Of a stretch of 64,000 nt of DNA, positions 1-64,000 are shown piece by piece. Origin of the DNA: Bacteroidales bacterium WCE2004 (GTDB lineage: Bacteria > Bacteroidota > Bacteroidia > Bacteroidales > UBA932); NCBI GenBank assembly GCA_900167895.1, contig FUZR01000002.1, positions 62,001 to 126,000 of the forward strand, given 5' to 3'. The stretch's first letter is position 1. Each line of letters opens with the position of its first letter. The notes under the pieces were generated by a model. The model saw only the letters and a program-made list of their open reading frames with translations. It did not search any database and had not been told where the DNA came from. The translations under genes were made by a program, and so were the position numbers.

Positions 1-124
1 GGCTGCGGTACTCGGGCTCCAGGACCACGGTCCCGCGGAGCGAGCCCGCAACGCCGGCCTGCCGCGGCAGACCGAATTTCTCGGGCAGTGGCGCATGGAA
101 GTATGCGACAGGTTTAATCTCCAT
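1..124 (-). CDS. trmO: TrmO-type tRNA m6t6A37 methyltransferase, 3' part outside window
   Basis: Only the first 41 codons are in the window; the gene continues past position 1. The N-terminus reads MEIKPVAYFHAP followed by EKFGLPRQAG and RGTVVLEPEY, which is the start of the TsaA/TrmO fold. Known members N6-methylate t6A at position 37 of threonine tRNAs using S-adenosylmethionine. The ATG at 122-124 overlaps the last 11 bases of the M23 peptidase gene, so the two are probably co-transcribed. The family call is good, but the missing C-terminus cannot be checked. Confidence 0.75.
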   Translation of the reverse strand, partial: MEIKPVAYFHAPLPEKFGLPRQAGVAGSLRGTVVLEPEYRS

Positions 125-1370
125 TTTCCTCTGCGTCACGCCCGGCTTGAACAGGTGTATTAAGCTCGGCTATATACTTGTCGTACAGCGCGTTGAATTT
201 GTCCAGATGTTTTTTGTCCAGCGGCTCCGAGGCGGGGGAGTTGAGCGACAGCGGGTCGATGGCCTTGCCGTTCTGGAATACGCGGAAGTCGAGGTGCGGG
301 CCCGTGGCCGTACCGGTGGCGCCGACATAGCCGATGAGCTGGCCCTGCGAGACGTGCGTGCCGACCTTGAGGCCGGGGGCATACTTGGACAGGTGCATGT
401 AGCTGGTCTCGTAGCCGCGGGCGTGCTTGAGGCGGATCCGGTTGCCACCGCCGCCGGCATCCCAGCCAATGCGCATCACCGTGCCGTCGCCGATGGCGTG
501 GACCGGTGTGCCCGTAGGCGCTGCATAATCCACGGCGGTGTGGGCCTTGACCTTGCCTGTCACGGGATGCTTGCGCGCATAGGAGAACCGGCTGCTGATG
601 CGGTTGTACTTAAGCGGTGCCTTGAGGAACATCCGCTTGAGGCTCTCGCCGCCCTTGTCCCAGTAAGTGCTGCGCCCGCCTTCGCCCGTGTCGAAGCGGA
701 CCGCCGCGACTTCCTTGCCCGCTGCGGCGTTGAAGAGACAGAAATGCACCGTATCAATGCCGACCACATCGCCTTCGCAGACGCTTTCGGTATAGATCAT
801 CCGGAACCGGTCGTTCTTCTGCAACGTGAAGAAGTTGACGCTCCACTGATAGATGTCGGCCAGGGTCATGATCAGATTGGGGGAGCCCCCCGCGGCGATC
901 ATGTCGTTCCAGAGGGAACTGTTGATGGTCACGTCCGTGATGCGCCGCCGGTGCACCACGGGCTTCTCCACCCGCCAGACAGCGAGGGAATCCGCGCACT
1001 GGAACACGGTGGAATGGACCCGGTCCTCCGCATATACGACATAGCAGAGCCTCCTGGAGCCGCCCTGGGCGGTCTCGTAATAGGCCTGCACCGGATTGCC
1101 GGCGCGCAGCTTGCGGACGTCAAAAACGCCTTCGCAACGCTGTGCGAGCGCATAGGCATCGGATGCGCCAAGTCCCAGACGGTTCATCAGGACGGTGAAG
1201 GAGTCGCCGGAACGGACCAGGGTGGAATCGGCATCAAAACATTCCGGGATAAATCCCACCGGCGGAGTGGGCAGGATCTCGACGGGGCCGACGATGACAC
1301 GGCCGCGCGGGCCGCAGGATGACAAAACTGAAAGGCAGAGCGCCAGGATGAGGTAGATTCTTCGTTTCAC
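114..1370 (-). CDS. M23 family murein endopeptidase, lipoprotein
   Basis: This 418-residue protein starts with a lipoprotein signal (hydrophobic stretch ending LSSC, Cys19), so it should be anchored in an envelope membrane. The C-terminal LytM/M23 domain (about residues 255-375) carries the zinc ligands of HxxxD (His277, Asp281) and HLD (His359), plus His326. The family cuts peptide cross-links in peptidoglycan. The N-terminal half resembles the LysM/OapA-like region of the YebA/MepM group. The start codon is GTG at 1368-1370, 22 bases after the stop of the HerA-like gene, and the stop overlaps trmO. All three genes therefore look like one operon. Confidence 0.88.
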   Translation of the reverse strand: MKRRIYLILALCLSVLSSCGPRGRVIVGPVEILPTPPVGFIPECFDADSTLVRSGDSFTVLMNRLGLGASDAYALAQRCEGVFDVRKLRAGNPVQAYYETAQGGSRRLCYVVYAEDRVHSTVFQCADSLAVWRVEKPVVHRRRITDVTINSSLWNDMIAAGGSPNLIMTLADIYQWSVNFFTLQKNDRFRMIYTESVCEGDVVGIDTVHFCLFNAAAGKEVAAVRFDTGEGGRSTYWDKGGESLKRMFLKAPLKYNRISSRFSYARKHPVTGKVKAHTAVDYAAPTGTPVHAIGDGTVMRIGWDAGGGGNRIRLKHARGYETSYMHLSKYAPGLKVGTHVSQGQLIGYVGATGTATGPHLDFRVFQNGKAIDPLSLNSPASEPLDKKHLDKFNALYDKYIAELNTPVQAGRDAEENGD

Positions 1371-1392
1371 TCAGAATGACAGGATTACGGAA

Positions 1393-2994
1393 TTATTTGA
1401 TGAGGCTGCCGAGGATGCTGCGGGTGAGGGAACGGAGCGCGCTGGAAGTGGCGCTGTTCAAGGCCTTCTCGGCGGTCGTCTTCTTGCTCTTGGATTTCTT
1501 GCCGGTGACGGCGTTGGCGACGGCCGTGCCCGCGCTGCGGGACACGCTCGAGATGGCGGCCGTGGCGGCAGCGGCGGCTACGGTGCCAAGGATGGTCTTC
1601 TTGGCCTTGGAGGACTTGGAGGCGGATTTCTTCTCCGCAACCTCCCTGGCGGCCTCTTCCTTCTGCTTCGCGATCTCCTCCTGCTGCTTCGCCTGCTCCT
1701 CGGCGGCCTTCTGCGCGTCGGCGAGCAGCACCTCGAACGCGGATTCGCGGTCGATGACCTGGTCGTACTTGCCGCCTACGGGCGAAGCGGCGTTGATGTC
1801 CAGGCGCTGGCCGGGCGTGATGGCGCCGATCTGGCTGAGCGGGAAGAGGATCTTGGCGCGCTCCACGATCCCCGGGGCGCCCTTGGCGTCGAGGAAGCTG
1901 ACCAGCGCCTCGCCGGTCTCGAGGGCCATGATGGCCTCGTCCGTCTTGAAGGCGGGATTGGCGCGGAAGGTCTCCGCGGCGGCCTTGACGGCCTTCTGGT
2001 CCTTGGGCGTGAAGGCGCGCAGGGCATGCTGGACGCGGTTGCCCAGCTGGCCGAGGACACTCTCAGGGATGTCGGTGGGGCTCTGCGTGATGAAGTAGAC
2101 GCCGATGCCCTTGCTTCGGATCAGGCGGACCACCTGCTCGATCTTGCTGATCAGGGCGGGAGCCGTGTCCGTGAAGAGGGTGTGGGCCTCGTCGAAGAAG
2201 AACACGAGTTTCGGCAGCTCCGGGTCGCCGACCTCCGGCATCGTGGCATAGATCTCGGAGAGCAGCCACAGCAGGAAGGTCGAATAGAGCTTGGGGTTGA
2301 GCATCAGCTTGTCGGCGGCAAGAACGCTCATCACGCCCTTGCCGTCCTCGACGGCGAAGAGGTCCTGGATGTCGAAGGCAGGCTCCGCGAAGAACTTCTC
2401 GGCGCCCTGGTTCTCCAGGGAGAGCAGCGCGCGCTGGATGGCGCCGATGCTGGCAGGGGAGACGTTGCCGTACTGGCGGGTGTATTCTTCGGCGTGCTCC
2501 GCCACATAGGAGAGCATCGCGCGCAGGTCCTTCATGTCGATGAGCAGCAGGCCGCGGTCGTCGGCCACGCGGAAGACGATGTCCATCACGCCGGACTGCA
2601 CCTCATTGAGGCCCAGCAGGCGGCTGAGCAGCTGCGGGCCCATGTTGGAGATGGTGGTGCGCATGGGATGACCCTGCTCGCCGAAAACGTCGTAGAAACG
2701 CGTGGGGCAACCCGCGAACGTGGGCGTGTCGAGGCCGAACTCCGGCAGGCGCTTCTCGATAAAGCCGCTCAGGCGGCCGGCCTGGCTGATGCCGGAAAGG
2801 TCGCCCTTCATGTCGGCCATGAAGCAGGGCACGCCTGCCTGGCTGAAACTCTCGGCGATCACCTGCAGGGTGACCGTCTTGCCGGTGCCGGTGGCACCTG
2901 CGATGAGGCCGTGCCGGTTGGCCATCTTGCCAACGATGGAAATGGGCCCGTTGGGCCCGTGGGCGACATAAAGTCCGTGGGTAGCGTCGTACAT
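1393..2994 (-). CDS. HerA-like DUF853 ATPase (YjgR type)
   Basis: A 533-residue ATPase. The Walker A motif GATGTGKT lies near residues 33-40, followed by MADMKGDLSGIS typical of DUF853/HerA-like proteins, and a Walker B region FFFDEAHTLF. A Lys/Ala/Glu-rich segment near the C-terminus looks coiled-coil. The family is related to HerA/FtsK-type DNA pumps, but its cellular role is not established. I chose ATG at 2992-2994. A longer frame from a TTG at 3036 would begin upstream of the apparent -7 element (TAACTTTA, complement of 3025-3032). The M23 peptidase and trmO follow closely on the same strand. Confidence 0.85.
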   Translation of the reverse strand: MYDATHGLYVAHGPNGPISIVGKMANRHGLIAGATGTGKTVTLQVIAESFSQAGVPCFMADMKGDLSGISQAGRLSGFIEKRLPEFGLDTPTFAGCPTRFYDVFGEQGHPMRTTISNMGPQLLSRLLGLNEVQSGVMDIVFRVADDRGLLLIDMKDLRAMLSYVAEHAEEYTRQYGNVSPASIGAIQRALLSLENQGAEKFFAEPAFDIQDLFAVEDGKGVMSVLAADKLMLNPKLYSTFLLWLLSEIYATMPEVGDPELPKLVFFFDEAHTLFTDTAPALISKIEQVVRLIRSKGIGVYFITQSPTDIPESVLGQLGNRVQHALRAFTPKDQKAVKAAAETFRANPAFKTDEAIMALETGEALVSFLDAKGAPGIVERAKILFPLSQIGAITPGQRLDINAASPVGGKYDQVIDRESAFEVLLADAQKAAEEQAKQQEEIAKQKEEAAREVAEKKSASKSSKAKKTILGTVAAAAATAAISSVSRSAGTAVANAVTGKKSKSKKTTAEKALNSATSSALRSLTRSILGSLIK

Positions 2995-3093
2995 ATCAGT
3001 CTGGTTTTTAGTTTTTCGGTTCGGTAAAGTTAACAATAATCGGGGAAAATTTCTAAATTAGCCGCGTTAACTAACCACAAAATCCGCTATCAG

Positions 3094-3762
3094 ATGAAAA
3101 AGTACTTTGCTGAATGTATCGGCACTTTCGTGCTGACGCTTCTCGGTTGCGGCACCGCCATGTTCCTGGGTTGCAACACCCCGGCCGGTGTCGTCGGGAC
3201 TGCCGTCGCCTTCGGCCTTACCGTCATTGCGATGGCTTACACGATCGGATCCATCTCCGGTTGCCACATCAATCCGGCCATCACCCTCGCCGTGGCCCTG
3301 TCCGGCAGGATGAGCTGGAAAGATGCCTGCGGCTACTGGAGCGGGCAGTTCGTCGGCGGCATCCTCGCCGGTGCCGTATTGTTCCTCCTCACCCGGGTCG
3401 TCGCCGCGCCCGACCTGACCGGCGCCCTGGGCAGCAACGGTGTCGCCAACGCCGGAGGCGCCGGCGGAGCCATCCTCGTAGAGGCGATCGCCACTTTCAT
3501 CTTCGTGCTCGTCGTCCTGGGCAGCACCGACGCCAAGAAGGGCGCCGGCAACCTGGCCGGCCTCGCGATCGGTCTTACCCTCATCCTGGTGCACCTCGTG
3601 TGCATCAACCTGACCGGCACTTCGGTCAATCCCGCGCGTTCCCTGGGCCCGGCCCTCTTCGCGAACTGCGAAGCGCTGGCCTGCGTATGGGTCTTCTTCG
3701 TCGGTCCGTGCATCGGCGCGGCCCTCGCGGCCTGCACCTGGAAGTGCCTCGCCAAGGAGTAG
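3094..3762 (+). CDS. aqpZ: Aquaporin Z-like water channel
   Basis: A 222-residue MIP-family channel with both pore signatures, HINPAITLAVA in the first half and VNPARSLGPALF in the second, and six hydrophobic segments. Length and motifs fit AqpZ, an inner-membrane water channel, better than the longer glycerol facilitators. The gene stands alone, divergent from the HerA-like gene, and ends in a clear rho-independent terminator. Confidence 0.93.
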   Translation: MKKYFAECIGTFVLTLLGCGTAMFLGCNTPAGVVGTAVAFGLTVIAMAYTIGSISGCHINPAITLAVALSGRMSWKDACGYWSGQFVGGILAGAVLFLLTRVVAAPDLTGALGSNGVANAGGAGGAILVEAIATFIFVLVVLGSTDAKKGAGNLAGLAIGLTLILVHLVCINLTGTSVNPARSLGPALFANCEALACVWVFFVGPCIGAALAACTWKCLAKE

Positions 3763-3783
3763 TCTGTCCGAGACAAGGAAAAG

Positions 3784-3818
3784 AAAGGCCCCTGAGCATG
3801 TCTCCGGGGCCTTTCTTT
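3784..3818 (+). terminator. Rho-independent terminator after aqpZ
   Basis: AAAGGCCCC pairs with GGGGCCTTT around an 11-base loop containing TGAGCATG. A T-rich tail (CTTTCTTTT) follows directly. It lies 22 bases after the aqpZ stop. Confidence 0.85.
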
Positions 3819-3901
3819 TGGTATCCGTCGTGTTATCGGGTGCGAGTGGAAGTATGAGTCGGCTGCAAATATATGGAATTATTTTGTTAAATTTGTCTTT
3901 G

Positions 3902-4678
3902 ATGGCATTAATTGATCAAGTAACTTCCTGGGAAGGCAAGAAGACTTATCTGTTCCGTGGCCGGGAGATCCTGGTCCGCGAAGGAGGGGAGGCTGCGGGA
4001 GCGGACGCCGTCGCCCGTCTCGACGCTTCCTGCATCGACCGCCTCTGCGAGGATACGCTCACCGGCTGCATCGGCGTCGCGCTCCAGCCGGACGCGCCGG
4101 CGCCTGCCGGCTGCGCTTTCGAGCCCTTCCCGTCCTATTTCTACACGCACGACGAGGCGGAGAACGCCCGCGCAGCCCGGATGAAGGGCTACTGCAACTG
4201 GCTGTCCGCCACACGCTTCTGTCCTTATTGCGGGCACCCGCTCGTGCTCCACGAATCGGAGAACGCCCAGGTCTGTCCCGCCTGCGGCCGGCTGCATTAT
4301 CCGCGGATCGAGCCCTGCATCATCACGCTCATTTCCCGGGGGGAGGAGCTCCTGCTGCTGCGCAATGTGCGCGACACGCAAGGGATCTACGCCTGCCTGG
4401 CCGGCTTCGTCGAGACCGGCGAGACGCTGGAACAGGCCCTGCGCCGCGAAGTGCGCGAGGAGACGTCCCTGGAGGTCAAGAATATCCGTTATGCGGGGAG
4501 CCAGGGCTGGCCTTTTCCGGACCAGCTGATGATGGCCTTTTATGCCGAATATGCGGGCGGCGAGATCCGCATCCAGGAGTCGGAGATCGCCGACGCCCGC
4601 TGGTTTCGGCGCGACGCGCTGCCGCCCCTGCCAAGGCCGGGCTCCATCGCCCGGCGCCTGATCGAAAACGATTTCTGA
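3902..4678 (+). CDS. nudC: NADH pyrophosphatase-like Nudix hydrolase
   Basis: A 258-residue protein with NudC architecture. A zinc ribbon (CPYCG and CPACG, around residues 103-127) precedes the Nudix domain. The Nudix box reads GFVETGETLEQALRREVREE in the GX5EX7REUXEE pattern, and the NADH-family signature appears as SQGWPFP. Known members split NAD(H) or remove NAD caps from RNA. The ATG at 3902 is preferred because an upstream extension from 3818 shows no family resemblance. A TAAATTTG element sits at 3888-3895, very close to the start. The HD gene begins on the base after the stop. Confidence 0.85.
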   Translation: MALIDQVTSWEGKKTYLFRGREILVREGGEAAGADAVARLDASCIDRLCEDTLTGCIGVALQPDAPAPAGCAFEPFPSYFYTHDEAENARAARMKGYCNWLSATRFCPYCGHPLVLHESENAQVCPACGRLHYPRIEPCIITLISRGEELLLLRNVRDTQGIYACLAGFVETGETLEQALRREVREETSLEVKNIRYAGSQGWPFPDQLMMAFYAEYAGGEIRIQESEIADARWFRRDALPPLPRPGSIARRLIENDF

Positions 4679-5326
4679 ATGGAACTGAACGATACGCTCG
4701 TCCGCTTCGTCGAAGCGGAAATCATCCCGCGCTATGCGGCTTTCGACAAGGCGCACCGGGAAGACCACGCGCGCCAGGTCATCGCCCGCGCACTGGACCT
4801 GGCGGCCCATTATCCCGTGGATGTCAATATCGTCTACGCCGCGGCGGCCTGCCACGACCTGGGGCTCGCCGTGGACCGCAAGACGCACCACCTGGAGAGC
4901 GGCCGCATCATCCGCGGGATGGCGGAGCTTCGCCAGTGGTTCACTGAAGAAGACATCGAAACGATTGCGCAAGCGGCCGAAGACCACCGCGCCTCCTCCG
5001 ACCACGCCCCGCGCAGCATCTACGGACGCATCGTGGCGGAAGCCGACCGGCTCATCGAGCCGGTCACAATCATCCGCCGCACCGTCCAGTACGGCCTGTC
5101 GCACTATCCGGAGCTTCCCCGCGAGGGGCACTGGGAGCGGACGCTGGAGCATATGCTTGAAAAATACGGGGACCAGGGCTATCTGAAGCTCTGGATCCCC
5201 GAATCACCGAATGCCGTCCAGCTGGAGGCGCTGCGCGCGATTATCCGCGACGAAACGGCGCTCCGCGCGCATTTCGAGCGGATCTTCGACGAGGAACTGA
5301 AGAGTGCGCCGCCTTCTGAGCATTGA
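4679..5326 (+). CDS. HD-domain phosphohydrolase-like protein
   Basis: A 215-residue HD-superfamily protein. The metal-binding pattern is visible as His in HREDHARQV, the HD pair in AAACHDLGL, and a later Asp in EADRL. Such proteins hydrolyse phosphate esters such as nucleotides or phosphonates, but the substrate cannot be read from the sequence. The ATG starts on the base following the nudC stop, which points to translational coupling and a possible shared role in nucleotide clean-up. Confidence 0.75.
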   Translation: MELNDTLVRFVEAEIIPRYAAFDKAHREDHARQVIARALDLAAHYPVDVNIVYAAAACHDLGLAVDRKTHHLESGRIIRGMAELRQWFTEEDIETIAQAAEDHRASSDHAPRSIYGRIVAEADRLIEPVTIIRRTVQYGLSHYPELPREGHWERTLEHMLEKYGDQGYLKLWIPESPNAVQLEALRAIIRDETALRAHFERIFDEELKSAPPSEH

Positions 5327-5375
5327 TTGTGGCGCACAATTTGTTAGTTCGGCCTTGTAACAAATACAATGCGCT

Positions 5376-5813
5376 ATGAAAAGGTCTATCTTCTTCCTGA
5401 TGCTGACCCTCCTGTCAGCCGCTTCCTGTTCTATTCCGCGTTTTGTCCCCATCGAGTCCTCACTGCAGGAACAATGGCCCGGCCGGACGCACGCCGAAAT
5501 CATCCGGGAATTCGGCGCGCCCAACCGGGAAATCTCGGATGGCGCGGATGGAATGGTCCTCGTCTATGAACGGACCACGATAACCAGCAGCACGCACGAG
5601 TTCATGGAGCGCTACACGACGACAACTGAAGAGAACCGCTTGTTCAAGGAATTCTACATCGATGCCGCCGGGATTTGCTACAACGTCCGTTCCAACGAAT
5701 CCGTCCGCGAGGATAAGGTCAGCGTCCTGGGAACGGTTGCCGGTATCACGCTCATTGGCCTTGTGCCCATTCTGTTTATAAATAATAACGCAGATAGCGG
5801 AGACTGTGAATGA
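5376..5813 (+). CDS. Small BamE/SmpA-like lipoprotein of unknown function
   Basis: A 145-residue protein with a lipoprotein signal (LSAASC, Cys18). The segment RTHAEIIREFGAPNRE is reminiscent of the SmpA/OmlA (BamE) helix-turn, where a pattern ending in GxP is common. A hydrophobic stretch near the C-terminus (GTVAGITLIGLVPILF) could be a second membrane contact. I do not recognise a specific family. It is a single-gene unit with its own terminator. Confidence 0.6.
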   Translation: MKRSIFFLMLTLLSAASCSIPRFVPIESSLQEQWPGRTHAEIIREFGAPNREISDGADGMVLVYERTTITSSTHEFMERYTTTTEENRLFKEFYIDAAGICYNVRSNESVREDKVSVLGTVAGITLIGLVPILFINNNADSGDCE

Positions 5814-5842
5814 AAAAGGCCCGGAATTCCGGGCCTTTTTCG
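5813..5842 (+). terminator. Rho-independent terminator
   Basis: AAAAGGCCCGG pairs with CCGGGCCTTTT across AATT, followed by TTTTTCG. It overlaps the end of the lipoprotein gene. The A-run on the other arm could also help stop minus-strand transcripts ending at the 49-residue peptide. Confidence 0.8.
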
Positions 5843-5863
5843 TATAGATTCCAGACGTCCTGA

Positions 5864-6013
5864 CTAGTCTTCTTCGAAGTCGCGGCCGGCAATGCCGGGG
5901 TTCCCGAAGAAGGAATCGCCGGAGGCGCAGATGATGGCGCCGTTTTCCAGTTCAATCTCGACGGTCAGGGTCTCAGGTTTGATGTATTCAGCTTTCATGA
6001 TCAGGTCTTTCAT
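5864..6013 (-). CDS. 49-residue acidic peptide coupled to a fimbrillin gene
   Basis: The open frame begins MKDLIMKAEYIKPE, has a central hydrophobic Cys motif (GAIICASGDSF) and ends in an acidic tail (RDFEED). Its ATG overlaps the TAA of the fimbrillin gene in a TAATG junction, so translation is probably coupled. There is no signal peptide. The pattern Y-x-x-P-E, alternating E-x-E, then I-x-x-x-S resembles the separate 41-residue peptide at 12385. Peptides of this style occur next to Bacteroidota surface genes, but I know of no assigned function. Confidence 0.6.
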   Translation of the reverse strand: MKDLIMKAEYIKPETLTVEIELENGAIICASGDSFFGNPGIAGRDFEED

Positions 6014-7257
6014 TAAGGGTTAACGGGAATGATGATGGGGATGAACGGAGCATAGAAGTCTTTTCCGTTGTCGTACTTCATCTTGTCCATTCTGATATTG
6101 ATGAGATTCGTCTTGTTGAAGCCGAAGCCGTTGGTCATTTCCAGCGGGATGTAAACCTCTCCGAGATTATCCTCGGTGCCGTTGGCGGCAGCCTCCGCGT
6201 TCCTATGGTCCAGGATACTTTCAAGGACGACATTCATTACCCAGTCCGAGTCCGTCGGGACAATCACTCCAAGCACCTTGTCGTTGAGCCAGTCGTCATT
6301 TTCCGTCGACGCCAGTCCCTCATAGAAATCAGTGTACATCTCCAGTGCTTCTGCATAGTCATCCTCGTCGGAGTCCTCGTCGAGACAGGCCAGATCATAA
6401 TAGGTCGGCGTGTCTTTGGTCCTGTATTCGATGATCTGGCAGGTGACGCTGATGTAGCTGTTGTTCAAAGGATGTCCATAATTGCCGTCCGTGTCCCAAG
6501 GCGTCGGTTTATGCGGCATCACATAGATGTCGCCGTCAATATTTCCGTCCAGCGAGATGAAGTCGCTCACGGCAGCGGGTTTGAAATCTACGGGATTCTT
6601 CAACTTGATGACGATATCCCCATAGCCGGCATCTTCCGGATCGACGGTCCAGGGGTTTGTATCAAAGTTCGCGAAATCGAAAGTGCCCTTGGTGGCAATG
6701 TGATGCAGCGTGATCTTCGTCACGTGGATATGAAGGTCGTTTTCGCCGCCACGGGCGTCCTTGTCGAACCCGATCTTGAACTTGACCGAAGAAAGGGCGT
6801 GCTTGAAGAGCAGGGACACGGGCGTGCCGTCTTCGTTGCCTTCGCTCAGTGCGACCAGCAGGTCTTTCTGCTCGTCGACGTCAGCAGGGACGGTGTACTC
6901 GAACTTTCCGTCCTCGATGGCCGGAGCGGAGTCCGTGTTGTCGCAGGTCGCAAAGAAGGTGTGCGTGTCCTCGCCGCCGGGCCAGCAAAGGTCTTCGTGT
7001 CCCGTGGCTACCCAGCCGCTTCCGGGGTTGGTAAACAGGAAATTGTCCATCCACTTGCTGGAAGCGCCCTGGATGCCCACCATGTTGAAGGCACTGACGT
7101 CGGAAATCTCTTCGCCACGCGTCCCTTCGTTGTTATTGATCACATGGATGACAAACGGCCTCCCGGGATCCGGAGCGGCAGATGATCGTTGCTCTTTTTC
7201 GCAACCCGCGAGGGTTGCAATGGCCAGAAGAGCGACTGGAAGGTATGAGTTTCTCAT
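6013..7257 (-). CDS. Fimbrillin family lipoprotein
   Basis: A 414-residue protein with a lipoprotein signal (IATLAGC, Cys19). The mature part has the beta-rich layout of the Bacteroidota FimA/Mfa1-like fimbrillins: an early TRGEEISDVSAFNMVG segment, a HALSSVKFKIGF motif and TKITLHHIATKGTFDF. Such lipoproteins are exported to the surface and polymerise by strand exchange after proteolysis, or act as tip or anchor subunits. No other fimbrial gene is adjacent, so it may be an orphan subunit. The 49-residue peptide follows without a gap. Confidence 0.75.
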   Translation of the reverse strand: MRNSYLPVALLAIATLAGCEKEQRSSAAPDPGRPFVIHVINNNEGTRGEEISDVSAFNMVGIQGASSKWMDNFLFTNPGSGWVATGHEDLCWPGGEDTHTFFATCDNTDSAPAIEDGKFEYTVPADVDEQKDLLVALSEGNEDGTPVSLLFKHALSSVKFKIGFDKDARGGENDLHIHVTKITLHHIATKGTFDFANFDTNPWTVDPEDAGYGDIVIKLKNPVDFKPAAVSDFISLDGNIDGDIYVMPHKPTPWDTDGNYGHPLNNSYISVTCQIIEYRTKDTPTYYDLACLDEDSDEDDYAEALEMYTDFYEGLASTENDDWLNDKVLGVIVPTDSDWVMNVVLESILDHRNAEAAANGTEDNLGEVYIPLEMTNGFGFNKTNLINIRMDKMKYDNGKDFYAPFIPIIIPVNP

Positions 7258-7369
7258 TTGGATAAAAATTGTTTAAACGAAAATAATGATAATTCAGAAC
7301 ACCTGCAAGTCTCTTTTAAAAAAAGTGACATCGATTCCCACGGGAACGGATGTCTGGACTGGGAACAAC

Positions 7370-7400
7370 TTGTCAGTCCGGGCAGAAATCGGTATCTTTG
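7370..7400 (+). promoter_or_regulatory. Bacteroidota promoter of the glycosyltransferase gene
   Basis: TTG at 7370-7372 and TATCTTTG at 7393-7400 are separated by 20 bases, matching the -33/-7 consensus of the Bacteroidota primary sigma factor. The ATG at 7409 lies only eight bases further on, so the transcript has almost no leader. Confidence 0.75.
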
Positions 7401-7408
7401 CGCCCGCA

Positions 7409-8578
7409 ATGAAAATACTGTTTGTAATTAATAATTTCTATATACCCGGAAACGGCATCTCTGCTTCTGCCCGCCGTACCGTCGCTGCATTGAAGCAGAT
7501 TGGAGAAGATGTCCGTATCCTGGCGGGGCCCAACCCGGACCCTGACGGTCCCCAGCCTGACTTTCCCCTGGAGGAGTATATATTCCCGTTTTTCCAGCCC
7601 ATCATCGAGTCCAGCGGCTTTTCCTACGCCTCCGGCGACATGAAGATGATCGAGAAAGCGGTCCGTTGGGCCGACGTGGTCCACCTGGAGGAGACTTTCG
7701 TCCTGCAGTGGAAGACCATCAGGGTGGCAAAAAAACTGGGCAAACCCATCACCGCGACCTTCCATATGTTCCCCGAGAATCTGATCTACTCGCTGGGCAT
7801 CGGACCGCTCCGCAACTGGAAGTGGCTCAACCGGACCCTCTTCAAGGCCTGGCGGAAGCATATCTATAATGCGTGTGACTACATTCAGTGCCCCACGCAG
7901 ATGGTGATGGACCGCCTGCGCCGGTATCATTTCAAATCCCGGCTCTCCGTCATCTCCAACGGCATTGTTCCGGACGCCTGCACCCGGCCTCAGCTCCCTC
8001 CGGAGGACTATCTGGCCCCGGAGCGTCCCTTCGAGGTCCTGTATGTCGGCCGTCTTTCCCACGAGAAGGACCAGCCCACGCTGATGGAGGCCATGCGCTA
8101 CAGCAAATACGCAGGGCGCATCCGGCTCCACTTCGCAGGCAACGGCCCCCAGAACAAGCGCTACCGGAAAAAGGCGAAAAAAATGTTCGCGCAGGGAGTG
8201 TTCGGTTACGAACCCGTCTTCACTTTCAACAACCGGGAAGAACTCCGGCAACTGGCCGCCAAGGCCGACCTCTGCCCCCATTGTGCTCCCATCGAAGTGG
8301 AAGGGCTCTCCATCATGGAAGCCATGCAGCAGGGCGCCTGCCCCGTCATCGCCGTGAGCCCCTACAGCGGAACATCCCAGTTCGCCCAGGACAGCCGCTG
8401 CACGTTCCCGGCACAGGATCCCAAGGCGCTGGCCCAACGCATCGACTACTGGTTGGATCACCCCCAGGAGCGCTGGGAGATGGGATTGAAGCACGCCCAA
8501 TCCATGGAGCAGTACGACATCCGGCTTTCCGCCATCCAGCTTCGCGACGCCCTGGCAGAAACACTTAAAAGCCGATGA
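7409..8578 (+). CDS. Family 4 glycosyltransferase
   Basis: A 389-residue GT-B enzyme. The N-terminus reads MKILFVINNFYIPGNGIS, the usual donor-side start of GT4 enzymes. The C-terminal half has VLYVGRLSHEKD and the E-x7-E-like motif EVEGLSIMEAMQQG, which binds the nucleotide sugar. GT4 enzymes transfer sugars to lipids, proteins or glycans; the acceptor is unknown. The start at 7409 fits the promoter directly upstream and the family N-terminus; an in-frame extension to 7286 would cross the promoter. The gene is not in a visible polysaccharide cluster. Confidence 0.85.
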   Translation: MKILFVINNFYIPGNGISASARRTVAALKQIGEDVRILAGPNPDPDGPQPDFPLEEYIFPFFQPIIESSGFSYASGDMKMIEKAVRWADVVHLEETFVLQWKTIRVAKKLGKPITATFHMFPENLIYSLGIGPLRNWKWLNRTLFKAWRKHIYNACDYIQCPTQMVMDRLRRYHFKSRLSVISNGIVPDACTRPQLPPEDYLAPERPFEVLYVGRLSHEKDQPTLMEAMRYSKYAGRIRLHFAGNGPQNKRYRKKAKKMFAQGVFGYEPVFTFNNREELRQLAAKADLCPHCAPIEVEGLSIMEAMQQGACPVIAVSPYSGTSQFAQDSRCTFPAQDPKALAQRIDYWLDHPQERWEMGLKHAQSMEQYDIRLSAIQLRDALAETLKSR

Positions 8579-8602
8579 CTCCCGGAGAGGGGAGCCATCG
8601 GC
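8571..8602. terminator. Hairpin between convergent genes
   Basis: GCCGATG pairs with CATCGGC and CTCCC with GGGAG. It spans the stop of the glycosyltransferase gene and lies between two convergent genes. There is no clear T-run, so termination is inferred from position only. Confidence 0.45.
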
Positions 8603-8625
8603 CATAAGAATTCAGGAAAGGTTTT

Positions 8626-9846
8626 CTATTCGAAGAAATGGATGTAATTCACGTTGCCGTTCAGCGAGATGGGCTGGGTCACGGTGCCGGTTGCCGGATC
8701 GTAGGCAAAGATGCCGGCCTTGTCTACGCCGAAGGATGAGAAATACACCACGCCTTCGTGGTATTCGATGGCCACGCTGTGGCCGTCGGAATAAGGGACA
8801 CCTTCAATCTTCTTGACCGTGCGCTTGTCCAGGTCGATCGACACGGCCATGGAGTTGCGGGCGGTGTAGGGATTGTCGCCCATCAGCTCGATGATGCCGA
8901 CGTATGCGACCGCCTTGCCGCTGCCGAGATACTGGCAGTTGTAGATGCTGGCGGCCTTGTACTCGCTGCCTTCGATGGGCGAGCCGCTGATGTCCCAGCT
9001 CTTCTCGGGCACGAACTCGTTGGTGGCGGTGTCGATGACGGCGAACCCGTTCGCCAGGTGCATGGGATTGTAGCCGAAGTAGCCGGTGCAGGCCACGTAG
9101 AGCTCGTTCTGCTCATTGGTGAAGATCATGCCCGGCAGGAACGGTCGGGTCGGGAAGCACAGGCCGCTGGCCTTCTCGGAAATGAGCTTCACGACGCGGT
9201 CGGTCGCGGTGTCGATGACCACGACGTCCACCTGGCGGTAGTCGTCGTACGGCATCCAGCTGGAATTGATCTGGTCCAGCGTCAGATAGTAGTAGTTGCC
9301 GACCACGATGCCGGAAGCGGGATCCGCGCTGTTGTCCGTGTGGGCATAAGGCGTCAGGTCGATCTCGCCGGTCTGTTCCATCGTCTGCGGGTTGACCACC
9401 ATCACCTTGCCCAGGTTGTACATCGGGATGTAGGCCTTTGTCGCGGAGACCGCGCTCAGGTTGACCGGATAGGAATTGGGGATGATCTGGATTTCACCTG
9501 CCGGCTTCAGGCCTTTGGCCGTATGCTCATATTTGCTGATGACCTGCTGGCTGTCCGTACCGAAAGCCGGGAAGACGAAGACACTGTTGCCCATGAAGGA
9601 GAGGGTGGAGGAGAATCCGACTTGGATGCCTTCCGTCATATTGACGGAGCCGCCGATGGTCTGGACCTGCTGGACGTAAGACTGGCCGGTGGCTCCGTCG
9701 GCGTTCTTGACGCTCGTTTCGAGCAGGATGTTACCCTCGCCGCCGAGCAGTTCCTCTTCAACGGGTTTTTCAGGTTTGTCGCAGGACACGCTCAGAAGAG
9801 CCATTGCACCTGCAACGACAAGAAGCATGATGGATTTTCTTTTCAT
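8626..9846 (-). CDS. DUF4374-like beta-propeller lipoprotein
   Basis: A 406-residue lipoprotein (signal ending LLSVSC, Cys22). Repeated blade-like segments such as GKVMVVNPQTMEQTGEIDL and FAVIDTATNEFV indicate a beta-propeller, as in DUF4374/YncE-like proteins. In Bacteroidota such proteins commonly sit beside TonB-dependent receptors thought to import iron or haem. Here it lies 24 bases downstream of the receptor gene on the same strand, so it is probably its surface partner. The ligand is not evident. Confidence 0.75.
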   Translation of the reverse strand: MKRKSIMLLVVAGAMALLSVSCDKPEKPVEEELLGGEGNILLETSVKNADGATGQSYVQQVQTIGGSVNMTEGIQVGFSSTLSFMGNSVFVFPAFGTDSQQVISKYEHTAKGLKPAGEIQIIPNSYPVNLSAVSATKAYIPMYNLGKVMVVNPQTMEQTGEIDLTPYAHTDNSADPASGIVVGNYYYLTLDQINSSWMPYDDYRQVDVVVIDTATDRVVKLISEKASGLCFPTRPFLPGMIFTNEQNELYVACTGYFGYNPMHLANGFAVIDTATNEFVPEKSWDISGSPIEGSEYKAASIYNCQYLGSGKAVAYVGIIELMGDNPYTARNSMAVSIDLDKRTVKKIEGVPYSDGHSVAIEYHEGVVYFSSFGVDKAGIFAYDPATGTVTQPISLNGNVNYIHFFE

Positions 9847-9870
9847 CTTTAGTAAGTATTTAATTGGTTG

Positions 9871-12213
9871 TTATCTGAAAATGTAGCGCAGTTTGATGGC
9901 GAAGCTCCTGCCGGGCAGCGGCTGGTTGAATTCGGACAGGACCCGGGCGTCGGTCAGGTTCTTGATCTTGCCCGAGATGAACAGCCGCTGGTTCATGAAG
10001 CTGTGCTCGAAACCCAGGTCGAAGGTCAGGCTCCGGGGAATGCGCCGCTTGCTGTTGCCCGTGAATTCGAAGTCATAAAAGTATTCCTCCACGAAGGCCA
10101 TGTCGGCGAACAGGCGGGTGTTCTGGTCCCTGCCGCCGAAGAGGTTCTCCCGGTGGAATTCCAGGCCGGCATTTGCCATGAAAAAGGGGATGTTGGGCAT
10201 GCGCTTGCCCTTGGTGGGGTTGGGGAGGGTGCTCCCTTCCTCGTGCTCCCGGACGTCGCGCAGGTCCTGGTAGTTGACGTTGCCGTAGAGATACAGGAAC
10301 GGGAAGACGTCGGCCTTGACCTCCAGCTCGGCGCCCAGGGTGCGCATCTCGCCGAAGTTCTGGTACTGCGCGCCCAGCAGGCCTTTCGCGTAGCGGATCA
10401 TGTCCTGCAGATACATGTAATAGCCGCCCAGCTCGACCTGCAGGTTGCTGGGATGGGTGCCTGCCACGTCATAGAGCAGGCTGGCGTTGACGCTGAGGTT
10501 CCGCTCCGGCAGCAGCTTCTCCGAAGGGATGATGCTGTAGCCGTCACCCAGGAGCTCGTTCTCCGCCGGGATGCGCACGTCGTAGCCGCCGGAAAGCTTG
10601 GCCATGAAGGCCGGCGTGATGCGGTAGCGCATGGCGTCGCTGACGCCGAAACTGGACTTGTTGACCGTAATCTCCTCCGGGGGCATGCTGACATAGATGT
10701 TCTGGTAGAAGGTGTGGGTCCTGTACCAGTAGTAGCGGCCCGTGATGGAATTGAGGAAGCGGTCGTCCGACGAATGGAAATCGTAGGCGAGCCCCGCGAC
10801 CCAGCTCCGCATCCGGGTGTCGAAGTCGATCTTCTTGCCCAGCGCCTTCTCCTTGAGGTCATCCTTGGGGTGGCCGTCGGCCAGGCTGAATACGGAATTC
10901 AGACTGACGGAGTGGTTCTTGGAGATCAGGTATTCCAGGTTCAGCTTGTTGATGAGCGTCCATTTCCGGTTGAAGGATTCCGTCGGAAAACGGTTGCCCA
11001 GTTCGCCGCCATAGGGGGACGGAGTGGGGTAGGCATTGCCATACCAGTCATACCAGAAACGGGCAGTATCGACCAGGCTGTATTCCGTGTAGGCGGCGGC
11101 CGTCGTCATGTCGAAGTCCAGGCCTTCGACGAAGAAATCGTCCTTCTCCAGCTTGTTGGAAAGGAGAATCGCCCGGGACGTCGTGTGGGCCTGGCGGATG
11201 TCCGTCTCGATGCCCTGTACCTGCTTGCGGGTCTGGACGAAGGCCGGTTCGAATTCGACTTCGTCGAACCACCATTTCTTGGCTTTCAGGCTGCCGCCGA
11301 CCAGGATCTTTTCGAAATTGTCGTGTTCGCGCTTGATCTGCAGCCCCTTGATGTAGGGCGACTCCATCGTGTAGCTGTTGTCGGCGTTGGTGTAACCGCC
11401 GCCGATGCCCAGGACCAGGCCGGAGCCGCGGAGGTTGCGCTTGAAGACCGCCTGTCCCTTGTTGACGTTGAAGGACTCGCGGCTATAGCTCAGGTCTGCA
11501 TAGTGGTCCGGATATTCTTTCAGGACGATGTTGACGGCGCCGCCCATCGCAGAACCGCCGAACTTGGCCGGGACGACGCCTTTGTAGATCTCGATCCGGT
11601 CGATCATGTCGACGGGGATGTCGTTGAGATCGAGGAAGTCCGACTGGTCGTTCATGGGGGCTTCGTCGATGAAGAATCCGATGCGCTTGCCCTCCAGGCC
11701 GCGTACGGACAGGCGCGAGGCACTGCCCACGCCGCCGGTGGAGCGGACGGTCACGCCCACGGTCTTGGCCAGGATGCCCTGGATGTCGCTCACCGTGCCC
11801 TGTAGCTGTTTCATGCTGATCACGGAAACGGGCATGGCCTGCTCGCGGACCTTGCGGGCTTCGCTCTTAGCCGTGACGGTAGCCTGCTCGAGGGAGAGCG
11901 GCTGCTCTTTCAGGCAGATCAGGAGCGAGGTGGTCCGGCCTTTCTCGACGCGGACGGTCTTCTCCTGCTGGTCGTAGCCGATCAGGTCCACGAGGACCGT
12001 GTAGGTCGCCTCCGGCAGGTTGGTGAAAGAGAATTTACCGTCTATGTCCGCGACTTGACCTTTCTGGAGTTCTTTGACCACGATGGACGCGCCCGTCAGC
12101 GGGGTGTCTTCCGCTTCGTCCACGACGATGCCCGAGATGCGCCCGCCGGCGTTCTGGGCGGAAGCATTGATGCATAATATCAATGCAGGAATCAATAATA
12201 AATGGATTTTCAT
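9871..12213 (-). CDS. TonB-dependent outer-membrane receptor
   Basis: A 780-residue receptor. After the signal peptide (MKIHLLLIPALILCINASAQ) comes a carboxypeptidase-regulatory-like domain (GGRISGIVVDEAEDTPLTGAS). The plug follows (VISMKQLQGTVSDIQGILAKT and VRGLEGKRIGFFIDEAP), then a 22-strand type barrel ending in an aromatic residue pattern (IKLRYIFR). It takes up large or scarce solutes using TonB energy. There is no SusD-like partner. The accompanying DUF4374 protein and the FecA/CirA-like plug favour an iron chelate, but this is inference. ATG at 12211-12213 was chosen over a TTG upstream. Confidence 0.88.
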   Translation of the reverse strand: MKIHLLLIPALILCINASAQNAGGRISGIVVDEAEDTPLTGASIVVKELQKGQVADIDGKFSFTNLPEATYTVLVDLIGYDQQEKTVRVEKGRTTSLLICLKEQPLSLEQATVTAKSEARKVREQAMPVSVISMKQLQGTVSDIQGILAKTVGVTVRSTGGVGSASRLSVRGLEGKRIGFFIDEAPMNDQSDFLDLNDIPVDMIDRIEIYKGVVPAKFGGSAMGGAVNIVLKEYPDHYADLSYSRESFNVNKGQAVFKRNLRGSGLVLGIGGGYTNADNSYTMESPYIKGLQIKREHDNFEKILVGGSLKAKKWWFDEVEFEPAFVQTRKQVQGIETDIRQAHTTSRAILLSNKLEKDDFFVEGLDFDMTTAAAYTEYSLVDTARFWYDWYGNAYPTPSPYGGELGNRFPTESFNRKWTLINKLNLEYLISKNHSVSLNSVFSLADGHPKDDLKEKALGKKIDFDTRMRSWVAGLAYDFHSSDDRFLNSITGRYYWYRTHTFYQNIYVSMPPEEITVNKSSFGVSDAMRYRITPAFMAKLSGGYDVRIPAENELLGDGYSIIPSEKLLPERNLSVNASLLYDVAGTHPSNLQVELGGYYMYLQDMIRYAKGLLGAQYQNFGEMRTLGAELEVKADVFPFLYLYGNVNYQDLRDVREHEEGSTLPNPTKGKRMPNIPFFMANAGLEFHRENLFGGRDQNTRLFADMAFVEEYFYDFEFTGNSKRRIPRSLTFDLGFEHSFMNQRLFISGKIKNLTDARVLSEFNQPLPGRSFAIKLRYIFR

Positions 12214-12240
12214 AAATAACACTGCCAACTAAAAGCGGCG

Positions 12241-12271
12241 CAAAGGTATTCCATAATTGCACCCGGGTCAA
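12241..12271 (-). promoter_or_regulatory. Promoter of the TonB receptor operon
   Basis: On the minus strand TTG (complement of 12269-12271) and TACCTTTG (complement of 12241-12248) are exactly 20 bases apart. The receptor ATG is 28 bases downstream. Confidence 0.75.
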
Positions 12272-12384
12272 TCCCAAGAAATGAGGATAGACAGAAGGCT
12301 GAATAATGAACAACTCATTTAATTGTCAACAGTGTCAATTATTTGCGTAAAATTTTTATTTTTGTAAAAATTCACAGTCCCGTT

Positions 12385-12510
12385 ATGGAAAAAAAGCAAA
12401 CCAATTTGAACTATCTCGCTCCGGAATGCGAAGCTTTCGAGCTCGAGCATGAGCGGATCATGCTGGTGGATTCAGACGAGTATTACTACCAGGGTGCCCC
12501 GGACGATTAA
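12385..12510 (+). CDS. 41-residue acidic peptide with own promoter and terminator
   Basis: The frame reads MEKKQTNLNYLAPE, then an acidic FELEHERIMLVDSDE and a Tyr-rich acidic tail ending GAPDD. A TATTTTTG element lies at 12357-12364 and a strong terminator begins six bases after the stop, so this is a complete small transcription unit. There is no signal peptide or membrane segment. Its pattern resembles the 49-residue peptide at 5864-6013. Function is unknown. Confidence 0.6.
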   Translation: MEKKQTNLNYLAPECEAFELEHERIMLVDSDEYYYQGAPDD

Positions 12511-12515
12511 AATAG

Positions 12516-12538
12516 CTCACCGAAAGGTGAGTTTTTTT
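12516..12538 (+). terminator. Rho-independent terminator
   Basis: CTCACC-GAAA-GGTGAG followed by seven T residues. The tetraloop and T-run are canonical. It closes the unit of the 41-residue peptide. Confidence 0.92.
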
Positions 12539-12582
12539 GACGTATTCCGGCTATTCGTGCGTTTTATGGATAAAAACGAACT

Positions 12583-12990
12583 ATGATGAGAATCACGAAA
12601 GCCGTTCTTTGTGCAGCGCTGCTGGTGGCAGGGCTGTGCGGGTGTGAAAAAAACGATGCGGGCAAGCTGGAAGGGACCTGGTCTGAGCAATACGATCCTT
12701 CGGTCTTTGCGATGGACGGTTCCCGGACGTACATCTTCGATGGAAACAATCACTACCAGCTGCAAGTGTATGATGCCTTAAGCGGCGAATCGCGCGACTT
12801 CAGCGGCGCATATGCCACCGACCTCCACGGCAAGGGCACCATCACGCTCGATCCGGGGACAGCGGACCACGGCGAAGTTACCTATAAGTTGGTAACACTG
12901 ACTTCCAGTGAGATGGCGTGGCAGAAGGAGGGCACGACATACGCTGCCGGTTCCTGGGGAAGCGACTATCGGCACTTCGTCAGAAGATAA
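12583..12990 (+). CDS. Small lipocalin-like lipoprotein
   Basis: A 135-residue protein with a lipoprotein signal (GLCGC). The mature part starts with KLEGTWSEQY, the G-x-W pattern of lipocalin-like Bacteroidota lipoproteins, followed by alternating beta strands (SRTYIFDGNNHYQLQVYD). Such proteins may bind small hydrophobic ligands. No partner gene is adjacent. The family call is tentative. Confidence 0.6.
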   Translation: MMRITKAVLCAALLVAGLCGCEKNDAGKLEGTWSEQYDPSVFAMDGSRTYIFDGNNHYQLQVYDALSGESRDFSGAYATDLHGKGTITLDPGTADHGEVTYKLVTLTSSEMAWQKEGTTYAAGSWGSDYRHFVRR

Positions 12991-13013
12991 GCGGGCGTGC
13001 TTGAACTTTCTCT

Positions 13014-13043
13014 GGCTGCGGCTCAGAAACTGAAGCCGCAGCC
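13014..13043 (-). terminator. Hairpin across a stop codon
   Basis: GGCTGCGGCT (13014-13023) pairs perfectly with AGCCGCAGCC (13034-13043), with the stop codon of the small secreted protein in the loop. It lacks a T-run, so it may protect the 3' end more than terminate. Confidence 0.4.
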
Positions 13044-13358
13044 GTTCCATTTCAGGATGCGCAGCAGGTGCGCATCGTCCGCAGACTCATAGAGCACGAA
13101 GCCGTTGCGCTGGTCGACGGTGAGGGTCTCGCCGTCCGGCTGCGCGGCACCCTGCCGGTAGCGGATCCATGCCTGCTTGAAGGCGTTGGCCGACTCGTCC
13201 ACGTCGACTTCTTCATCGTCGTCGATGGCGGAGACGAACGCCCACGCAAAGTCGCCGATGCCGGGTTTCTCACCTTTGTAATTCACGGGAATGGACTCCT
13301 GCGCCGCGAGCGTCAGCGTGCAGCATCCAAGGAGGAAAGCAAGGACAATTCTTTTAAT
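13023..13358 (-). CDS. Small secreted protein with a probable ATT start codon
   Basis: A frame of 111 codons. Read from position 13358 it gives a clean signal peptide (MKRIVLAFLLGCCTLTLAAQ if ATT initiates with Met) and then a mature part of about 90 residues with an acidic centre (DDDEEVDVDE). No ATG, GTG or TTG occurs in frame between the -7 element (TATCTTTA, complement of 13389-13396) and this point; the first GTG, at 13286, would remove the signal peptide. Either a rare ATT start is used or the start codon has mutated. Function is not recognised. Confidence 0.5.
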   Translation of the reverse strand: MKRIVLAFLLGCCTLTLAAQESIPVNYKGEKPGIGDFAWAFVSAIDDDEEVDVDESANAFKQAWIRYRQGAAQPDGETLTVDQRNGFVLYESADDAHLLRILKWNGCGFSF

Positions 13359-13413
13359 ACGCTTGGCTATTAGTCGGATATCGTGCCGTAAAGATATAAA
13401 TAATTACGCTGTT

Positions 13414-14247
13414 TTATTGATATTCCAGGCCTTTTACCGCTATGCCGATGTTGACGGGAAACGCTTCCAGTTCGCCAAGCGCGACATCCCGCAGGAAGCT
13501 TTTCTTCAGATAGATATTGAATTCTATGGACAAATCCCCGGTTTGAGACACCTCCCCGTCCACAAGCTGGAAGGCGATAAAGTATCTCCCGGGCTCCAGC
13601 AGGATGGGTTCGGACGGCTGGATGTCATAATGCTGCGGTTTGTCCGACTCGGCGACTGCGAAGTAGATGGGACGGTGGAGCACGTTGACGAAGGGACCTT
13701 TCTTCCCATCGATCCGGTAGATGTTGATCGACCCTACGCAGCCGGGGATCTTGTTGCTGTACACGGTGAGCGTGATGTCTTGCACGAGGAAGGGTTTTGT
13801 GGCCCTGGCGACGGACCCCACTTCCCGTCCCGAGGAGTGCGGGCTCTTTTCGCTCAACCATGTGCTGATGACCCCGGTGTCCTTGAAAATCATGGTCCCG
13901 GGACGCAGCAGATACTTTTCTTTCGTTCTTCCGCCAATGGACATGGCGGGCGGCAGCTCCTGCTCCCGGAGGACGACGACCACGTCGTCGGCCGGCCCCG
14001 TGACCGGATACATGCCTTGCTGATAGGAAACATGGAAAAATACCAGCGTGTCGCGGGGGACTTTGATCTCAAACCGGCCGTCAGCGCCGGAGATGGATCC
14101 GATCTGGAACCGGGGCACGCCGAGCTGGACGTACTCGATGCCCTCGCCCTGCTCGTTGACGACGCGCCCTTTCACGGTGACGTGCTCCTGCGCCGCCAGC
14201 AGGGCGGGGAACAGGAGAAGAGCTGCAAGCAATTTAATCTTCCGCAT
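13414..14247 (-). CDS. Secreted protein with carboxypeptidase-regulatory-like domain
   Basis: 277 residues with a signal peptide ending LLAAQ. Residues 23-95 form a CarboxypepD_reg-like beta-sandwich (VTVKGRVVNEQGEGIEYVQL and SGADGRFEIKVPRDT). The rest is beta-rich and unrecognised. This fold is common at the N-terminus of surface and receptor proteins in the phylum. The gene overlaps the XRE regulator by 14 bases and forms the third gene of that operon, so a regulator and a membrane protein probably control or accompany its use. Confidence 0.65.
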   Translation of the reverse strand: MRKIKLLAALLLFPALLAAQEHVTVKGRVVNEQGEGIEYVQLGVPRFQIGSISGADGRFEIKVPRDTLVFFHVSYQQGMYPVTGPADDVVVVLREQELPPAMSIGGRTKEKYLLRPGTMIFKDTGVISTWLSEKSPHSSGREVGSVARATKPFLVQDITLTVYSNKIPGCVGSINIYRIDGKKGPFVNVLHRPIYFAVAESDKPQHYDIQPSEPILLEPGRYFIAFQLVDGEVSQTGDLSIEFNIYLKKSFLRDVALGELEAFPVNIGIAVKGLEYQ

Positions 14248-14479
14248 AGATATCCTCCTCCATTTCAGTCCCTTCCGGGTCAGGTTGATAGTCCAGGATG
14301 TCGCCGGGGACGCATTCCAGCACCCGGCAGATCTTGTTGAGCGTGGTGAAGCGGATGGCCCGGCCTTTCCCCGTCTTCAACAGGGAGAGGTTGGTCATCG
14401 AGATGCCGATCCTGTCGGACAGCTCCGAAAGCTTCATGTGCCGCTCCCAGAGCATTTTGTCGAGGTTGACCGTAATCAT
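14234..14479 (-). CDS. Small XRE-family regulator
   Basis: 81 residues that are almost entirely a Cro/CI helix-turn-helix (KLSELSDRIGISMTNLSLLKTGKGRAIRFTTLNKI split over two helices), with an acidic tail. It resembles the YozG group, which is usually encoded next to DUF2975 membrane proteins, as here. It overlaps both neighbours (ATGA with the DUF2975 gene). The inverted repeat upstream of the operon promoter is its likely operator. Confidence 0.85.
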   Translation of the reverse strand: MITVNLDKMLWERHMKLSELSDRIGISMTNLSLLKTGKGRAIRFTTLNKICRVLECVPGDILDYQPDPEGTEMEEDIYAED

Positions 14480-14949
14480 ATCGCCAGTTTGCTGTCTTCT
14501 GCCGCAAGGTAAGCCATCTTATAGAGGCCCGCGAAGAGAAGGATCACGAGCGGGGCCAGGAGGGTGCCGGAATCCAGCTTGAATTCGGACAGACCGTTCA
14601 GGGCGGCGCCGTAATTGCAGTCTGCGAAGGCGAAGAGGGTCGCCACCAAGGCCGCCCGACGGATGAGGGAAATGTTCGATTTCGGGAAGATCTCGCCATT
14701 CGCCAGCCCCCGGTTGGTCCGGAACAGGAAGATGCAGCACTGGATGAATAGAACCGCGCTGAAGACGAAACGGGACAGAAAGATAAAGATCTGCCAGCCC
14801 TTTATGTCCGGATTCCAGGTCAGGGGAATAAGGTTTTTCCCCCTTATCGCGTTGATCATCTCGCAACAGATAACGACAAATGTCAGACCTCCGACGACGA
14901 GGGTTGCGACAGAGAGTCCCTTGATGCTCTTTAGTGTTGATTTTTTCAT
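14476..14949 (-). CDS. DUF2975 membrane protein
   Basis: 157 residues with four hydrophobic helices (about residues 13-32, 55-76, 98-116 and 128-149) and the loop RGLANGEIFPKSNISLIRRA typical of DUF2975. The family is widespread beside YozG-type regulators, but its function is unknown. It is the first gene of a three-gene operon whose promoter lies just inside the chromosome next to the island's left end. Confidence 0.8.
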   Translation of the reverse strand: MKKSTLKSIKGLSVATLVVGGLTFVVICCEMINAIRGKNLIPLTWNPDIKGWQIFIFLSRFVFSAVLFIQCCIFLFRTNRGLANGEIFPKSNISLIRRAALVATLFAFADCNYGAALNGLSEFKLDSGTLLAPLVILLFAGLYKMAYLAAEDSKLAI

Positions 14950-14978
14950 AATGTATGTTTTTGCGCCATACGCTCAGA

Positions 14979-15034
14979 CAAAGATAATGCCAATTTTACG
15001 AAAAACATAAAATCAATATACGATTTTCGTAAAA
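14979..15034 (-). promoter_or_regulatory. Promoter with perfect inverted repeat upstream of DUF2975/XRE operon
   Basis: TATCTTTG (complement of 14979-14986) is the -7 element. Immediately upstream, TTTTACGAAAA (14994-15004) and TTTTCGTAAAA (15024-15034) form a perfect 11-base inverted repeat around the -33 region. This is the natural position for autoregulation by the small XRE protein. Confidence 0.6.
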
Positions 15035-15063
15035 CCCCATCGCGCGGCCTGACCTCCAATACG

Positions 15064-15090
15064 AAAAAACCCGCTCTGTCTGAGCGGGTT
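15064..15090 (-). terminator. Displaced native terminator of tRNA-Phe
   Basis: On the minus strand AACCCGCTC pairs with GAGCGGGTT, followed by TTTTTCG. It sits directly outside the left attachment site, where the original 3' flank of tRNA-Phe now lies. It therefore most likely terminated tRNA-Phe before the island inserted. Confidence 0.8.
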
Positions 15091-15093
15091 CCT

Positions 15094-15106
15094 GTGGTGC
15101 TGGGAA
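15094..15106 (+). repeat. Left attachment site of the island
   Basis: GTGGTGCTGGGAA is identical to 31713-31725, the 3' end of tRNA-Phe. The base before it is T here and G at the right end, which limits the identical core to 13 bases. It also begins a small inverted repeat, GTGGTG-CTGGGAA-CACCAC. Confidence 0.85.
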
Positions 15107-15206
15107 CACCACTTATAAGGAAAAGGCCGGAAATGATTGGAAATATAACTTACTGAATTATAATATTATAGAGAGTTGCGTCTTTCCAGTCTCTTCCAAA
15201 TAGTTT

Positions 15207-15233
15207 CAAAATGTAGGCACAATGTAGGCACAT
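15207..15233 (+). repeat. Left arm-type integrase site pair
   Basis: Two copies of ATGTAGGCAC spaced 11 bases (one helical turn) lie inside a 27-base segment that recurs at 31641-31667 with one difference (A221 versus G655). It lies about 18 bases upstream of the integrase -7 element, so integrase bound here could also repress its own gene. Confidence 0.75.
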
Positions 15234-15250
15234 CGTAACGGAAAATTTTG

Positions 15251-15258
15251 TATCTTTG
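15251..15258 (+). promoter_or_regulatory. -7 element of the integrase promoter
   Basis: TATCTTTG matches TAnnTTTG, 26 bases before the integrase ATG. No good -33 partner is visible at the standard spacing; that region is close to the arm repeats. Confidence 0.6.
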
Positions 15259-15284
15259 TAATGCGTTTATGAACTATATGTGTT

Positions 15285-16661
15285 ATGGCTACAGAATTCA
15301 AAATCCGAACGAAAGAGTCAAAGGGTATGACCTCCCTAGTTGTCCGGTGCCAGTCCCGTGTACATGGCATTGACTACCGTCTTGCTTCCGGTCTGGAGGT
15401 AGACATCCAGGCCTGGAACAAATCAAAGAAGAGTACAACCACTCTGAAGAACTTCCGAGACGCCAACCCGGTTCTTACATCTAAGATGGATGAGATCAAG
15501 AGGAACCTGGATGCAGCCCTCCGGAAGACGAATCCTCCAACCAAGGAGGAAATGCGAGAGATCATCGATTCCGTCGTCCTGGCAGAGGCACGAGCTGCCC
15601 AGCAGAGAAGAAAAGAGGAGAAGAAAAGGATCGAAGCGGAAGAGCAGAAGATGACGTTGAACAAGTTCATCGCCAATTTCCTAAAAGAGATCCAGAACGG
15701 CTCCCGCAAAACTTCCCGGGGTACGTCCTATGCTTTAGGAACCATCAAGGCGGCCAAGACTGCGCTGAAGCAGTTCGAGGCCTTTCAGAAGGAAGCGCAT
15801 CGGGAGTATGACTTTAACGACATTGATATGCAGTTTTACTATGATTTCACTGCATACCTGGCTAAACGGGAATACAATATCAACTCTACCGGCAAGATAG
15901 TAAAGCAGCTAAAAACCATCATGGCCGCAGCGGAGGCAGAAGGATATCATAACTCGGCCATCTACAAGAATAACAGGTTCAAGGGCACCCGTGTCGATGT
16001 TGATTCCATCTACCTGACGATGGAGGACCTGGACGCTTTGATGAAGGCCGACATCTCGGAACTGGAGCCGGCCGCGGAGCTTGCCCGGGACATCTTTATG
16101 GTTGGTGTCTGGACCGCCCAGAGAATCTCCGACTACAACAACATCAAGAAAGACGACATCCAAACGATTAAGAACCGCTGGATTGAAGATATCCCTGACC
16201 CCGACAATCCCGGCCAAACGATGCCTGTAATTCGCCAGAATGAGATTACGTACATAAACATCAGGCAGCAGAAAACCGGTGCTAAGGTCAGCATCCCCTG
16301 TAGGGCAGAGCTGCGTGCCATCCTTGAAAAATACAACTTTGAGATTCCACATCTTGAGGACCAGGCTATCAACCGTCTTATCAAGCAGATTGCCCGGAAA
16401 GCAGGTATCACCCAGCCCGTGAGCATCGAGACCACCAAAGGCGGCGTCAAGAAGCAGGAATCCAAGGAGAAATGTGACCTCGTAATGTCGCACACAGCCA
16501 GGCGCACTGGCGCCACACTGATGTACCTTGCCGGTGTCGACATCTACGATATAATGAAAATCACCGGACACACGACTCCGGAGATGCTGAAGAAGTACAT
16601 CAAGGCTGACCAGCTGGATGTGGTTCAGAAACTCACCGACAAATACGACTACTTCAAGTAG
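15285..16661 (+). CDS. int: Tyrosine integrase of the island
   Basis: A 458-residue integrase of the Bacteroidota phage/ICE type. The N-terminal arm-binding domain is followed by a charged helical linker (residues 95-125), a SAM-like core-binding domain (about 125-235) and the catalytic domain. The active-site set is visible: Arg in TAQRISDY, Lys in QQKTGAK, HTARR, GHTTPEM and the nucleophile Tyr in MLKKYIKAD. It should recombine the 13-base tRNA-Phe core. The gene is intact and points away from the left end. It converges with the 232-residue paralog gene, their stops three bases apart. Confidence 0.95.
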   Translation: MATEFKIRTKESKGMTSLVVRCQSRVHGIDYRLASGLEVDIQAWNKSKKSTTTLKNFRDANPVLTSKMDEIKRNLDAALRKTNPPTKEEMREIIDSVVLAEARAAQQRRKEEKKRIEAEEQKMTLNKFIANFLKEIQNGSRKTSRGTSYALGTIKAAKTALKQFEAFQKEAHREYDFNDIDMQFYYDFTAYLAKREYNINSTGKIVKQLKTIMAAAEAEGYHNSAIYKNNRFKGTRVDVDSIYLTMEDLDALMKADISELEPAAELARDIFMVGVWTAQRISDYNNIKKDDIQTIKNRWIEDIPDPDNPGQTMPVIRQNEITYINIRQQKTGAKVSIPCRAELRAILEKYNFEIPHLEDQAINRLIKQIARKAGITQPVSIETTKGGVKKQESKEKCDLVMSHTARRTGATLMYLAGVDIYDIMKITGHTTPEMLKKYIKADQLDVVQKLTDKYDYFK

Positions 16662-16664
16662 GAA

Positions 16665-17363
16665 TTAAATCTCTATGATGCCGGATACCGGGAGGAACTG
16701 ACTCCGGTATCCGGTTTTCGTATCCAGCAGGATGCAGCGGGCGTGTACCTGGTACATCTGCAGATCCAGGCCATAGACCGATACATAGTCAGGTATGCAC
16801 GTGGTAACTGCGGCATCGCTCGCGGTTCCTTCCGCGAGGTAGTTCCGCAGGGCGCCGGTATCCCATCCACGGCCGGGACGTCCGAGCTGGACCTTGGCGA
16901 GCAGCCGGTACCGGCCGGAGCTGTCCTCCATCTCCAGCTTCCAGCGGATGTACAGCGTTCCATCTGCAGCCGTGGCTTCCAGGATCTTCACCTGATACGT
17001 AGGGAATTTCTCGAACGGCACCGGAGTCGGAACGTGTTCATGTCCCAGGGTGGCGAATCCGTGATACGCAGAGATGAACAGGTTGTTTCCGGAGATCCTA
17101 GCCAGATGATCGAGCGGTGGCCGATGCGGTTCCACTACCCGGGCATAAGGCTCCCAGCGCAGCTGCTCCTCGTGAGGCAGCGAGCGCCAGGCCTGCAGAG
17201 CCCTCAGATGAACTGACGAGGATGCCAACTGGCCACTGGTACCAGGGAAAGCCGGAGATATACGCTTGCGAAGAAAACACTTGCCGCCTCGATGATAAGC
17301 GGTGACGTCTCCGGCAGATCCGTAGGCGTCAGTGATAAAGAGGTTGGGGCGCAGCTGTGCCAT
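16665..17363 (-). CDS. Island paralog family member 1, unknown function
   Basis: 232 residues. It shares three blocks with the proteins at 27546 and 30111: GSAGDVTAYHRGGKCFLRKR near the start, the Trp-rich AWRSLPHEEQLRWEPYA, and ISGNNLFISAYHGF. The C-terminal half diverges and is beta-rich (DGTLYIRWKLEM, GRYRLLAKVQL). There is no signal peptide or membrane segment. This copy stands alone with its own promoter, separated from the other two by the whole island. The family looks structural or DNA-associated, but I cannot assign it. Confidence 0.7.
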   Translation of the reverse strand: MAQLRPNLFITDAYGSAGDVTAYHRGGKCFLRKRISPAFPGTSGQLASSSVHLRALQAWRSLPHEEQLRWEPYARVVEPHRPPLDHLARISGNNLFISAYHGFATLGHEHVPTPVPFEKFPTYQVKILEATAADGTLYIRWKLEMEDSSGRYRLLAKVQLGRPGRGWDTGALRNYLAEGTASDAAVTTCIPDYVSVYGLDLQMYQVHARCILLDTKTGYRSQFLPVSGIIEI

Positions 17364-17425
17364 AAGTCATAAGTCTTGGGTTAAGAGGTAATTACGAAGT
17401 AGTTGGGAGGAGTTGCGCCCAGGAA

Positions 17426-17456
17426 CAAAGATACTCAAATTCTGACGTACAATCAA
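17426..17456 (-). promoter_or_regulatory. Promoter of paralog 1
   Basis: TTG (complement of 17454-17456) and TATCTTTG (complement of 17426-17433) are 20 bases apart. The ATG follows about 60 bases later. The hairpin array begins immediately upstream. Confidence 0.7.
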
Positions 17457-17462
17457 CAAAAG

Positions 17463-18785
17463 AGCAGCGGCGCCAGCCGCTGCTGTCCTTGGATATGTTT
17501 TTAACCCCTTTGCTTCCGGTCGTTCGGAGGTAGGACGCTCGTATTGGCATTGACGGTGAGTCGGAGGTCGGCAGGTTGGCCTATGGTGCTGGCAGTCTCG
17601 CAGCCGCGTGGGTTTGTGCGGTGGGTTCGTGCGGCGGCTGTGAGTCTGCCAGTGCCATAGGAGCCGGAGCGAAGCGGAGGCTGGCCGGGGAGGCGGTCTG
17701 GCAGTGGGAGGCGGCGGGCTCTGGAGCGCAGCGGAAGGGAGACCTTAGGCTCCCTGGAGCCGCGGAAGAGACCGACGATGTGGGTGGGCAGACGGCCTCA
17801 CCGGTTTGAGCCGGAACGGCTCACTGCCCGAATCAGGGTAGTTCGCTCGCGGCGAAGCCTTGGTACATCGCTCCGGCGCAGTCTGTGGCGGGCTTGTCCC
17901 GACACTGTCTGCGCCAGCGGCCTGGACGGCCGCCTCCTGGGCGCCCGGAAGACTTCCGGCGGGGTTTACCCCGGCGGAGGTCTGGAGGAATAGCGCCCAG
18001 GTATAACCACGCCGCAGGCGTACCGAGGAGCGGGAACGGAGTAAGCGAGGCAGACGGCTTTGACGGCTGCCTGGCTTACGGAGAGGGAGCAACCCAGCAG
18101 CGGAGCTGCGTAAGGCGGCAGGATGCTCGCACAGCACCAAGGCTGAAAGCGAGAGATTACCTTCGCATAGCACTGACGGTCTTCGTGCCGGCACTTCCCG
18201 GCCTCGCATATCACCTATCCCTGATACGAAGAGAGTAGCGGAGGCAGTGGTCTGCAGCGCCTTTGGCGCAAAGACGACTGCCGGAGCGGAACTCGCACCT
18301 TGATGACGGTGGCTCGAAGCACCCGGGAAGTGCGCAGCCCCCCGACGGGCCTGGAGGCCGGAGGTCCCTGAGGGGGGCTGCTCTCCTGCCGCCGACTCGC
18401 TCGGGAGTTCAGAGGTAGAACACTCGCAACTCACTGACGGAGCGTACTTAACATAATCCGGATTGTGTGCGAAGCGGAAACAAGCGCCGCTCGCGGCGAC
18501 TTGTTACACAATCCCGATGGGATTATGTTAATGTACGCGGATTCGAGGCATTGCCAGCCGCGCTGGCAGGACGCTCCCGGGCGATTATCTCCTCCCTGTG
18601 GGAGGTCGGGAGGGCATAAACCAGCGCAAGTCTGTGGCCGGCTTGTCCGGGCACAGTCTTGCGACCGCTTTCCCCTTGATTCGCGCGGAGCGCGTTGAGC
18701 CTTCCTGTGCGGCTTGCCGTACAGGAGGGCTCTATTTAACCCAGCCGACAGTCTGCGGTCGGCTCTGCCGGCTGCAGTCTGTCGG
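17463..18785. repeat. Dense array of imperfect hairpins, non-coding
   Basis: About fifteen inverted repeats follow one another: 17463-17484, 17580-17661, 17786-17829, 17875-17915, 17937-18000, 18041-18079, 18097-18109, 18243-18282, 18334-18381, 18442-18538, 18551-18568, 18591-18605, 18625-18663, 18682-18694, 18699-18730 and 18745-18785. Many stems carry one symmetric T-T or G-G mismatch. Hairpins 17875, 18625 and 18745 are related: each has GTCT at the mismatch, and two share the GGCTTGTCC apex. Stem bases change in pairs between them. The open frames here are arginine/proline-rich artefacts. No TAnnTTTG promoter was seen inside. Role unknown; a structured RNA or single-stranded-DNA element is possible. 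Confidence 0.75.
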
Positions 18786-18805
18786 ATGACCGCTTCTCTA
18801 TTGGC

Positions 18806-18840
18806 AAAAAAGAATCCCATAGAACCTAAGTTCCATGGGA
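18806..18840 (-). terminator. Terminator of the 81-residue protein gene
   Basis: On the minus strand TCCCATGGAAC and GTTCTATGGGA pair with one mismatch, and TTCTTTTTT follows. It separates the small gene upstream from the hairpin array, so the array is not a read-through tail of that gene. Confidence 0.8.
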
Positions 18841-18881
18841 GTTGGGTATAATAGCCAGCCAGAAATATGACTGGCATTCAC

Positions 18882-19130
18882 TTAATTAAAGAGCCCTTCT
18901 TCTTTCGCCTGATGATACAGGGAAAGCAGCTCTTCTTCTCCAGGAATTCTGGCTTGACCCCTAGCAGCCTGCAGGGAGCCATCGGGTCTTCTCCAAATGA
19001 AGCGGAATCCATCGTCAGATGTACCGTCTTCATAATGGTAGATCACCTTCTGGAGGTGAAGTGTCCAATCGTCGTCTGTCTCTAGACGTCTTGGAACTTC
19101 TTGAAGAATTTGCACGTTAGCTTTTGCCAT
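18882..19130 (-). CDS. Small island protein, unknown
   Basis: 81 residues starting MAKANVQILQEVPRRLETD, predicted soluble, with a mixed beta/alpha pattern (VIYHYEDGTSDDGFRFIWRR) and a C-terminal helix. ATG at 19128-19130 is preferred over upstream frames because the promoter's -7 element lies at 19167-19174. It is a monocistronic gene with its own terminator, sitting among regulatory and defence genes. A repressor accessory or anti-defence role would be a guess. Confidence 0.55.
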   Translation of the reverse strand: MAKANVQILQEVPRRLETDDDWTLHLQKVIYHYEDGTSDDGFRFIWRRPDGSLQAARGQARIPGEEELLSLYHQAKEEGLFN

Positions 19131-19166
19131 GTTTATAAAAATCTTCCTCATTATTGTGAGGTACTG

Positions 19167-19198
19167 CAAAGGTATAATACTTTTTTCAAATATCCAAA
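19167..19198 (-). promoter_or_regulatory. Promoter of the 81-residue protein gene
   Basis: TTTG (complement of 19195-19198), 20 bases, then TACCTTTG (complement of 19167-19174). The rest of 19199-19372 holds only a short alternating CG tract (ACGCGCGTGACGCGCGCG) and no gene. Confidence 0.7.
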
Positions 19199-19372
19199 TA
19201 TATTTCGCTGTGTATCAAACACTTACACGCGCGTGACGCGCGCGAAATTATATAAGGATTTGAACCCTCGTAAAACGCCGGAAGCCATTCCACGCTCAAG
19301 TCCACATCTAGCATAATTAACTGAAATACAAGGATATTCGGCAATAGAGTGGATTATTTGAAAAAAATATCA

Positions 19373-19651
19373 TCATCCTTGCCGAAAATCGAACCATCCG
19401 CTGGCAAAATCGTCAATCTTGTCATAGTCTGGAGATGGAGAGCCTTCAGCCCCTTCTGCAATGAAGAAGGAAACGGTATGCTTCTCTCCAGGGAATTCTT
19501 CATCGGCAAGTCCAATATTCACTTCCGGGGTATTTCCATCGACCCATAGGAACGGTACTTTTTCCCAAGCATCGGCCTCATCTATGTACTCCTGAACTTT
19601 CTCGGCGATCAGCTCAACCAATGTGCGCCATTCATTTCTTTGATTTCTCAT
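19373..19651 (-). CDS. Small acidic island protein, unknown
   Basis: 92 residues: an N-terminal helix (VELIAEKVQEYIDEADAWEKV) followed by a beta-rich acidic half (VNIGLADEEFPGEKHTVSFF). There is no signal or membrane segment. It lies 24 bases downstream of the XRE repressor and is probably co-transcribed with it. Acidic proteins of this size next to phage-type repressors are sometimes anti-repressors or DNA mimics, but nothing specific is seen. Confidence 0.55.
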   Translation of the reverse strand: MRNQRNEWRTLVELIAEKVQEYIDEADAWEKVPFLWVDGNTPEVNIGLADEEFPGEKHTVSFFIAEGAEGSPSPDYDKIDDFASGWFDFRQG

Positions 19652-19675
19652 TGTGATGCCCCTCGGCTTCTGGTT

Positions 19676-20278
19676 TTACTTTGTCTGGAGCTTCGAAGGC
19701 ACCCAGCCCTCAATATCATTGATAATCTCCTCGGTAACATCTGCAAGATCCCAAATGGCATCTTCCTCGGAATCGCCTTCTTTCCAGTCACAGAATTCGA
19801 ACTTGTCGTAGATGTTGGTGAGAGTCTTGCCATCGGCGTAACAGAGGGAGAGGAAGAATTTTGAAGCAGCCGGATCATATATCAGGGAAAAGACCTCCAA
19901 AGTTTCCACGATGCCCATTTTGGAGGCAGGCTCAGACCCATCGACGCATTTCTTGATGAAGACCTTGATTTCTTCACGAAGTGTGTCGTAGTGGGTAAAT
20001 GAAGGAAGCTGCACGGTGGCAGCTGCGGGCTTAGAGAGCTGGTATGTCTGTCCGTCGATGATGACAATCCCAGCGGCCGCTTCGGGGCGCATTGTCAGGA
20101 GTTCGGAGACGGAGATGTTGAGAGCATCGGCAATGTCCTGCAGGGTGGAAAGCTTGGGATTGCCCTTGACGCTGTTGATCAGGTTGGACTGGCCGGCGCC
20201 TACGCGGTCGGCCACATCGGAGAGCCGGAGGCCTTTCCTTCGGCATATCTCTCTGAGGTTTTCTTCTACATTTATCAT
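19676..20278 (-). CDS. XRE-family repressor of the island
   Basis: 200 residues with a Cro/CI HTH at residues 7-62 (KGLRLSDVADRVGAGQSNLIN, KLSTLQDIADALNISVSELL). The C-terminal part of about 120 residues contains VIIDGQTYQLSKP and an acidic tail region. There is no LexA-type Ala-Gly or Ser-Lys cleavage pattern, so induction would not use RecA-stimulated self-cleavage. It is the natural candidate for controlling excision and cargo genes. The gene has its own promoter. Confidence 0.8.
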   Translation of the reverse strand: MINVEENLREICRRKGLRLSDVADRVGAGQSNLINSVKGNPKLSTLQDIADALNISVSELLTMRPEAAAGIVIIDGQTYQLSKPAAATVQLPSFTHYDTLREEIKVFIKKCVDGSEPASKMGIVETLEVFSLIYDPAASKFFLSLCYADGKTLTNIYDKFEFCDWKEGDSEEDAIWDLADVTEEIINDIEGWVPSKLQTK

Positions 20279-20298
20279 AACCTTCGTCGTTTATGGCG

Positions 20299-20330
20299 TA
20301 AAGGTATAAAATTATTGGCAAACAAACAAA
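20299..20330 (-). promoter_or_regulatory. Promoter of the island repressor
   Basis: TTTG (complement of 20327-20330), 20 bases, then TACCTTTA (complement of 20299-20306). TTTG is repeated next to the -33 element. The McrC gene ends 73 bases further upstream. Confidence 0.65.
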
Positions 20331-20403
20331 GAATTGCTAATAATTATTGATAAAGTATCAATTTCTCGACCGAGAAAGCAAGAAGAAGGTCTGGAGAAAG
20401 AGA

Positions 20404-21720
20404 TTATTTAGCGAAACGCATTATTGCCTTCATCTGAGATGCGATATCCTTATCAAAGCTAAAGGGAATAACATCGAGAACCAAATCCCCCTTGTAATCA
20501 TAATTTGCCAGGGGCTTTGTGAAATTCTCATTGGCCGGATACAGCAAAACTAAGTGAGGTTTCCCGCCAAATTTTTCCTTATACTTTTTCCCATAGGCAT
20601 ACAGTTGATACATGTCGGCCTGACTGATACCGTAATTCTCGTTCTCTCTATTCTCATCAATAGCCTTCCATTTTGTGTCAAGAATCAAAACTGGAGATGA
20701 CGACTTTCGAACCACCACATCTGGTCTCAACTGGAAACGCTCCGCATCTTTGTGTACGACAAGAAAACATGACTTATCTTGAGGTTTTACTGAATATGCC
20801 CCAGAGTATTTTATCATGTTATATGCGATGAAGTCTTCAAAAACCTTCTCCATCGGGAACATTATCGACGTATTACGGACGGTTCCTTCAACATTAGTAA
20901 ATGACTGCCCTGTTAAAAACACCTCGGTCCATTGAAGGATTTGTTCATACTCTCTGGATATCGTGCAGATCTTCCTTGCCGCAGCTAAATCTGCTCTATA
21001 GTTCATTGAAGAAGATACGCTTTGGAAATGGCTAAGAAGCTGAATAAGAGCAGAGGTATTCTTTGTGCTCTTCGATGCCCCTAATAACAATTGAAGAGTG
21101 CTTTTAATGACTCTATTAATAGGTGCATCCGGAGTATAATCCGAATACAAGCAAACGCATTTTTCCGGAGCTAATACTTTCTCTCTAATAGTCTTGGCTA
21201 TGAGAACTTTCCCTTTGATTCCAGGGAAGCTGTCCTCTACGGAAACATAGTCAGATTTAAGCCCTTTATTTAATAGAGATTGAACCTCGGTAATATACGA
21301 ACTAATGAAGATGTCAATAATTGGGAAATCACGCTGTGTGCTCAGCTGTGCGGCTCCAGGATTGATTCTTGGGAAGTTCCTAACTGTCCCCAAGAGCTTT
21401 GTGAAGTATGATTTCAGCGTGACAGAGACATCTTTTTTCTTTGTAAAGATTTTGGGGAGTATTTCTATCTGCTCGCCTTTTGAAAACTCTACTACGCCGA
21501 CATAATTCTGAGCGATAATAACATCTCCATGGCGGTCACATGAAAGTCTAAATAATGAACGACCCTCTTTCCCATTACGGATACAGCCTTTGACATATTT
21601 TTGCAAATTGTCAAAGGATGCGTCAGGCATTGTAATCTGAGAAAGAGATACTTCTTCGAGATAGTCTCCTTCTCTGTAGATTCTTCCTTGCTCAACAACC
21701 GTATATAGGGAAGGCCTCAT
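20404..21720 (-). CDS. mcrC: McrC-like nuclease subunit
   Basis: 438 residues. The N-terminal region is the DUF/McrC barrel (LSQITMPDASFDNLQKYVKG). The C-terminal PD-(D/E)xK nuclease core is visible as RPDVVVRKSSS and LILDTKWKAI, with GISQADMYQLYAYGKKY after it. In McrBC and LlaJI systems this subunit joins an McrB GTPase ring and cuts DNA. Its start overlaps the McrB stop (ATGA), so the subunits are translationally coupled. With the C5 methyltransferase upstream, the set resembles LlaJI-type restriction, in which the target is unmodified DNA, more than a purely methyl-dependent McrBC. Confidence 0.88.
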   Translation of the reverse strand: MRPSLYTVVEQGRIYREGDYLEEVSLSQITMPDASFDNLQKYVKGCIRNGKEGRSLFRLSCDRHGDVIIAQNYVGVVEFSKGEQIEILPKIFTKKKDVSVTLKSYFTKLLGTVRNFPRINPGAAQLSTQRDFPIIDIFISSYITEVQSLLNKGLKSDYVSVEDSFPGIKGKVLIAKTIREKVLAPEKCVCLYSDYTPDAPINRVIKSTLQLLLGASKSTKNTSALIQLLSHFQSVSSSMNYRADLAAARKICTISREYEQILQWTEVFLTGQSFTNVEGTVRNTSIMFPMEKVFEDFIAYNMIKYSGAYSVKPQDKSCFLVVHKDAERFQLRPDVVVRKSSSPVLILDTKWKAIDENRENENYGISQADMYQLYAYGKKYKEKFGGKPHLVLLYPANENFTKPLANYDYKGDLVLDVIPFSFDKDIASQMKAIMRFAK

Positions 21721-23126
21721 TTCGATTTTTCATAGATAGCCTTAAAGAACGCAGGCTTGATCTTGTCTAACTTATCGTCACTGAGCAATGGATTTAGCAC
21801 ATAGATATCTTTCTGATCATGTTCCTCTAGAACCTTACCAAATAGCTCTTTATGCCTATACTTGGGCTCTTCTACAAAGAATTGATTCGCTGGATTCTTC
21901 GTAAAACCGTCGCCACCATTCAAAACAAGCCGTACTTCTTGCATGTTATTAAAGAAAGTCTCCTGCAAAAGAGGAATGATTTTATCGCGGAACACTACTG
22001 CCAGCTCTGGAAGAGTAGATACCCCCATGAAATACGTGTGCCCAATAGTATGGTCTTTATCAAGCAGCGCCGTAATTCTTCGATTGATCATATCTAGCAT
22101 TTTGACAATGTCAACCTTAGATGTTCCCGTACCGATTGCTTTGAGTTTGGTTACATCAGGTTCGTAATCGATAAAACGGAAACGCCTACGTAATGCTGAA
22201 TCAATTACTGAAATAGACTTGTCAGCAGAATTCATTGTCCCAATGATGAACAAGTTCTGAGGGACGCCAAAGCTCGTCTGAGAATAAGGAAGAGTTACGG
22301 TCATTTCATCTTGGGCCCTAAGGCGTTTGCTTGGCTCAATCAAAGTAATAAGTTCACCGAATACTTTAGAAATATTACCGCGGTTTATCTCGTCGATAAT
22401 AAGAACATAATTGTCAGGATTATCAGGCTTTGCATTATATGCTGTTAAGGCGTCCTTACAGATTTTTTGAAAAACGCCCGGTTTGGGGACATACCCCGTT
22501 CCGCCAGCAGCCATATTGACCTGAATCCCTTCAACAAAATCCTCGTAGGCATACGACTGATGGAAAGTGACCACAACTATTCTACCCTGATCCAGATAAT
22601 TCTTGAAGACATCTGGCCCTGATACCGGATCGTAACTACCATCGATTATTTTAACAGCTCTCTCCTTTGTGTCAAAAGTCTTACCTGTGCCAGGAGGGCC
22701 ATAAAGAATTACGTTCTCAAGCGCAGCAGAATTGGTGCTACATTTTGCCTTCAATTCATCTTCCGTTAAAACGCCCTGTACGCCTGAAGGATGTTTGTCA
22801 TTAGGAAGCCACACAAAACGGGTGTTACGACCTCGGCATAAGTAAAACTCTGGAGTGTAGCACAACAGGTTGATAATATGAGTACGGTTGGTGCCACTCT
22901 CTTTGACAAGATCTGTGGCTGTCATTGGAACCTTTTCCTTGAAGCCGTTTGCTAAGACTTCGAGGCGTCCTTCTCCATAAGAGTTGCCAGAAATAGAAAA
23001 CTTCTTATTTGCCTTATCAACACTGTCAAGTTTTAATGTGGTGGTCTCGCTTGAAGCAGGATGAAATTCAAAACCTGCCCCAAGTTGTTCTATCAGGTCA
23101 AATAAATGGTCAACCGTAAGTTTCAT
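21717..23126 (-). CDS. mcrB: McrB-like AAA+ GTPase subunit
   Basis: 469 residues. Residues 1-130 form a DNA-recognition region unlike E. coli McrB. The AAA+ motor follows: Walker A YGPPGTGKTF near residue 140, Walker B YVLIIDEINRG, the McrB signature GTMNSADKSI, and arginines in ALRRRFRF. Such proteins translocate DNA using GTP and activate McrC. The gene starts 12 bases after the methyltransferase stop and overlaps mcrC. The N-terminal domain probably decides which sequence or modification is recognised. Confidence 0.9.
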   Translation of the reverse strand: MKLTVDHLFDLIEQLGAGFEFHPASSETTTLKLDSVDKANKKFSISGNSYGEGRLEVLANGFKEKVPMTATDLVKESGTNRTHIINLLCYTPEFYLCRGRNTRFVWLPNDKHPSGVQGVLTEDELKAKCSTNSAALENVILYGPPGTGKTFDTKERAVKIIDGSYDPVSGPDVFKNYLDQGRIVVVTFHQSYAYEDFVEGIQVNMAAGGTGYVPKPGVFQKICKDALTAYNAKPDNPDNYVLIIDEINRGNISKVFGELITLIEPSKRLRAQDEMTVTLPYSQTSFGVPQNLFIIGTMNSADKSISVIDSALRRRFRFIDYEPDVTKLKAIGTGTSKVDIVKMLDMINRRITALLDKDHTIGHTYFMGVSTLPELAVVFRDKIIPLLQETFFNNMQEVRLVLNGGDGFTKNPANQFFVEEPKYRHKELFGKVLEEHDQKDIYVLNPLLSDDKLDKIKPAFFKAIYEKSK

Positions 23127-23138
23127 AAGCTTAATATG

Positions 23139-24257
23139 TTAACGCGTTAAAAAATCATAAAGAGTGTTGGCAATTCCCTGCGCGGCCAAAAAAGGAACAC
23201 CATTGCCGATGGTCTTAAAAGCATCCGACAACGTAATGTCCTGAGGGATGGAATAAGCAGCGGGAAGGGATTGGATTGCAAGAGCCTCAGCAACTGAAAT
23301 ACGACGAGGCTGATACGGATGAACATGCACTTCGTTATTTCCGTAAGCAGCCGTCGGAGAGTATCGCCAGCGATGAATCCGCTTATAGCTCTTTCTAGAG
23401 CAATCGCCTTCGGCATCTACATTAAAATGCGCCAAACCAGCCCTAGGTTGGAAGAACATATTAGCATTCGGATGGTGAAGAACATCGTTCTGGTCCCACC
23501 AATGCTGTACGGTCAGAGTCGGCTCAATACCTTGAGGCATGGCCAAGGCCCCTCCTTGAACATATGGAGTCTCATCCGGCCAAGGCATCTGCTTGACAGC
23601 ATTCACGTCAAAAAGCTTGTATGCATTCCAGTCAAAGTCTATCAACTTTCCTCTATTAATAGGAATATGGAGCATTTCACAGACATCCTCCCGAACACCA
23701 ATTAAAATAATTCTTTCCCTTTCTTGAGGGACTCCAAATTCCAGTGCATTAATGAGCTGTTCTGTAAGGCAATAGCCAGCACGACGGAAACGCCTTTTCA
23801 GCTGATCAAAGAAGGCGCGGTGCTTGGCCGTCCGATATAGCCCTTTTACGTTTTCAAACAAAAAGAAATCCGGATGAGTCCGACATATCAAGCTACAATA
23901 TGTACCAGATAATTTACCATTCTCGCCTTCTTTTCCTGCTTGTTTTCCGGCAATAGAGAAGTCAGGACATGGCGGCCCACCAATGAAACCAGTTAAAGCG
24001 TGTTGCCGTGAATCGTCGACAAGTTCCTGTAAATTCTCGAGGTTGCCACGATTCAATAATTGTGTAATATCACCTACATGGTGTCCAAACTGAGGTGCAG
24101 GCAAATGCATCTGTTCTCTCGAATATTGATAAATGCGATTAAAAGTTGGAGAGAACTCATTTACATAGACAATATTGTAATGATTCGACAACTCAAATCC
24201 AAGGTCCAGGAAACCTGCACCGGCAAAAAATGAAAATATATTATACCGTTCGGGCAT
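23139..24257 (-). CDS. DNA (cytosine-5) methyltransferase
   Basis: 372 residues with C5-methyltransferase motifs in order: I FSFFAGAGFLDLGFE, IV GGPPCPDFSIAG with catalytic Cys, VI FENVKGLYRT, VIII QERERIILIG, a variable target-recognition region (about residues 215-300), and X GNGVPFLAAQGIA. It is the first gene of a three-gene restriction-modification operon and should protect host and island DNA. LlaJI-type systems have two such enzymes, but only one is present here. A 12-base palindrome lies 11 bases before the start. Confidence 0.92.
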   Translation of the reverse strand: MPERYNIFSFFAGAGFLDLGFELSNHYNIVYVNEFSPTFNRIYQYSREQMHLPAPQFGHHVGDITQLLNRGNLENLQELVDDSRQHALTGFIGGPPCPDFSIAGKQAGKEGENGKLSGTYCSLICRTHPDFFLFENVKGLYRTAKHRAFFDQLKRRFRRAGYCLTEQLINALEFGVPQERERIILIGVREDVCEMLHIPINRGKLIDFDWNAYKLFDVNAVKQMPWPDETPYVQGGALAMPQGIEPTLTVQHWWDQNDVLHHPNANMFFQPRAGLAHFNVDAEGDCSRKSYKRIHRWRYSPTAAYGNNEVHVHPYQPRRISVAEALAIQSLPAAYSIPQDITLSDAFKTIGNGVPFLAAQGIANTLYDFLTR

Positions 24258-24268
24258 ACTTCAAAAAA

Positions 24269-24280
24269 ACCTTATAAGGT
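24269..24280 (-). promoter_or_regulatory. Palindrome upstream of the methyltransferase gene
   Basis: ACCTTATAAGGT is a perfect 12-base palindrome between the likely promoter region (TAAATTTG on the minus strand, near 24315) and the ATG at 24257. Position and symmetry suit an operator or autoregulation by the methyltransferase. The rest of 24258-24435 holds no gene. Confidence 0.45.
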
Positions 24281-24435
24281 GTTGTGCTTTCGCTTTAAAT
24301 ACTTATAAAAAGCAAATTTACAAAAAAACTTTCATTATATGGCCATAAGCCTCATATTGTCCTCTTAATTAGAGAATTGGATAAGTATGTTTTGATCTGC
24401 CAAGTACATAGTTAATGACTTTAGATTCAATGGCC

Positions 24436-25521
24436 TTATGGCGGCTTCCCGCTCTCAGACGTCTCAATTCTTTCCACGCCCCAGAATTCTAGGTCTAGCT
24501 CCTCTATCAGTGCCTCCAGTTGCTCGTGGTATTCCGGATCGATGTACCGCGCGGCCTTGAGGAAGGCGACGCAGTGTTTCTTTACCGGTTCTCCTACTGG
24601 CTCCGTCTTGTACCTGATGAGCCAGTCGGCGATGTCAATATGATTCTCCAGGTCTTCTGCTGTTGCGTTCTGCTGCAGGATTGGACTGACGGTGATGCCG
24701 AGATCCGGATACTTGGCCAGCTTCTCGGTCCATTCCTGGAATCCGTCGATGTCGGGGAAGGCGATCACCTTTCTGCCTTTCAGGACCAGGAGCCTGTCGT
24801 TTATACAGGACTTTCCTCCGGTTGCCAGCCAGAGATAGCGAGGCATCAGCCCAGCACAGATGAGCGCCGTCTTTTCTGATTCGACCAGGGCCACCGGCTT
24901 GCCCGGATACTGGAGCAGAAGATGCTCGCCGAACAGGCACTGCGTTAGTTCCCAGTTCTTCGGCAGTTGACCGGATTGCTTCATCAGGGAATGCACCCAG
25001 GTGATGCGCCCGGGCATATTCTCATCCTTGATGCGATGTCCTGTCTCGCGGTTGTACTTCATCACCTTGCCCGTCCGGCAGCGACCGAGTTGGTCGAGCT
25101 GGAAGAAGATCACGTCGCCGGAGCGAGTAACACCGACGCGGTATTCCTCAATGAGTTCGCTGACCGCCCTGGGTTCGACGATGGTTTTTAAGAAAGCAAC
25201 CAGATCTGAGTCGTGATTGAAGCGGACGCTGCGGGTCACGACATCATCAGGGAGGAAGCAGAGCGGCTTGGGCTTCGGCTGGTCCAGCCAGGCGGGGCGA
25301 TCTTCGCGCCAATCCTTGCCGGGTTTCAGGTCGGGATGGTCAGCAAAGAACTGCTTTGGGGTGTAGTGGTATGCGCAGCTGGATGAATGGTCGCATCGGC
25401 CCACAGACTCATGCAGCGGCTCTCCGTTCTCATCCACATAGAGCGTAAAGCAACGTTTCCGTCCACAGCGTGGACAGGTATAACGTGTATTTATTCCATT
25501 GTATTTCTGCAAGTTATACAT
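24436..25521 (-). CDS. Toprim primase-like protein (DUF6371 type)
   Basis: 361 residues. The N-terminus has a zinc-finger pattern (CPRCGRKRC, then CDHSSSC) as in phage primases. The toprim core is visible as ALVESEKTALI (Glu), ATGGKSCI and AFPDIDGFQEW (Asp-x-Asp). It should act on the island's DNA replication. I prefer ATG at 25519-25521; a GTG at 25542 is also in frame. It is the last gene of an operon after the HTH protein and the helicase, with which it could make a minimal replication unit. Confidence 0.75.
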   Translation of the reverse strand: MYNLQKYNGINTRYTCPRCGRKRCFTLYVDENGEPLHESVGRCDHSSSCAYHYTPKQFFADHPDLKPGKDWREDRPAWLDQPKPKPLCFLPDDVVTRSVRFNHDSDLVAFLKTIVEPRAVSELIEEYRVGVTRSGDVIFFQLDQLGRCRTGKVMKYNRETGHRIKDENMPGRITWVHSLMKQSGQLPKNWELTQCLFGEHLLLQYPGKPVALVESEKTALICAGLMPRYLWLATGGKSCINDRLLVLKGRKVIAFPDIDGFQEWTEKLAKYPDLGITVSPILQQNATAEDLENHIDIADWLIRYKTEPVGEPVKKHCVAFLKAARYIDPEYHEQLEALIEELDLEFWGVERIETSESGKPP

Positions 25522-25536
25522 TGTCGTAGGAGTTGT

Positions 25537-25692
25537 GTCCACGCGTCCACGGCAGCAGACAAAGTAGCCACCGTGGGCGAAGTGGACTAAGTGGACAGTT
25601 AATCGAAGAGTTTTCGTGTCTCGGCTAGGACTTGGGTGTCCACACCGTCCACGCTGTCCTTAGTGTCTGCGCCCTCGGACGTGGACATGGAC
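25537..25692. repeat. Cluster of GTGGAC/GTCCAC repeats
   Basis: Seven exact copies lie within 156 bases: GTCCAC at 25537, 25545, 25638 and 25647; GTGGAC at 25582, 25591 and 25681. Neighbouring copies are spaced 8 or 9 bases. They fall at the junction of the helicase and primase-like genes, partly between genes and partly in the helicase's last codons. Iterons of a replication origin or regulator sites are possible. Confidence 0.5.
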
Positions 25693-26663
25693 TTAATGCG
25701 AGCTGCGATCTTGCCGACCATAGACTTGGAAATGCCCAGGATTCCGGCTATCTCGCGATAGGATTTTCCCTTCTCCAGCAGTTCCTTGACGTTCTGGTCC
25801 TGAGTATTGTTGTCCTGCTCGGAAGGCTCCCGGAGGTGATTGTACTCCGAGGCAAACTCCTTGAACACGAAGTGGACGTAGCCACCGGTCTTGTCAATTT
25901 CGTACACCAGGACATTGTCGCTGTCGTATCGGAATTCACCGGCTCTGACTTTCAGCTGCTTTACATATCTCAGCCGGCTGTCCTTGGCGCTCTTGCCAAT
26001 GGCGAACACGGAATCAAAGAAATTGTAGAGCTTCTTGGAGCCAGCCAGGTCGTTCTGGGTAATAGGGCTGGTGAGGCTTCGCTTGGGCGTATGCGCGATA
26101 ATCAGTAGGGACCAGCCGTACTGCTTCTTCAGGTTCATCAACTTCATCATGAATATACCGGCGTCCACTCCCTTGTCGGAGTTGTTGCACAGGTAAGTCA
26201 AGTTGTCAATGATGGCCACCTTACAGCGCAGTTTCAGCATTGCTTCCTGGATGTGTGACAGAATCTTCTCCTCGTAGTCTTTGACATCAAGGGACATCGG
26301 GTTGATTTCGGCGCGGAACAGTCCGTCAGGGAAGGGATGGAGCTGGCCAGTATCGGAATCGGTGTATCGCATCTGGAACTGCTTGTCGCTTAACTCGCAG
26401 TCCACCAAGAGGACATTCTGCGTCAGGGCTATTTCTTCGGCCATCTGGACGGCATAGATGGATTTGCCCAGGTTGGAGTCGGAGAACAAGCAGCAGACCT
26501 CGCCTTCGTACCAGAGTTCGTGGTAGAGTGGGTCAGGATTGGGGCGTTTGCTCGCGTCGGTGAGGGTGCGGTTTGCAGTCTTGACGGTGAACATTCCGAT
26601 ATTGTCCGCAGCTGCCGCGCTCTCGACTTCGGCGCTGATTGCTTTGATAGGATCTACTTCCAT
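25599..26663 (-). CDS. RecA/RepA-like helicase ATPase
   Basis: 354 residues. A variant Walker A (SDSNLGKSIYA, near residue 62) and Walker B (VAIIDNLTYL) place it with RepA/AAA_25 hexameric ATPases. A C-terminal HTH (SYREIAGILGISKSMVGKIA) suggests sequence-specific DNA binding and could target the repeats at its own 3' end. It follows the excisionase-like HTH gene by 15 bases and precedes the primase-like gene. Together they suggest that the island replicates after excision. Confidence 0.8.
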   Translation of the reverse strand: MEVDPIKAISAEVESAAAADNIGMFTVKTANRTLTDASKRPNPDPLYHELWYEGEVCCLFSDSNLGKSIYAVQMAEEIALTQNVLLVDCELSDKQFQMRYTDSDTGQLHPFPDGLFRAEINPMSLDVKDYEEKILSHIQEAMLKLRCKVAIIDNLTYLCNNSDKGVDAGIFMMKLMNLKKQYGWSLLIIAHTPKRSLTSPITQNDLAGSKKLYNFFDSVFAIGKSAKDSRLRYVKQLKVRAGEFRYDSDNVLVYEIDKTGGYVHFVFKEFASEYNHLREPSEQDNNTQDQNVKELLEKGKSYREIAGILGISKSMVGKIAARIKSMSTSEGADTKDSVDGVDTQVLAETRKLFD

Positions 26664-26678
26664 AGCGTGAGTCTCCTA

Positions 26679-26963
26679 TCAGTGCTGGTAACGAAAGACG
26701 GCTTTGGTCTCGATCGCTTCGTCGAGTTCGTCGGCATCTACGAGGGTCTTGCCTTCGAGCTTGAGGATGGTGATCTTGCCCTTCTTGGCCAGACGGTAGA
26801 AGGTGGTTGTACCAATCTTGAGTTTGTGGCAGGCCTCCTCCCTGGTATAGTATCTCTTTTCACTCCTTTGGGCGACTTCTGCGCCTACCTCGGCAATGGC
26901 CTCGGCGATAATGGGTTTCAGGATATTCTTGACGAATCCCCGAATCATATCTGTTTCAGACAT
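26679..26963 (-). CDS. Excisionase-like HTH_17 protein
   Basis: 94 residues. The C-terminal part is a winged HTH of the excisionase/MerR-like type (YTREEACHKLKIGTTTFYRL, then TLVDADELDEAI). The N-terminal helix region is amphipathic. In Bacteroidota elements such proteins open the replication/excision operon. It could act as a directionality factor for the integrase or as a regulator. The gene has a palindromic operator in its leader. Confidence 0.75.
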   Translation of the reverse strand: MSETDMIRGFVKNILKPIIAEAIAEVGAEVAQRSEKRYYTREEACHKLKIGTTTFYRLAKKGKITILKLEGKTLVDADELDEAIETKAVFRYQH

Positions 26964-27012
26964 AATTTTTGGTTATTTTGAATTGTTAGTGAAAAGGAGT
27001 CGCGACGTCCTA

Positions 27013-27041
27013 CTACCAGCCTGGTAGCAAAAACAAAAATA
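27013..27041 (-). promoter_or_regulatory. Promoter and operator of the replication operon
   Basis: A -7 element TATTTTTG is read on the minus strand (27034-27041). Just downstream lies a perfect inverted repeat CTACCAG-C-CTGGTAG (27013-27027). A bound repressor would block initiation of the HTH/helicase/primase operon. Confidence 0.6.
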
Positions 27042-27545
27042 TAAGCAAAATGTGGAAATATGAAAATGATTATTGGCAGTTTTTGACCGACTGAAAGTAT
27101 TAAGTTCGCGCTATATCTTTACATCGTAACTAATTGTTTGATAATTAAAAAGGTGTGAGTTTTCACGCGCTTCGGTATGCCGTGGCTCGTTCCGGGGTGC
27201 AAACTGGAGCGCTCGTAGCACGGGTAAAAAAATCAAAAAAAGTTTTCAACAAGAAGACACTTTCAAATTGTTACCACCTCATTCCATGATGCTCAGTTAC
27301 GTTTTCAAAAAACGCGTTTTCTATGCATTTTCGGCCTTTCTGACGCAGAATTATAGTATTGAACTTACGGATTTTTTAATCAGTCACTGAATAATGCCCA
27401 TTTGAGCGCGTTACAGCGAGGGGTAATTATAAAGTAATGATGTAGATACATATATATAACAGTTTGATTGTCATTTCCACATTTTCTGCCGAACTTCGCG
27501 GTAGAGAATAGACTTGAAACTTGTTACAGCATACGCGCTTAAACT
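27042..27545. other. Gene-free region between divergent operons
   Basis: This stretch of about 500 bases separates the replication operon from the cargo operon. No credible gene is seen. It contains an imperfect hairpin of about 47 bases near 27180-27226 (CCGTG pairs with CACGG, GTTCC with GGAGC), which is a GC-rich island in AT-rich sequence, a TATCTTTA element near 27110, and short A/T tracts. Its position suits a replication or nicking origin plus the promoter of the cargo operon, but nothing decisive is visible. Confidence 0.4.
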
Positions 27546-28592
27546 ATGATTGCACTTCCTTCCATAGCATTCGGTGGGTTCTCCGGTTCGGCAAAGGATG
27601 TTACGGCCAGACAAGTTCACGGCCGTAGCATCCTTACTGTTCGAGCCTGGCCTACTGGACCGACATCCAACGCCCAGGTGGTCCGCCGCGCTTCCTTGAA
27701 GAAGATAGCCAAATCCTGGCAGCTGCTGACTTCTGACCAGATGCGTGATTGGGACAGGCTGGCGGAGCAGAACTCCGGACAGAGTGTATTCGGCCAGAAG
27801 GCCGTGATCTCGGGCCTCAATCTTTTTGTCCGCCTGAATGCTAACCGGGCAATGGCTGGCGAGCCACTGCTGATGAATGCTCCGGCTTCCAATGTTCCAG
27901 TTCCGAATGTTATCTATACTCAGGTCGCAATCACGCCTGATCTTGTCGTATTCGGAGGTATCAAGCACGAGCCTGCGCCTCTGAAACTGGTCGTGAAGAT
28001 GTCCGTCTCCCAAAGTCCTGGCGTTTCCAACGGTTGGAGCAAGACTGTCATAATCACCCCCGGATCAGAAGATGACTGGGGTGAAGTGGATGTGACGACC
28101 CTGTATCTGAAAACCATTGGCGTTGAACCTGTGCCGGGAGAGAAGGTCTTCATCCAGACCTATTGGCTTGACACTGCCTCTGGCTTCACAGGAATTGAGT
28201 GCCGCGATACTGTCATCGTAACCGGCGAATCTCCTTACCAGCGCCGTGTGAAGGTAACAATGGACAACCTCGATCCCAATGAAGATAATAATGTCTCTGC
28301 CATTGACGTGGACTTCTCCACCGGTGCTCCTGTAGCGCAGTTCAATGCGGTATGCCTGGGCCACAGTGACGTAGCTTCTTCCGAGATACATCTGGACCAG
28401 GAACTGCCTGCTGATGTCATCGGTACCGGAATCTGTATGGGCCGTGCAAATGGGCCCGACGGAAAGATTGTTGTGCAGTCCTACCTGGTATGGATTCATA
28501 ACTACGACGGCAAAGCTGAGATGACCTTCGCTCATCGAGGCGGCTACTATGTAAAACCCACGGAGTGCTTCGGCGCCGGTGTCATGTATTAA
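27546..28592 (+). CDS. Island paralog family member 2, unknown function
   Basis: 348 residues. The N-terminal 100 residues match paralogs 1 and 3: LPSIAFGGFSGSAKDVTARQ, then SWQLLTSDQMRDWDRLA and ISGLNLFVRLN. The remaining 250 residues are beta-rich, with two similar-looking segments and a C-terminal domain (VAQFNAVCLGHSDVASS). There is no signal peptide. It is the first gene of the cargo operon and is followed by a 246-residue unknown, holin-like and spanin-like genes. A virion or tail-like structural role fits the neighbourhood but is inferred. Confidence 0.7.
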   Translation: MIALPSIAFGGFSGSAKDVTARQVHGRSILTVRAWPTGPTSNAQVVRRASLKKIAKSWQLLTSDQMRDWDRLAEQNSGQSVFGQKAVISGLNLFVRLNANRAMAGEPLLMNAPASNVPVPNVIYTQVAITPDLVVFGGIKHEPAPLKLVVKMSVSQSPGVSNGWSKTVIITPGSEDDWGEVDVTTLYLKTIGVEPVPGEKVFIQTYWLDTASGFTGIECRDTVIVTGESPYQRRVKVTMDNLDPNEDNNVSAIDVDFSTGAPVAQFNAVCLGHSDVASSEIHLDQELPADVIGTGICMGRANGPDGKIVVQSYLVWIHNYDGKAEMTFAHRGGYYVKPTECFGAGVMY

Positions 28593-28610
28593 CCTTCAAA
28601 CTGAAAAGCC

Positions 28611-29351
28611 ATGTTCAACAGTACAGGAAATAACTTTGGTGCCGGCCAGATCCAGTTCAAGGATTATCAGGCTTCCAACTACGTGGTCCTGAACTCCAAG
28701 TTTACCTTTGACACCACCAGTCCGGCTTACCAGGCTTGCGAGCAGCTGGAGATTTATGTGCCGGATCTCACCATAGACCGCAGTGCAGTTGGTGCTGTCT
28801 TTATCCGCTTCGAGGATGAACAGCATTACTCCTGGGGTGACTCCATCTATGACGGCGGCTCTATCCTCAAGTCCTGGGTGAAGGATAAGAACACGATTGT
28901 GATTGAAAAGCAGCCCTGGTTCGACCAAAATGGCCCGCTCATCATCTACATCCTGACGCTGTACCCTCAGCTTAACCAGGGTGCCAACACTATTAAGGGG
29001 ATACAGCAGCGCCTTACCATGACCACTGATGGCAATTACCTCCATTTCAGTTACGAGACGTTCATGGTAGCGTTTGAGCATTGGGTATTCATCCATCTTC
29101 TGTTCTCCGGGTGCACCTATGCTTACAGGGATTCTCTCTGGGAGGTAACGATGGAAGAGTTGCCAGCAGGCATTACGGCGGATATTCCCATTTGTGGAGG
29201 TGGCAACCAGATGCACCCTGAATGCGACGGTATGACAGAAGCCCACATTGAGAACGGGGTTCTTAGCAACCAGCGTCGTGTGATGGGGTTTTGGGACACC
29301 GGCCACGATCCGTTTGTGTACGCTTTCCTAGTTCGTGATACCAACGCATAA
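28611..29351 (+). CDS. Unknown cargo protein
   Basis: 246 residues, no signal peptide or membrane helix, rich in beta strands and aromatic residues (LEIYVPDLTIDRSAVGAVFI, HYSWGDSIYDGG). A Cys/Gly-rich loop (PICGGGNQMHPECDG) lies near the C-terminus. I recognise no family. It lies 18 bases after paralog 2 and is coupled to the holin-like gene by a TAATG overlap, so it belongs to the same functional unit. A structural or receptor-binding role is possible. Confidence 0.6.
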   Translation: MFNSTGNNFGAGQIQFKDYQASNYVVLNSKFTFDTTSPAYQACEQLEIYVPDLTIDRSAVGAVFIRFEDEQHYSWGDSIYDGGSILKSWVKDKNTIVIEKQPWFDQNGPLIIYILTLYPQLNQGANTIKGIQQRLTMTTDGNYLHFSYETFMVAFEHWVFIHLLFSGCTYAYRDSLWEVTMEELPAGITADIPICGGGNQMHPECDGMTEAHIENGVLSNQRRVMGFWDTGHDPFVYAFLVRDTNA

Positions 29352-29626
29352 TGACTATGGACCAGAAGAAGAAAATAGAACTCACACGCCTGCAGGGCAT
29401 CATTGCTGTGGCCAGTTTCAGCAGTGGCGTCATCATCGCCTCCGTGTGCCTCTTCTTCATCCCGCCGCTGGGAGAGATAGCCAGTTCGGCCGTGAGCATC
29501 GTCAGTGAACTGCTTGTGTTGTGCGGAGCCATCCTGGGCGTGAAAGCCAGCTATGACGTCAAGTTCCGGAAGTTTGAAGCCGAACTCAACCAGGTAATTG
29601 AGAACGATAACAGAAATACACCATAG
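29351..29626 (+). CDS. Holin-like small membrane protein
   Basis: 91 residues with two hydrophobic helices (GIIAVASFSSGVIIASVCLFF and IVSELLVLCGAILGV), short charged ends and a C-terminal acidic helix (FRKFEAELNQVIENDN). This matches the size and topology of class II holins. The ATG overlaps the previous stop (TAATG); a second ATG two codons later is equally usable. It lies before a spanin-like gene and near an amidase, which supports a lysis role. Small membrane proteins are hard to assign by sequence alone. Confidence 0.55.
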   Translation: MTMDQKKKIELTRLQGIIAVASFSSGVIIASVCLFFIPPLGEIASSAVSIVSELLVLCGAILGVKASYDVKFRKFEAELNQVIENDNRNTP

Positions 29627-29634
29627 ACCAACCT

Positions 29635-30114
29635 ATGAAACACTTCTTGCCTCTGCTTCTGCTCCTCGTGGCCTCTGCCTGCGGTACTGTCCGGACGCTT
29701 CCAGTCCAGGACAGTACTCGGGTAGAAGTGCGTGTAGAGAAGGAAATCGTGGTGGATACCGCCTGGGTGGAGCTGCCGATAATCGAGGAGAAAGTGGTGA
29801 CGTTGGATACGGCGTCGGTTCTGGAGAACCGGTATGCCAAGAGCGAGGCGGTGGTATCCAATGGCCGGCTGTCTCACTCGCTGGCGACGAAGGCCGTTCG
29901 GGAACCGGTAAAAGTGGAGAAGGAGCTTGTCTACCGGGACAGCCTGGTCTATAGGGACAGAGTGGTCAGGGAAGAGGTGAGGGTAGAGAAGGAACTAACC
30001 CCCTGGCAAACAATGAAGATGAGGACCGGAGGTGTTTGCTTGTTTTTTATACTATTGATAATCATATATTTTGTTATAAAACTTTTGTTCAACCTTAATC
30101 TTTTCAAACTATGA
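29635..30114 (+). CDS. Protein with unimolecular spanin architecture
   Basis: 159 residues. The N-terminus is a lipoprotein signal (LLLLLVASAC, Cys16) and the C-terminus a single transmembrane helix (GGVCLFFILLIIIYFVIKLLF). Between them is a periplasmic segment of about 110 residues with short repeated charged motifs (VRVEKEIVV, VKVEKEL, VRVEKEL) likely to be helical. A lipid-anchored N-terminus plus an inner-membrane C-terminus is the layout of u-spanins, which fuse the two membranes at phage lysis. The stop overlaps the next start (ATGA). Confidence 0.6.
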   Translation: MKHFLPLLLLLVASACGTVRTLPVQDSTRVEVRVEKEIVVDTAWVELPIIEEKVVTLDTASVLENRYAKSEAVVSNGRLSHSLATKAVREPVKVEKELVYRDSLVYRDRVVREEVRVEKELTPWQTMKMRTGGVCLFFILLIIIYFVIKLLFNLNLFKL

Positions 30115-30797
30115 AGTACATTCCTTCTATCGCTTTCGAAGAGATGTCTGGCTCCGCCAAGGGCGTGACCGCAGCGAAGGTCAAGAGCCGCAAGTACATC
30201 CGCAACCGTGGCTACGGCGGCAGCACCCGCACGAGCTACCAGGCGTCCGTGAAGGCCGTGTTCAAGCAGCTGAGCCAGGCTTGGAAGGGGCTGACCAACG
30301 CGCAGATCCTGGCCTGGAACGCCGCCGCCAACACCGCCGAGGGCCGCTCGGTGCTGGGTACCAAGAGCAAGATCAGCGGCTGCAACCTCTTCATGAGGCT
30401 GAACTACTGGGTCGTGTACTGCGGTGGCAGCATCATGACCGCCGTGCCGACGCTCTCTGGCATTGAGGCTCCGGCCGATGCGACCGTGGTTCTCTCCAGC
30501 TCGGCGATGACCTTCCAGCTGGCTGATATCCCCAGCGACGTCACCAACCTGAAGCTCATCATCCAGGCCTCCGAGCCCCAGGGCAACGGCATCACCCGCG
30601 CCTACAGCAAGGCTGCTGCCTTTGGCGATCCTCTCACTCCGGTGACCACCGCCATCGACATCAAGTCTGACTACGACGAGAAGTGCGGCGCTCCTTCGGC
30701 CGGCTATCCGAAGGTCTTCTTCCGCTACTTCTACGTCAACACCGCCACCGGGGAGAAGTCCGGCGAGAAGATGGCCAGCGCAGTGCTGTCTGCCTAG
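30111..30797 (+). CDS. Island paralog family member 3, unknown function
   Basis: 228 residues. It shares IPSIAFEEMSGSAKGVTAAK with paralog 2, AWKGLTNAQILAWNAAA, and ISGCNLFMRLN. The C-terminal half (TFQLADIPSDVTNLKLIIQA) resembles an immunoglobulin-like or tail-type beta domain. There is no signal peptide. It ends the cargo operon and is followed by a terminator. The third block (NLF.R.N) is the most conserved feature of the family. Confidence 0.7.
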   Translation: MKYIPSIAFEEMSGSAKGVTAAKVKSRKYIRNRGYGGSTRTSYQASVKAVFKQLSQAWKGLTNAQILAWNAAANTAEGRSVLGTKSKISGCNLFMRLNYWVVYCGGSIMTAVPTLSGIEAPADATVVLSSSAMTFQLADIPSDVTNLKLIIQASEPQGNGITRAYSKAAAFGDPLTPVTTAIDIKSDYDEKCGAPSAGYPKVFFRYFYVNTATGEKSGEKMASAVLSA

Positions 30798-30833
30798 CAG
30801 CTGCCGGGTAACCGGCGCTTTCCTCTGACGACG

Positions 30834-30866
30834 AAGCCCCGACTGTCAATGACGGCCGGGGCTTTT
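30834..30866 (+). terminator. Terminator of the cargo operon
   Basis: AAGCCCCG pairs with CGGGGCTT around a 15-base loop, then TTTT. A smaller hairpin GCCGG-GTAA-CCGGC precedes it. It also separates the cargo operon from the convergent amidase gene. Confidence 0.8.
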
Positions 30867-30881
30867 CGTGCGATTTTTGGG

Positions 30882-31472
30882 CTATATAGAGAGGAAGTGG
30901 CGGATTCCTTCAACGTGAAGATTGACGAGAGCCTGAGAGCCCTCTGCGGACTCAAGGAAGGCAACATCCTCGCGGTTATCCATAAAGAGGTTCTCGGTCA
31001 GGACAGCGGGGCAGCTGGTGTGGCGAATGATATAGAAGTCCTTCTCGATGTCGGGATCTCCGTCGGCGAAGTCGGTCCGGAGACGCATTCCCGGCAGATG
31101 GTTTTTCGCGGCTTCGTACAGGCACGTTGCCAGGGCGTCGGCCTTGGTCTTGCCTCGGGTGGTGAAGCAGCTCCATCCCCGAGCATCGAGCCAATTCTGG
31201 CCTTTTCCGGCGGCGTTAACGTGGATGGAGATGAGAAACACCTGATCGTTCCCGAGCTGCCTACAGACGGCGTTTACGCGGCGGCAGCGCTCCTTTAGGG
31301 AGATGTCTTCGCGTTCTGGGACTACGAGCTGGGCGTCGAGGCCCAGGGCAAGGAGCCGTTCTCTGATCAGGAAGGAGAGGTAGCGATTGTAGGCGTATTC
31401 GCGGAAGTGTCCGTCAGGACTCCGTTTTCCGGGAGTGTCAAAGCCGTGGCCGTTGTCGAGAAGTATCTTCAT
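30882..31472 (-). CDS. N-acetylmuramoyl-L-alanine amidase (Amidase_3)
   Basis: 196 residues, nearly all one Amidase_3 domain. The zinc/catalytic set appears as DNGHGFDTPGK (His), FREYAYNR (Glu), ISIHVNAA (His) and LTENLFMDN (Glu). The enzyme cuts the bond between muramic acid and the stem peptide. It has no signal peptide when started at ATG 31470-31472, as expected for an endolysin released through a holin. It is convergent with the cargo operon and is the last gene before the right end. Upstream in-frame extension to 31532 has no family support. Confidence 0.88.
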   Translation of the reverse strand: MKILLDNGHGFDTPGKRSPDGHFREYAYNRYLSFLIRERLLALGLDAQLVVPEREDISLKERCRRVNAVCRQLGNDQVFLISIHVNAAGKGQNWLDARGWSCFTTRGKTKADALATCLYEAAKNHLPGMRLRTDFADGDPDIEKDFYIIRHTSCPAVLTENLFMDNREDVAFLESAEGSQALVNLHVEGIRHFLSI

Positions 31473-31542
31473 AGTTGTCGTCTTGGATTTGACGACAAGG
31501 TGGATATAAAATGTGGAAATAACTATATCCAAGTTTTTCCAT

Positions 31543-31629
31543 TATCTTTGCACTGGATACGCCGAACACGGAGTATTCATAAACGCAACGGCCCGGACGT
31601 ATACTTTGAGTGTACCTCCGGGCTTTTTT
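31543..31629 (+). ncRNA. Candidate small RNA near the right end
   Basis: A TATCTTTG element (31543-31550) is followed about 40 bases later by a canonical terminator (GCCCGGA 31591-31597, TCCGGGC 31617-31623, six T residues). No open frame starts with ATG in between, so a transcript of about 70 bases is possible. No -33 element is visible, so this is only a candidate. Confidence 0.3.
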
Positions 31630-31640
31630 GTTGGTTTTCA

Positions 31641-31667
31641 CAAAATGTAGGCACGATGTAGGCACAT
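31641..31667 (+). repeat. Right arm-type integrase site pair
   Basis: Two ATGTAGGCAC copies 11 bases apart, in the same orientation as the pair at 15207-15233 and identical over 26 of 27 bases. They lie 46 bases inside the right attachment core. Confidence 0.75.
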
Positions 31668-31671
31668 TTTG

Positions 31672-31706
31672 GAAAAGAAATGCCCCCACAGGTATCTGTA
31701 GGGGCA
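31672..31706 (-). terminator. Element-supplied terminator for tRNA-Phe
   Basis: On the minus strand TGCCCCTACAG pairs with CTGTGGGGGCA across ATAC, and TTTCTTTT follows. It starts five bases after the encoded CCA end of tRNA-Phe and replaces the native terminator now at 15064-15090. Confidence 0.85.
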
Positions 31707-31710
31707 TTTT

Positions 31711-31786
31711 TGGTGGTGCTGGGAAGAATCGAACTGCCGACACAAGGATTTTCAGTCCTTTGCTCTACCATCTGAGCTACAGCACC
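31711..31786 (-). tRNA. tRNA-Phe (anticodon GAA)
   Basis: A 76-base cloverleaf: acceptor GGTGCTG/CAGCACC, D-arm GCTC/GAGC, anticodon arm AAGGA-CTGAAAA-TCCTT with GAA, variable GTGTC, and T-loop TTCGATT. Discriminator A and an encoded CCA end (31711-31713) follow. The T-stem GGCAG/CTTCC contains one C-T mismatch. The 3' part doubles as the right attachment site of the island. Confidence 0.95.
31713..31725 (+). repeat. Right attachment site of the island
   Basis: GTGGTGCTGGGAA, identical to 15094-15106, covers tRNA-Phe positions 62-74 on the minus strand. Outside the core the two ends differ at once. Confidence 0.85.
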
Positions 31787-31869
31787 AGTTGTGTTTTGGG
31801 ATTGCAAATATAGGAACAGTTTGCGAATCCACCAAATTTAATTTGCGATTTTGCGCAGAAAAAATGCGA

Positions 31870-32793
31870 TTACGTGCGTCTCCCGGCGAGAATGACGCCG
31901 AACAGAATCAGCGCGGAGCCGATACCTCCGGCCAGCGTCAGATGCTCGCCCAGGATGGTCATCCCGCCGGCCAGGGAGAATACCGGCATGAGATACACAT
32001 AGTTAGTCGCCGTGACGTTGCCCAGGCGGACGATGACACGGCTCCAGATCACATAGCAGGCAAGGGAAGCGACCAGCGCCAGGAAGAGGAGGTTGCCCCA
32101 GACCTGCGGCTGCGCGAAAACCGCGGGGTCGACCCGGTTTTCGCCGCCCGGCAGGAACGGCAGGATGGTCAGCAGGCCGTAGGCGAAGACTTTCCGCGTC
32201 GCGAAGAGGGAGCCGTATTCCTTCGACATCCAGCCCATGAAGAGGCTGTAGACCGCCCAGCAGAGGGCGGCGGCCAGGGCCAGCAGGTCGCCGCGCAGCG
32301 AGACCTGCAGGCGCGCGCCGTCGAAGAGCATCAGCGCCATGCCGCCCAGCGCGAGCAGCGTGCCGAACAGCAGCGGCAGGCTGCCGCGCACATCCTCCGC
32401 GGCGGCCGCGAAACGGTCGTGGCGCAGCCGGCGGTACGCCAGGCTGAGCAGCGCCGTCAGCAGCGGCGTGCTGCACACGAGGAAAGCCACGTTGGAGGTC
32501 TGCGTGTAGGCAAGGGCCGTGTTCTCCGCCAGGAAGTACATGGAGCCTCCGGCGAGGCCGAGGACGACGAACACCGCCTCGTCCTGCCAGTTGCGGCTCC
32601 ACAACCGGCGGCTGCCGGGCTGCCTGAGCGACAGCGCCCAAATGCCCGCGTACGCCATGGCAAAACGGATAAAGAAGATCTCAGCCGGTCTGAGACCGGC
32701 CAAGATCAAGACTTTCGTACTGATGAACGTCACACCCCAGACGGCCACGACGGCCAGTGCCACGAGGTGCACGAAGAATTTCGAACGCCCCAC
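31870..32793 (-). CDS. EamA/DMT-family transporter at the end of the arginine operon
   Basis: 307 residues with ten hydrophobic helices in two EamA repeats (VVAVWGVTFISTKVLIL in the first, LLALAAALCWAVYSLFMGWM in the second). DMT proteins often export amino acids or metabolites. The GTG at 32791-32793 starts four bases after the carB stop, so it probably belongs to the arginine operon and could export arginine or a related compound. That substrate is inferred from position only. Longer in-frame starts would overlap carB. Confidence 0.78.
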   Translation of the reverse strand: MGRSKFFVHLVALAVVAVWGVTFISTKVLILAGLRPAEIFFIRFAMAYAGIWALSLRQPGSRRLWSRNWQDEAVFVVLGLAGGSMYFLAENTALAYTQTSNVAFLVCSTPLLTALLSLAYRRLRHDRFAAAAEDVRGSLPLLFGTLLALGGMALMLFDGARLQVSLRGDLLALAAALCWAVYSLFMGWMSKEYGSLFATRKVFAYGLLTILPFLPGGENRVDPAVFAQPQVWGNLLFLALVASLACYVIWSRVIVRLGNVTATNYVYLMPVFSLAGGMTILGEHLTLAGGIGSALILFGVILAGRRT

Positions 32794-32797
32794 GCTG

Positions 32798-35700
32798 CTA
32801 ATATTCGTCCCAGCTCTTGATGCTGATCGCATCCTGCGGAACGGCGCAGAAGGCGCGGATGTAGGCGGTCGCGAGCCGGCTGTTGGTGATTAGCGGCACG
32901 TTGAAGTCGATGGCCGCACGACGCATCTGGTAGCCGTTGCTGAGCTCGCTGTGCGTGAAATTCTTGGGGATGTTGATCACCAGCTCCACCTCGTGCTTGC
33001 GGATGAGGTCCAGCGCGGCGGGAGCGCCTTCCTCCTGCTCGTTGGGCCAGAGGGCGCGCTTCGCGGGAACGCCGTTCTCGTTCAGGTATTTGCACGTGCC
33101 GGCGGTGGCGTAGATCGTGTAGTCCTTCTTCGCCAGGAGGAGACATGCGCGCAGCAGGTCGGCCTTCTGGAGCGGGTTGCCGGAAGAGATCAGGATGGAC
33201 TTCTGCGGGATGCGGTGGCCGACGGAGAGCATCGACTTGAGCAGCGCCTCATTGAGGTTGTCGCCGATGCAGCCCACCTCGCCGGTGGACGCCATGTCGA
33301 CGCCCAGCACCGGGTCGGCCTTGCCCAGACGGGCGAAGGAGAACTGGGAGCACTTGATGCCGACGTAGTCGAGCTCGAAGGGATCGATGTCGATCTTCTC
33401 CGGACGCTGGCCGAGCATGCAGCGCGTGGCCAGGTCGATGAAGTTGACCTTCAGGACCTTGGACACGAACGGGAAGCTGCGGGAAGCGCGGAGGTTGCAC
33501 TCGATGACCTTGATGTAGTTGTCGGTGGCGAGGAACTGGATGTTGAACGGTCCGGTGATGTGCAGCTCGGCGGCGATGGCGGCCGCGGTCTTGCGGATCT
33601 TGGCGGCCGTGATGCCGTAGATCTTCTGCGGCGGGAACTGGATGGTGGCGTCGCCGGAGTGCACGCCCGCGAACTCGATGTGCTCGGAGATCGCGTAGGC
33701 GATCACCTTGCCGCCATCGGCCACGGCGTCGCACTCAAGCTCCTTGCAGCGCTGCATGAAGGAGCTGATGACGACCGGATGCTCCTCGGACACCTCGACG
33801 GCCATGTCGAGGAAGATCCGCAGGTCCTCCTTGCTGTAGCAGACGTTCATCGCGGCGCCGGAGAGCACGTAGGACGGGCGGACGAGGACCGGGAAGCCGA
33901 CTTCGTCGACGAACTTGTCCACGTCTTCCATCGTCGTGAGCTCGCTCCAGCGCGGCTGGTCGATGCCCAGCTTGTCCACGATCTGGGAGAACTTGTTGCG
34001 GTCCTCGGCGCGGTCGATGTCGTGCGCCGTGGTGCCCAGGATGTGGACGCCGGCGCGCATCAGGGGCACGGCCAGGTTGTTCGGGATCTGGCCGCCCACG
34101 CTCACGATCACGCCGTAGGGCTTCTCCAGGCCGCAGATCTCCATGACGGTCTCGAAGCTCAGCTCATCGAAATAGAGCCGGTCGCAGACGTCGTAGTCGG
34201 TCGATACGGTCTCGGGGTTGTAGTTGATCATGATGGCCTTGTAACCGCTCTTGCGGAGCGTGTTCAGGGCATTCACGCCGCACCAGTCGAACTCCACGGA
34301 GCTGCCGATGCGGTAGGCGCCGGAACCCAGGACGATGACGGTGTTGGAGCCGTCCTCGAAGGTGATGTCGTCCACCTCGCCGTTGTAGGTCATATAGAGA
34401 TAGTTGGTCGAGGAAGGGAACTCCGCGGCCAGGGTGTCGATTTGCTTGACATACGGGCGCAGGCCCAGGAAGGCGCGCAGTTCGCGGACCTTGGCCTCGG
34501 TCGTGCCGATCACGCGCGCGATCTGGATGTCCGAGAAGCCCTGGCACTTGGCCTTCTTGAGCAGGTCGAATCCGATGTCCGTCAGCTGCTTGCAGGATTC
34601 GAGCTCACGATAGGTGTTCTCGATGCCGGCCAGCTTGCAGAGGAACCAGCGGTCGATCTTGGTCAGCTCATAGATGCGGTCCACCGTGTAGCCGGCCTCG
34701 AAGGCGGCGGCGATGGCGAAGATGCGCATGTCCGTCGGATGGCGCAGCAGGTCGTCGAGGTCGTCGCGCTTGAACGGCTTGTTGCACACGAAGCCGTTGG
34801 CTCCCTGGCCGATCATGCGCAGACCCTTCTGCATCGCCTCTTCGAAGGTGCGGCCGATGGCCATCACCTCGCCGACGCTCTTCATGCTGGAGCCGATCTC
34901 GCGGGACACGCCCTTGAATTTATTGAGGTCCCAGCGCGGGATCTTACAGACCACATAGTCCAGCGCAGGCTCGAAGAAGGCGGGCGTGGTCTTGGTCACG
35001 GTGTTCTTGAGCTCGTGCAGGCCGTAGCCGAGGCCGATCTTGGCCGCGATGAAGGCGAGGGGATAGCCCGTGGCCTTGGAGGCCAGGGCGGAGGAGCGGC
35101 TCAGACGGGCGTTGATCTCGATCACGCGGTAGTCCTCGCCGTCCGGGCTGAAGGCATACTGGACGTTGCATTCGCCCACGATGCCGACGTGGCGGACGAT
35201 GTCGATGGCTTTCTTGCGCAGGAAGTTGCATTCGTCGTTGGTGAGCGTCTGGCAGGGAGCGACCACGATGCTCTCGCCGGTATGGATGCCGAGCGGGTCG
35301 AAATTCTCCATGTTACAGACCGCGATGCAGTTGTCGAAGCGGTCTCGCATGACCTCGAACTCGATCTCCTTCCAACCGCGCAGCGACTTCTCCACCAGCA
35401 CCTGCGGGGAGAAGGAGAACGCCTTGCGCGCCACGGTCTCGAGTTCTTCCTCATCCTCGCAGAATCCGGAGCCCAGGCCGCCCAGGGCGTAGGCGGCGCG
35501 CAGGATGACCGGGTAGCCGACCTCGCGGGCGGCCGCCCGGGCCTCCTCCAGGTTGGCGGCGGGATGGGACTTGATGGTCTTGATGTCGATCTCGTCCATG
35601 CGCTCCACGAAGAGCTCACGGTCTTCCGTGTCGATGATGGCCTGGACCGGGGTGCCGAGCACCTTGACGCCGTTGGCCTCGAGGACGCCGCCCTTGTAGA

Positions 35701-36001
35701 GCGCCACGCCGCAGTTGAGCGCGGTCTGTCCGCCGAAGGCGAGCAGGATGCCCTGCGGCTTCTCCTTCTTGATGACCTTCTCCACGAAGAAGGGGGTCAC
35801 GGGCAGGAAATAGACCTTGTCGGCGACGCCTTCGGAGGTCTGCACCGTAGCGATGTTTGGGTTGATGAGGACCGTCTTGATGCCCTCCTCCCGGAGGGCC
35901 TTGAGGGCCTGCGAGCCGCTGTAGTCAAATTCGCCGGCTTCGCCGATCTTGAGGGCGCCCGATCCGAGCACCAGAACTTTCTTTATGTTGGGGTCGATCA
36001 T
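32798..36001 (-). CDS. carB: Carbamoyl-phosphate synthase, large subunit
   Basis: 1067 residues with the duplicated ATP-grasp organisation: the first half begins KKVLVLGSGALKIGEAGEFD, the second NTVIVLGSGAYRIGSSVEFDW, and a C-terminal MGS-like allosteric domain follows from about residue 930. It makes carbamoyl phosphate from bicarbonate, ammonia and two ATP, feeding both arginine and pyrimidines. The start overlaps carA (ATGA). Full length and all major motifs are present. Confidence 0.97.
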   Translation of the reverse strand: MIDPNIKKVLVLGSGALKIGEAGEFDYSGSQALKALREEGIKTVLINPNIATVQTSEGVADKVYFLPVTPFFVEKVIKKEKPQGILLAFGGQTALNCGVALYKGGVLEANGVKVLGTPVQAIIDTEDRELFVERMDEIDIKTIKSHPAANLEEARAAAREVGYPVILRAAYALGGLGSGFCEDEEELETVARKAFSFSPQVLVEKSLRGWKEIEFEVMRDRFDNCIAVCNMENFDPLGIHTGESIVVAPCQTLTNDECNFLRKKAIDIVRHVGIVGECNVQYAFSPDGEDYRVIEINARLSRSSALASKATGYPLAFIAAKIGLGYGLHELKNTVTKTTPAFFEPALDYVVCKIPRWDLNKFKGVSREIGSSMKSVGEVMAIGRTFEEAMQKGLRMIGQGANGFVCNKPFKRDDLDDLLRHPTDMRIFAIAAAFEAGYTVDRIYELTKIDRWFLCKLAGIENTYRELESCKQLTDIGFDLLKKAKCQGFSDIQIARVIGTTEAKVRELRAFLGLRPYVKQIDTLAAEFPSSTNYLYMTYNGEVDDITFEDGSNTVIVLGSGAYRIGSSVEFDWCGVNALNTLRKSGYKAIMINYNPETVSTDYDVCDRLYFDELSFETVMEICGLEKPYGVIVSVGGQIPNNLAVPLMRAGVHILGTTAHDIDRAEDRNKFSQIVDKLGIDQPRWSELTTMEDVDKFVDEVGFPVLVRPSYVLSGAAMNVCYSKEDLRIFLDMAVEVSEEHPVVISSFMQRCKELECDAVADGGKVIAYAISEHIEFAGVHSGDATIQFPPQKIYGITAAKIRKTAAAIAAELHITGPFNIQFLATDNYIKVIECNLRASRSFPFVSKVLKVNFIDLATRCMLGQRPEKIDIDPFELDYVGIKCSQFSFARLGKADPVLGVDMASTGEVGCIGDNLNEALLKSMLSVGHRIPQKSILISSGNPLQKADLLRACLLLAKKDYTIYATAGTCKYLNENGVPAKRALWPNEQEEGAPAALDLIRKHEVELVINIPKNFTHSELSNGYQMRRAAIDFNVPLITNSRLATAYIRAFCAVPQDAISIKSWDEY

Positions 36002-37074
36002 AACAGGGAGATAAAGTCGTCAAAGATGAATTCGGTATCCTCCGGGCCGCTGGAGGCCTCGGGGTGGAACTGGGCGGAGAAGAAGGGTTTGGACTTGTGC
36101 CGGATGCCTTCGTTGGTGCCGTCGTTCATGTTGATGAAGTAGGGCTCCCACTCGGCGGGCAGCGTATCTTCCTTGATGGCATAGCCGTGGTTCTGCGCCG
36201 TGATGTAGCAGTTGGTCGTGCCGGCCTGGCGCACCGGCTGGTTGTGGGAGCGGTGGCCGTATTTGAGCTTGTAGGTCTTGGCGCCGGCTGCGATGCCGAG
36301 CAGCTGGTTGCCCAGGCAGATGCCGCAGATGGGCTTGCCCGTCTCCATCGCCTTGCGGATGTGCTCCACGGTGACGGCGCAGTGGACCGGGTCGCCCGGG
36401 CCGTTGGAGATGAACAGGCCGTCCCACTCGAGCTGGTTGAAATCGTAGTCCCAGGGCACGCGGATGACCTCGACGTTGCGGACGATCAGGTTGCGGAGGA
36501 TCTGGTGCTTGACGCCGCAGTCCACCAGGACCACCTTCTTGTCTCCCTGTCCGTAGCGGATGATTTCCTGGCAGGAGACCTTCGCGACCTGGTTCTCCAG
36601 GCTCGGGTCGGCCACCTCGAACGCACTGTCGTCGTCGGCCGGGACGATCTTGCCGAGCATCGAACCCTCTTCGCGGAGAATCTGGGTCAGCAGGCGGGTG
36701 TCGATCCCGTAGATGCCGGGGACCTTCTGCTCCTCCATCCAGGCGCCCAGGCTCTTGACGGCGTCCCAGTGGCTGTATTCTTCGCAGTAATCGGTCACGA
36801 TCAGGCCGCGGATGTGGATCTTCTCGGACTCGAAGCCCTTCAAGAGGCCACCGGCGTCAGACATCATCTTGGAAATGCCGTAATTGCCGAGGATCGGATA
36901 CGTGATACAGAGGATCTGTCCCTCGAAGGACGGGTCCGTGAGGCTCTCCGTATAGCCGACCATGGCCGTGGAGAAGACCACTTCTCCGTCGCAGGGACCG
37001 TCGTAGCCGAAGCTCCAGCCCTCCATTGTGCGTCCGTTCTGCAGGACGAGTTTCACTTTTTTGCGTGTTGCCAT
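35998..37074 (-). CDS. carA: Carbamoyl-phosphate synthase, small (glutaminase) subunit
   Basis: 358 residues. The C-terminal class I amidotransferase has the nucleophile Cys in GICLGNQLLG and the His/Glu of QFHPEASSGPED; the N-terminal CPSase_sm domain has GYTESLTDPSFEGQI. It supplies ammonia from glutamine to CarB. It follows argH by 16 bases within the arginine operon, so carbamoyl phosphate supply is co-regulated with the carbamoyltransferase step. Confidence 0.97.
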   Translation of the reverse strand: MATRKKVKLVLQNGRTMEGWSFGYDGPCDGEVVFSTAMVGYTESLTDPSFEGQILCITYPILGNYGISKMMSDAGGLLKGFESEKIHIRGLIVTDYCEEYSHWDAVKSLGAWMEEQKVPGIYGIDTRLLTQILREEGSMLGKIVPADDDSAFEVADPSLENQVAKVSCQEIIRYGQGDKKVVLVDCGVKHQILRNLIVRNVEVIRVPWDYDFNQLEWDGLFISNGPGDPVHCAVTVEHIRKAMETGKPICGICLGNQLLGIAAGAKTYKLKYGHRSHNQPVRQAGTTNCYITAQNHGYAIKEDTLPAEWEPYFINMNDGTNEGIRHKSKPFFSAQFHPEASSGPEDTEFIFDDFISLL

Positions 37075-37090
37075 ATAACAGTTTGATAAT

Positions 37091-38410
37091 CTATTTCCAG
37101 TCGGAAGCCGCGTCCATCAGCGCGGCGATCTTGTCGTTGCATAAGTTGCCCAGGCTCCCCAGGTGCGTGTGCCCCAGGTCGGAAGCGCGCAGCCTGGCGG
37201 GGTCGCCGCCCGCGTAGCGGAAGCGGCCCTCGTTGACCTCGACGCCCACCTGCCGGTAGGCCTCGCGGAACGGCGTGCCGGCGAGGGTGCGGCGGTTGAC
37301 CTCCTCGACCGTGAAGAGGTAGCCGTAGAGGGGATTCTCGAGGATATGGTCGTTGACCTCGATGTGCGCGAGCATGTAGTCCGTCATCTGCAGGCACTCG
37401 TGCATCAGCTCCAGGGCGGGGAAGAGGACGTCCTTGAGGAGCTGGTAGTCGCGGTGGTAGCCGTGCGGCATGTTGCTGCACATCATCGCGATCTCGTTCT
37501 CGCAGGCCAGGATCCGGTTGCACTTGCCGCGCAGGATCTCCCACACGTCGGGATTCTTCTTGTGCGGCATGATGCTGGAGCCCGTGGTCAGCTCGTCCGG
37601 GAAGTGGATGAAGCCGAAGTTGGGGCACATATACTGGCAGCAGTCGGCCGCGAATTTATTGAGCGTCAGCGCGATGCTGCCCATCGCGGAGGCCACGGCG
37701 CGCTCGGTGCGGCCGCGCTGCATCTGGGCGGCGACGCTGTTGTAGACAGGGGAGGCGAAGCCCAGCAGGTCCGTCGTCATCTGGCGGTCGAGCGGGAAGG
37801 AATTGCCGTAGCCCGCGGCGGAGCCGAGCGGGTTGCGGTCGACCACCTTGTAGGCGCCGCCCAGCAGGTACATGTCGTCCACGAGGGCTTCGGCGTAGGC
37901 GCCGAACCACAGGCCGAAGGACGAGGGCATCGCCACCTGCGCGTGCGTGTAGCCGGGCAGGAGCACCTCTTTGTGCTTCTCGCTGAGCGCCTGGAGCGTG
38001 CGGAAGACGGTTAGCACCTCGTCGCGCAGCGTGCGGAGCTCGTCGCGCAGGAAGAGCTTGAGGTCCACGAGCACCTGGTCGTTGCGGGAGCGGCCGGAGT
38101 GGATCTTCTTGCCGACCTCGCCCAGCTCGCGGGTGAGCAGGAGTTCGACCTGGGAGTGGATGTCCTCGACGTCGGGCTCGAGCGTGAAGTCGCCGGCCTC
38201 GATGCGCTCTGCGATGCGGGCCAGGGCGGCGTCCAGCGCGGACAGCTCGTCGGCCGTCAGCAGGCCGATGCGCTCCAGCATCTTGATGTGCGCCCGGGAG
38301 CCCTGCACGTCGTAGCGCGCCAGCCGGAGGTCCAGCACGCGGTCGTTGCCGACCGTGAAGCGGTCGACGGCCTCGGTTGCAGAAGTGCCTTTATTCCAAA
38401 GAGTTGCCAT
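37091..38410 (-). CDS. argH: Argininosuccinate lyase
   Basis: 439 residues of the fumarase/aspartase superfamily with the signature GSSIMPHKKNPD and EDIHSQVELLLT near residue 87. It splits argininosuccinate to arginine and fumarate, the final step. ATG at 38408-38410 matches the family N-terminus (MATLWNKG) and overlaps the deacylase gene by 20 bases. Confidence 0.96.
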   Translation of the reverse strand: MATLWNKGTSATEAVDRFTVGNDRVLDLRLARYDVQGSRAHIKMLERIGLLTADELSALDAALARIAERIEAGDFTLEPDVEDIHSQVELLLTRELGEVGKKIHSGRSRNDQVLVDLKLFLRDELRTLRDEVLTVFRTLQALSEKHKEVLLPGYTHAQVAMPSSFGLWFGAYAEALVDDMYLLGGAYKVVDRNPLGSAAGYGNSFPLDRQMTTDLLGFASPVYNSVAAQMQRGRTERAVASAMGSIALTLNKFAADCCQYMCPNFGFIHFPDELTTGSSIMPHKKNPDVWEILRGKCNRILACENEIAMMCSNMPHGYHRDYQLLKDVLFPALELMHECLQMTDYMLAHIEVNDHILENPLYGYLFTVEEVNRRTLAGTPFREAYRQVGVEVNEGRFRYAGGDPARLRASDLGHTHLGSLGNLCNDKIAALMDAASDWK

Positions 38411-39479
38411 ATAAATTCTCAATAAAAGCTATGTATCCGTCAATGCCTTCCGCGATCTCGCGCGTCAGGATGTATTCGTCCGCCTTGTGCGAACGGGAAG
38501 AGTCGCCGGGCCCCATCTTGACGGCATCCACCGGGATGCGCATCCAGTCGGATGTGGTCGGCGAGGAGAAGGTCTCGATGCCGAGGGCCGCGGCCGTGCG
38601 CAGCAGCGCCGAGCCGGGCCGCGTGGCCGACGAGCGGTTCAGGAGGTTGCGCGGCGAGAGCCGGCTGCGGCACAGCGCCTGCAGTTCGTCCACGATCTCC
38701 TGGTTGTCGTATTGTTCCGTCGGGCGGATGTCCACCACGAAGCGGCAGCGGTCGGGGATGACGTTGTGCGCCTGTCCGGCCTGGATCTGCGTGACGCTGA
38801 GATGGACGTCGCCCATCAGGGGAGAATGCTTCGCAAAAACGTGCGCGCGCAGCGCGGCGATGTCGTCCAGCGCGATGTAGAGCGCGTTGACGCCTTCGTT
38901 GCGGGCGGCGTGCCCGCTGACGCCCTGCGCCTCGCCGTCCAGCACCAGCAGGCCGCGCTCGCTCGTGGCGGCGCGCATGCAGGTCGGCTCGCCGACAAGC
39001 ACCCACTTGGGCCAAGGATAGCGGCCGGTGGCGAAGATGCCCTCCGGGCCGAAGAGCCAGCGCGTCCCGTCGGGGCCGCTGACCTCCTCCTCGCGCACGA
39101 GCAGGAGCATCAGGTTGATGGGGAGCTCACGCTCAAAAAAATGGCGGAATGCAGCAATCATCGACACTACACTTCCGCCATCGTCATTGGAACCAAGGCC
39201 ATAGATGATATCGGGATCGTTGCCCGAATCATACGGGTCGCGGGTATATCCGTTGTTGACGGGGACCGTGTCGAGATGCGCATCGAGGGCGAGGGTCGGC
39301 CTGGCGGGATCGAAATGGCGGTTGACGGCGACGATATTGCCGTTGAACCGCTCGCAGCGGATGCCGGCCGACTCCAGGAAAGAAGCAACGCAGGCGGCGA
39401 CGTCCGATTCTTGCCCGGAGAGGGAAGGGATACGGACCATCTGCCGCAGAAGCTCTATGGATTGTTCGTGCAAACTCAT
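38391..39479 (-). CDS. argE: M20 deacylase of N-acylcitrulline/ornithine (ArgE-like)
   Basis: 362 residues of the M20 metallopeptidase family. Metal ligands are seen in DAHLDTVP, GSNDDGGS, REEEVSG and VGEPT; a dimerisation domain lies between about residues 165 and 270. In this pathway, which lacks argJ and carries an N-acylornithine carbamoyltransferase, the enzyme probably removes the acyl group from N-succinylcitrulline to give citrulline. It is flanked by argB and argH with overlaps on both sides. Confidence 0.88.
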   Translation of the reverse strand: MSLHEQSIELLRQMVRIPSLSGQESDVAACVASFLESAGIRCERFNGNIVAVNRHFDPARPTLALDAHLDTVPVNNGYTRDPYDSGNDPDIIYGLGSNDDGGSVVSMIAAFRHFFERELPINLMLLLVREEEVSGPDGTRWLFGPEGIFATGRYPWPKWVLVGEPTCMRAATSERGLLVLDGEAQGVSGHAARNEGVNALYIALDDIAALRAHVFAKHSPLMGDVHLSVTQIQAGQAHNVIPDRCRFVVDIRPTEQYDNQEIVDELQALCRSRLSPRNLLNRSSATRPGSALLRTAAALGIETFSSPTTSDWMRIPVDAVKMGPGDSSRSHKADEYILTREIAEGIDGYIAFIENLYGNSLE

Positions 39480-40255
39480 ATCTTCAATTCCGTGCCGCCT
39501 GGCTCCAACAGGCGCGCTGCGTTGCGGATGACTACGCCGGCGGCACCATCCCGCAGTGCCTGGAACGCATTGTCGAGTTTGGGAATCATCCCTTCGACGA
39601 CGCGTCCTTCGGCTTTCAGACGCCCGTAGGCGTCCGGATCTAGGAGGGGGATTACGCTCTGCTCGTCATTCCGGTCACAAAGTACGCCATTTTTCTCGAA
39701 ACAATAAAATAATTTTGCACCCAAGGCGACAGAAATTGCAGATGCCATCGTGTCGGCATTGGTATTGAGCAGCTGACCGGCCCCGTCGTGGTTGATCGCG
39801 CAGAAGACCGGGGTCAGCCCCGCGTCGAGCAGCTGCCTGACGAAAGGCACGTTGACGCTCGCAGCCGTGACGTCGCCCACGAAGCCGAAATCCACCTTCG
39901 TGACGCCGTCGGAGAGGGTTTTGGGCGCGCGTTTGCGGGCCGTGACCGCGCCGCCGTCGCAGCCGGCCAGGCCGATGGCGTTGCAGCCGTGCTTCTGCAG
40001 GCGCGCCACGATGTCCTTGTTGCACAGGCCGGCATAGACCATCGTCACGACCTCGAGCGTGGCCGCGTCGGTGACGCGCCGGCCCTCGATCTTGACGGGC
40101 TCCTGGCCCAGCGCCTTCTGCATCTGGCTGGCCTTCACGCCGCCGCCGTGCACGATGACCTTCGGGCCCGGCAGGGCCGCGAATTCGGCGCAGAACTGCT
40201 CCAGCGCCACCGGGTCGTCCACGACGTTGCCGCCTATCTTATAGAGAGAGATCAT
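39476..40255 (-). CDS. argB: N-acylglutamate kinase
   Basis: 259 residues of the amino-acid kinase fold. Motifs: YKIGGNVVDD at the start, VIVHGGGVKASQ for phosphate binding, IEGRRVTDAATLEVV, and a C-terminal GMIPKLDNAFQALRDGA. It phosphorylates N-acylglutamate, probably the succinyl form here. Overlaps of four bases on each side tie it to argF' and argE. Confidence 0.95.
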   Translation of the reverse strand: MISLYKIGGNVVDDPVALEQFCAEFAALPGPKVIVHGGGVKASQMQKALGQEPVKIEGRRVTDAATLEVVTMVYAGLCNKDIVARLQKHGCNAIGLAGCDGGAVTARKRAPKTLSDGVTKVDFGFVGDVTAASVNVPFVRQLLDAGLTPVFCAINHDGAGQLLNTNADTMASAISVALGAKLFYCFEKNGVLCDRNDEQSVIPLLDPDAYGRLKAEGRVVEGMIPKLDNAFQALRDGAAGVVIRNAARLLEPGGTELKI

Positions 40256-41214
40256 AAGCTTTCGAGCATCCGTTTCATTACGACCTGGGCGGACACCGTG
40301 CGGTTGGCCGCCTCGGGGATCACCAGGCTCGTCGGCGCGTCGATCACCTCGTCGGAGACGATCATGTTGCGCCGCACGGGCAGGCAGTGCATGAAGTAAG
40401 CGTTATTGGTGACCGCCATGTGTCTGGCGTCCACGGTCCAGCCCATGTCCTTGCTCAGGATCCGGCCGTACTGCGCGGGGTCGGTGACGCCCGGGCAGCT
40501 CCAGTTCTTGGCATAGACGAAGTCGGCGCCTTCCAGGGCCTTCATCTGGTCGTATTCGACGGGCGCATTGCCCGCGAAGGCGGGATCCAGCTCGTAGCCG
40601 TGCGGGTGGGTGATGACGAAGTCGACGTCGGCCGCGTTCATCCATTCCGCGAAAGAGTTCGGCACGGCCTGGGGGAGGGCCCGCGGGTGCGGGGCCCAGG
40701 TCAGGACCACCTTGGGACGCTTTTTCTTGCGGTATTCCTCGATCGTGATCAGGTCGGCGAAGGCCTGGCAGGGGTGCACGGTGGCGGACTCCAGGCTGAT
40801 CACGGGCTTGCCGCCGTATTCGATGAACTGCTTGAGGACGGTCTCGTTGTAGTCGAAGCCGCGGTCCGTCAGGCCCGCGAAGGAGCGGATGCCGATCAGG
40901 TCGCAGTAGCTCGTCATCACGGGGATGGCCTCGCGCAGGTGCTCGGACTTGTCGCCGTCCATCACCACGCCCATCTCGGTCTCCAGTTTCCAGCTGTCCT
41001 GGCCGATGTTGAGCACGATGGGGCTCATGCCGAGGTTGATCGCAGCCTTCTGGCTGCTCAGGCGCGTGCGCAGGCTGCTGTTGAAGAAGACCAGCATGAT
41101 GGTCTTGTTCTCGCCCAGGTGCTTCCACGCATAGGGCGTGGCTTTCACCTGCTTCGCTTCCTCGAGCGCTGCGCCGAGGTCGCCGATGTCGCTGACGTGG
41201 AAGAATGTTTTCAT
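40252..41214 (-). CDS. argF': N-succinylornithine carbamoyltransferase
   Basis: 320 residues. Carbamoyl-phosphate motif FFNSSLRTR, HPCQAFAD and the C-terminal HCLPVRRN are present, together with the long TWAPHPRALPQAVPNSFAEW segment seen in Bacteroides N-succinylornithine carbamoyltransferase. From memory of published work, residue 90 (Pro in B. fragilis, Glu in the Xanthomonas acetyl enzyme) sets the acyl specificity. Here it is Ser90 in DGDKSEHL, a substitution reported to give succinyl preference. The product is N-succinylcitrulline. It overlaps argD and argB by four bases each. Confidence 0.9.
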   Translation of the reverse strand: MKTFFHVSDIGDLGAALEEAKQVKATPYAWKHLGENKTIMLVFFNSSLRTRLSSQKAAINLGMSPIVLNIGQDSWKLETEMGVVMDGDKSEHLREAIPVMTSYCDLIGIRSFAGLTDRGFDYNETVLKQFIEYGGKPVISLESATVHPCQAFADLITIEEYRKKKRPKVVLTWAPHPRALPQAVPNSFAEWMNAADVDFVITHPHGYELDPAFAGNAPVEYDQMKALEGADFVYAKNWSCPGVTDPAQYGRILSKDMGWTVDARHMAVTNNAYFMHCLPVRRNMIVSDEVIDAPTSLVIPEAANRTVSAQVVMKRMLESL

Positions 41215-42335
41215 CCGAGTACTTCTTTGAATGCGGTGAGGAACCGGTCGGCCTCCGCCCTGGTGAGGCAGAGCGGTGCGAGGAGCCGGATCATGTTCTG
41301 GCCGGCGACGCCGGTGAAGATGTGCTTGTCGTAGAGGAGCGCCTGCCGCAGGGGAGCGACGGGTTCGTTGAACTCGATACCCAGCATCAGGCCCTTGCCC
41401 CGCACTTCCTTGATGCGCGGGCTCTTGGGAAGCGATTCCTTGATGTAGTCGCCGACGGCGAGCGCGTTCGCGACCAGGCCCTCCTGCTCAATGATGTCGA
41501 GCACGGCCAGGGCGCCGGCGCAGGCGAGGTAGTTGCCGCCGAAAGTGGTGCCGAGCATGCCCTTGCGCGCCTGGAACTCGGGCGCGATCAGGATGCCGCC
41601 GCAGGGGAAGCCGTTGGCGATGCCCTTGCCCATCGTGATGATGCCCGGACGGATGCCGGCCCACTGGTGGGCGAAGAACTTGCCGGTGCGGCCGTAGCCG
41701 CTCTGGACCTCGTCCAGGATCAGGACGGCGCCGTACTGCTTGCAGAGGCGTTCGAGCGCCTGCAGGAAGGCGTATTCCGGCAGGTGGATGCCGCCGCAGC
41801 CCTGGATGCCCTCCACGATGACGCCCGCGACGTCGCCCTTGGCGAGTTCGGCCTCCACGGCCGCCGCGTCGTTGAGCTCGCAGAACGTCACCTTGTGGTG
41901 CGCGTTGAAGGGGGAGACGATGGACGGGTTGTCCGTCATCGCCACGGCGCCGGAGGTGCGGCCGTGGAAGCTGCGCCTGAACGCGACGATGCGGTCGCGT
42001 CCGGTATGGAAGGACGCCAGCTTGGCGGCATTCTCGTTGGATTCCGCGCCGCTGTTGTCCAGGAAGAGGGAATAATCCTCATAGCCGCTGGCGATGCCGA
42101 TGCGGCGGGCGAGTTCCTCCTGCAGCGGGTTGCGCACGCTGTTGGAATAGAAGCCGATCTTGCCGAGCTGGTCGGTGAGCACTTCGTTGTAGTGCGGGTG
42201 GCAGTGGCCCACGGAAATCACCGCGTGACCGCCATAGAGGTCCAGGTATTCCTGGCCCTTGTCGTCCCAGACCTTGCAACCTTTCGCCCGGACGGGCGTC
42301 ACGTTGAAGAGGGAGTAAACGTCGAACAATTCCAT
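41211..42335 (-). CDS. argD: N-acylornithine aminotransferase
   Basis: 374 residues, class III PLP aminotransferase. LILDEVQSGYGRTGKFFAHQ and the PLP lysine in TMGKGIANGFPCG are visible, with the N-terminal GGHAVISVGHCHP. It converts N-acylglutamate semialdehyde and glutamate to N-acylornithine and 2-oxoglutarate. It lies between argC and argF' in pathway order. Confidence 0.95.
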   Translation of the reverse strand: MELFDVYSLFNVTPVRAKGCKVWDDKGQEYLDLYGGHAVISVGHCHPHYNEVLTDQLGKIGFYSNSVRNPLQEELARRIGIASGYEDYSLFLDNSGAESNENAAKLASFHTGRDRIVAFRRSFHGRTSGAVAMTDNPSIVSPFNAHHKVTFCELNDAAAVEAELAKGDVAGVIVEGIQGCGGIHLPEYAFLQALERLCKQYGAVLILDEVQSGYGRTGKFFAHQWAGIRPGIITMGKGIANGFPCGGILIAPEFQARKGMLGTTFGGNYLACAGALAVLDIIEQEGLVANALAVGDYIKESLPKSPRIKEVRGKGLMLGIEFNEPVAPLRQALLYDKHIFTGVAGQNMIRLLAPLCLTRAEADRFLTAFKEVLG

Positions 42336-42341
42336 AGTCTG

Positions 42342-43304
42342 CTAGAATGCTGATGCCTTCAGCTTCAGGCCGGTAGTCTCCGGAATTCCGAAAATCAGGT
42401 TCATGTTCTGGACCGCCTGTCCGGACGCGCCCTTGAGGAGGTTGTCGATCACGGACGAGACGACCAGCGTGCCGCCGTGGACCTCAGGGGCCACGATGGC
42501 TTTGTTGGTGTTGACGACCTGCTTGAGGTCCACCGGACGGTCGGACACGAAGGTGAACGCCGCGCCGGCGTAGTAGTCCTGATAGAGCTTGAGCGCCTCT
42601 TCGCCCGTCAGGGACGTCTCCACGGTCACGGAGGCGAAGATGCCGCGGGCGAAGTCGCCGCGCATCGGGACGAACTGGATGTCGATGCCGTCCGCGCCCT
42701 GGAGGATGCCCAGGTTGCGGCCGATCTCCTTGAGGTGCTGGTGCTCGAAGACCTTGTAGGTCGAGAGGTTGTCCGTCCGCCAGCTGAAATGCGTGGTCGC
42801 GGAGGGCTTGACGCCGGCGCCGGTGGAGCCGGTGATGGCCGTCACGTGGACCGTGGACTTCAGCAGGCCGGCGGCGACCAGCGGCAGGAGCGCCAGCTGG
42901 ATGGCCGTGGCGAAGCAGCCGGGGTTGGCGATCTTGTCGGCGCCGAGGATCCGGTCGCGCTGCCACTCGGGCAGGCCGTAGACATAGCCCTCGGATTCGT
43001 CGCGGTAGTCCTGCGCCAGGTCCACCACCTTCAGGCCGGCGGGCCGGGCGTTCTCCGCCCAGAATTCACGGCTCTTGCCGTGGGCCGAGCAGAGGAAGAG
43101 CACGTCGACGGCATCGAGGTCGTAGCTGTCGCTGAAGCGCAGCTGCGTGTCTCCGAACAGGCCGCCGTGGACGTCGTACAGGAAGTTGCCGGCGTTGCTG
43201 GTCGAGTGCACGAAGACGATCTCCACCTCCGGATGGTTGACCAGGATGCGGAGCAGTTCGCCTGCCGTGTAGCCGGCGCCGCCGATGATGCCGACCTTAA
43301 TCAT
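42342..43304 (-). CDS. argC: N-acylglutamyl-phosphate reductase
   Basis: 320 residues. The NAD(P)-binding start VGIIGGAGYTAGELLRIL and the catalytic Cys in NPGCFATAIQLALLPL define ArgC. It reduces the acyl phosphate to the semialdehyde. It overlaps argG by eight bases. Confidence 0.96.
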   Translation of the reverse strand: MIKVGIIGGAGYTAGELLRILVNHPEVEIVFVHSTSNAGNFLYDVHGGLFGDTQLRFSDSYDLDAVDVLFLCSAHGKSREFWAENARPAGLKVVDLAQDYRDESEGYVYGLPEWQRDRILGADKIANPGCFATAIQLALLPLVAAGLLKSTVHVTAITGSTGAGVKPSATTHFSWRTDNLSTYKVFEHQHLKEIGRNLGILQGADGIDIQFVPMRGDFARGIFASVTVETSLTGEEALKLYQDYYAGAAFTFVSDRPVDLKQVVNTNKAIVAPEVHGGTLVVSSVIDNLLKGASGQAVQNMNLIFGIPETTGLKLKASAF

Positions 43305-44511
43305 TGCCCTTGAATTCGTCTTTGTGGTTGCCGTAGTAGACGCGCAGCGGGGTGGAGGTCACCTTGATGAAGCCCTTGGCCTCTTCGGCCGTCCAGCCCT
43401 TCTGGGTCTCGCCGTACTCGCCGAGCTTGCTCTTGACGAGGTCGTCGGGGGAGTCCACGCCCACGGTGGAGAAGCCGTAGGGGCGCAGCTCGAGGGTCAC
43501 GGTGCCGTTGACGTTGCGCTGGCTGCTCTCGAGCATCGCCTCGATGTCCCGCATCACGGGCTCGAGATACTGGCTCTCGTGCAGGAACATGCCGTACCAG
43601 TTGGCCACCTGGTCCTTCCAGTACTGCTGCCACTTGGAGAGGGTGAACTTCTCCAGGAACTTGTGGGCGCCGATGATGAGCATCGGGGCGGCCGCTTCGA
43701 AGCCCACGCGGCCCTTGATGCCGATGATGGTGTCGCCGACGTGCATGTCGCGGCCGATGCCGTAGGGCGCGCCGACGGCCTCCACGGCCTGGATGGCCGC
43801 GATCTTGTCGGTGTATTCCTTGCCGTTGACGCTCTTGAGCTCGCCCTTCTCGAAGCCGAGGCTCAGGATCTCGGAGCCGGTCTTGCTGACCTGCTTGAGG
43901 TAGGCGGATTCGGGCAGGCCCTGCTTCGAGTCGAGGATCTCGCCGCCGCAGATGGAGGTGCCCCAGATGCCGACGTTGTAGGAATATTTGAGCTTCGCGA
44001 AATCGGCCTTGAAGCCGTGCGCGTTGAGATAGTCGACTTCGTCCTTGCGGGAAAGGTTGCCGTCGCGGGTGAGGGTGATGATCTCCATGTTGGGGCACAT
44101 CACCAGGAAGGTCATGTCGAAGCGGACCTGGTCGTTGCCGGCGCCGGTGGAGCCGTGGGCGATGGCGTCCGCGCCGATCTCGTTGGCGTAGCGGGCGATG
44201 GCCATGCCCTGGAAAATGCGCTCGGAGGACACGGAAATGGGGTAGGTACCGTTGCGCAGGACGTTGCCATAGACCATGTATTTGAGGCTCTTGGCGTAGT
44301 ATTCCTGCGTGACGTCGAGGGTCACATACTTCGTGGCGCCCAGCTTGTAGGCGTTCTCTTCGTTGGTCTTGAGCTGCTCGGCGCTGAATCCGCCGGTGTT
44401 GGCGCAGGCGGCGTGCACTTCGTAGCCCTTCTCCTTGGCAAGATACATCACGGTGTAGGAGGTGTCCAGACCTCCGCTGAACGCGACGACGACTTTCTTT
44501 TTCTTCTCCAT
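43297..44511 (-). CDS. argG: Argininosuccinate synthase
   Basis: 404 residues with the ATP-pyrophosphatase loop VVVAFSGGLDTSYTVMYL at the N-terminus and AHGSTGAGNDQVRFD. It joins citrulline and aspartate using ATP. It is the second gene of the operon, 21 bases after the GNAT gene. Confidence 0.97.
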   Translation of the reverse strand: MEKKKKVVVAFSGGLDTSYTVMYLAKEKGYEVHAACANTGGFSAEQLKTNEENAYKLGATKYVTLDVTQEYYAKSLKYMVYGNVLRNGTYPISVSSERIFQGMAIARYANEIGADAIAHGSTGAGNDQVRFDMTFLVMCPNMEIITLTRDGNLSRKDEVDYLNAHGFKADFAKLKYSYNVGIWGTSICGGEILDSKQGLPESAYLKQVSKTGSEILSLGFEKGELKSVNGKEYTDKIAAIQAVEAVGAPYGIGRDMHVGDTIIGIKGRVGFEAAAPMLIIGAHKFLEKFTLSKWQQYWKDQVANWYGMFLHESQYLEPVMRDIEAMLESSQRNVNGTVTLELRPYGFSTVGVDSPDDLVKSKLGEYGETQKGWTAEEAKGFIKVTSTPLRVYYGNHKDEFKGND

Positions 44512-44532
44512 ATCTGTTTCGGTTTTATTCGT

Positions 44533-45093
44533 TTATTCCCCCGGATGGTGGATCTCCAGGTGCTCCTTGGGGTCGTAGAGCAGGCCGGTGCAGATGCACA
44601 TCTTGTAGTCATGGCTCTGCAGGATGTCGAAATGGCGGCAGCCCTCGCAGCCCTTCCAGAACTCCGGGTCGTCCGTGAGTTCGGTGTAGGGGACCGGGCG
44701 GAAGCCGAATTCGTAGTTCATCTTCATCACGGCGGCGCCGGTCGTGATCGAGAAGATCTTGGCGTCCGGGAAGAGCGTGCGCGACAGGATGAAGGTCTGC
44801 TCCTTGATGCGCCTGGCGATGCCCATGCCGCGGAACTTGTGCGCGACGATGAGACCGGAGTTGGCGACGAAGCTCTTGCCGCCCCAGGATTCGATGTAGG
44901 AGAAACCGGCGAATTCGCCCTCATCGGAAATGGCGATTACGGCCTTGCCGGCGCGGATCTTTTCATTGATGTACTCCGGCGTACGTTTGGCGATGCCGGT
45001 CTTGCGTTCAAGCGAAGAGATATAGATTTCTTCACAGATCTCTTCGGCGAAGCGGGTGTGGCTTTCGTCAGCCACCATGACTTGGATGTTCAT
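44533..45093 (-). CDS. GNAT acyltransferase, candidate first enzyme of the pathway
   Basis: 186 residues. The GNAT core has VAHKFRGMGIARRIKEQ (acyl-CoA pyrophosphate loop, Q/R-x-x-G-x-G/A pattern) and NYEFGFRPV near the end. A C-terminal extension holds clustered cysteines (GCEGCRHF, then MCICTGLL). It opens the arginine operon, which lacks argA and argJ, so it is the best candidate for acylating glutamate, perhaps with succinyl-CoA. Substrate and donor are inferred from context only. Confidence 0.75.
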   Translation of the reverse strand: MNIQVMVADESHTRFAEEICEEIYISSLERKTGIAKRTPEYINEKIRAGKAVIAISDEGEFAGFSYIESWGGKSFVANSGLIVAHKFRGMGIARRIKEQTFILSRTLFPDAKIFSITTGAAVMKMNYEFGFRPVPYTELTDDPEFWKGCEGCRHFDILQSHDYKMCICTGLLYDPKEHLEIHHPGE

Positions 45094-45183
45094 TTCTATA
45101 CAATAAAGCCCCTAATGGCAAGACAAACCGAGATTGTCAATTGCAATTATTGAGCGAAAATTCATATTGTTTTTTGTTGTTTT

Positions 45184-45212
45184 GTCATCTCCGGCCCGAC
45201 CGGGCAGATGAC
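45184..45212 (-). promoter_or_regulatory. Second leader hairpin of the arginine operon
   Basis: GTCATCT pairs with AGATGAC and CCCG with CGGG. On the transcript it is followed by AAAACAACAAAAAAC, not a U-run, so it is not a standard intrinsic terminator. It may help a Rho-dependent or translational switch. The following 90 bases up to the GNAT start hold no gene. Confidence 0.6.
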
Positions 45213-45221
45213 GCTGAATTT

Positions 45222-45259
45222 CCGAGGATGTGGGAGGGTTCTACGCCTCCTATCTTCGG
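45222..45259 (-). promoter_or_regulatory. First leader hairpin, overlapping the Arg codons
   Basis: CCGA-GAT-GGAGG pairs with CCTCC-ATC-TCGG with small internal bulges. Its 5' arm includes the last Arg codons and stop of the leader peptide, so a ribosome stalled there would prevent it from forming. Confidence 0.6.
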
Positions 45260-45294
45260 TCTCGTCGGGAAATCTGGCAATACACTTGCAACAT
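45250..45294 (-). CDS. Arginine leader peptide MLQVYCQISRRDRR
   Basis: A 14-codon frame starts at ATG 45292-45294, seven bases after the -7 element, and ends in TAG. The last five sense codons are CGA CGA GAC CGA AGA, giving Arg-Arg-Asp-Arg-Arg. CGA and AGA look rare in the surrounding genes, which mostly use CGC or CGG. Position, size and codon choice match amino-acid attenuator peptides, here in front of the arginine operon. The start would be almost leaderless, which Bacteroidota tolerate. Confidence 0.72.
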   Translation of the reverse strand: MLQVYCQISRRDRR

Positions 45295-45301
45295 AACTTC
45301 G

Positions 45302-45333
45302 CAAATGTAATAAAATATTTTAATATCTCCAAA
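45302..45333 (-). promoter_or_regulatory. Promoter of the arginine operon
   Basis: TTTG (complement of 45330-45333), exactly 20 bases, then TACATTTG (complement of 45302-45309). The spacer is an AT-rich, partly palindromic stretch. The transcript would have a leader of about 200 bases before the GNAT gene. Confidence 0.8.
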
Positions 45334-45396
45334 CTTTATCGGTCCGGAATATTTATTCTATTTGCAGTACGGCACTTACGACGCCCCGTCCGGGTA

Positions 45397-46593
45397 TTAC
45401 ATCTTCCGGGCCCGGACGGCCGCGGCAAGGGCCTCCAGGGCCGCCTGCAGGTTCGCGCGCGGGCAACCGATATTCAGACGCATGAAGCCGGTCCCCTCGG
45501 GTCCGAAGACGGTGCCGTCGTTGAGCGCGAGGCGCGCACCGTTGACGAAGAGGTCCACGAGCGCGGGCTGGGGGAGGCCCAGCCTGCGGCAGTCCAGCCA
45601 GACGAGGAAGGACGCCTGCGGGCGCACGGCGCGCACCTGCGGGAGATGGGCACGCAGCCAGCCGTCCACGAAGTCGACGTTGCCCTGCACGTACGCCAGC
45701 ATCTCGGCGCGCCAGGCCTTGCCGGCCTCCGTGTAGGCCGCGCGCGTGGCCTCGGCCGAGAAGATGGGCGGATAGTCGGTCTCGTTGGACTCCAGGTATT
45801 TGAAGAAAGGCTCCGCGAGCGCGGGGTTCTGCACGATGGCGTAGGAACTGACCACGCCTGCTATATTAAAGGTCTTGGAAGGGGCCATGAAGGTGATGGC
45901 GCAGCGCGCCGCGGCCTCGCTGACGGAAGCGAAGGGGATGTGGCGCCGCCCGCCGAGGACCATCTCCGCGTGGATCTCGTCCGACAGGACGATGATCCCG
46001 TGGCGGTCGCAGATGTCCGCCAGGCGGCGCAGCGTCTCTGCCGGGAAACAGACGCCGCCGGGGTTGTGCGGATTGCACAGCAGGAGGATCTTCGTGCGGG
46101 CGTCGATCTTGCTTTCCAGGTCCTCCAGGTCCATCTCGTAGGTCCGCAGGAATCCCTCGGCGTCATAGACGGGGCGCAGGGGATTGTTGACCACCTCGAA
46201 GCCGCTCTCCTCCGCCACGATGCGGAAAGGATGGTAGACCGGCTTCTGAATGATGACCTTGTCGCCGGGCTGCAGGAAGCAGCGCTCCGCGAAACCGAAT
46301 CCCTTGACGATGCCGGGCACGTAGCGGAAACACGACGCGGGGACCTTCCAGCCGTGCAGGTCCTCCACCCACTGCGAGACGATCCCGAAAAAGTCGTCAC
46401 CCGTGGAAGGGTAGCCCAGGACGGGATGGTCCAGGCGGCGCCGGAGCGCATCCAGGATGAAGTCCGGCGTGCGGAAGTCCATGTCAGCCACCCACAGAGG
46501 ATTCAGGTCCGGACGGCCGAAATGCTCCTGCAAGGTGTCATATTTGATGCAGCGGGTACCCCGCCGGGGAATGATTTCATCGAAATTGTACAT
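45397..46593 (-). CDS. PatB/MalY-type PLP lyase or aminotransferase
   Basis: 398 residues, fold type I PLP enzyme. The N-terminal RRGTRCIKYD, then NPLWVADMDFRTP, the NPHNPGG motif and the PLP lysine in APSKTFNIAG are typical of PatB/MalY cystathionine beta-lyases, which release homocysteine, or other thiols from Cys conjugates. It stands alone upstream of the arginine promoter and has no link to that pathway. An aromatic aminotransferase activity is a less likely alternative. Confidence 0.85.
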   Translation of the reverse strand: MYNFDEIIPRRGTRCIKYDTLQEHFGRPDLNPLWVADMDFRTPDFILDALRRRLDHPVLGYPSTGDDFFGIVSQWVEDLHGWKVPASCFRYVPGIVKGFGFAERCFLQPGDKVIIQKPVYHPFRIVAEESGFEVVNNPLRPVYDAEGFLRTYEMDLEDLESKIDARTKILLLCNPHNPGGVCFPAETLRRLADICDRHGIIVLSDEIHAEMVLGGRRHIPFASVSEAAARCAITFMAPSKTFNIAGVVSSYAIVQNPALAEPFFKYLESNETDYPPIFSAEATRAAYTEAGKAWRAEMLAYVQGNVDFVDGWLRAHLPQVRAVRPQASFLVWLDCRRLGLPQPALVDLFVNGARLALNDGTVFGPEGTGFMRLNIGCPRANLQAALEALAAAVRARKM

Positions 46594-46642
46594 ACGCTAC
46601 GAGAAATTGTCAGTGAGAAAACAAATTTATAAAATTTTTTAA

Positions 46643-46650
46643 TACCTTTG
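46643..46650 (+). promoter_or_regulatory. -7 element upstream of the barrel/pot operon
   Basis: TACCTTTG, 37 bases before the ATG of the outer-membrane protein. No standard -33 partner at 20 bases, but the upstream region is AT-rich. Confidence 0.55.
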
Positions 46651-46687
46651 CGCCGAAGTTTCACCAACCCCTTTTTTATGGTTAGAA

Positions 46688-47731
46688 ATGAAGAAATACC
46701 TTTTATCGATCGCAGCGCTGCTGCTCGGCTTGCTTGCGCACTCGCAAGAGGCTGACGATCTCGGTAACTACGCCGAGGTCAGTATCATCCCGCGTGTGGA
46801 TGTGAACCCGATTTTCGGAAGTGAACCGGAATTCTCCCTCGGCAATTCTTCCCTTTACACCTTATTTGAAGGCTCCGCTTCGGAGCATTTTTCCTGGACC
46901 GTTGCTGCCCATCTTTTCTCCGCATCCTCTTTCACGGGTTGCCTCGAGGAGAGCGGCGACCTGTACCGTATGCTGGGGTATTCCGACTCCAACAACGTGT
47001 TCGACCTGGCCTACGTGGACCTGACCTTCGGCTCCTGGACGTTCAATCTGGGCAAGAATTGCATCATGACTGGAGGACACGAGTATGACGACTATGACTG
47101 GATGGTCCATCCCCAGCTGGCTTCGCCGCTGTGGAACGACTTGGCCTGCTACCAGTGGGGTGGCAAGGTTTCCTACACGACGCCGTCCGAAATGTCCACC
47201 TTCAGCCTCCAGATGACCACCTCGCCGTTCGGCGAGCATCCCTTCGCGAGCGGTCTCTGGACCTATTCTGCCCAGTGGAGCGGCGAATACGCCTGGTATT
47301 CCCCGCTGTGGAGCGTCACCGCCTTCGGCCTCGACCACGGCTCCTACGCCTGGATCTACAGCCTGGGCAACCAGTTCAGCTTCGGCGACTGGACCGTCTC
47401 CCTGGATTACACCAATACCGCCGGCATGACGGAAGAGTATGACGACTTCCTGCTGGGCGGCACCCTGCACGGCGTCGTCAGCTACGCTCCGTCCGAGCGC
47501 TGGGACTTCGCCCTGCGCGGCAATTATTCCTCGCAGTTCAACTTCTACAACGGCCGCATCGTCGCTTACGACGTGCCGGCCCGCTGGAACCTCGGTGCCG
47601 TGGCGCAGTTCTATCCGCTCTTCGACTCCCAGGACCTCCGTCTCCACGCCTTCGCAGCGTATGACAGCCTCCTCGGCGGTTTCCAGCTCTGCGTCGGCGC
47701 CGTCTACAACCTCAGTTTCAAGCTCTGGTAG
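46688..47731 (+). CDS. Outer-membrane beta-barrel protein heading the pot operon
   Basis: 347 residues with a signal peptide ending HSQ. The mature part alternates aromatic and polar residues (SWTFNLGKNCIMTGG, WDFALRGNYSSQFNF) and ends in FKLW, as expected of a 16-strand-type porin. It lies four bases before potA on the same strand, so it is probably the outer-membrane entry port for the same polyamine. No specific porin family was recognised. Confidence 0.7.
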   Translation: MKKYLLSIAALLLGLLAHSQEADDLGNYAEVSIIPRVDVNPIFGSEPEFSLGNSSLYTLFEGSASEHFSWTVAAHLFSASSFTGCLEESGDLYRMLGYSDSNNVFDLAYVDLTFGSWTFNLGKNCIMTGGHEYDDYDWMVHPQLASPLWNDLACYQWGGKVSYTTPSEMSTFSLQMTTSPFGEHPFASGLWTYSAQWSGEYAWYSPLWSVTAFGLDHGSYAWIYSLGNQFSFGDWTVSLDYTNTAGMTEEYDDFLLGGTLHGVVSYAPSERWDFALRGNYSSQFNFYNGRIVAYDVPARWNLGAVAQFYPLFDSQDLRLHAFAAYDSLLGGFQLCVGAVYNLSFKLW

Positions 47732-47734
47732 AAG

Positions 47735-49112
<1,378 letters not shown>

Positions 49113-49123
<11 letters not shown>

Positions 49124-49880
49124 CCGCTGGAGTATCCCTTATGTGGTCTTCATGGCCATCTTCGTGGTGCTGCCGCTGCTGCTCATCCTGGTGTATGCTT
49201 TCCAGGACGGCAGCGGACACTTCACCTTGTCCAACATCACGCGCTTCTTCTCCGACTCCGACGCGCTCGGCACCTTCGCCGTGTCCATCGAGGTCGCGAT
49301 CGAGAACACGCTGATCTGCATCCTGCTCGGCTACCCGGCCGCATGGATCCTGGCCAACAAGGATCTCAACAAGAGCGCCGTGACGATCATCCTGTTCATC
49401 ATGCCGATGTGGATCAACGCCCTGATGCGGACCCTGGCCACGGCCGAGCTCTTCAACACGCTCGGCATCACCCTGGGCAAGGGGACCCTGCTCTTCGGTA
49501 TGGTCTACGACTACCTGCCGTTCATGATCTACCCGATCTACAACGTGCTCAACAAGATGGACAAGTCCTACTCGGAGGCCGCCCAGGACCTGGGCGCGAC
49601 GCCCTGGCAGGTCTTCTGGAAGGTCACGGTACCCCTCTCGATGCCCGGCGTGTCCAGCGGCATCCTGATGGTCTTCATGCCGACGGTAAGCACCTTCGCC
49701 ATCTCGGAGTTCCTGACCAACAACAAGATCAAACTCTTCGGTACCATCATCCAGGAGAACATCAACTCCTCGATGTGGAACTACGGAGCTGCACTGGCAT
49801 TGATCATGCTCATCATCATCGGCATCAGCACGCTGTTTACCAACGATGAGGAGAAAGAAGCGGAAGGAGGGCTGATCTAG
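49113..49880 (+). CDS. potB: Polyamine ABC transporter permease
   Basis: 255 residues, six membrane helices and the coupling motif [20 protein letters not shown] that contacts PotA. It is paired with potC, which starts two bases after its stop. Confidence 0.93.
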
Positions 49881-49881
49881 T

Positions 49882-50685
49882 ATGAAGAAGTTCTTTGCAC
49901 AAGCCTACCTGTGGATCCTGCTGGTCCTGCTGTACGCACCGCTGGTGTTCATCGCGATCTTCTCCTTCACGGAGAGCCGCGTGCTCGGCAACTGGACGGG
50001 CTTCTCCACGAAACTGTATGCCAACCTCTTTTCCGGCAGCATGCAGGGGAGCAGTTCGCTGATTTCCGCCGTCGAGAACACGCTGCTGATCGCCTTGGTC
50101 TCCGCCTTCGTCTCGATGGTGCTCGGCACCGTCGCCGCGGTGGGCATCCACAACCTGCGCGGCCGCAAGAAGCAGGCCGTCAGCTTCCTGAACAACATCC
50201 CGATGATCAACCCGGACGTCATCACGGGCGTCTCGCTCTTCCTGCTGTTCGTGTTCCTGCACTTCAGCCAGGGCTACCTGACCGTGATCCTGGCGCACAT
50301 TTCCTTCGGCACGCCCTACGTCGTGCTGAGCGTGCTCCCGAAGCTCCGGCAGATGAATCCGAACATTTACGAAGCGGCCCTCGACCTGGGCGCCACGCCC
50401 AGCCAGGCCCTCTGGAAGGTGCTCGTGCCCCAGCTGCGGCCCGGCATGGTCTCCGGTTTCATCCTCGCGTTCACGATGTCGCTGGACGACTTCGCCGTGA
50501 CGTTCTTCACGCGCGGCACCATCGGCCTGGACACGCTCTCGACCTACATCTACACGGATGCGCGCAAGGGCGGCCTGACGCCCGAGCTGCGGCCGCTGAT
50601 GACCCTGATTTTCCTGATCATCCTCATTCTGCTGATCGTGATCAACGTGCGCTCGGCCAAGATGAGCAAATCGACAAGCAAGTAA
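49882..50685 (+). CDS. potC: Polyamine ABC transporter permease
   Basis: 267 residues, six helices and EAALDLGATPSQALWKVLVP as the coupling loop; the N-terminal LYAPLVFIAIFSF is typical of PotC. It forms the heterodimeric channel with PotB. Confidence 0.93.
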   Translation: MKKFFAQAYLWILLVLLYAPLVFIAIFSFTESRVLGNWTGFSTKLYANLFSGSMQGSSSLISAVENTLLIALVSAFVSMVLGTVAAVGIHNLRGRKKQAVSFLNNIPMINPDVITGVSLFLLFVFLHFSQGYLTVILAHISFGTPYVVLSVLPKLRQMNPNIYEAALDLGATPSQALWKVLVPQLRPGMVSGFILAFTMSLDDFAVTFFTRGTIGLDTLSTYIYTDARKGGLTPELRPLMTLIFLIILILLIVINVRSAKMSKSTSK

Positions 50686-50692
50686 AACAATA

Positions 50693-51985
50693 ATGAAGAA
50701 ATCCTTAATCCTTTTGGCGGCGGCAGCCCTGCTCTGCAGCTGCGGTCAGGATCGGCAAGAGATCCTGAAAGTGTACAACTGGTCCGACTACATCGACGAG
50801 ACCGTCATCGGTGAGTTCGAGGCGTGGTACGAAGAGCAGACCGGCGAGCCGGTCCGCGTCATCTACCAGACCTTCGACGTCAACGAGACGATGCTCTCCA
50901 AGATCGAGAAGGGCCACGAGGACTACGATGTCGTGTGTCCTTCGGACTACATCATCGAGCGCATGCTCGCGAGCGACCTGCTCCTCCCGATCGACCGTGA
51001 CTTCGGCCAGACCCCGAACTATATCGACGACAACCTGTCTCCCTACATCCGCGACTGCTTCGACAAGATGATCGGGAACGGCAAGAACGCCAACGACTAC
51101 GCCGTCGGCTACATGTGGGGCACCACCGGCATCCTCTACAACGCCAAGTACGTGACCGATGAGGAAGCTTCTTCCTGGGATATCCTGCGCAACCCCAAGT
51201 TCGCCGACAAGATCTTCATCAAGGATTCCGCCCGCGACGTCTTCTCGCAGATCATCTTCTATCTGCGCCAGGACGATCTCCGCGAGGGCAAGGTCACCGC
51301 TGACGAGCTGATGCTCGATTCCTCCGACTCCTCCATGGCTGCCGTCGAGCAGTTCATGAAGCAGGTCAAGCCGCTCGTGGCGGGCTGGGAGGCCGATTTC
51401 GGCAAGGACCAGATGACGCAGGAGCGCGGCTGGATCAGCCTGAACTGGAGCGGCGACGGCGTGTGGGCCATCGAAGAGGCCGCCGAAATGGGCGTCGATC
51501 TCCGCTACGCCCTCCCGAAGGAAGGCTTCACCGTCTGGTTCGACGGCTGGGTGATCCCGAAGTACGCGCAGAACACCAAGGCCGCCAAGTACTGGATCAA
51601 CTTCATGAGCCGTCCCGACATCGTGATCCGCAACGTGGACGTGACCGGTTACGTGTCCGTCAGCGGCGCGCAGGAGGTGAAGGACTACTTCTCCGACGAG
51701 GAACTCGAGCCGATCGACCTGACCTACTTCTTCGGCGCCGACGCCGACTCCGTCCGCATCAACCCGGTGCTCTATCCGGACCGCGCCGACATCGAGCGCA
51801 GCGCCCAGGAGCACGACTGGGGCGAGAAGACCCCGGAGCTCGTGGCCATGTGGGGTCGCGTGAAGGGTGAGAACGCCAACGCGATGACGATAATCGTCAT
51901 CGGCGTGGTCCTCGCCGCCATCGTCGCCTTCGCGCTCTCCCGCCGCTTCGGCAACAAGCGCGGCGGCCGCAAGCGTCGCAAATAG
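50693..51985 (+). CDS. potD: Polyamine-binding protein with C-terminal membrane helix
   Basis: 430 residues. Lipoprotein signal (LLCSC, Cys17), then the PotD start LKVYNWSDYIDETVI and ligand-site segments such as GYMWGTTGILYN and SLNWSGDGVWA. After the usual end, a transmembrane helix (AMTIIVIGVVLAAIVAFAL) and a basic tail (RRFGNKRGGRKRRK) follow. The protein thus has both a lipid anchor and a membrane helix, which should hold it at the inner membrane next to PotBC. It converges with tdh three bases later. Confidence 0.9.
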   Translation: MKKSLILLAAAALLCSCGQDRQEILKVYNWSDYIDETVIGEFEAWYEEQTGEPVRVIYQTFDVNETMLSKIEKGHEDYDVVCPSDYIIERMLASDLLLPIDRDFGQTPNYIDDNLSPYIRDCFDKMIGNGKNANDYAVGYMWGTTGILYNAKYVTDEEASSWDILRNPKFADKIFIKDSARDVFSQIIFYLRQDDLREGKVTADELMLDSSDSSMAAVEQFMKQVKPLVAGWEADFGKDQMTQERGWISLNWSGDGVWAIEEAAEMGVDLRYALPKEGFTVWFDGWVIPKYAQNTKAAKYWINFMSRPDIVIRNVDVTGYVSVSGAQEVKDYFSDEELEPIDLTYFFGADADSVRINPVLYPDRADIERSAQEHDWGEKTPELVAMWGRVKGENANAMTIIVIGVVLAAIVAFALSRRFGNKRGGRKRRK

Positions 51986-51988
51986 GCG

Positions 51989-52942
51989 TTAAAGCAGCTT
52001 TTCCCGCAGATGCGCAAGCATGTCGCGGGTCATCGATTCCAGATTATAGGACGGCGTCCAGCCCCACTCTTTGCGGGCACAGACGTCGTCCATTTTGTTG
52101 GGCCACGAGTCCGCGATGGCCTGGCGGACCGGATCCACCTCGTAGCGCATCCTGAAGCTGGGGATGTGCTTGCGGATGGCCTCATAGACCCCCTCGGGGT
52201 CGAAGCTCATCGAGGCGATGTTGAAGGCGTTGCGGTGCACCAGGTAGCGCGGGTCGGCCTCCATCAGCTTGATGGCGGCCTTGATGGCGTCCGGCATGTA
52301 CATCATGTCGAGATAGGTGCCGTGCGCGAGCGGGCAGACGAATTCCTCGCCCTTGACGGCGGCGTAGTAGATCTCGACGGCGTAGTCCGTCGTGCCGCCG
52401 CCGGGCAGGGTCTTGTAGGAGATCAGCCCCGGGAAGCGCACCGAGCGCGTGTCCACGCCGTATTTGTGGAAATAATAGTCGCTGAGCAGCTCGGTGGCGA
52501 CCTTGGTCACACCGTACATCGAGGTCGGGCGCTGGATGGTGTCCTGGGGCGTGTTGTCGCGCGGGGTGTCCGGGCCGAAGGAGCCGATCGAAGAGGGCGT
52601 GAACACGGCGCAGTGCTTCTCGCGCGCCACCTCCAGGATGTTGATCAGGCCGTTCATCTGGATGTCCCAGGCCTTGAGCGGAAGCCGCTCGGCCGTGGCC
52701 GAGAGCAGCGCGGCGAGGTTGTAGATGGTGTCGATGTCGTATTTGTCGACAATCTCGGCGATCTGCTGGCCGTTGCAGACGTTGGCCTGCTCGGCGGGGC
52801 CGCTCTCGAGCAGGTCGCCCGTAGGCGCGGATCCGGGGATGTAGCCGGCGACGATCCGGCCCTGGTGATAAATCTTTCTGAGTTGCATCGTCAGCTCCGA
52901 GCCGATCTGGCCGGTCGATCCGATGACGAGTACATTTTTCAT
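51989..52942 (-). CDS. tdh: L-threonine 3-dehydrogenase, short-chain type
   Basis: 317 residues of the extended SDR family. NAD-binding VLVIGSTGQIGSEL and the active-site Tyr-x-x-x-Lys in MYGVTKVATELL are present; SYKTLPGGGTTDYAVEIYYAA matches the SDR-type threonine dehydrogenases. It oxidises threonine to 2-amino-3-ketobutyrate, which Kbl (54173) cleaves to glycine and acetyl-CoA. The kinase gene lies 35 bases upstream on the same strand. Confidence 0.9.
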   Translation of the reverse strand: MKNVLVIGSTGQIGSELTMQLRKIYHQGRIVAGYIPGSAPTGDLLESGPAEQANVCNGQQIAEIVDKYDIDTIYNLAALLSATAERLPLKAWDIQMNGLINILEVAREKHCAVFTPSSIGSFGPDTPRDNTPQDTIQRPTSMYGVTKVATELLSDYYFHKYGVDTRSVRFPGLISYKTLPGGGTTDYAVEIYYAAVKGEEFVCPLAHGTYLDMMYMPDAIKAAIKLMEADPRYLVHRNAFNIASMSFDPEGVYEAIRKHIPSFRMRYEVDPVRQAIADSWPNKMDDVCARKEWGWTPSYNLESMTRDMLAHLREKLL

Positions 52943-52977
52943 CGTAATATCGTTTTAGTGTCTGTGGGTATCTGCTT

Positions 52978-54045
52978 TCAGAGCGAAGCGATGTAGGCCG
53001 CCATCGCGGGGACCTGGTCCAGGGCGGCATGGAACAGCGCCACCTGGTTGCGGGTGCGGACCAGGTTGTGCTCCGGGTACTTGATCTTGTAGTAGGTGTC
53101 GCCGTTGATGTAGTCCGTGAAGAAGCGGACGGCCTGCATATAGGGGAAGAGGCAGGCGGCGTAGGGGAGGTTGTCCCGCTCCACGGGCGTCAGGAAGACG
53201 CGGGCGGACTCCAGATAGCCGCGCGTGAAGGCCTCGAAGATGTCCATCCGGAAGCGCACCCGGTCCACGTGGGGGTCGTCCTCGGCCACGGCGTTGGCGG
53301 CCGTCCGGAGGAAATCGCCGTAGTCCGAGAAGACGAACGAGGGCATCAGCGTGTCCAGGTCGATGACGCAGAGGATGTTGCCCTCGGCGTCGAAGAGCAT
53401 GTTGTTGACCTTGGTGTCGCAGTGGCAGATGCGCTTGGGCAGGATGCCTTCGCGGTACATCCGCTCCGCCTTGCACATCTCCTCCTCGTGGGGCAGCAGG
53501 TCGGCCAGGATGGCGCGGACCTCAGGCTCCGCCATCCGGCCGGCGGCGTCGGCCTGCACGGCCTCGTGGAGCTGCCGGGCGCGCAGTTCCATGTTGTGGA
53601 AATCGGGAATCGTCTCACCCAGCCGATCGGGAATGTCGGCGAGCATCGCCTCGAAATGGCCGAAGGCCTTGCCGGCGAAATAGGAATACTTGGGATCGAC
53701 GAGTTCGTAGGTGAAGGCGTCCTTGATGAACACGGAGACGCGCCAGAAGGCCTTGCCGTCGGTCCAGTAGCTCTTGCCGGTCTCGCGGCAGGGGAGGAAG
53801 GTCAGGACCTTGCGGCCGATGTCGGGGTCACCGGCCAGCTTGCGGCGGATGTGGGCCGTGGCGCAGTCGATGTTGTGCTGCAGGAGGTCGACATCCCGGA
53901 AGATGGCGTCGTTGATGCGCTGGAGGACATAATTGTCCGGTCCGTCGGTGAGGACGAGCAGGGTGTCGTTGATGAGACCGTTGCCGAGGGGCTTGATCCC
54001 GAGAATATGGCCCTGAATATCAAAGTGTTTTAAAATTTCTTCCAT
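52978..54045 (-). CDS. Aminoglycoside-phosphotransferase-family small-molecule kinase
   Basis: 355 residues with the APH/choline-kinase fold: a nucleotide loop region GNGLINDTLLVL, catalytic HCDTKVNNMLFD and metal-binding IDLDTLMPS. The sequence is close in style to N-acetylhexosamine 1-kinase (NahK) and related sugar or amino-alcohol kinases. The substrate is uncertain. It is probably co-transcribed with tdh, although no metabolic link is obvious. Confidence 0.75.
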   Translation of the reverse strand: MEEILKHFDIQGHILGIKPLGNGLINDTLLVLTDGPDNYVLQRINDAIFRDVDLLQHNIDCATAHIRRKLAGDPDIGRKVLTFLPCRETGKSYWTDGKAFWRVSVFIKDAFTYELVDPKYSYFAGKAFGHFEAMLADIPDRLGETIPDFHNMELRARQLHEAVQADAAGRMAEPEVRAILADLLPHEEEMCKAERMYREGILPKRICHCDTKVNNMLFDAEGNILCVIDLDTLMPSFVFSDYGDFLRTAANAVAEDDPHVDRVRFRMDIFEAFTRGYLESARVFLTPVERDNLPYAACLFPYMQAVRFFTDYINGDTYYKIKYPEHNLVRTRNQVALFHAALDQVPAMAAYIASL

Positions 54046-54135
54046 TATGCGGTCAAAAGCAGTGCTAAGTTAACCAAAAATCTCCTGATCCGCAACAAAA
54101 TGTAAGCAGATGGCGGAAATCCGGGAGAATCTGAC

Positions 54136-54143
54136 TATCTTTG
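54136..54143 (+). promoter_or_regulatory. -7 element of the kbl promoter
   Basis: TATCTTTG, 29 bases before the kbl ATG. No clear -33 element at the usual distance. Confidence 0.6.
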
Positions 54144-54172
54144 TTCAAGAACAAAAACAAACCACATAAGCT

Positions 54173-55363
54173 ATGTACGGAAAGTTTCAATCTTATCTGC
54201 AGCAGGAGCTGAAAGCCATCGACGAAGCCGGCCTCTACAAGCGCGAGCGGACCATCTGTTCGCCGCAGGGCGCCGAGATCACCCTCGCCGACGGCAGCAA
54301 GGCCCTGAATTTCTGTGCCAACAACTACCTCGGCCTTTCGGACAACCCGCGCCTGATCGCCGCCGCCAGGAAGGCGATGGACGAGCGCGGCTTCGGCATG
54401 TCCTCCGTCCGCTTCATCTGCGGCTGCCAGGACCTGCACCGCGAGCTCGAGAAGGCGATTTCCGCCTATTTCCATACGGACGACACCATCCTCTACGCGG
54501 CATGCTTCGACGCCAACGGCGGCGTGTTCGAGCCGCTGCTGACCGCTGAAGACGCCATCATCTCCGACGCGCTCAACCACGCCTCCATCATCGACGGCGT
54601 GCGCCTCTGCAAGGCCGTCCGCTACCGCTACGCCAACGCCGACATGGCCGAGCTGGAGAAATGCCTCCAGGAGGCCCAGGCGCAGCGTTTCCGCATCATC
54701 GTGACCGACGGCGTGTTCTCGATGGACGGCAACGTAGCCCCGATGGACAAGATCTGCGAGCTGGCCGAGAAATACGACGCGCTCGTGATGGTGGACGAGA
54801 GCCACAGCGCCGGCGTCGTGGGCCCGAGGGGCCGCGGCGTGGCCGAGCTATACGGTCTCTACGGCCGCATCGACATCCACACCGGCACGCTCGGCAAGAG
54901 CTTCGGCGGCGCCGTGGGCGGTTTCACCACCGGCCGGCAGGAGATCATCGACATGCTGCGCCAGCGCAGCCGGCCGTATCTGTTCTCCAACTCGCTGCCG
55001 CCGATGATCTGCGCCGCCGGCATCGAGCTCTTCAAGATGCTCGACGAGAGCGACGCGCTCCACGACCGCCAGCAGGAGAATGTCGCCTATTTCCGCGAGA
55101 AGATGCTCGCGGCAGGCTTCGACATCAAGCCCACGCAGAGCGCCATCTGCGCCGTGATGCTCTATGACGCGCCGCTCAGCCAGAAGTTTGCCGCGGAGAT
55201 GGCGAAAGAGGGCATCTTCGTGACCGGCTTCTACTATCCCGTCGTCCCGAAGGGGCAGGCGCGCATCCGCGTGCAGCTGTCGGCCGCGCACACGCGCGAG
55301 CAACTGGACAAGGCCATCGCCGCCTTCATCAAGGTCGGCAAAAACCTGGGCGTCATCAAATAG
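54173..55363 (+). CDS. kbl: 2-amino-3-ketobutyrate CoA ligase (glycine C-acetyltransferase)
   Basis: 396 residues, alpha-oxoamine synthase family. ALNFCANNYLGLSDNPR near the start, DESHSAGVVG and the PLP lysine in GTLGKSFGGAVGG are diagnostic. With Tdh it converts threonine to glycine and acetyl-CoA. It is divergent from the kinase/tdh unit, and the SprT-like gene starts two bases after its stop. Confidence 0.95.
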   Translation: MYGKFQSYLQQELKAIDEAGLYKRERTICSPQGAEITLADGSKALNFCANNYLGLSDNPRLIAAARKAMDERGFGMSSVRFICGCQDLHRELEKAISAYFHTDDTILYAACFDANGGVFEPLLTAEDAIISDALNHASIIDGVRLCKAVRYRYANADMAELEKCLQEAQAQRFRIIVTDGVFSMDGNVAPMDKICELAEKYDALVMVDESHSAGVVGPRGRGVAELYGLYGRIDIHTGTLGKSFGGAVGGFTTGRQEIIDMLRQRSRPYLFSNSLPPMICAAGIELFKMLDESDALHDRQQENVAYFREKMLAAGFDIKPTQSAICAVMLYDAPLSQKFAAEMAKEGIFVTGFYYPVVPKGQARIRVQLSAAHTREQLDKAIAAFIKVGKNLGVIK

Positions 55364-55364
55364 C

Positions 55365-56021
55365 GTGAAGCCCACCGTCGAATACCTGGAGGAACGCTTC
55401 GACACATTCAACCGGATGTGTTTCGAGGGCGTTCTTCCGCGTATTCCGATCCGCCTGAGCAACGCCCGCAGCTTCGTGGGGCGCCTGCAGTACCGGCCCG
55501 TGCGCGACTGGCTGGGCCGGACCGTGCGGCGCGAGGATTTCGTGCTGCGCATCAGCACGCGCTTCGACCTGCCGGAGGCGGAGATCGAGGACACGCTCAT
55601 CCACGAAATGATCCATTACTGGATCGCGCTGGAGGGCATCAGGGACACTTCTACGCACGGAAAGTTCTTCCGGGCAAAGATGAAAGAGATCAACGGACGG
55701 CATGGCCGGCACCTGACCATTTCCCACAAATCCACGCCGGAGGAGCTGGACCGCGACACCTGCATCCGCAACCACCATGTGTGCGTGAGCCGGCTCGCGG
55801 ACGGACGCACGGCCGTCACCGTCGCCGCGGGCACCTGCGTCCCCAGGATCCGCCGCATGCTCCGCTGGTCGCCCACGGTGCGGTCCGGCGTCTGGTTCGT
55901 CAGCCGGGACCCCTGGTTCAACCGCTTCCCGCGCTGCCGTACCGCCAAGCTCTTCCCGGTCGATCCGGATGAACTCCGGAAGCACATGGATGAAGAATTA
56001 TTCGTATCTTGCAAACCTTAA
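55365..56021 (+). CDS. SprT-like zinc metalloprotein
   Basis: 218 residues. The zinc site HEMIHYW with a downstream His (GKFF region, HGKFF) matches the SprT/WSS1 family, which includes Spartan-type proteases of DNA-protein crosslinks. A GTG start directly follows the kbl stop. The C-terminal region is basic and could bind DNA. The biological target is not known. Confidence 0.8.
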   Translation: MKPTVEYLEERFDTFNRMCFEGVLPRIPIRLSNARSFVGRLQYRPVRDWLGRTVRREDFVLRISTRFDLPEAEIEDTLIHEMIHYWIALEGIRDTSTHGKFFRAKMKEINGRHGRHLTISHKSTPEELDRDTCIRNHHVCVSRLADGRTAVTVAAGTCVPRIRRMLRWSPTVRSGVWFVSRDPWFNRFPRCRTAKLFPVDPDELRKHMDEELFVSCKP

Positions 56022-56037
56022 ACTTCCATTTAACGAC

Positions 56038-56703
56038 ATGACAAAACGCTTTTACTGCTTCCTCCTGCTTCTGGGCCTGGCGCCGTTCGCGCTTCGGGGA
56101 CAGGAGACGACCGTCAACAAGATTCCGGACGAAGACTTCTACCTGATGCCGTCCTTCGCCCAGGGGACCGTCTACCTCCGCGGGCAGTCGCCCGCAGAAG
56201 GGAAGATCAATATCTGTGCGGTGGACCAGACGCTCCGCTTCCTCGACGACAACGGCACCGAACTCTCGGCCGCCGACCAGGACGCCATCTACCGCGTAAA
56301 GATCGACACGGTCTGGTTCATGCGGAGCGGGGAAGCCTTCTATCGGATGTATCCCGTCAACATGGAAACCGGAGTCGCTCTCCGGCGGGACACCCGGATC
56401 GCCCGGGACGTGAAGAAGGGCGCTTACGGCGCCTCCGACCAGACGAGCTCCATCCGCCAGTACAGTTCGCTGTACACCGACGGGGCGACCCAGCAGCTGA
56501 ACAGCGGCCAGTCCATCTCCTATTCCGTCTCCGAAACCATCTGCATCTATTGCCGTGATGCCGTCGCCAAATTCAACAAGGCCAGCCTGAAAAAGATTTT
56601 CCCGGCCCATAAGGACGACATCGACGCCTACTTCAAGTCCGGGAACAAAGTCCCCGCGACGGTCGAAGACGCCCTCGCCCTCATTTCCTCCTGGGCCCGG
56701 TAA
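56038..56703 (+). CDS. Secreted protein of unknown function
   Basis: 221 residues with a signal peptide (MTKRFYCFLLLLGLAPFALRG). The mature part is mixed alpha/beta with YRVKIDTVWFMRSGEAFYRM and ends in a helical region with LKKIFPAHKDDIDAYFKSG. No family was recognised. ATG at 56038 is chosen because upstream codons overlap the previous gene and lack a signal. It could share the kbl transcript. Confidence 0.6.
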   Translation: MTKRFYCFLLLLGLAPFALRGQETTVNKIPDEDFYLMPSFAQGTVYLRGQSPAEGKINICAVDQTLRFLDDNGTELSAADQDAIYRVKIDTVWFMRSGEAFYRMYPVNMETGVALRRDTRIARDVKKGAYGASDQTSSIRQYSSLYTDGATQQLNSGQSISYSVSETICIYCRDAVAKFNKASLKKIFPAHKDDIDAYFKSGNKVPATVEDALALISSWAR

Positions 56704-56712
56704 GCGGCCCGG

Positions 56713-58044
56713 TCAATAGCCGTAGCGTCCGCGGAAGCGGACCAGCAGGGAGGCGCCCAGGATGAGCGCCAGGATTTCCGCTACGCATGCGGAGAACCAG
56801 ATCGCGTCCATCCCGAACAGTGCCGGCAGCAGGAAGACGCAGCCCAGTTCGAAGAGGAAGGTCCGGGAGAAGGACACCAGGGCCGAGACCGGCCCGTTGT
56901 TGAGCCCGGTGAACCAGGCGGACAGGAAAAGCGTCAGCCCGGACAGCAGGAAACACGGCGCATAGCAGCGCGTGGCGTGGACGGTCAGCGCCGTCAGTTC
57001 GGGATCATAGCCCACGAACAGGCGTGAGACCGGCCCTGCGAGGAGCTCCGCGGCGACGGCGAGCAGGGCGCCCAGCGCCAGCAGCAGCCGGAGGCTGTTG
57101 CCCAGCAGGCTGCGCAGCTCGCCGCCCTGGCGGGCGCCGTAGTTGAAGCCGACCAGGGGCGTGACCGTGAGGTTGTAGCCCGTGAAGACGGCGATGAAGA
57201 TGAATCCCAGGTACAGGATGACCGAATAGGCAGCTACGCCGTTCTCCCCATAGAAATGCATCAGCCGGAGGTTGTAGCACATCGCCACCACGTTGAAGGA
57301 GATGTTGCCCACGAACTCCGACAGGCCGTTGGTGCAGGATTTGCGCAGCGGAGCGCCCTCCAGACGGGTGAAGGAGAAGCGCAGGGAAGCCTGCGGGCCG
57401 GAGCGAAGGAAAGACGCCAGCGGCGCGAATCCGCCCACGCAGCAGGCGAGCATCGAGCCCGCCGCGGCGCCGGCCAGCCCCCAGTCGAACACGATGATGA
57501 ACAGGGCGTCCAGCCCGATGTTGACCATGCCGCTGACGAAGGACACTTTCGTGCCCATCTGCGGACGCTCCGCGACCATGAAGAAGGGCTGGATGCCCAT
57601 CTGCATCATGAAAGCGGGCATGCCGGCCGCGCAGATGCGGCCGTACACCACGCACTGCGCCACCATTTCGCCTTCGGCGCCCAGGGCGCGCGAGAGCGGT
57701 TCCATCCAGATATAGAGGGGAACGGCCGTGGCCACGGACAGCAGCAGGATGAACTCGACCGCCATGCTGAAATAGCGGTTGGCCCGCGGCCGGTCGCCTT
57801 CGCCCAGGGTCTTGGAGACCAGGGCCGCGCCGCCCGTGCCCACCATCAGGCCCAGCGCGCCGACAAGGCCGAGCGCGGGCCAGATGAGGTTGAGCGCGGC
57901 AAAGGCCGTGGTGCCGACAAGGTTGGAGACAAACAGGCCGTCCACGATGCTGTAGAAGCTGATCAGCACCATCATCCCGATCAGGGGGAGCGAAGAGAGG
58001 ATCAGCCGCCTGTAGCCGTAATGTCCGTCCAGTTTGAATTCCAT
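56713..58044 (-). CDS. MATE-family efflux transporter
   Basis: 443 residues, 12 hydrophobic helices in two bundles. The N-terminal SLPLIGMMVLISFYSIVDGLF and the second-half LSEFVGNISFNVVAMCYNLRLM are MATE features. It exports cationic drugs or metabolites with Na+ or H+. Monocistronic; no regulator adjacent. Confidence 0.88.
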   Translation of the reverse strand: MEFKLDGHYGYRRLILSSLPLIGMMVLISFYSIVDGLFVSNLVGTTAFAALNLIWPALGLVGALGLMVGTGGAALVSKTLGEGDRPRANRYFSMAVEFILLLSVATAVPLYIWMEPLSRALGAEGEMVAQCVVYGRICAAGMPAFMMQMGIQPFFMVAERPQMGTKVSFVSGMVNIGLDALFIIVFDWGLAGAAAGSMLACCVGGFAPLASFLRSGPQASLRFSFTRLEGAPLRKSCTNGLSEFVGNISFNVVAMCYNLRLMHFYGENGVAAYSVILYLGFIFIAVFTGYNLTVTPLVGFNYGARQGGELRSLLGNSLRLLLALGALLAVAAELLAGPVSRLFVGYDPELTALTVHATRCYAPCFLLSGLTLFLSAWFTGLNNGPVSALVSFSRTFLFELGCVFLLPALFGMDAIWFSACVAEILALILGASLLVRFRGRYGY

Positions 58045-58120
58045 ACGAAACGCAAAGATACAACAAAAAATCCGGGCGCCCGAAGGCTCCCGGATTGGTC
58101 GGATAAAAGTCGCTTGTGCG

Positions 58121-59398
58121 CTATGCCTTCTGCTTCTGCGGATCCTTGAAGAGGATGGCGAAGAGGACGCCGACCACCAGCGAATAGATGGCGAAAATGT
58201 ACCAGGCGGTGCTCCAGGAAGGCTCAGCGGCGTTGTAGACGAAGTGGTTGACCACGCGTCCGGCCGCCCAGGTGCCGATCGAGGCGCCGAGGCCGTTGGT
58301 CATCAGCATGAAGAGGCCCTGCGCAGAGGAGCGGATGCCCTTGTCGGTGTTCTCGTTGACGAACAGCGAACCGGAGATGTTGAAGAAGTCGAACGCCACG
58401 CCGTAGACGATGCAGCTGAGGACGAACATCCACACGCCGCTGCCGGGGTTGCCGGCGCCGAAGAAGCCGAAGCGGAACACCCACGCGAACATCGCGATGA
58501 GCATCACCTTCTTGATGCCGAATTTCTTCATGAAGAAGGGAATCAGCAGGATGCAGAGGGTCTCGGACACCTGGCTCAGGGAGATCAGCGCGTTGGCGTT
58601 GTTGGCACCCCAGGCGTTGGCGAAGAGGGGATTGTCCTGGAAGGAGGTGATGAAGGTGTTGGCATAGCCGTTGGTGATCTGCAGGGAAGCGCCGAGCAGC
58701 ATCGAGAAGATGAAGAACACGGCGAACTGGCGGTCCTTGAAGAGGCGGAAGGCCGACAGGCCCGTGGCCTCGGCGAAGGACTGCGTGCCGGCGGTTTTGG
58801 GCTTGCACGGACAGTCAGGCAGCGTCAGCGCATAAAGGCAGAGGGCCAGGCTGAGGATGCCGGACACGAAGAACTGGTTGTAGGTGTGCTGGAACTGCAC
58901 GCCGTCGGCGCCCTTGACGAAGTTGACGAAGAGCATCGTGAGGATGAAGCCGATGGTGCCGAACACGCGGATCGGCGGGAAGGCCTTGACCGGGTCCTTG
59001 CCGTTCTTCTCCAGGGCGTTGTAGGCCACGGAGTTGGAGATGGCGATGGTCGGCATGAAGAAGGCGATGCTCAGCGTATACAGGGCATAGAAGGTGCCGA
59101 ACTGGATATTGGCGCCGGCGCTCATCGCATACCAGCCGGCGGCGAGCATCGACAGGCCGGCGACGCCCTGGCAGAGGGACAGGACCTTCTGCGCCGGGAT
59201 CCACTTGTCGGCGACGATGCCCATCAGGGCAGGCATGAAGATGGAGACGAAACCTTGCGTGGCGAAGAAAAGCCAGATCTGCGGGCCAAAGCCGGAACGG
59301 GCGAGGAAACTGCCCATGGAAGTCAAGTAGGCACCCCAGGCGGCGAATTCCAGAAAATTCATCAGGATCAGCCGCAGGCCGATGTTTGATTTGTTCAT
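58121..59398 (-). CDS. NupG/XapB-like nucleoside permease (MFS)
   Basis: 425 residues, 12 membrane helices. MNFLEFAAWGAYLTSMGSFL at the N-terminus, GIVADKWIPAQKVLSLCQG and FDFFNISGSLFVNENTD are characteristic of the nucleoside:H+ symporter family. The start is ATG 59396-59398; a much longer in-frame extension to 60700 runs antisense to tgt and is spurious. It is divergent from tgt, a nucleobase-using enzyme. Confidence 0.88.
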   Translation of the reverse strand: MNKSNIGLRLILMNFLEFAAWGAYLTSMGSFLARSGFGPQIWLFFATQGFVSIFMPALMGIVADKWIPAQKVLSLCQGVAGLSMLAAGWYAMSAGANIQFGTFYALYTLSIAFFMPTIAISNSVAYNALEKNGKDPVKAFPPIRVFGTIGFILTMLFVNFVKGADGVQFQHTYNQFFVSGILSLALCLYALTLPDCPCKPKTAGTQSFAEATGLSAFRLFKDRQFAVFFIFSMLLGASLQITNGYANTFITSFQDNPLFANAWGANNANALISLSQVSETLCILLIPFFMKKFGIKKVMLIAMFAWVFRFGFFGAGNPGSGVWMFVLSCIVYGVAFDFFNISGSLFVNENTDKGIRSSAQGLFMLMTNGLGASIGTWAAGRVVNHFVYNAAEPSWSTAWYIFAIYSLVVGVLFAILFKDPQKQKA

Positions 59399-59458
59399 AT
59401 AAGGTCGGTTTATTAGTCTTTGCATCGACAAAAATACAAGTTTTTCGCCGGATTTCAC

Positions 59459-59466
59459 TATCTTTG
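59459..59466 (+). promoter_or_regulatory. -7 element of the tgt promoter
   Basis: TATCTTTG only four bases before the tgt ATG, implying a leaderless or nearly leaderless mRNA. The opposite strand has TATTTTTG near 59429-59436 for the nucleoside permease, giving a compact divergent promoter region. Confidence 0.6.
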
Positions 59467-59470
59467 AAAG

Positions 59471-60601
59471 ATGAAATTTACGAAGACTGCGGCCGATCCC
59501 CGCTCCGCCGCCCGTGCGGGCGTCCTGGAGACGGACCACGGCCAGATCCATACCCCTATATTCATGCCGGTCGGGACCGTCGGTTCCGTCAAGGGCGTCC
59601 ATCACCGCGACCTGCGCGAAGACATCCGCGCGGAGATCATCCTCGGCAACACCTACCACCTCTACCTCCGTCCCGGCCTGGACACGCTCCGCGCCGCCGG
59701 CGGCCTGCACAGGTTCGAGTCGTGGGAGCGCCCCATCCTCACGGACAGCGGCGGCTTCCAGGTGTTCTCGCTGAGCCCGATCCGCAAGCTCACGGCCGAG
59801 GGCTGCACGTTCCGCAGCCACATCGACGGCTCCCGGCACACCTTCACCCCGGAGAACAACGTCGACACCCAGCGCATCATCGGCGCCGACATCATGATGG
59901 CGCTCGACGAATGCTGCCCGGGCGACGCCGACCACACCTATGCCCGCAAGAGCCTGGACCTCACCAAAAGCTGGCTGGAGCGCTATGCGAAGCGTTTCCG
60001 CGAGACGGAGCCGCTCTACGGCTACAGCCAGTGCTTCTTCCCGATCGTCCAGGGCTGCGTATATCCCGACCTGCGCCGCGAGGCGGTGGACCACGCCGTG
60101 CAGTTCGACGCCGACGGCTATGCCATCGGCGGCCTGGCGGTGGGCGAGCCCACGGAGAAGATGTACGAGATGCTCGAACTGGTCTGCCCGCTGCTGCCGG
60201 ACGACCGCCCGCGCTACCTGATGGGCGTCGGAACGCCGGCCAACATCCTCGAGGGCATCGCCCGCGGCGTGGACATGTTCGACTGCGTCATGCCCACGCG
60301 CAACGGCCGCAACGGCATGCTCTTCACCTGGCAGGGCATCCTGAACATGCGCAACGCCAAGTGGGCGCAGGATTTCTCCGAAATCGACCCGGACGGCACC
60401 TCTTTTGTGGACCACACCTACTCGCGCGCCTACCTGCACCACCTGTTCGTGGCCGGCGAGATGTTCGCGGCGATGCTCGCCAGCCAGCACAACCTCGCCT
60501 TCTACCTGGATGTGGTCCGGCAGGCCCGCGCGCACATCGAGGCGGGGGATTTCGCCGCCTGGAAGGAAGACGCCGTGGCGCGCATCACAAGAAGGATCTA
60601 G
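59471..60601 (+). CDS. tgt: Queuine/preQ1 tRNA-ribosyltransferase
   Basis: 376 residues. LTDSGGFQVFSLSPIRK with nucleophile region, GYAIGGLAVGEPTEKMYE and DCVMPTRNGRNG define bacterial TGT. The zinc site is less clear than in E. coli: the usual Cys cluster near residue 305-320 is replaced by HTYSRAYLHHLF, as in several Bacteroidota homologs. It exchanges guanine 34 for preQ1 in Asp, Asn, His and Tyr tRNAs. The permease gene of lptG type follows by one base. Confidence 0.93.
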   Translation: MKFTKTAADPRSAARAGVLETDHGQIHTPIFMPVGTVGSVKGVHHRDLREDIRAEIILGNTYHLYLRPGLDTLRAAGGLHRFESWERPILTDSGGFQVFSLSPIRKLTAEGCTFRSHIDGSRHTFTPENNVDTQRIIGADIMMALDECCPGDADHTYARKSLDLTKSWLERYAKRFRETEPLYGYSQCFFPIVQGCVYPDLRREAVDHAVQFDADGYAIGGLAVGEPTEKMYEMLELVCPLLPDDRPRYLMGVGTPANILEGIARGVDMFDCVMPTRNGRNGMLFTWQGILNMRNAKWAQDFSEIDPDGTSFVDHTYSRAYLHHLFVAGEMFAAMLASQHNLAFYLDVVRQARAHIEAGDFAAWKEDAVARITRRI

Positions 60602-60602
60602 C

Positions 60603-61694
60603 ATGTTCGACAAAATCACGAAAATAGACTGGTACATCGCGAAGAAGTTCATCTCGACCTTCTTCCTGTCGATGGTGCTCATCATCGTCGTGATCATCAT
60701 CTTCGACCTGTCCGAGAAGATTGACTATTTCGTCAAGAACGAGGCGCCGCTCAAGGCGATCGTCTTCGACTACTACTGCAACTACATCCCGTACATGATC
60801 AACATGTTCGCCTCGCTGTTCGTCTTCATCACGGTGATCTTCTTCACCTCCCGGATGGCGTCGAACTCCGAGATCATCGCGATCCTGTCCTGCGGCGTCA
60901 GGTTCCACCGGATGATGGTGCCCTACATCGCGTCGGCGACGCTCATCGCCCTGCTCTCGCTGGGGCTCAACCTCTACGTCATCCCGCACTCAAACGCCAC
61001 GCGCATCGAGTTCGAGGCGAAATACATCAAGCGGCACAACAACTTCAACCTGCGCAACATCCACTACCAGATCTCGCCGGGCAAGTTCGTCTACATCGAG
61101 TCCTTCAGCCGCTGGAACAACACCGCCTACAAGTTCACCATCGAGGACATGGAGGGGCACCGGCTGGTCCGCAAGATCAGCGCCGAGAGCGCGGCCTGGG
61201 ACAGCACCACGACCGGCTGGCAGCTGCGCAAGGTGATCACGCGCGACTACAGCACCGGCCTCAAGGACGACGTCCGCTACGCCGACCAGGTCGACACGGT
61301 CATCGGGCTGAAGCTCAAGGACCTGTTCAACAACGAGAAGACGGTCGAGACGCTTGCCATCGGGGCGCTGGACGAACTGATCGAGACGCAGAAACTGCGC
61401 GGCGACCCCAATGTCATGTACGCCCGCATCGAGAAGCAGCGCCGCCTGACGATGCCTTTCTCCGCCATCATCCTGACCATCATCGGCGTGTCGCTGTCCG
61501 CGCGCAAGCGGCGCGGCGGCATCGGCTGGAACATCGGCATCGGCATCGGACTGGCCTTCAGCTACATCTTCTTCCTGCGGATGAGCGAGATGTTCGTCTA
61601 TACGGACACGCTCCCGCCCGGCATCGCCCTGTGGCTGCCGAACCTGCTGTTCGCCGGCGTCGCGTATTTCCTGTACAAAAGAGCCTGCAAATAG
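60603..61694 (+). CDS. LptF/LptG-family (YjgP/YjgQ) permease
   Basis: 363 residues. N-terminal helices (WYIAKKFISTFFLSMVLIIV, YIPYMINMFASLFVFITVIF), a periplasmic beta-jellyroll domain (about residues 120-250), then C-terminal helices with MPFSAIILTIIGVSLSARKR. It belongs to the lipopolysaccharide transport LptBFGC complex. It is close behind tgt, as in many Bacteroidota genomes. Confidence 0.9.
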   Translation: MFDKITKIDWYIAKKFISTFFLSMVLIIVVIIIFDLSEKIDYFVKNEAPLKAIVFDYYCNYIPYMINMFASLFVFITVIFFTSRMASNSEIIAILSCGVRFHRMMVPYIASATLIALLSLGLNLYVIPHSNATRIEFEAKYIKRHNNFNLRNIHYQISPGKFVYIESFSRWNNTAYKFTIEDMEGHRLVRKISAESAAWDSTTTGWQLRKVITRDYSTGLKDDVRYADQVDTVIGLKLKDLFNNEKTVETLAIGALDELIETQKLRGDPNVMYARIEKQRRLTMPFSAIILTIIGVSLSARKRRGGIGWNIGIGIGLAFSYIFFLRMSEMFVYTDTLPPGIALWLPNLLFAGVAYFLYKRACK

Positions 61695-61731
61695 ATTCCC
61701 GATCCGGTCGGGAACGACGAAATAAGAGATT

Positions 61732-62166
61732 ATGACTGTCAAAGTGATCAACCGCAGCGCCAACCCGCTGCCCGCCTATGCCACACCGCTGGCCGCCGGA
61801 CTGGACGTCCGCGCGGACAATGCGGAACCCATCGAACTCAAGCCCATGCAGCGCGCCATGGTCCCGACGGGCCTCTTCCTGGAGATCCCGGCGGGCTACG
61901 AGGTGCAGGTGCGCCCGCGCAGCGGCCTGGCCGCCAAGCGCGGCGTGACGGTGCTCAACGCGCCCGGCACCATCGACGCGGACTACCGCGGCGAGGTCTG
62001 CGTGATTCTCGTCAACCTCGGCACGGAACCGTTCGTGATCGAGCGCGGCGAGCGCATCGCACAGCTGGTGCTCGCGCGCCACGAGGTGATCGAGTGGGAG
62101 GAGAGCGAGGAGCTGGCCGCCTCCGAGCGGGGTGCCGGCGGATTCGGCAGCACGGGCGTGAAATAG
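61732..62166 (+). CDS. dut: dUTP diphosphatase
   Basis: 144 residues with all five trimeric dUTPase motifs: [40 protein letters not shown] and the C-terminal [10 protein letters not shown]. It hydrolyses dUTP to dUMP, keeping uracil out of DNA. murF follows seven bases later. Confidence 0.96.
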
Positions 62167-62173
62167 TGTTTAT

Positions 62174-63475
62174 ATGGAAGACCTTTATCAGAAATACCTG
62201 GCCTGCGGCGGCCGCGTGACCACCGACAGCCGCGCCATCGCCGGGGGAGAGATTTTCTTCGCCCTGCGGGGCGAGAATTTCGACGGCAACGACTATGCCG
62301 CCAAGGCGCTGGAGAGCGGGGCGGCGTGGGCTGTCGTCAACGACGACGCCGAGCTGCCCGCCGACGCGCGCTTCATCCGCGTGGCCGACCCGCTGCAGAC
62401 GCTGCGCGACCTGGCCATCTGGCACCGCACGCACGTGCGGGACGGCAAGCTGCCCGTGCTCGGCCTGACCGGCACCAACGGCAAGACCACCACCAAGAAC
62501 CTCATCGCGGCCGTGCTCGCGAAGAAATACCGCGTAACTGCCACGCAGGGCAATCTCAACAACGACATCGGCGTGCCCCTGTCGCTGCTGTCCATCAAGT
62601 CCGACACGGAGATCGCCGTGATCGAGATGGGCGCCAACCACCCTGACGACATCGCCAAGCTGGTCCGGGTGAGCCGGCCCGACTATGGCCTGATCACCAA
62701 CGTGGGCCGCGCCCACCTGCTGGGCTTCGGCTCCTTCGAGGGGGTCAAGGCCGCCAAGGGCGAGCTCTACAAGTGGCTCGGCAGCCACCGCGGCTCGGTC
62801 ATCTTCCTCAATGAGGATGACCCCGACCTACGCGAAATGGCCGCCAAGCAGCCCTGCCACACCTTCGGCTACGGCATCGCGGCGCAGGGCGCACAGATCC
62901 TGCCCGCCACGCCGGAAGAGCCGTTCCTGCGTATCCGGCTGGGCGACGCGCTCATCCGCACGCAGCTTGTCGGCGCCTACAACGCCACCAACGTCCTCGC
63001 CGCCCTGGCGGTCGGCGACTATTTCGGCGTGTCCCGCGCCGACGCCATTGCCGCGATCGCGGCTTTCGCGCCCGACAACAACCGCTCCCAGATGGTGCGT
63101 ACGCAGGCCAACACCCTGATCGTGGACGCCTACAACGCCAATCCTTCCTCGATGCGCGCCGCACTGGACAACTTCCGCCACGTGCAGGCGCCGCGCAAGC
63201 TTGCCCTGCTGGGCGACATGCGCGAGCTGGGGGAGGAGTCGCTCGCCGAGCACCGGAAGGTGGTGCGCCAGCTGCGCGGCGACGGCCTCCAGGCCTGCCT
63301 GGTGGGCGAGGAGTTCCGCCGCGCGCTCGAGAGCCTCGAACCGGGCGACGAGCCCTGGTTCGCCGACTCCGCGGCCCTGGCAGCCCACCTCACCGCCCAT
63401 CCCGTCCGCGACGCCGTCGTCCTCGTCAAGGGCTCCCGCGGCATCCAGATGGAGAAAGTCCTGCCCGTCCTGTGA
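62174..63475 (+). CDS. murF: UDP-MurNAc-tripeptide:D-Ala-D-Ala ligase
   Basis: 433 residues. The Mur ligase ATP loop LTGTNGKTTTKN, IEMGANHPDDI and the C-terminal DAYNANPSSMRAAL identify MurF. It adds D-Ala-D-Ala to the peptidoglycan precursor in the cytoplasm. It is the last plus-strand gene of the tgt to murF run. Confidence 0.94.
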   Translation: MEDLYQKYLACGGRVTTDSRAIAGGEIFFALRGENFDGNDYAAKALESGAAWAVVNDDAELPADARFIRVADPLQTLRDLAIWHRTHVRDGKLPVLGLTGTNGKTTTKNLIAAVLAKKYRVTATQGNLNNDIGVPLSLLSIKSDTEIAVIEMGANHPDDIAKLVRVSRPDYGLITNVGRAHLLGFGSFEGVKAAKGELYKWLGSHRGSVIFLNEDDPDLREMAAKQPCHTFGYGIAAQGAQILPATPEEPFLRIRLGDALIRTQLVGAYNATNVLAALAVGDYFGVSRADAIAAIAAFAPDNNRSQMVRTQANTLIVDAYNANPSSMRAALDNFRHVQAPRKLALLGDMRELGEESLAEHRKVVRQLRGDGLQACLVGEEFRRALESLEPGDEPWFADSAALAAHLTAHPVRDAVVLVKGSRGIQMEKVLPVL

Positions 63476-63487
63476 GCAGGATGGACC

Positions 63488-64000
63488 TCACATTTTGAAG
63501 CGGTATTGGAGGCGGCATTCGAAGCGCCCGTCCCTGGGCGTGAGGTTCCAGGGGTACTGGACGGTCTCGAGGCGCAGCCAGAGGCTGTGGCGGCGCACGG
63601 GCTGCCAGGCGAGGTAAAGCGAAGCGCTCCAGCCACGGCCATAGCGCGCCGGGACGCTGAATGAGCCCGGCGCATCCCTTTCGTAGACATAGATGCGGTC
63701 ATCCCAGTCGTCCACCTTGAAGAGGCCGCCGCGCAGGTAGGCCGACCATTCCGGCTGCCGGCGGGCGGCCTCGGCGTACCAGTGCCAGGCCCAGCCGCAG
63801 CCGCGGACCAGGTCATAGCGGCCGCCGAGCAACCAGGGGCCGTATTCCGCGCCGAGCGTGGCGCGCAGCTCCAGGCGCAGGGGCACGGTCTCGTCGGGAC
63901 GGAAGCGGCCCGCCAGCCGCAGGGCGGGGCGGAAACCGATCCCGCGCCACGCAAGGGCCGGCTGCCACTGCACGACGCTCTTGTACTGCTGCGCGCCCGT
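63488..64000 (-). CDS. C-terminal part of a barrel-like envelope protein, truncated by window
   Basis: 170 codons are visible without a start; the frame runs off the window edge. Alternating aromatic/polar strands (ARYGRGWSASLYLAWQPVRR, HSLWLRLETVQYPWNL) and the terminal CRLQYRFKM look like the end of an outer-membrane beta-barrel. The frame is kept open through 64000, so the internal GTG at 63971 is probably not the start. Family unknown. Confidence 0.55.
   Translation of the reverse strand, partial: TGAQQYKSVVQWQPALAWRGIGFRPALRLAGRFRPDETVPLRLELRATLGAEYGPWLLGGRYDLVRGCGWAWHWYAEAARRQPEWSAYLRGGLFKVDDWDDRIYVYERDAPGSFSVPARYGRGWSASLYLAWQPVRRHSLWLRLETVQYPWNLTPRDGRFECRLQYRFKM

Follow-up and report, generated by a model that had tools for sequence, protein, structure and literature searches.

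Attenuators of the trp, his and leu operons carry, in a short leader frame, codons for the amino acid made by the operon; rare codons are used, and the regulatory codons overlap a hairpin. The fungal arginine attenuator peptide and SpeFL, for their part, are ribosome-arrest sensors of their ligands. The nearest described case to the leader reported here is, judged on the part of its account available to us, orf34 of Salmonella speF, in which a ribosome that pauses at Arg codons or the stop codon determines whether a hairpin located just after the stop can form, with Rho and mRNA decay as outputs (PMC6386406). Within the Bacteroidota, the available text on Flavobacterium psychrophilum describes leader-peptide attenuation of amino acid biosynthesis operons without naming arginine (PMC9723704), that on Bacteroides thetaiotaomicron reports possible leader peptides and about 3.7% of 5' UTRs shorter than 10 nt (PMC7366714), and that of a further study describes other uORF motifs (PMC8632094). 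Arginine side chains of proteins, finally, are bound by the arginine sandwich motif, of which ASM3 of 7SK is an example in the part of the source at hand (PMC6189040).

The locus analysed here lies in a window (the whole stretch of DNA examined) of 64,000 nucleotides, whose genus is apparently Candidatus Cryptobacteroides. It resembles the trp, his and leu attenuators in that the candidate regulatory codons match the product of the operon, are rare and overlap a hairpin; unlike these, it has a near-leaderless start, an invariant extra hairpin, no intrinsic terminator that we could find, and arginine as the amino acid concerned. Like speF orf34, it has a small frame at the start of the predicted transcript, rare Arg codons and a post-stop hairpin on which pausing would decide, whereas orf34, as described in the part of its account that we could use, encodes 34 amino acids with a conserved domain and controls ornithine decarboxylase in gammaproteobacteria, with no mention there of a comparable 27-nt hairpin (PMC6386406). 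The conserved HIRRT core of orf34/SpeFL, as given in the same partial source, was not found by eye in the leader peptides. The F. psychrophilum attenuators share with it the phylum and the type of operon, as far as the available text goes (PMC9723704). We found no arginine leader of this kind for the Bacteroidota in the accessible portions of the open-licence literature searched (supplements excluded); arginine biosynthesis would be added to peptide-leader control in this phylum, with a near-leaderless start.

The leader of the arginine operon

The features of the leader and of the operon are collected in Table 1. An aminotransferase gene lies upstream of the leader promoter, and the promoter itself, predicted from sequence and with an unmapped start, is of a class (TTTG-20-TACATTTG) that we take to be Bacteroidota-type. 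Seven nucleotides separate the -7 box from the ATG, and the MLQVYCQISRRDRR frame is probably near-leaderless. Its codons are ATG TTG CAA GTG TAT TGC CAG ATT TCC CGA CGA GAC CGA AGA TAG, so that the C-terminus reads Arg-Arg-Asp-Arg-Arg, written with CGA, CGA, CGA and AGA. These codons account for only 2 (CGA) and 5 (AGA) of the 298 Arg codons of 16 window genes; the tRNA-Arg anticodons present in the genome are TCT, ACG, CCT and CCG. The combination of a TAnnTTTG box, an ATG 6–10 nt further on and a frame of 8–35 amino acids occurs twice on the two strands of the window, the second instance lying at 15251 on the plus strand. When the window was shuffled in two-base blocks, such a box and frame with at least three Arg among the last six codons arose once in 200 shuffled windows.

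Table 1. Coordinates of the leader and operon features (positions in the window)
Feature	Position	Strand	Description
Predicted Bacteroidota-type promoter	45302..45333	-	-33 TTTG 45333-45330, 20-nt spacer, -7 TACATTTG 45309-45302
Leader peptide frame MLQVYCQISRRDRR, then stop	45250..45294	-	14 codons, ATG at 45294, TAG 45252-45250
Hairpin H1	45222..45259	-	CCGAAGATAGGAGG / CCTCCCACATCCTCGG, 5' arm overlaps last Arg codons and stop
Helix P2, 5' strand AAATTC	45216..45221	-	RNAalifold, 14 rows
Second hairpin of the original prediction	45184..45212	-	insert in the P2 loop, outside the conserved element
Helix P2, 3' strand GAATTT	45158..45163	-	RNAalifold, 14 rows
Outer AAT/ATT helix enclosing the core; small hairpin P4 (AGG...TTT) downstream of it	45104..45148	-	modest covariation
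Bulged core hairpin GCAATNGACAATCNMGGTTTGTCTTGC	45118..45144	-	27 nt, near-invariant
GNAT-family gene, first of the operon	44533..45093	-	Pfam PF13508 below cut-off
argG, argC, argD, carbamoyltransferase, argB, argE-like, argH, carA, carB	32798..44511	-	

The original prediction had read here, from the letters of the window, a promoter followed within ten bases by a 14-codon Arg-rich frame with rare CGA and AGA codons, whose last codons form the 5' arm of a hairpin, ahead of an eleven-gene arginine operon and with no U-run after the hairpins, and all of this could be confirmed: the gap and the codon counts are those given above, the hairpin is H1, and no terminator-like site with a U-run was found between 45000 and 45450. 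The eleven genes comprise the GNAT gene, the arg genes, carA and carB, plus a frame for an EamA-type transporter that overlaps the end of carB; the carbamoyltransferase is of the N-acetylornithine type, and the argE-like gene encodes an ArgE/DapE-like deacylase. No NCBIfam model matched the GNAT protein. Nor did any Rfam family cover the leader when 44000-46600 was searched, the sole match in that interval (45402-45515, E 0.11, 20.4 bits against a cut-off of 80) lying outside it.

As a whole, the leader folds moderately better than shuffled versions of itself (z -1.64, with 14 of 200 shuffles equally good). H1 pairs as CCGAAGAT-A-GGAGG / CCTCC-cac-ATCcTCGG, and over 68 unique stretches its fold has a mean z of -1.5 and a median of -1.2. 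The candidate regulatory Arg codons overlap or abut H1, an arrangement expected of a ribosome-mediated attenuator. In the leader type with a short frame, H1 starts after the stop (as judged by eye), and no helix involving the 5' strand of P2 was seen. A second hairpin that had been proposed as part of the attenuator does exist in the window; among 14 aligned rows, it recurs only in altered form in one other (L003), a third row (L014) having a different insert at that place and the other 11 lacking it, so that this structure is not conserved.

Two other elements of the region were considered and dropped. A second small frame, MNFRSIIAIDNLGLSCH (start 45165), has lost its start codon in some relatives that keep the RNA, and an ARG-box-like sequence noticed by eye near this frame was set aside because ArgR was not found in the genome. 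Directly after the stop of the leader frame lies a GGAGG (TAGGAGG, 45246-45252) that is perfectly Shine-Dalgarno-like, is present in many leaders and is also an arm of H1 here; Bacteroidota ribosomes are said to ignore Shine-Dalgarno signals.

Occurrence of the leader in related genomes

Thirty loci were retrieved, that of the window included, and the 14 with a full leader were aligned; conservation in this alignment extends over the frame, H1 and a 3' block. A covariance model (R1) was then run against 200 genomes of the same genus, a sample from a larger group; many of the genomes are incomplete. It gave 53 matches, one per genome, all of them on the strand of the GNAT gene and 9–114 nt before the GNAT match; the GNAT protein itself was found in 132 of the 200 genomes. 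As R1 was built on the core hairpin, strongly changed cores could have been missed.

We also scanned one genome for each of 84,980 species with a DNA pattern of the core, which yielded at least 119 stretches. All 80 pattern loci among the matches listed are titled as Bacteroidales, as Bacteroidia or with a name from within these groups, including two Rikenellaceae, one Alistipes and several Candidatus Cryptobacteroides. Among the same matches, a GNAT gene follows in the same orientation at 76 of the 80 loci, and at 76 of the 77 with enough downstream DNA (L119, L133 and L160 offer less than 90 nt from the core pattern on). The one exception (L100:1-600, minus strand) has a complete leader with MLCVCYQSSRRDRR and the core, followed by a gene for a calcineurin-like phosphoesterase (PF00149, 26.9 bits) instead of GNAT, and may represent either a genuine second target or an artificial join in the assembly.

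Among 344 genomes of the order, two contain the core with at most three mismatches (that of the window and one of the same genus), as do 6 of 119 genomes of the family, five of which, that of the window included, belong to its genus and one to another. A second model, R2, found a match in 22 of the 299 genomes searched in the family; 19 of these are in the genus of the window, which is itself among them (neighbouring genes checked in part), and two, G582 and G665, belong to two other genera and have leaders together with GNAT. Each of these two genomes is represented by a single contig, so mis-binning is possible; in the genus of G582, the core was present in G582 alone of three genomes. The remaining R2 hit (G587, E 0.006, another genus) falls inside an apparent coding region, without arg genes in the vicinity, and is regarded here as a false positive. 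In one assembly, that of Candidatus Cryptobacteroides intestinipullorum, two contigs (L105 and L138) each carry the core with GNAT, argG and argC.

Conservation of the small frame

The original prediction would have failed had the small frame and its Arg codons been lost in relatives. They are kept: 46 of the 53 R1 leaders have a frame in which CGA is one of the last two codons, 39 being recovered by a strict rule (box, then ATG) and 7 by a looser rule that demands CGA but no promoter box, and that hence selects for CGA. Five R1 leaders have no such frame (L022, L058, L083, L084 and L085, the last with 50 nt of upstream DNA only), and L051 and L074 have too little upstream DNA to judge. Over all distinct leaders, the strict rule finds a frame in 82 of 97, with 76 unique peptides; this set, which includes two mis-picked frames (L057, L061), also served for the folding, codon and spacing counts. 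In these 76 leaders, the ATG lies 6–10 nt from the -7 box (7 or 8 nt in 64 of them), and a TTG stands 18–20 nt upstream of that box in 24, the maximum among three-offset neighbourhoods.

The frames range from about 11 to 31 codons and share a common end point; four of them close with TAA rather than TAG. Among 81 unique frames, 76 have CGA as the next-to-last sense codon and none has another Arg codon there; the five exceptions are the two mis-picked frames, two that run past a lost TAG (L132, L171) and one in which CGA is last (L152). In many short frames, the only Arg codon is the one at the end. At positions other than the next-to-last, Arg codons are exchanged synonymously (CGA, AGA, AGG), and the synonymous share of single-base codon differences, counted over related and hence non-independent sequence pairs, is higher in the predicted frame than in the other two: 115/266 versus 42/294 and 88/338 for the 14-amino-acid set, 51/167 versus 38/178 and 17/181 for the 11-amino-acid set, and 13/29 versus 10/46 and 9/45 for the 30-amino-acid set. 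These sequence comparisons indicate that coding selection is focused on the terminal rare Arg codon. The codon before CGA is GTC in 52 frames, GAC in 12, GCC in 6 and GGC in 2 (72 of 81), that is, GNC with differing amino acids, a preference left unexplained by Arg decoding or coding selection. Since, in addition, CGA is not replaced by a synonym, a constraint at the RNA level may also act.

Distribution of the leader and of ArgR

ArgR control and the leader concern the same operon and presumably the same signal, but ArgR is a protein repressor, and its gene (PF01316) was not found in the genome of the window, the assembly of which is 95.31% complete. The same search was positive in 74 of the 200 genomes of the genus. 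The 132 genomes with GNAT divide into 1 with both leader and ArgR, 52 with the leader only, 65 with ArgR only and 14 with neither; leader and ArgR are thus almost mutually exclusive, ArgR being present in 1 of 53 leader genomes versus 65 of 79 leaderless ones (Fisher p 3.5e-22, shared descent being ignored). In the single genome with both (G153, 88% complete), ArgR lies next to a second GNAT gene on a different contig (C8, C30), possibly as a second operon or through a binning mix, and none of the 20 leader genomes with a completeness of 90% or more and a contamination of 5% or less has ArgR. In a second sample of 20 genomes, ArgR was found in 0 of 11 with the leader and in 4 of 9 without it, these nine being counted irrespective of GNAT. 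Where both ArgR and GNAT exist, they lie within 1.2 kb of each other in 60 of 66 genomes, argR occupying the place held by the leader in the others.

A GNAT tree of 106 rows requires the leader label to change 8 times, and supported branches force at least 4 of these changes. Fifty rows, with the ArgR labels of six tree loci or genomes set by hand from the PF01316 search of the genus, have a known ArgR state and provide 4 independent pairs on supported branches; on average, ArgR is opposite to the leader in 2.6 pairs, the same in 0.0 and without difference in 1.4 (sign test, median p 0.25). The tree is therefore consistent with repeated leader–ArgR swaps, the pairs being too few for significance.

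The 14 GNAT genomes with neither leader nor ArgR include some truncated contigs. Fourteen loci from 13 of them (G128 left out) contain no core within 3 mismatches, and their best matches to the 15 fixed inner-core bases have 4–7 mismatches.

At a single operon, a protein repressor appears to have given way naturally to an RNA leader, and the presence of both states in one genus makes the swap directly accessible to study. Many members of this large gut bacterial group lack ArgR, and the conserved leader looks like an undescribed way of sensing arginine.

The core hairpin

The most conserved part of the leader had escaped the original prediction. It is a 27-nt bulged hairpin with the consensus GCAAUNGACAAUCNMGGUUUGUCUUGC, found in all 53 model-derived leaders, each of which carries GCAATNGACAATCNNGGTTTGTCTTGC exactly. 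Seventy-five unique core sequences, that of the window included, align without gaps and vary only at the second bulge base, at two loop bases and, in G582, by one paired change from C-G to U-A. Row selection fixes the inner 15 bases in this set, but the 53 model hits were selected without that pattern. Pair counting on the alignment gives 94.7% of paired cells and a covariation score above that of all 500 shuffles; slid controls show a similar number of double changes, so the covariation is modest. Conserved almost base for base, this RNA is an easily tested candidate for binding a ligand or partner.

A pairing of CCGA, the Arg codon, with UCGG in the core loop was rejected by eye because cores with an AGG loop keep GTCCGA upstream. 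A T-box-like reading of the loop (NGG) found no Rfam match over 44000-46600.

One possible but doubtful reading of this element is that it acts as an aptamer for a small molecule, with arginine or a metabolite related to it as the likeliest ligand, and that the leader peptide would add a secondary input. Besides the near-invariance of the 75 sequences, the arrangement of an A-U pair, a bulged U, a G-C pair and an A-U pair, identical in 75 of 75 rows (inner positions partly by row selection) and combined with a free second bulge base, matches the arginine sandwich motif: in the part of the source available, ASM3 likewise has a two-base U-rich bulge with an A-U pair below and G-C and A-U pairs above (PMC6189040). 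The likeness was spotted after the fact and is so far a resemblance, and the literature searched, as far as its text was available, contained no natural metabolite riboswitch of the arginine-sandwich kind. If the core did bind arginine, a bulge known from RNA–protein contacts would serve as a metabolite sensor.

The core is also kept in leaders without an Arg frame: in L022, L084 and L106 it lies about 11 nt after a -7-like box, and a downstream segment can pair with its 3' arm (z -2.95, -3.06 and -5.21, respectively), leaders looking like a stand-alone switch. These three share a GGCAAGTCAGACYGRCAAA-like segment, placed within the loop of an A/U stem immediately upstream of the GNAT start. 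Over 83 distinct leaders, however, the downstream complement of the 3' arm is weak (mean z -0.85, with p at most 0.05 in 17 of 83, compared with -0.29 and 6 of 83 for the complement of the 5' arm), and it is weak or missing in the leader type of the window, being strong in some lineages only. Against an aptamer also stand the absence of any Rfam family over the core and the fact that the core alone barely outfolds its shuffles (p 0.066–0.104 for four variants).

It seems to us unlikely that the core is the binding site of an unknown protein, whether a regulator acting on RNA or a repressor that binds DNA and has replaced ArgR. The near-invariant sequence, the GACAA-N7-TTGTC inverted repeat that it contains and the 8 of 12 main-helix pairs that never vary would all suit such a site, but the half-sites are unequally spaced, owing to a two-base bulge on one side, which is unusual for a symmetric DNA-bound dimer. 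Moreover, the core lies 73 to 189 nt from the -7 box across leaders but about 11 nt from it in L022, L084 and L106, and it has a single orientation in the 53 model hits and in the 76 pattern loci among the matches listed.

Proposed mechanism

A frame at the 5' end, a terminal Arg codon bordering H1 and an arginine operon downstream together make the arrangement of a ribosome-read leader. We think it rather probable that this is a cis-acting, arginine-responsive RNA leader, read by the ribosome at its Arg codons, which took over from ArgR. When charged Arg-tRNA is scarce, the ribosome would pause at the CGA codon or codons; when arginine is plentiful, it would continue to the stop codon. The two positions would expose or cover H1 differently and thereby alter folding further down the leader, and the core hairpin would carry the outcome or supply a second input. 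As no intrinsic terminator was found, expression of the operon would be set via Rho, translation or RNA stability.

Attenuation by ribosome stalling, as originally proposed, is likely on these grounds: the promoter-proximal short frame has codons matching the product and is conserved, CGA is rare, a hairpin sits at the Arg codons and stop, and ArgR was not found in the genome. Other parts of that proposal fared less well. Besides the missing terminator and a second hairpin confined to 2 of 14 rows, a ribosome masked in silico at CGA or at the stop in 73 leaders did not consistently alter the fold at the GNAT start or the core (p 0.18–0.99 for the stalled case), and the highest conservation lies elsewhere, in the 27-nt core. 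Because the core is the most strongly conserved element and persists in a few lineages without an Arg frame, stalling may be only one of two inputs. A specific version, in which an Arg-tRNA-reading leader peptide and a 27-nt arginine-sandwich riboswitch form one sensor that was swapped with ArgR repeatedly within the genus, strikes us as quite improbable.

The peptides themselves vary freely at the N-terminus. Of 81, 73 end in R, I or L, and most have V, D, A or G at the third position from the end; only the Arg near the C-terminus is near-constant. This lack of a conserved peptide sequence sets them apart from the fungal attenuator type and makes it very improbable, despite the fixed stop and an Arg fixed two codons from it, that the leader encodes an arrest peptide sensing free arginine inside the ribosome.

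A minor observation concerns one of the loci retrieved: ARAGORN reported a tmRNA at L220:999-1392 with the tag GNYNYSYAC. Usual tmRNA tags have an ALAA-type end, which this one lacks, and the tag is perhaps mis-read.
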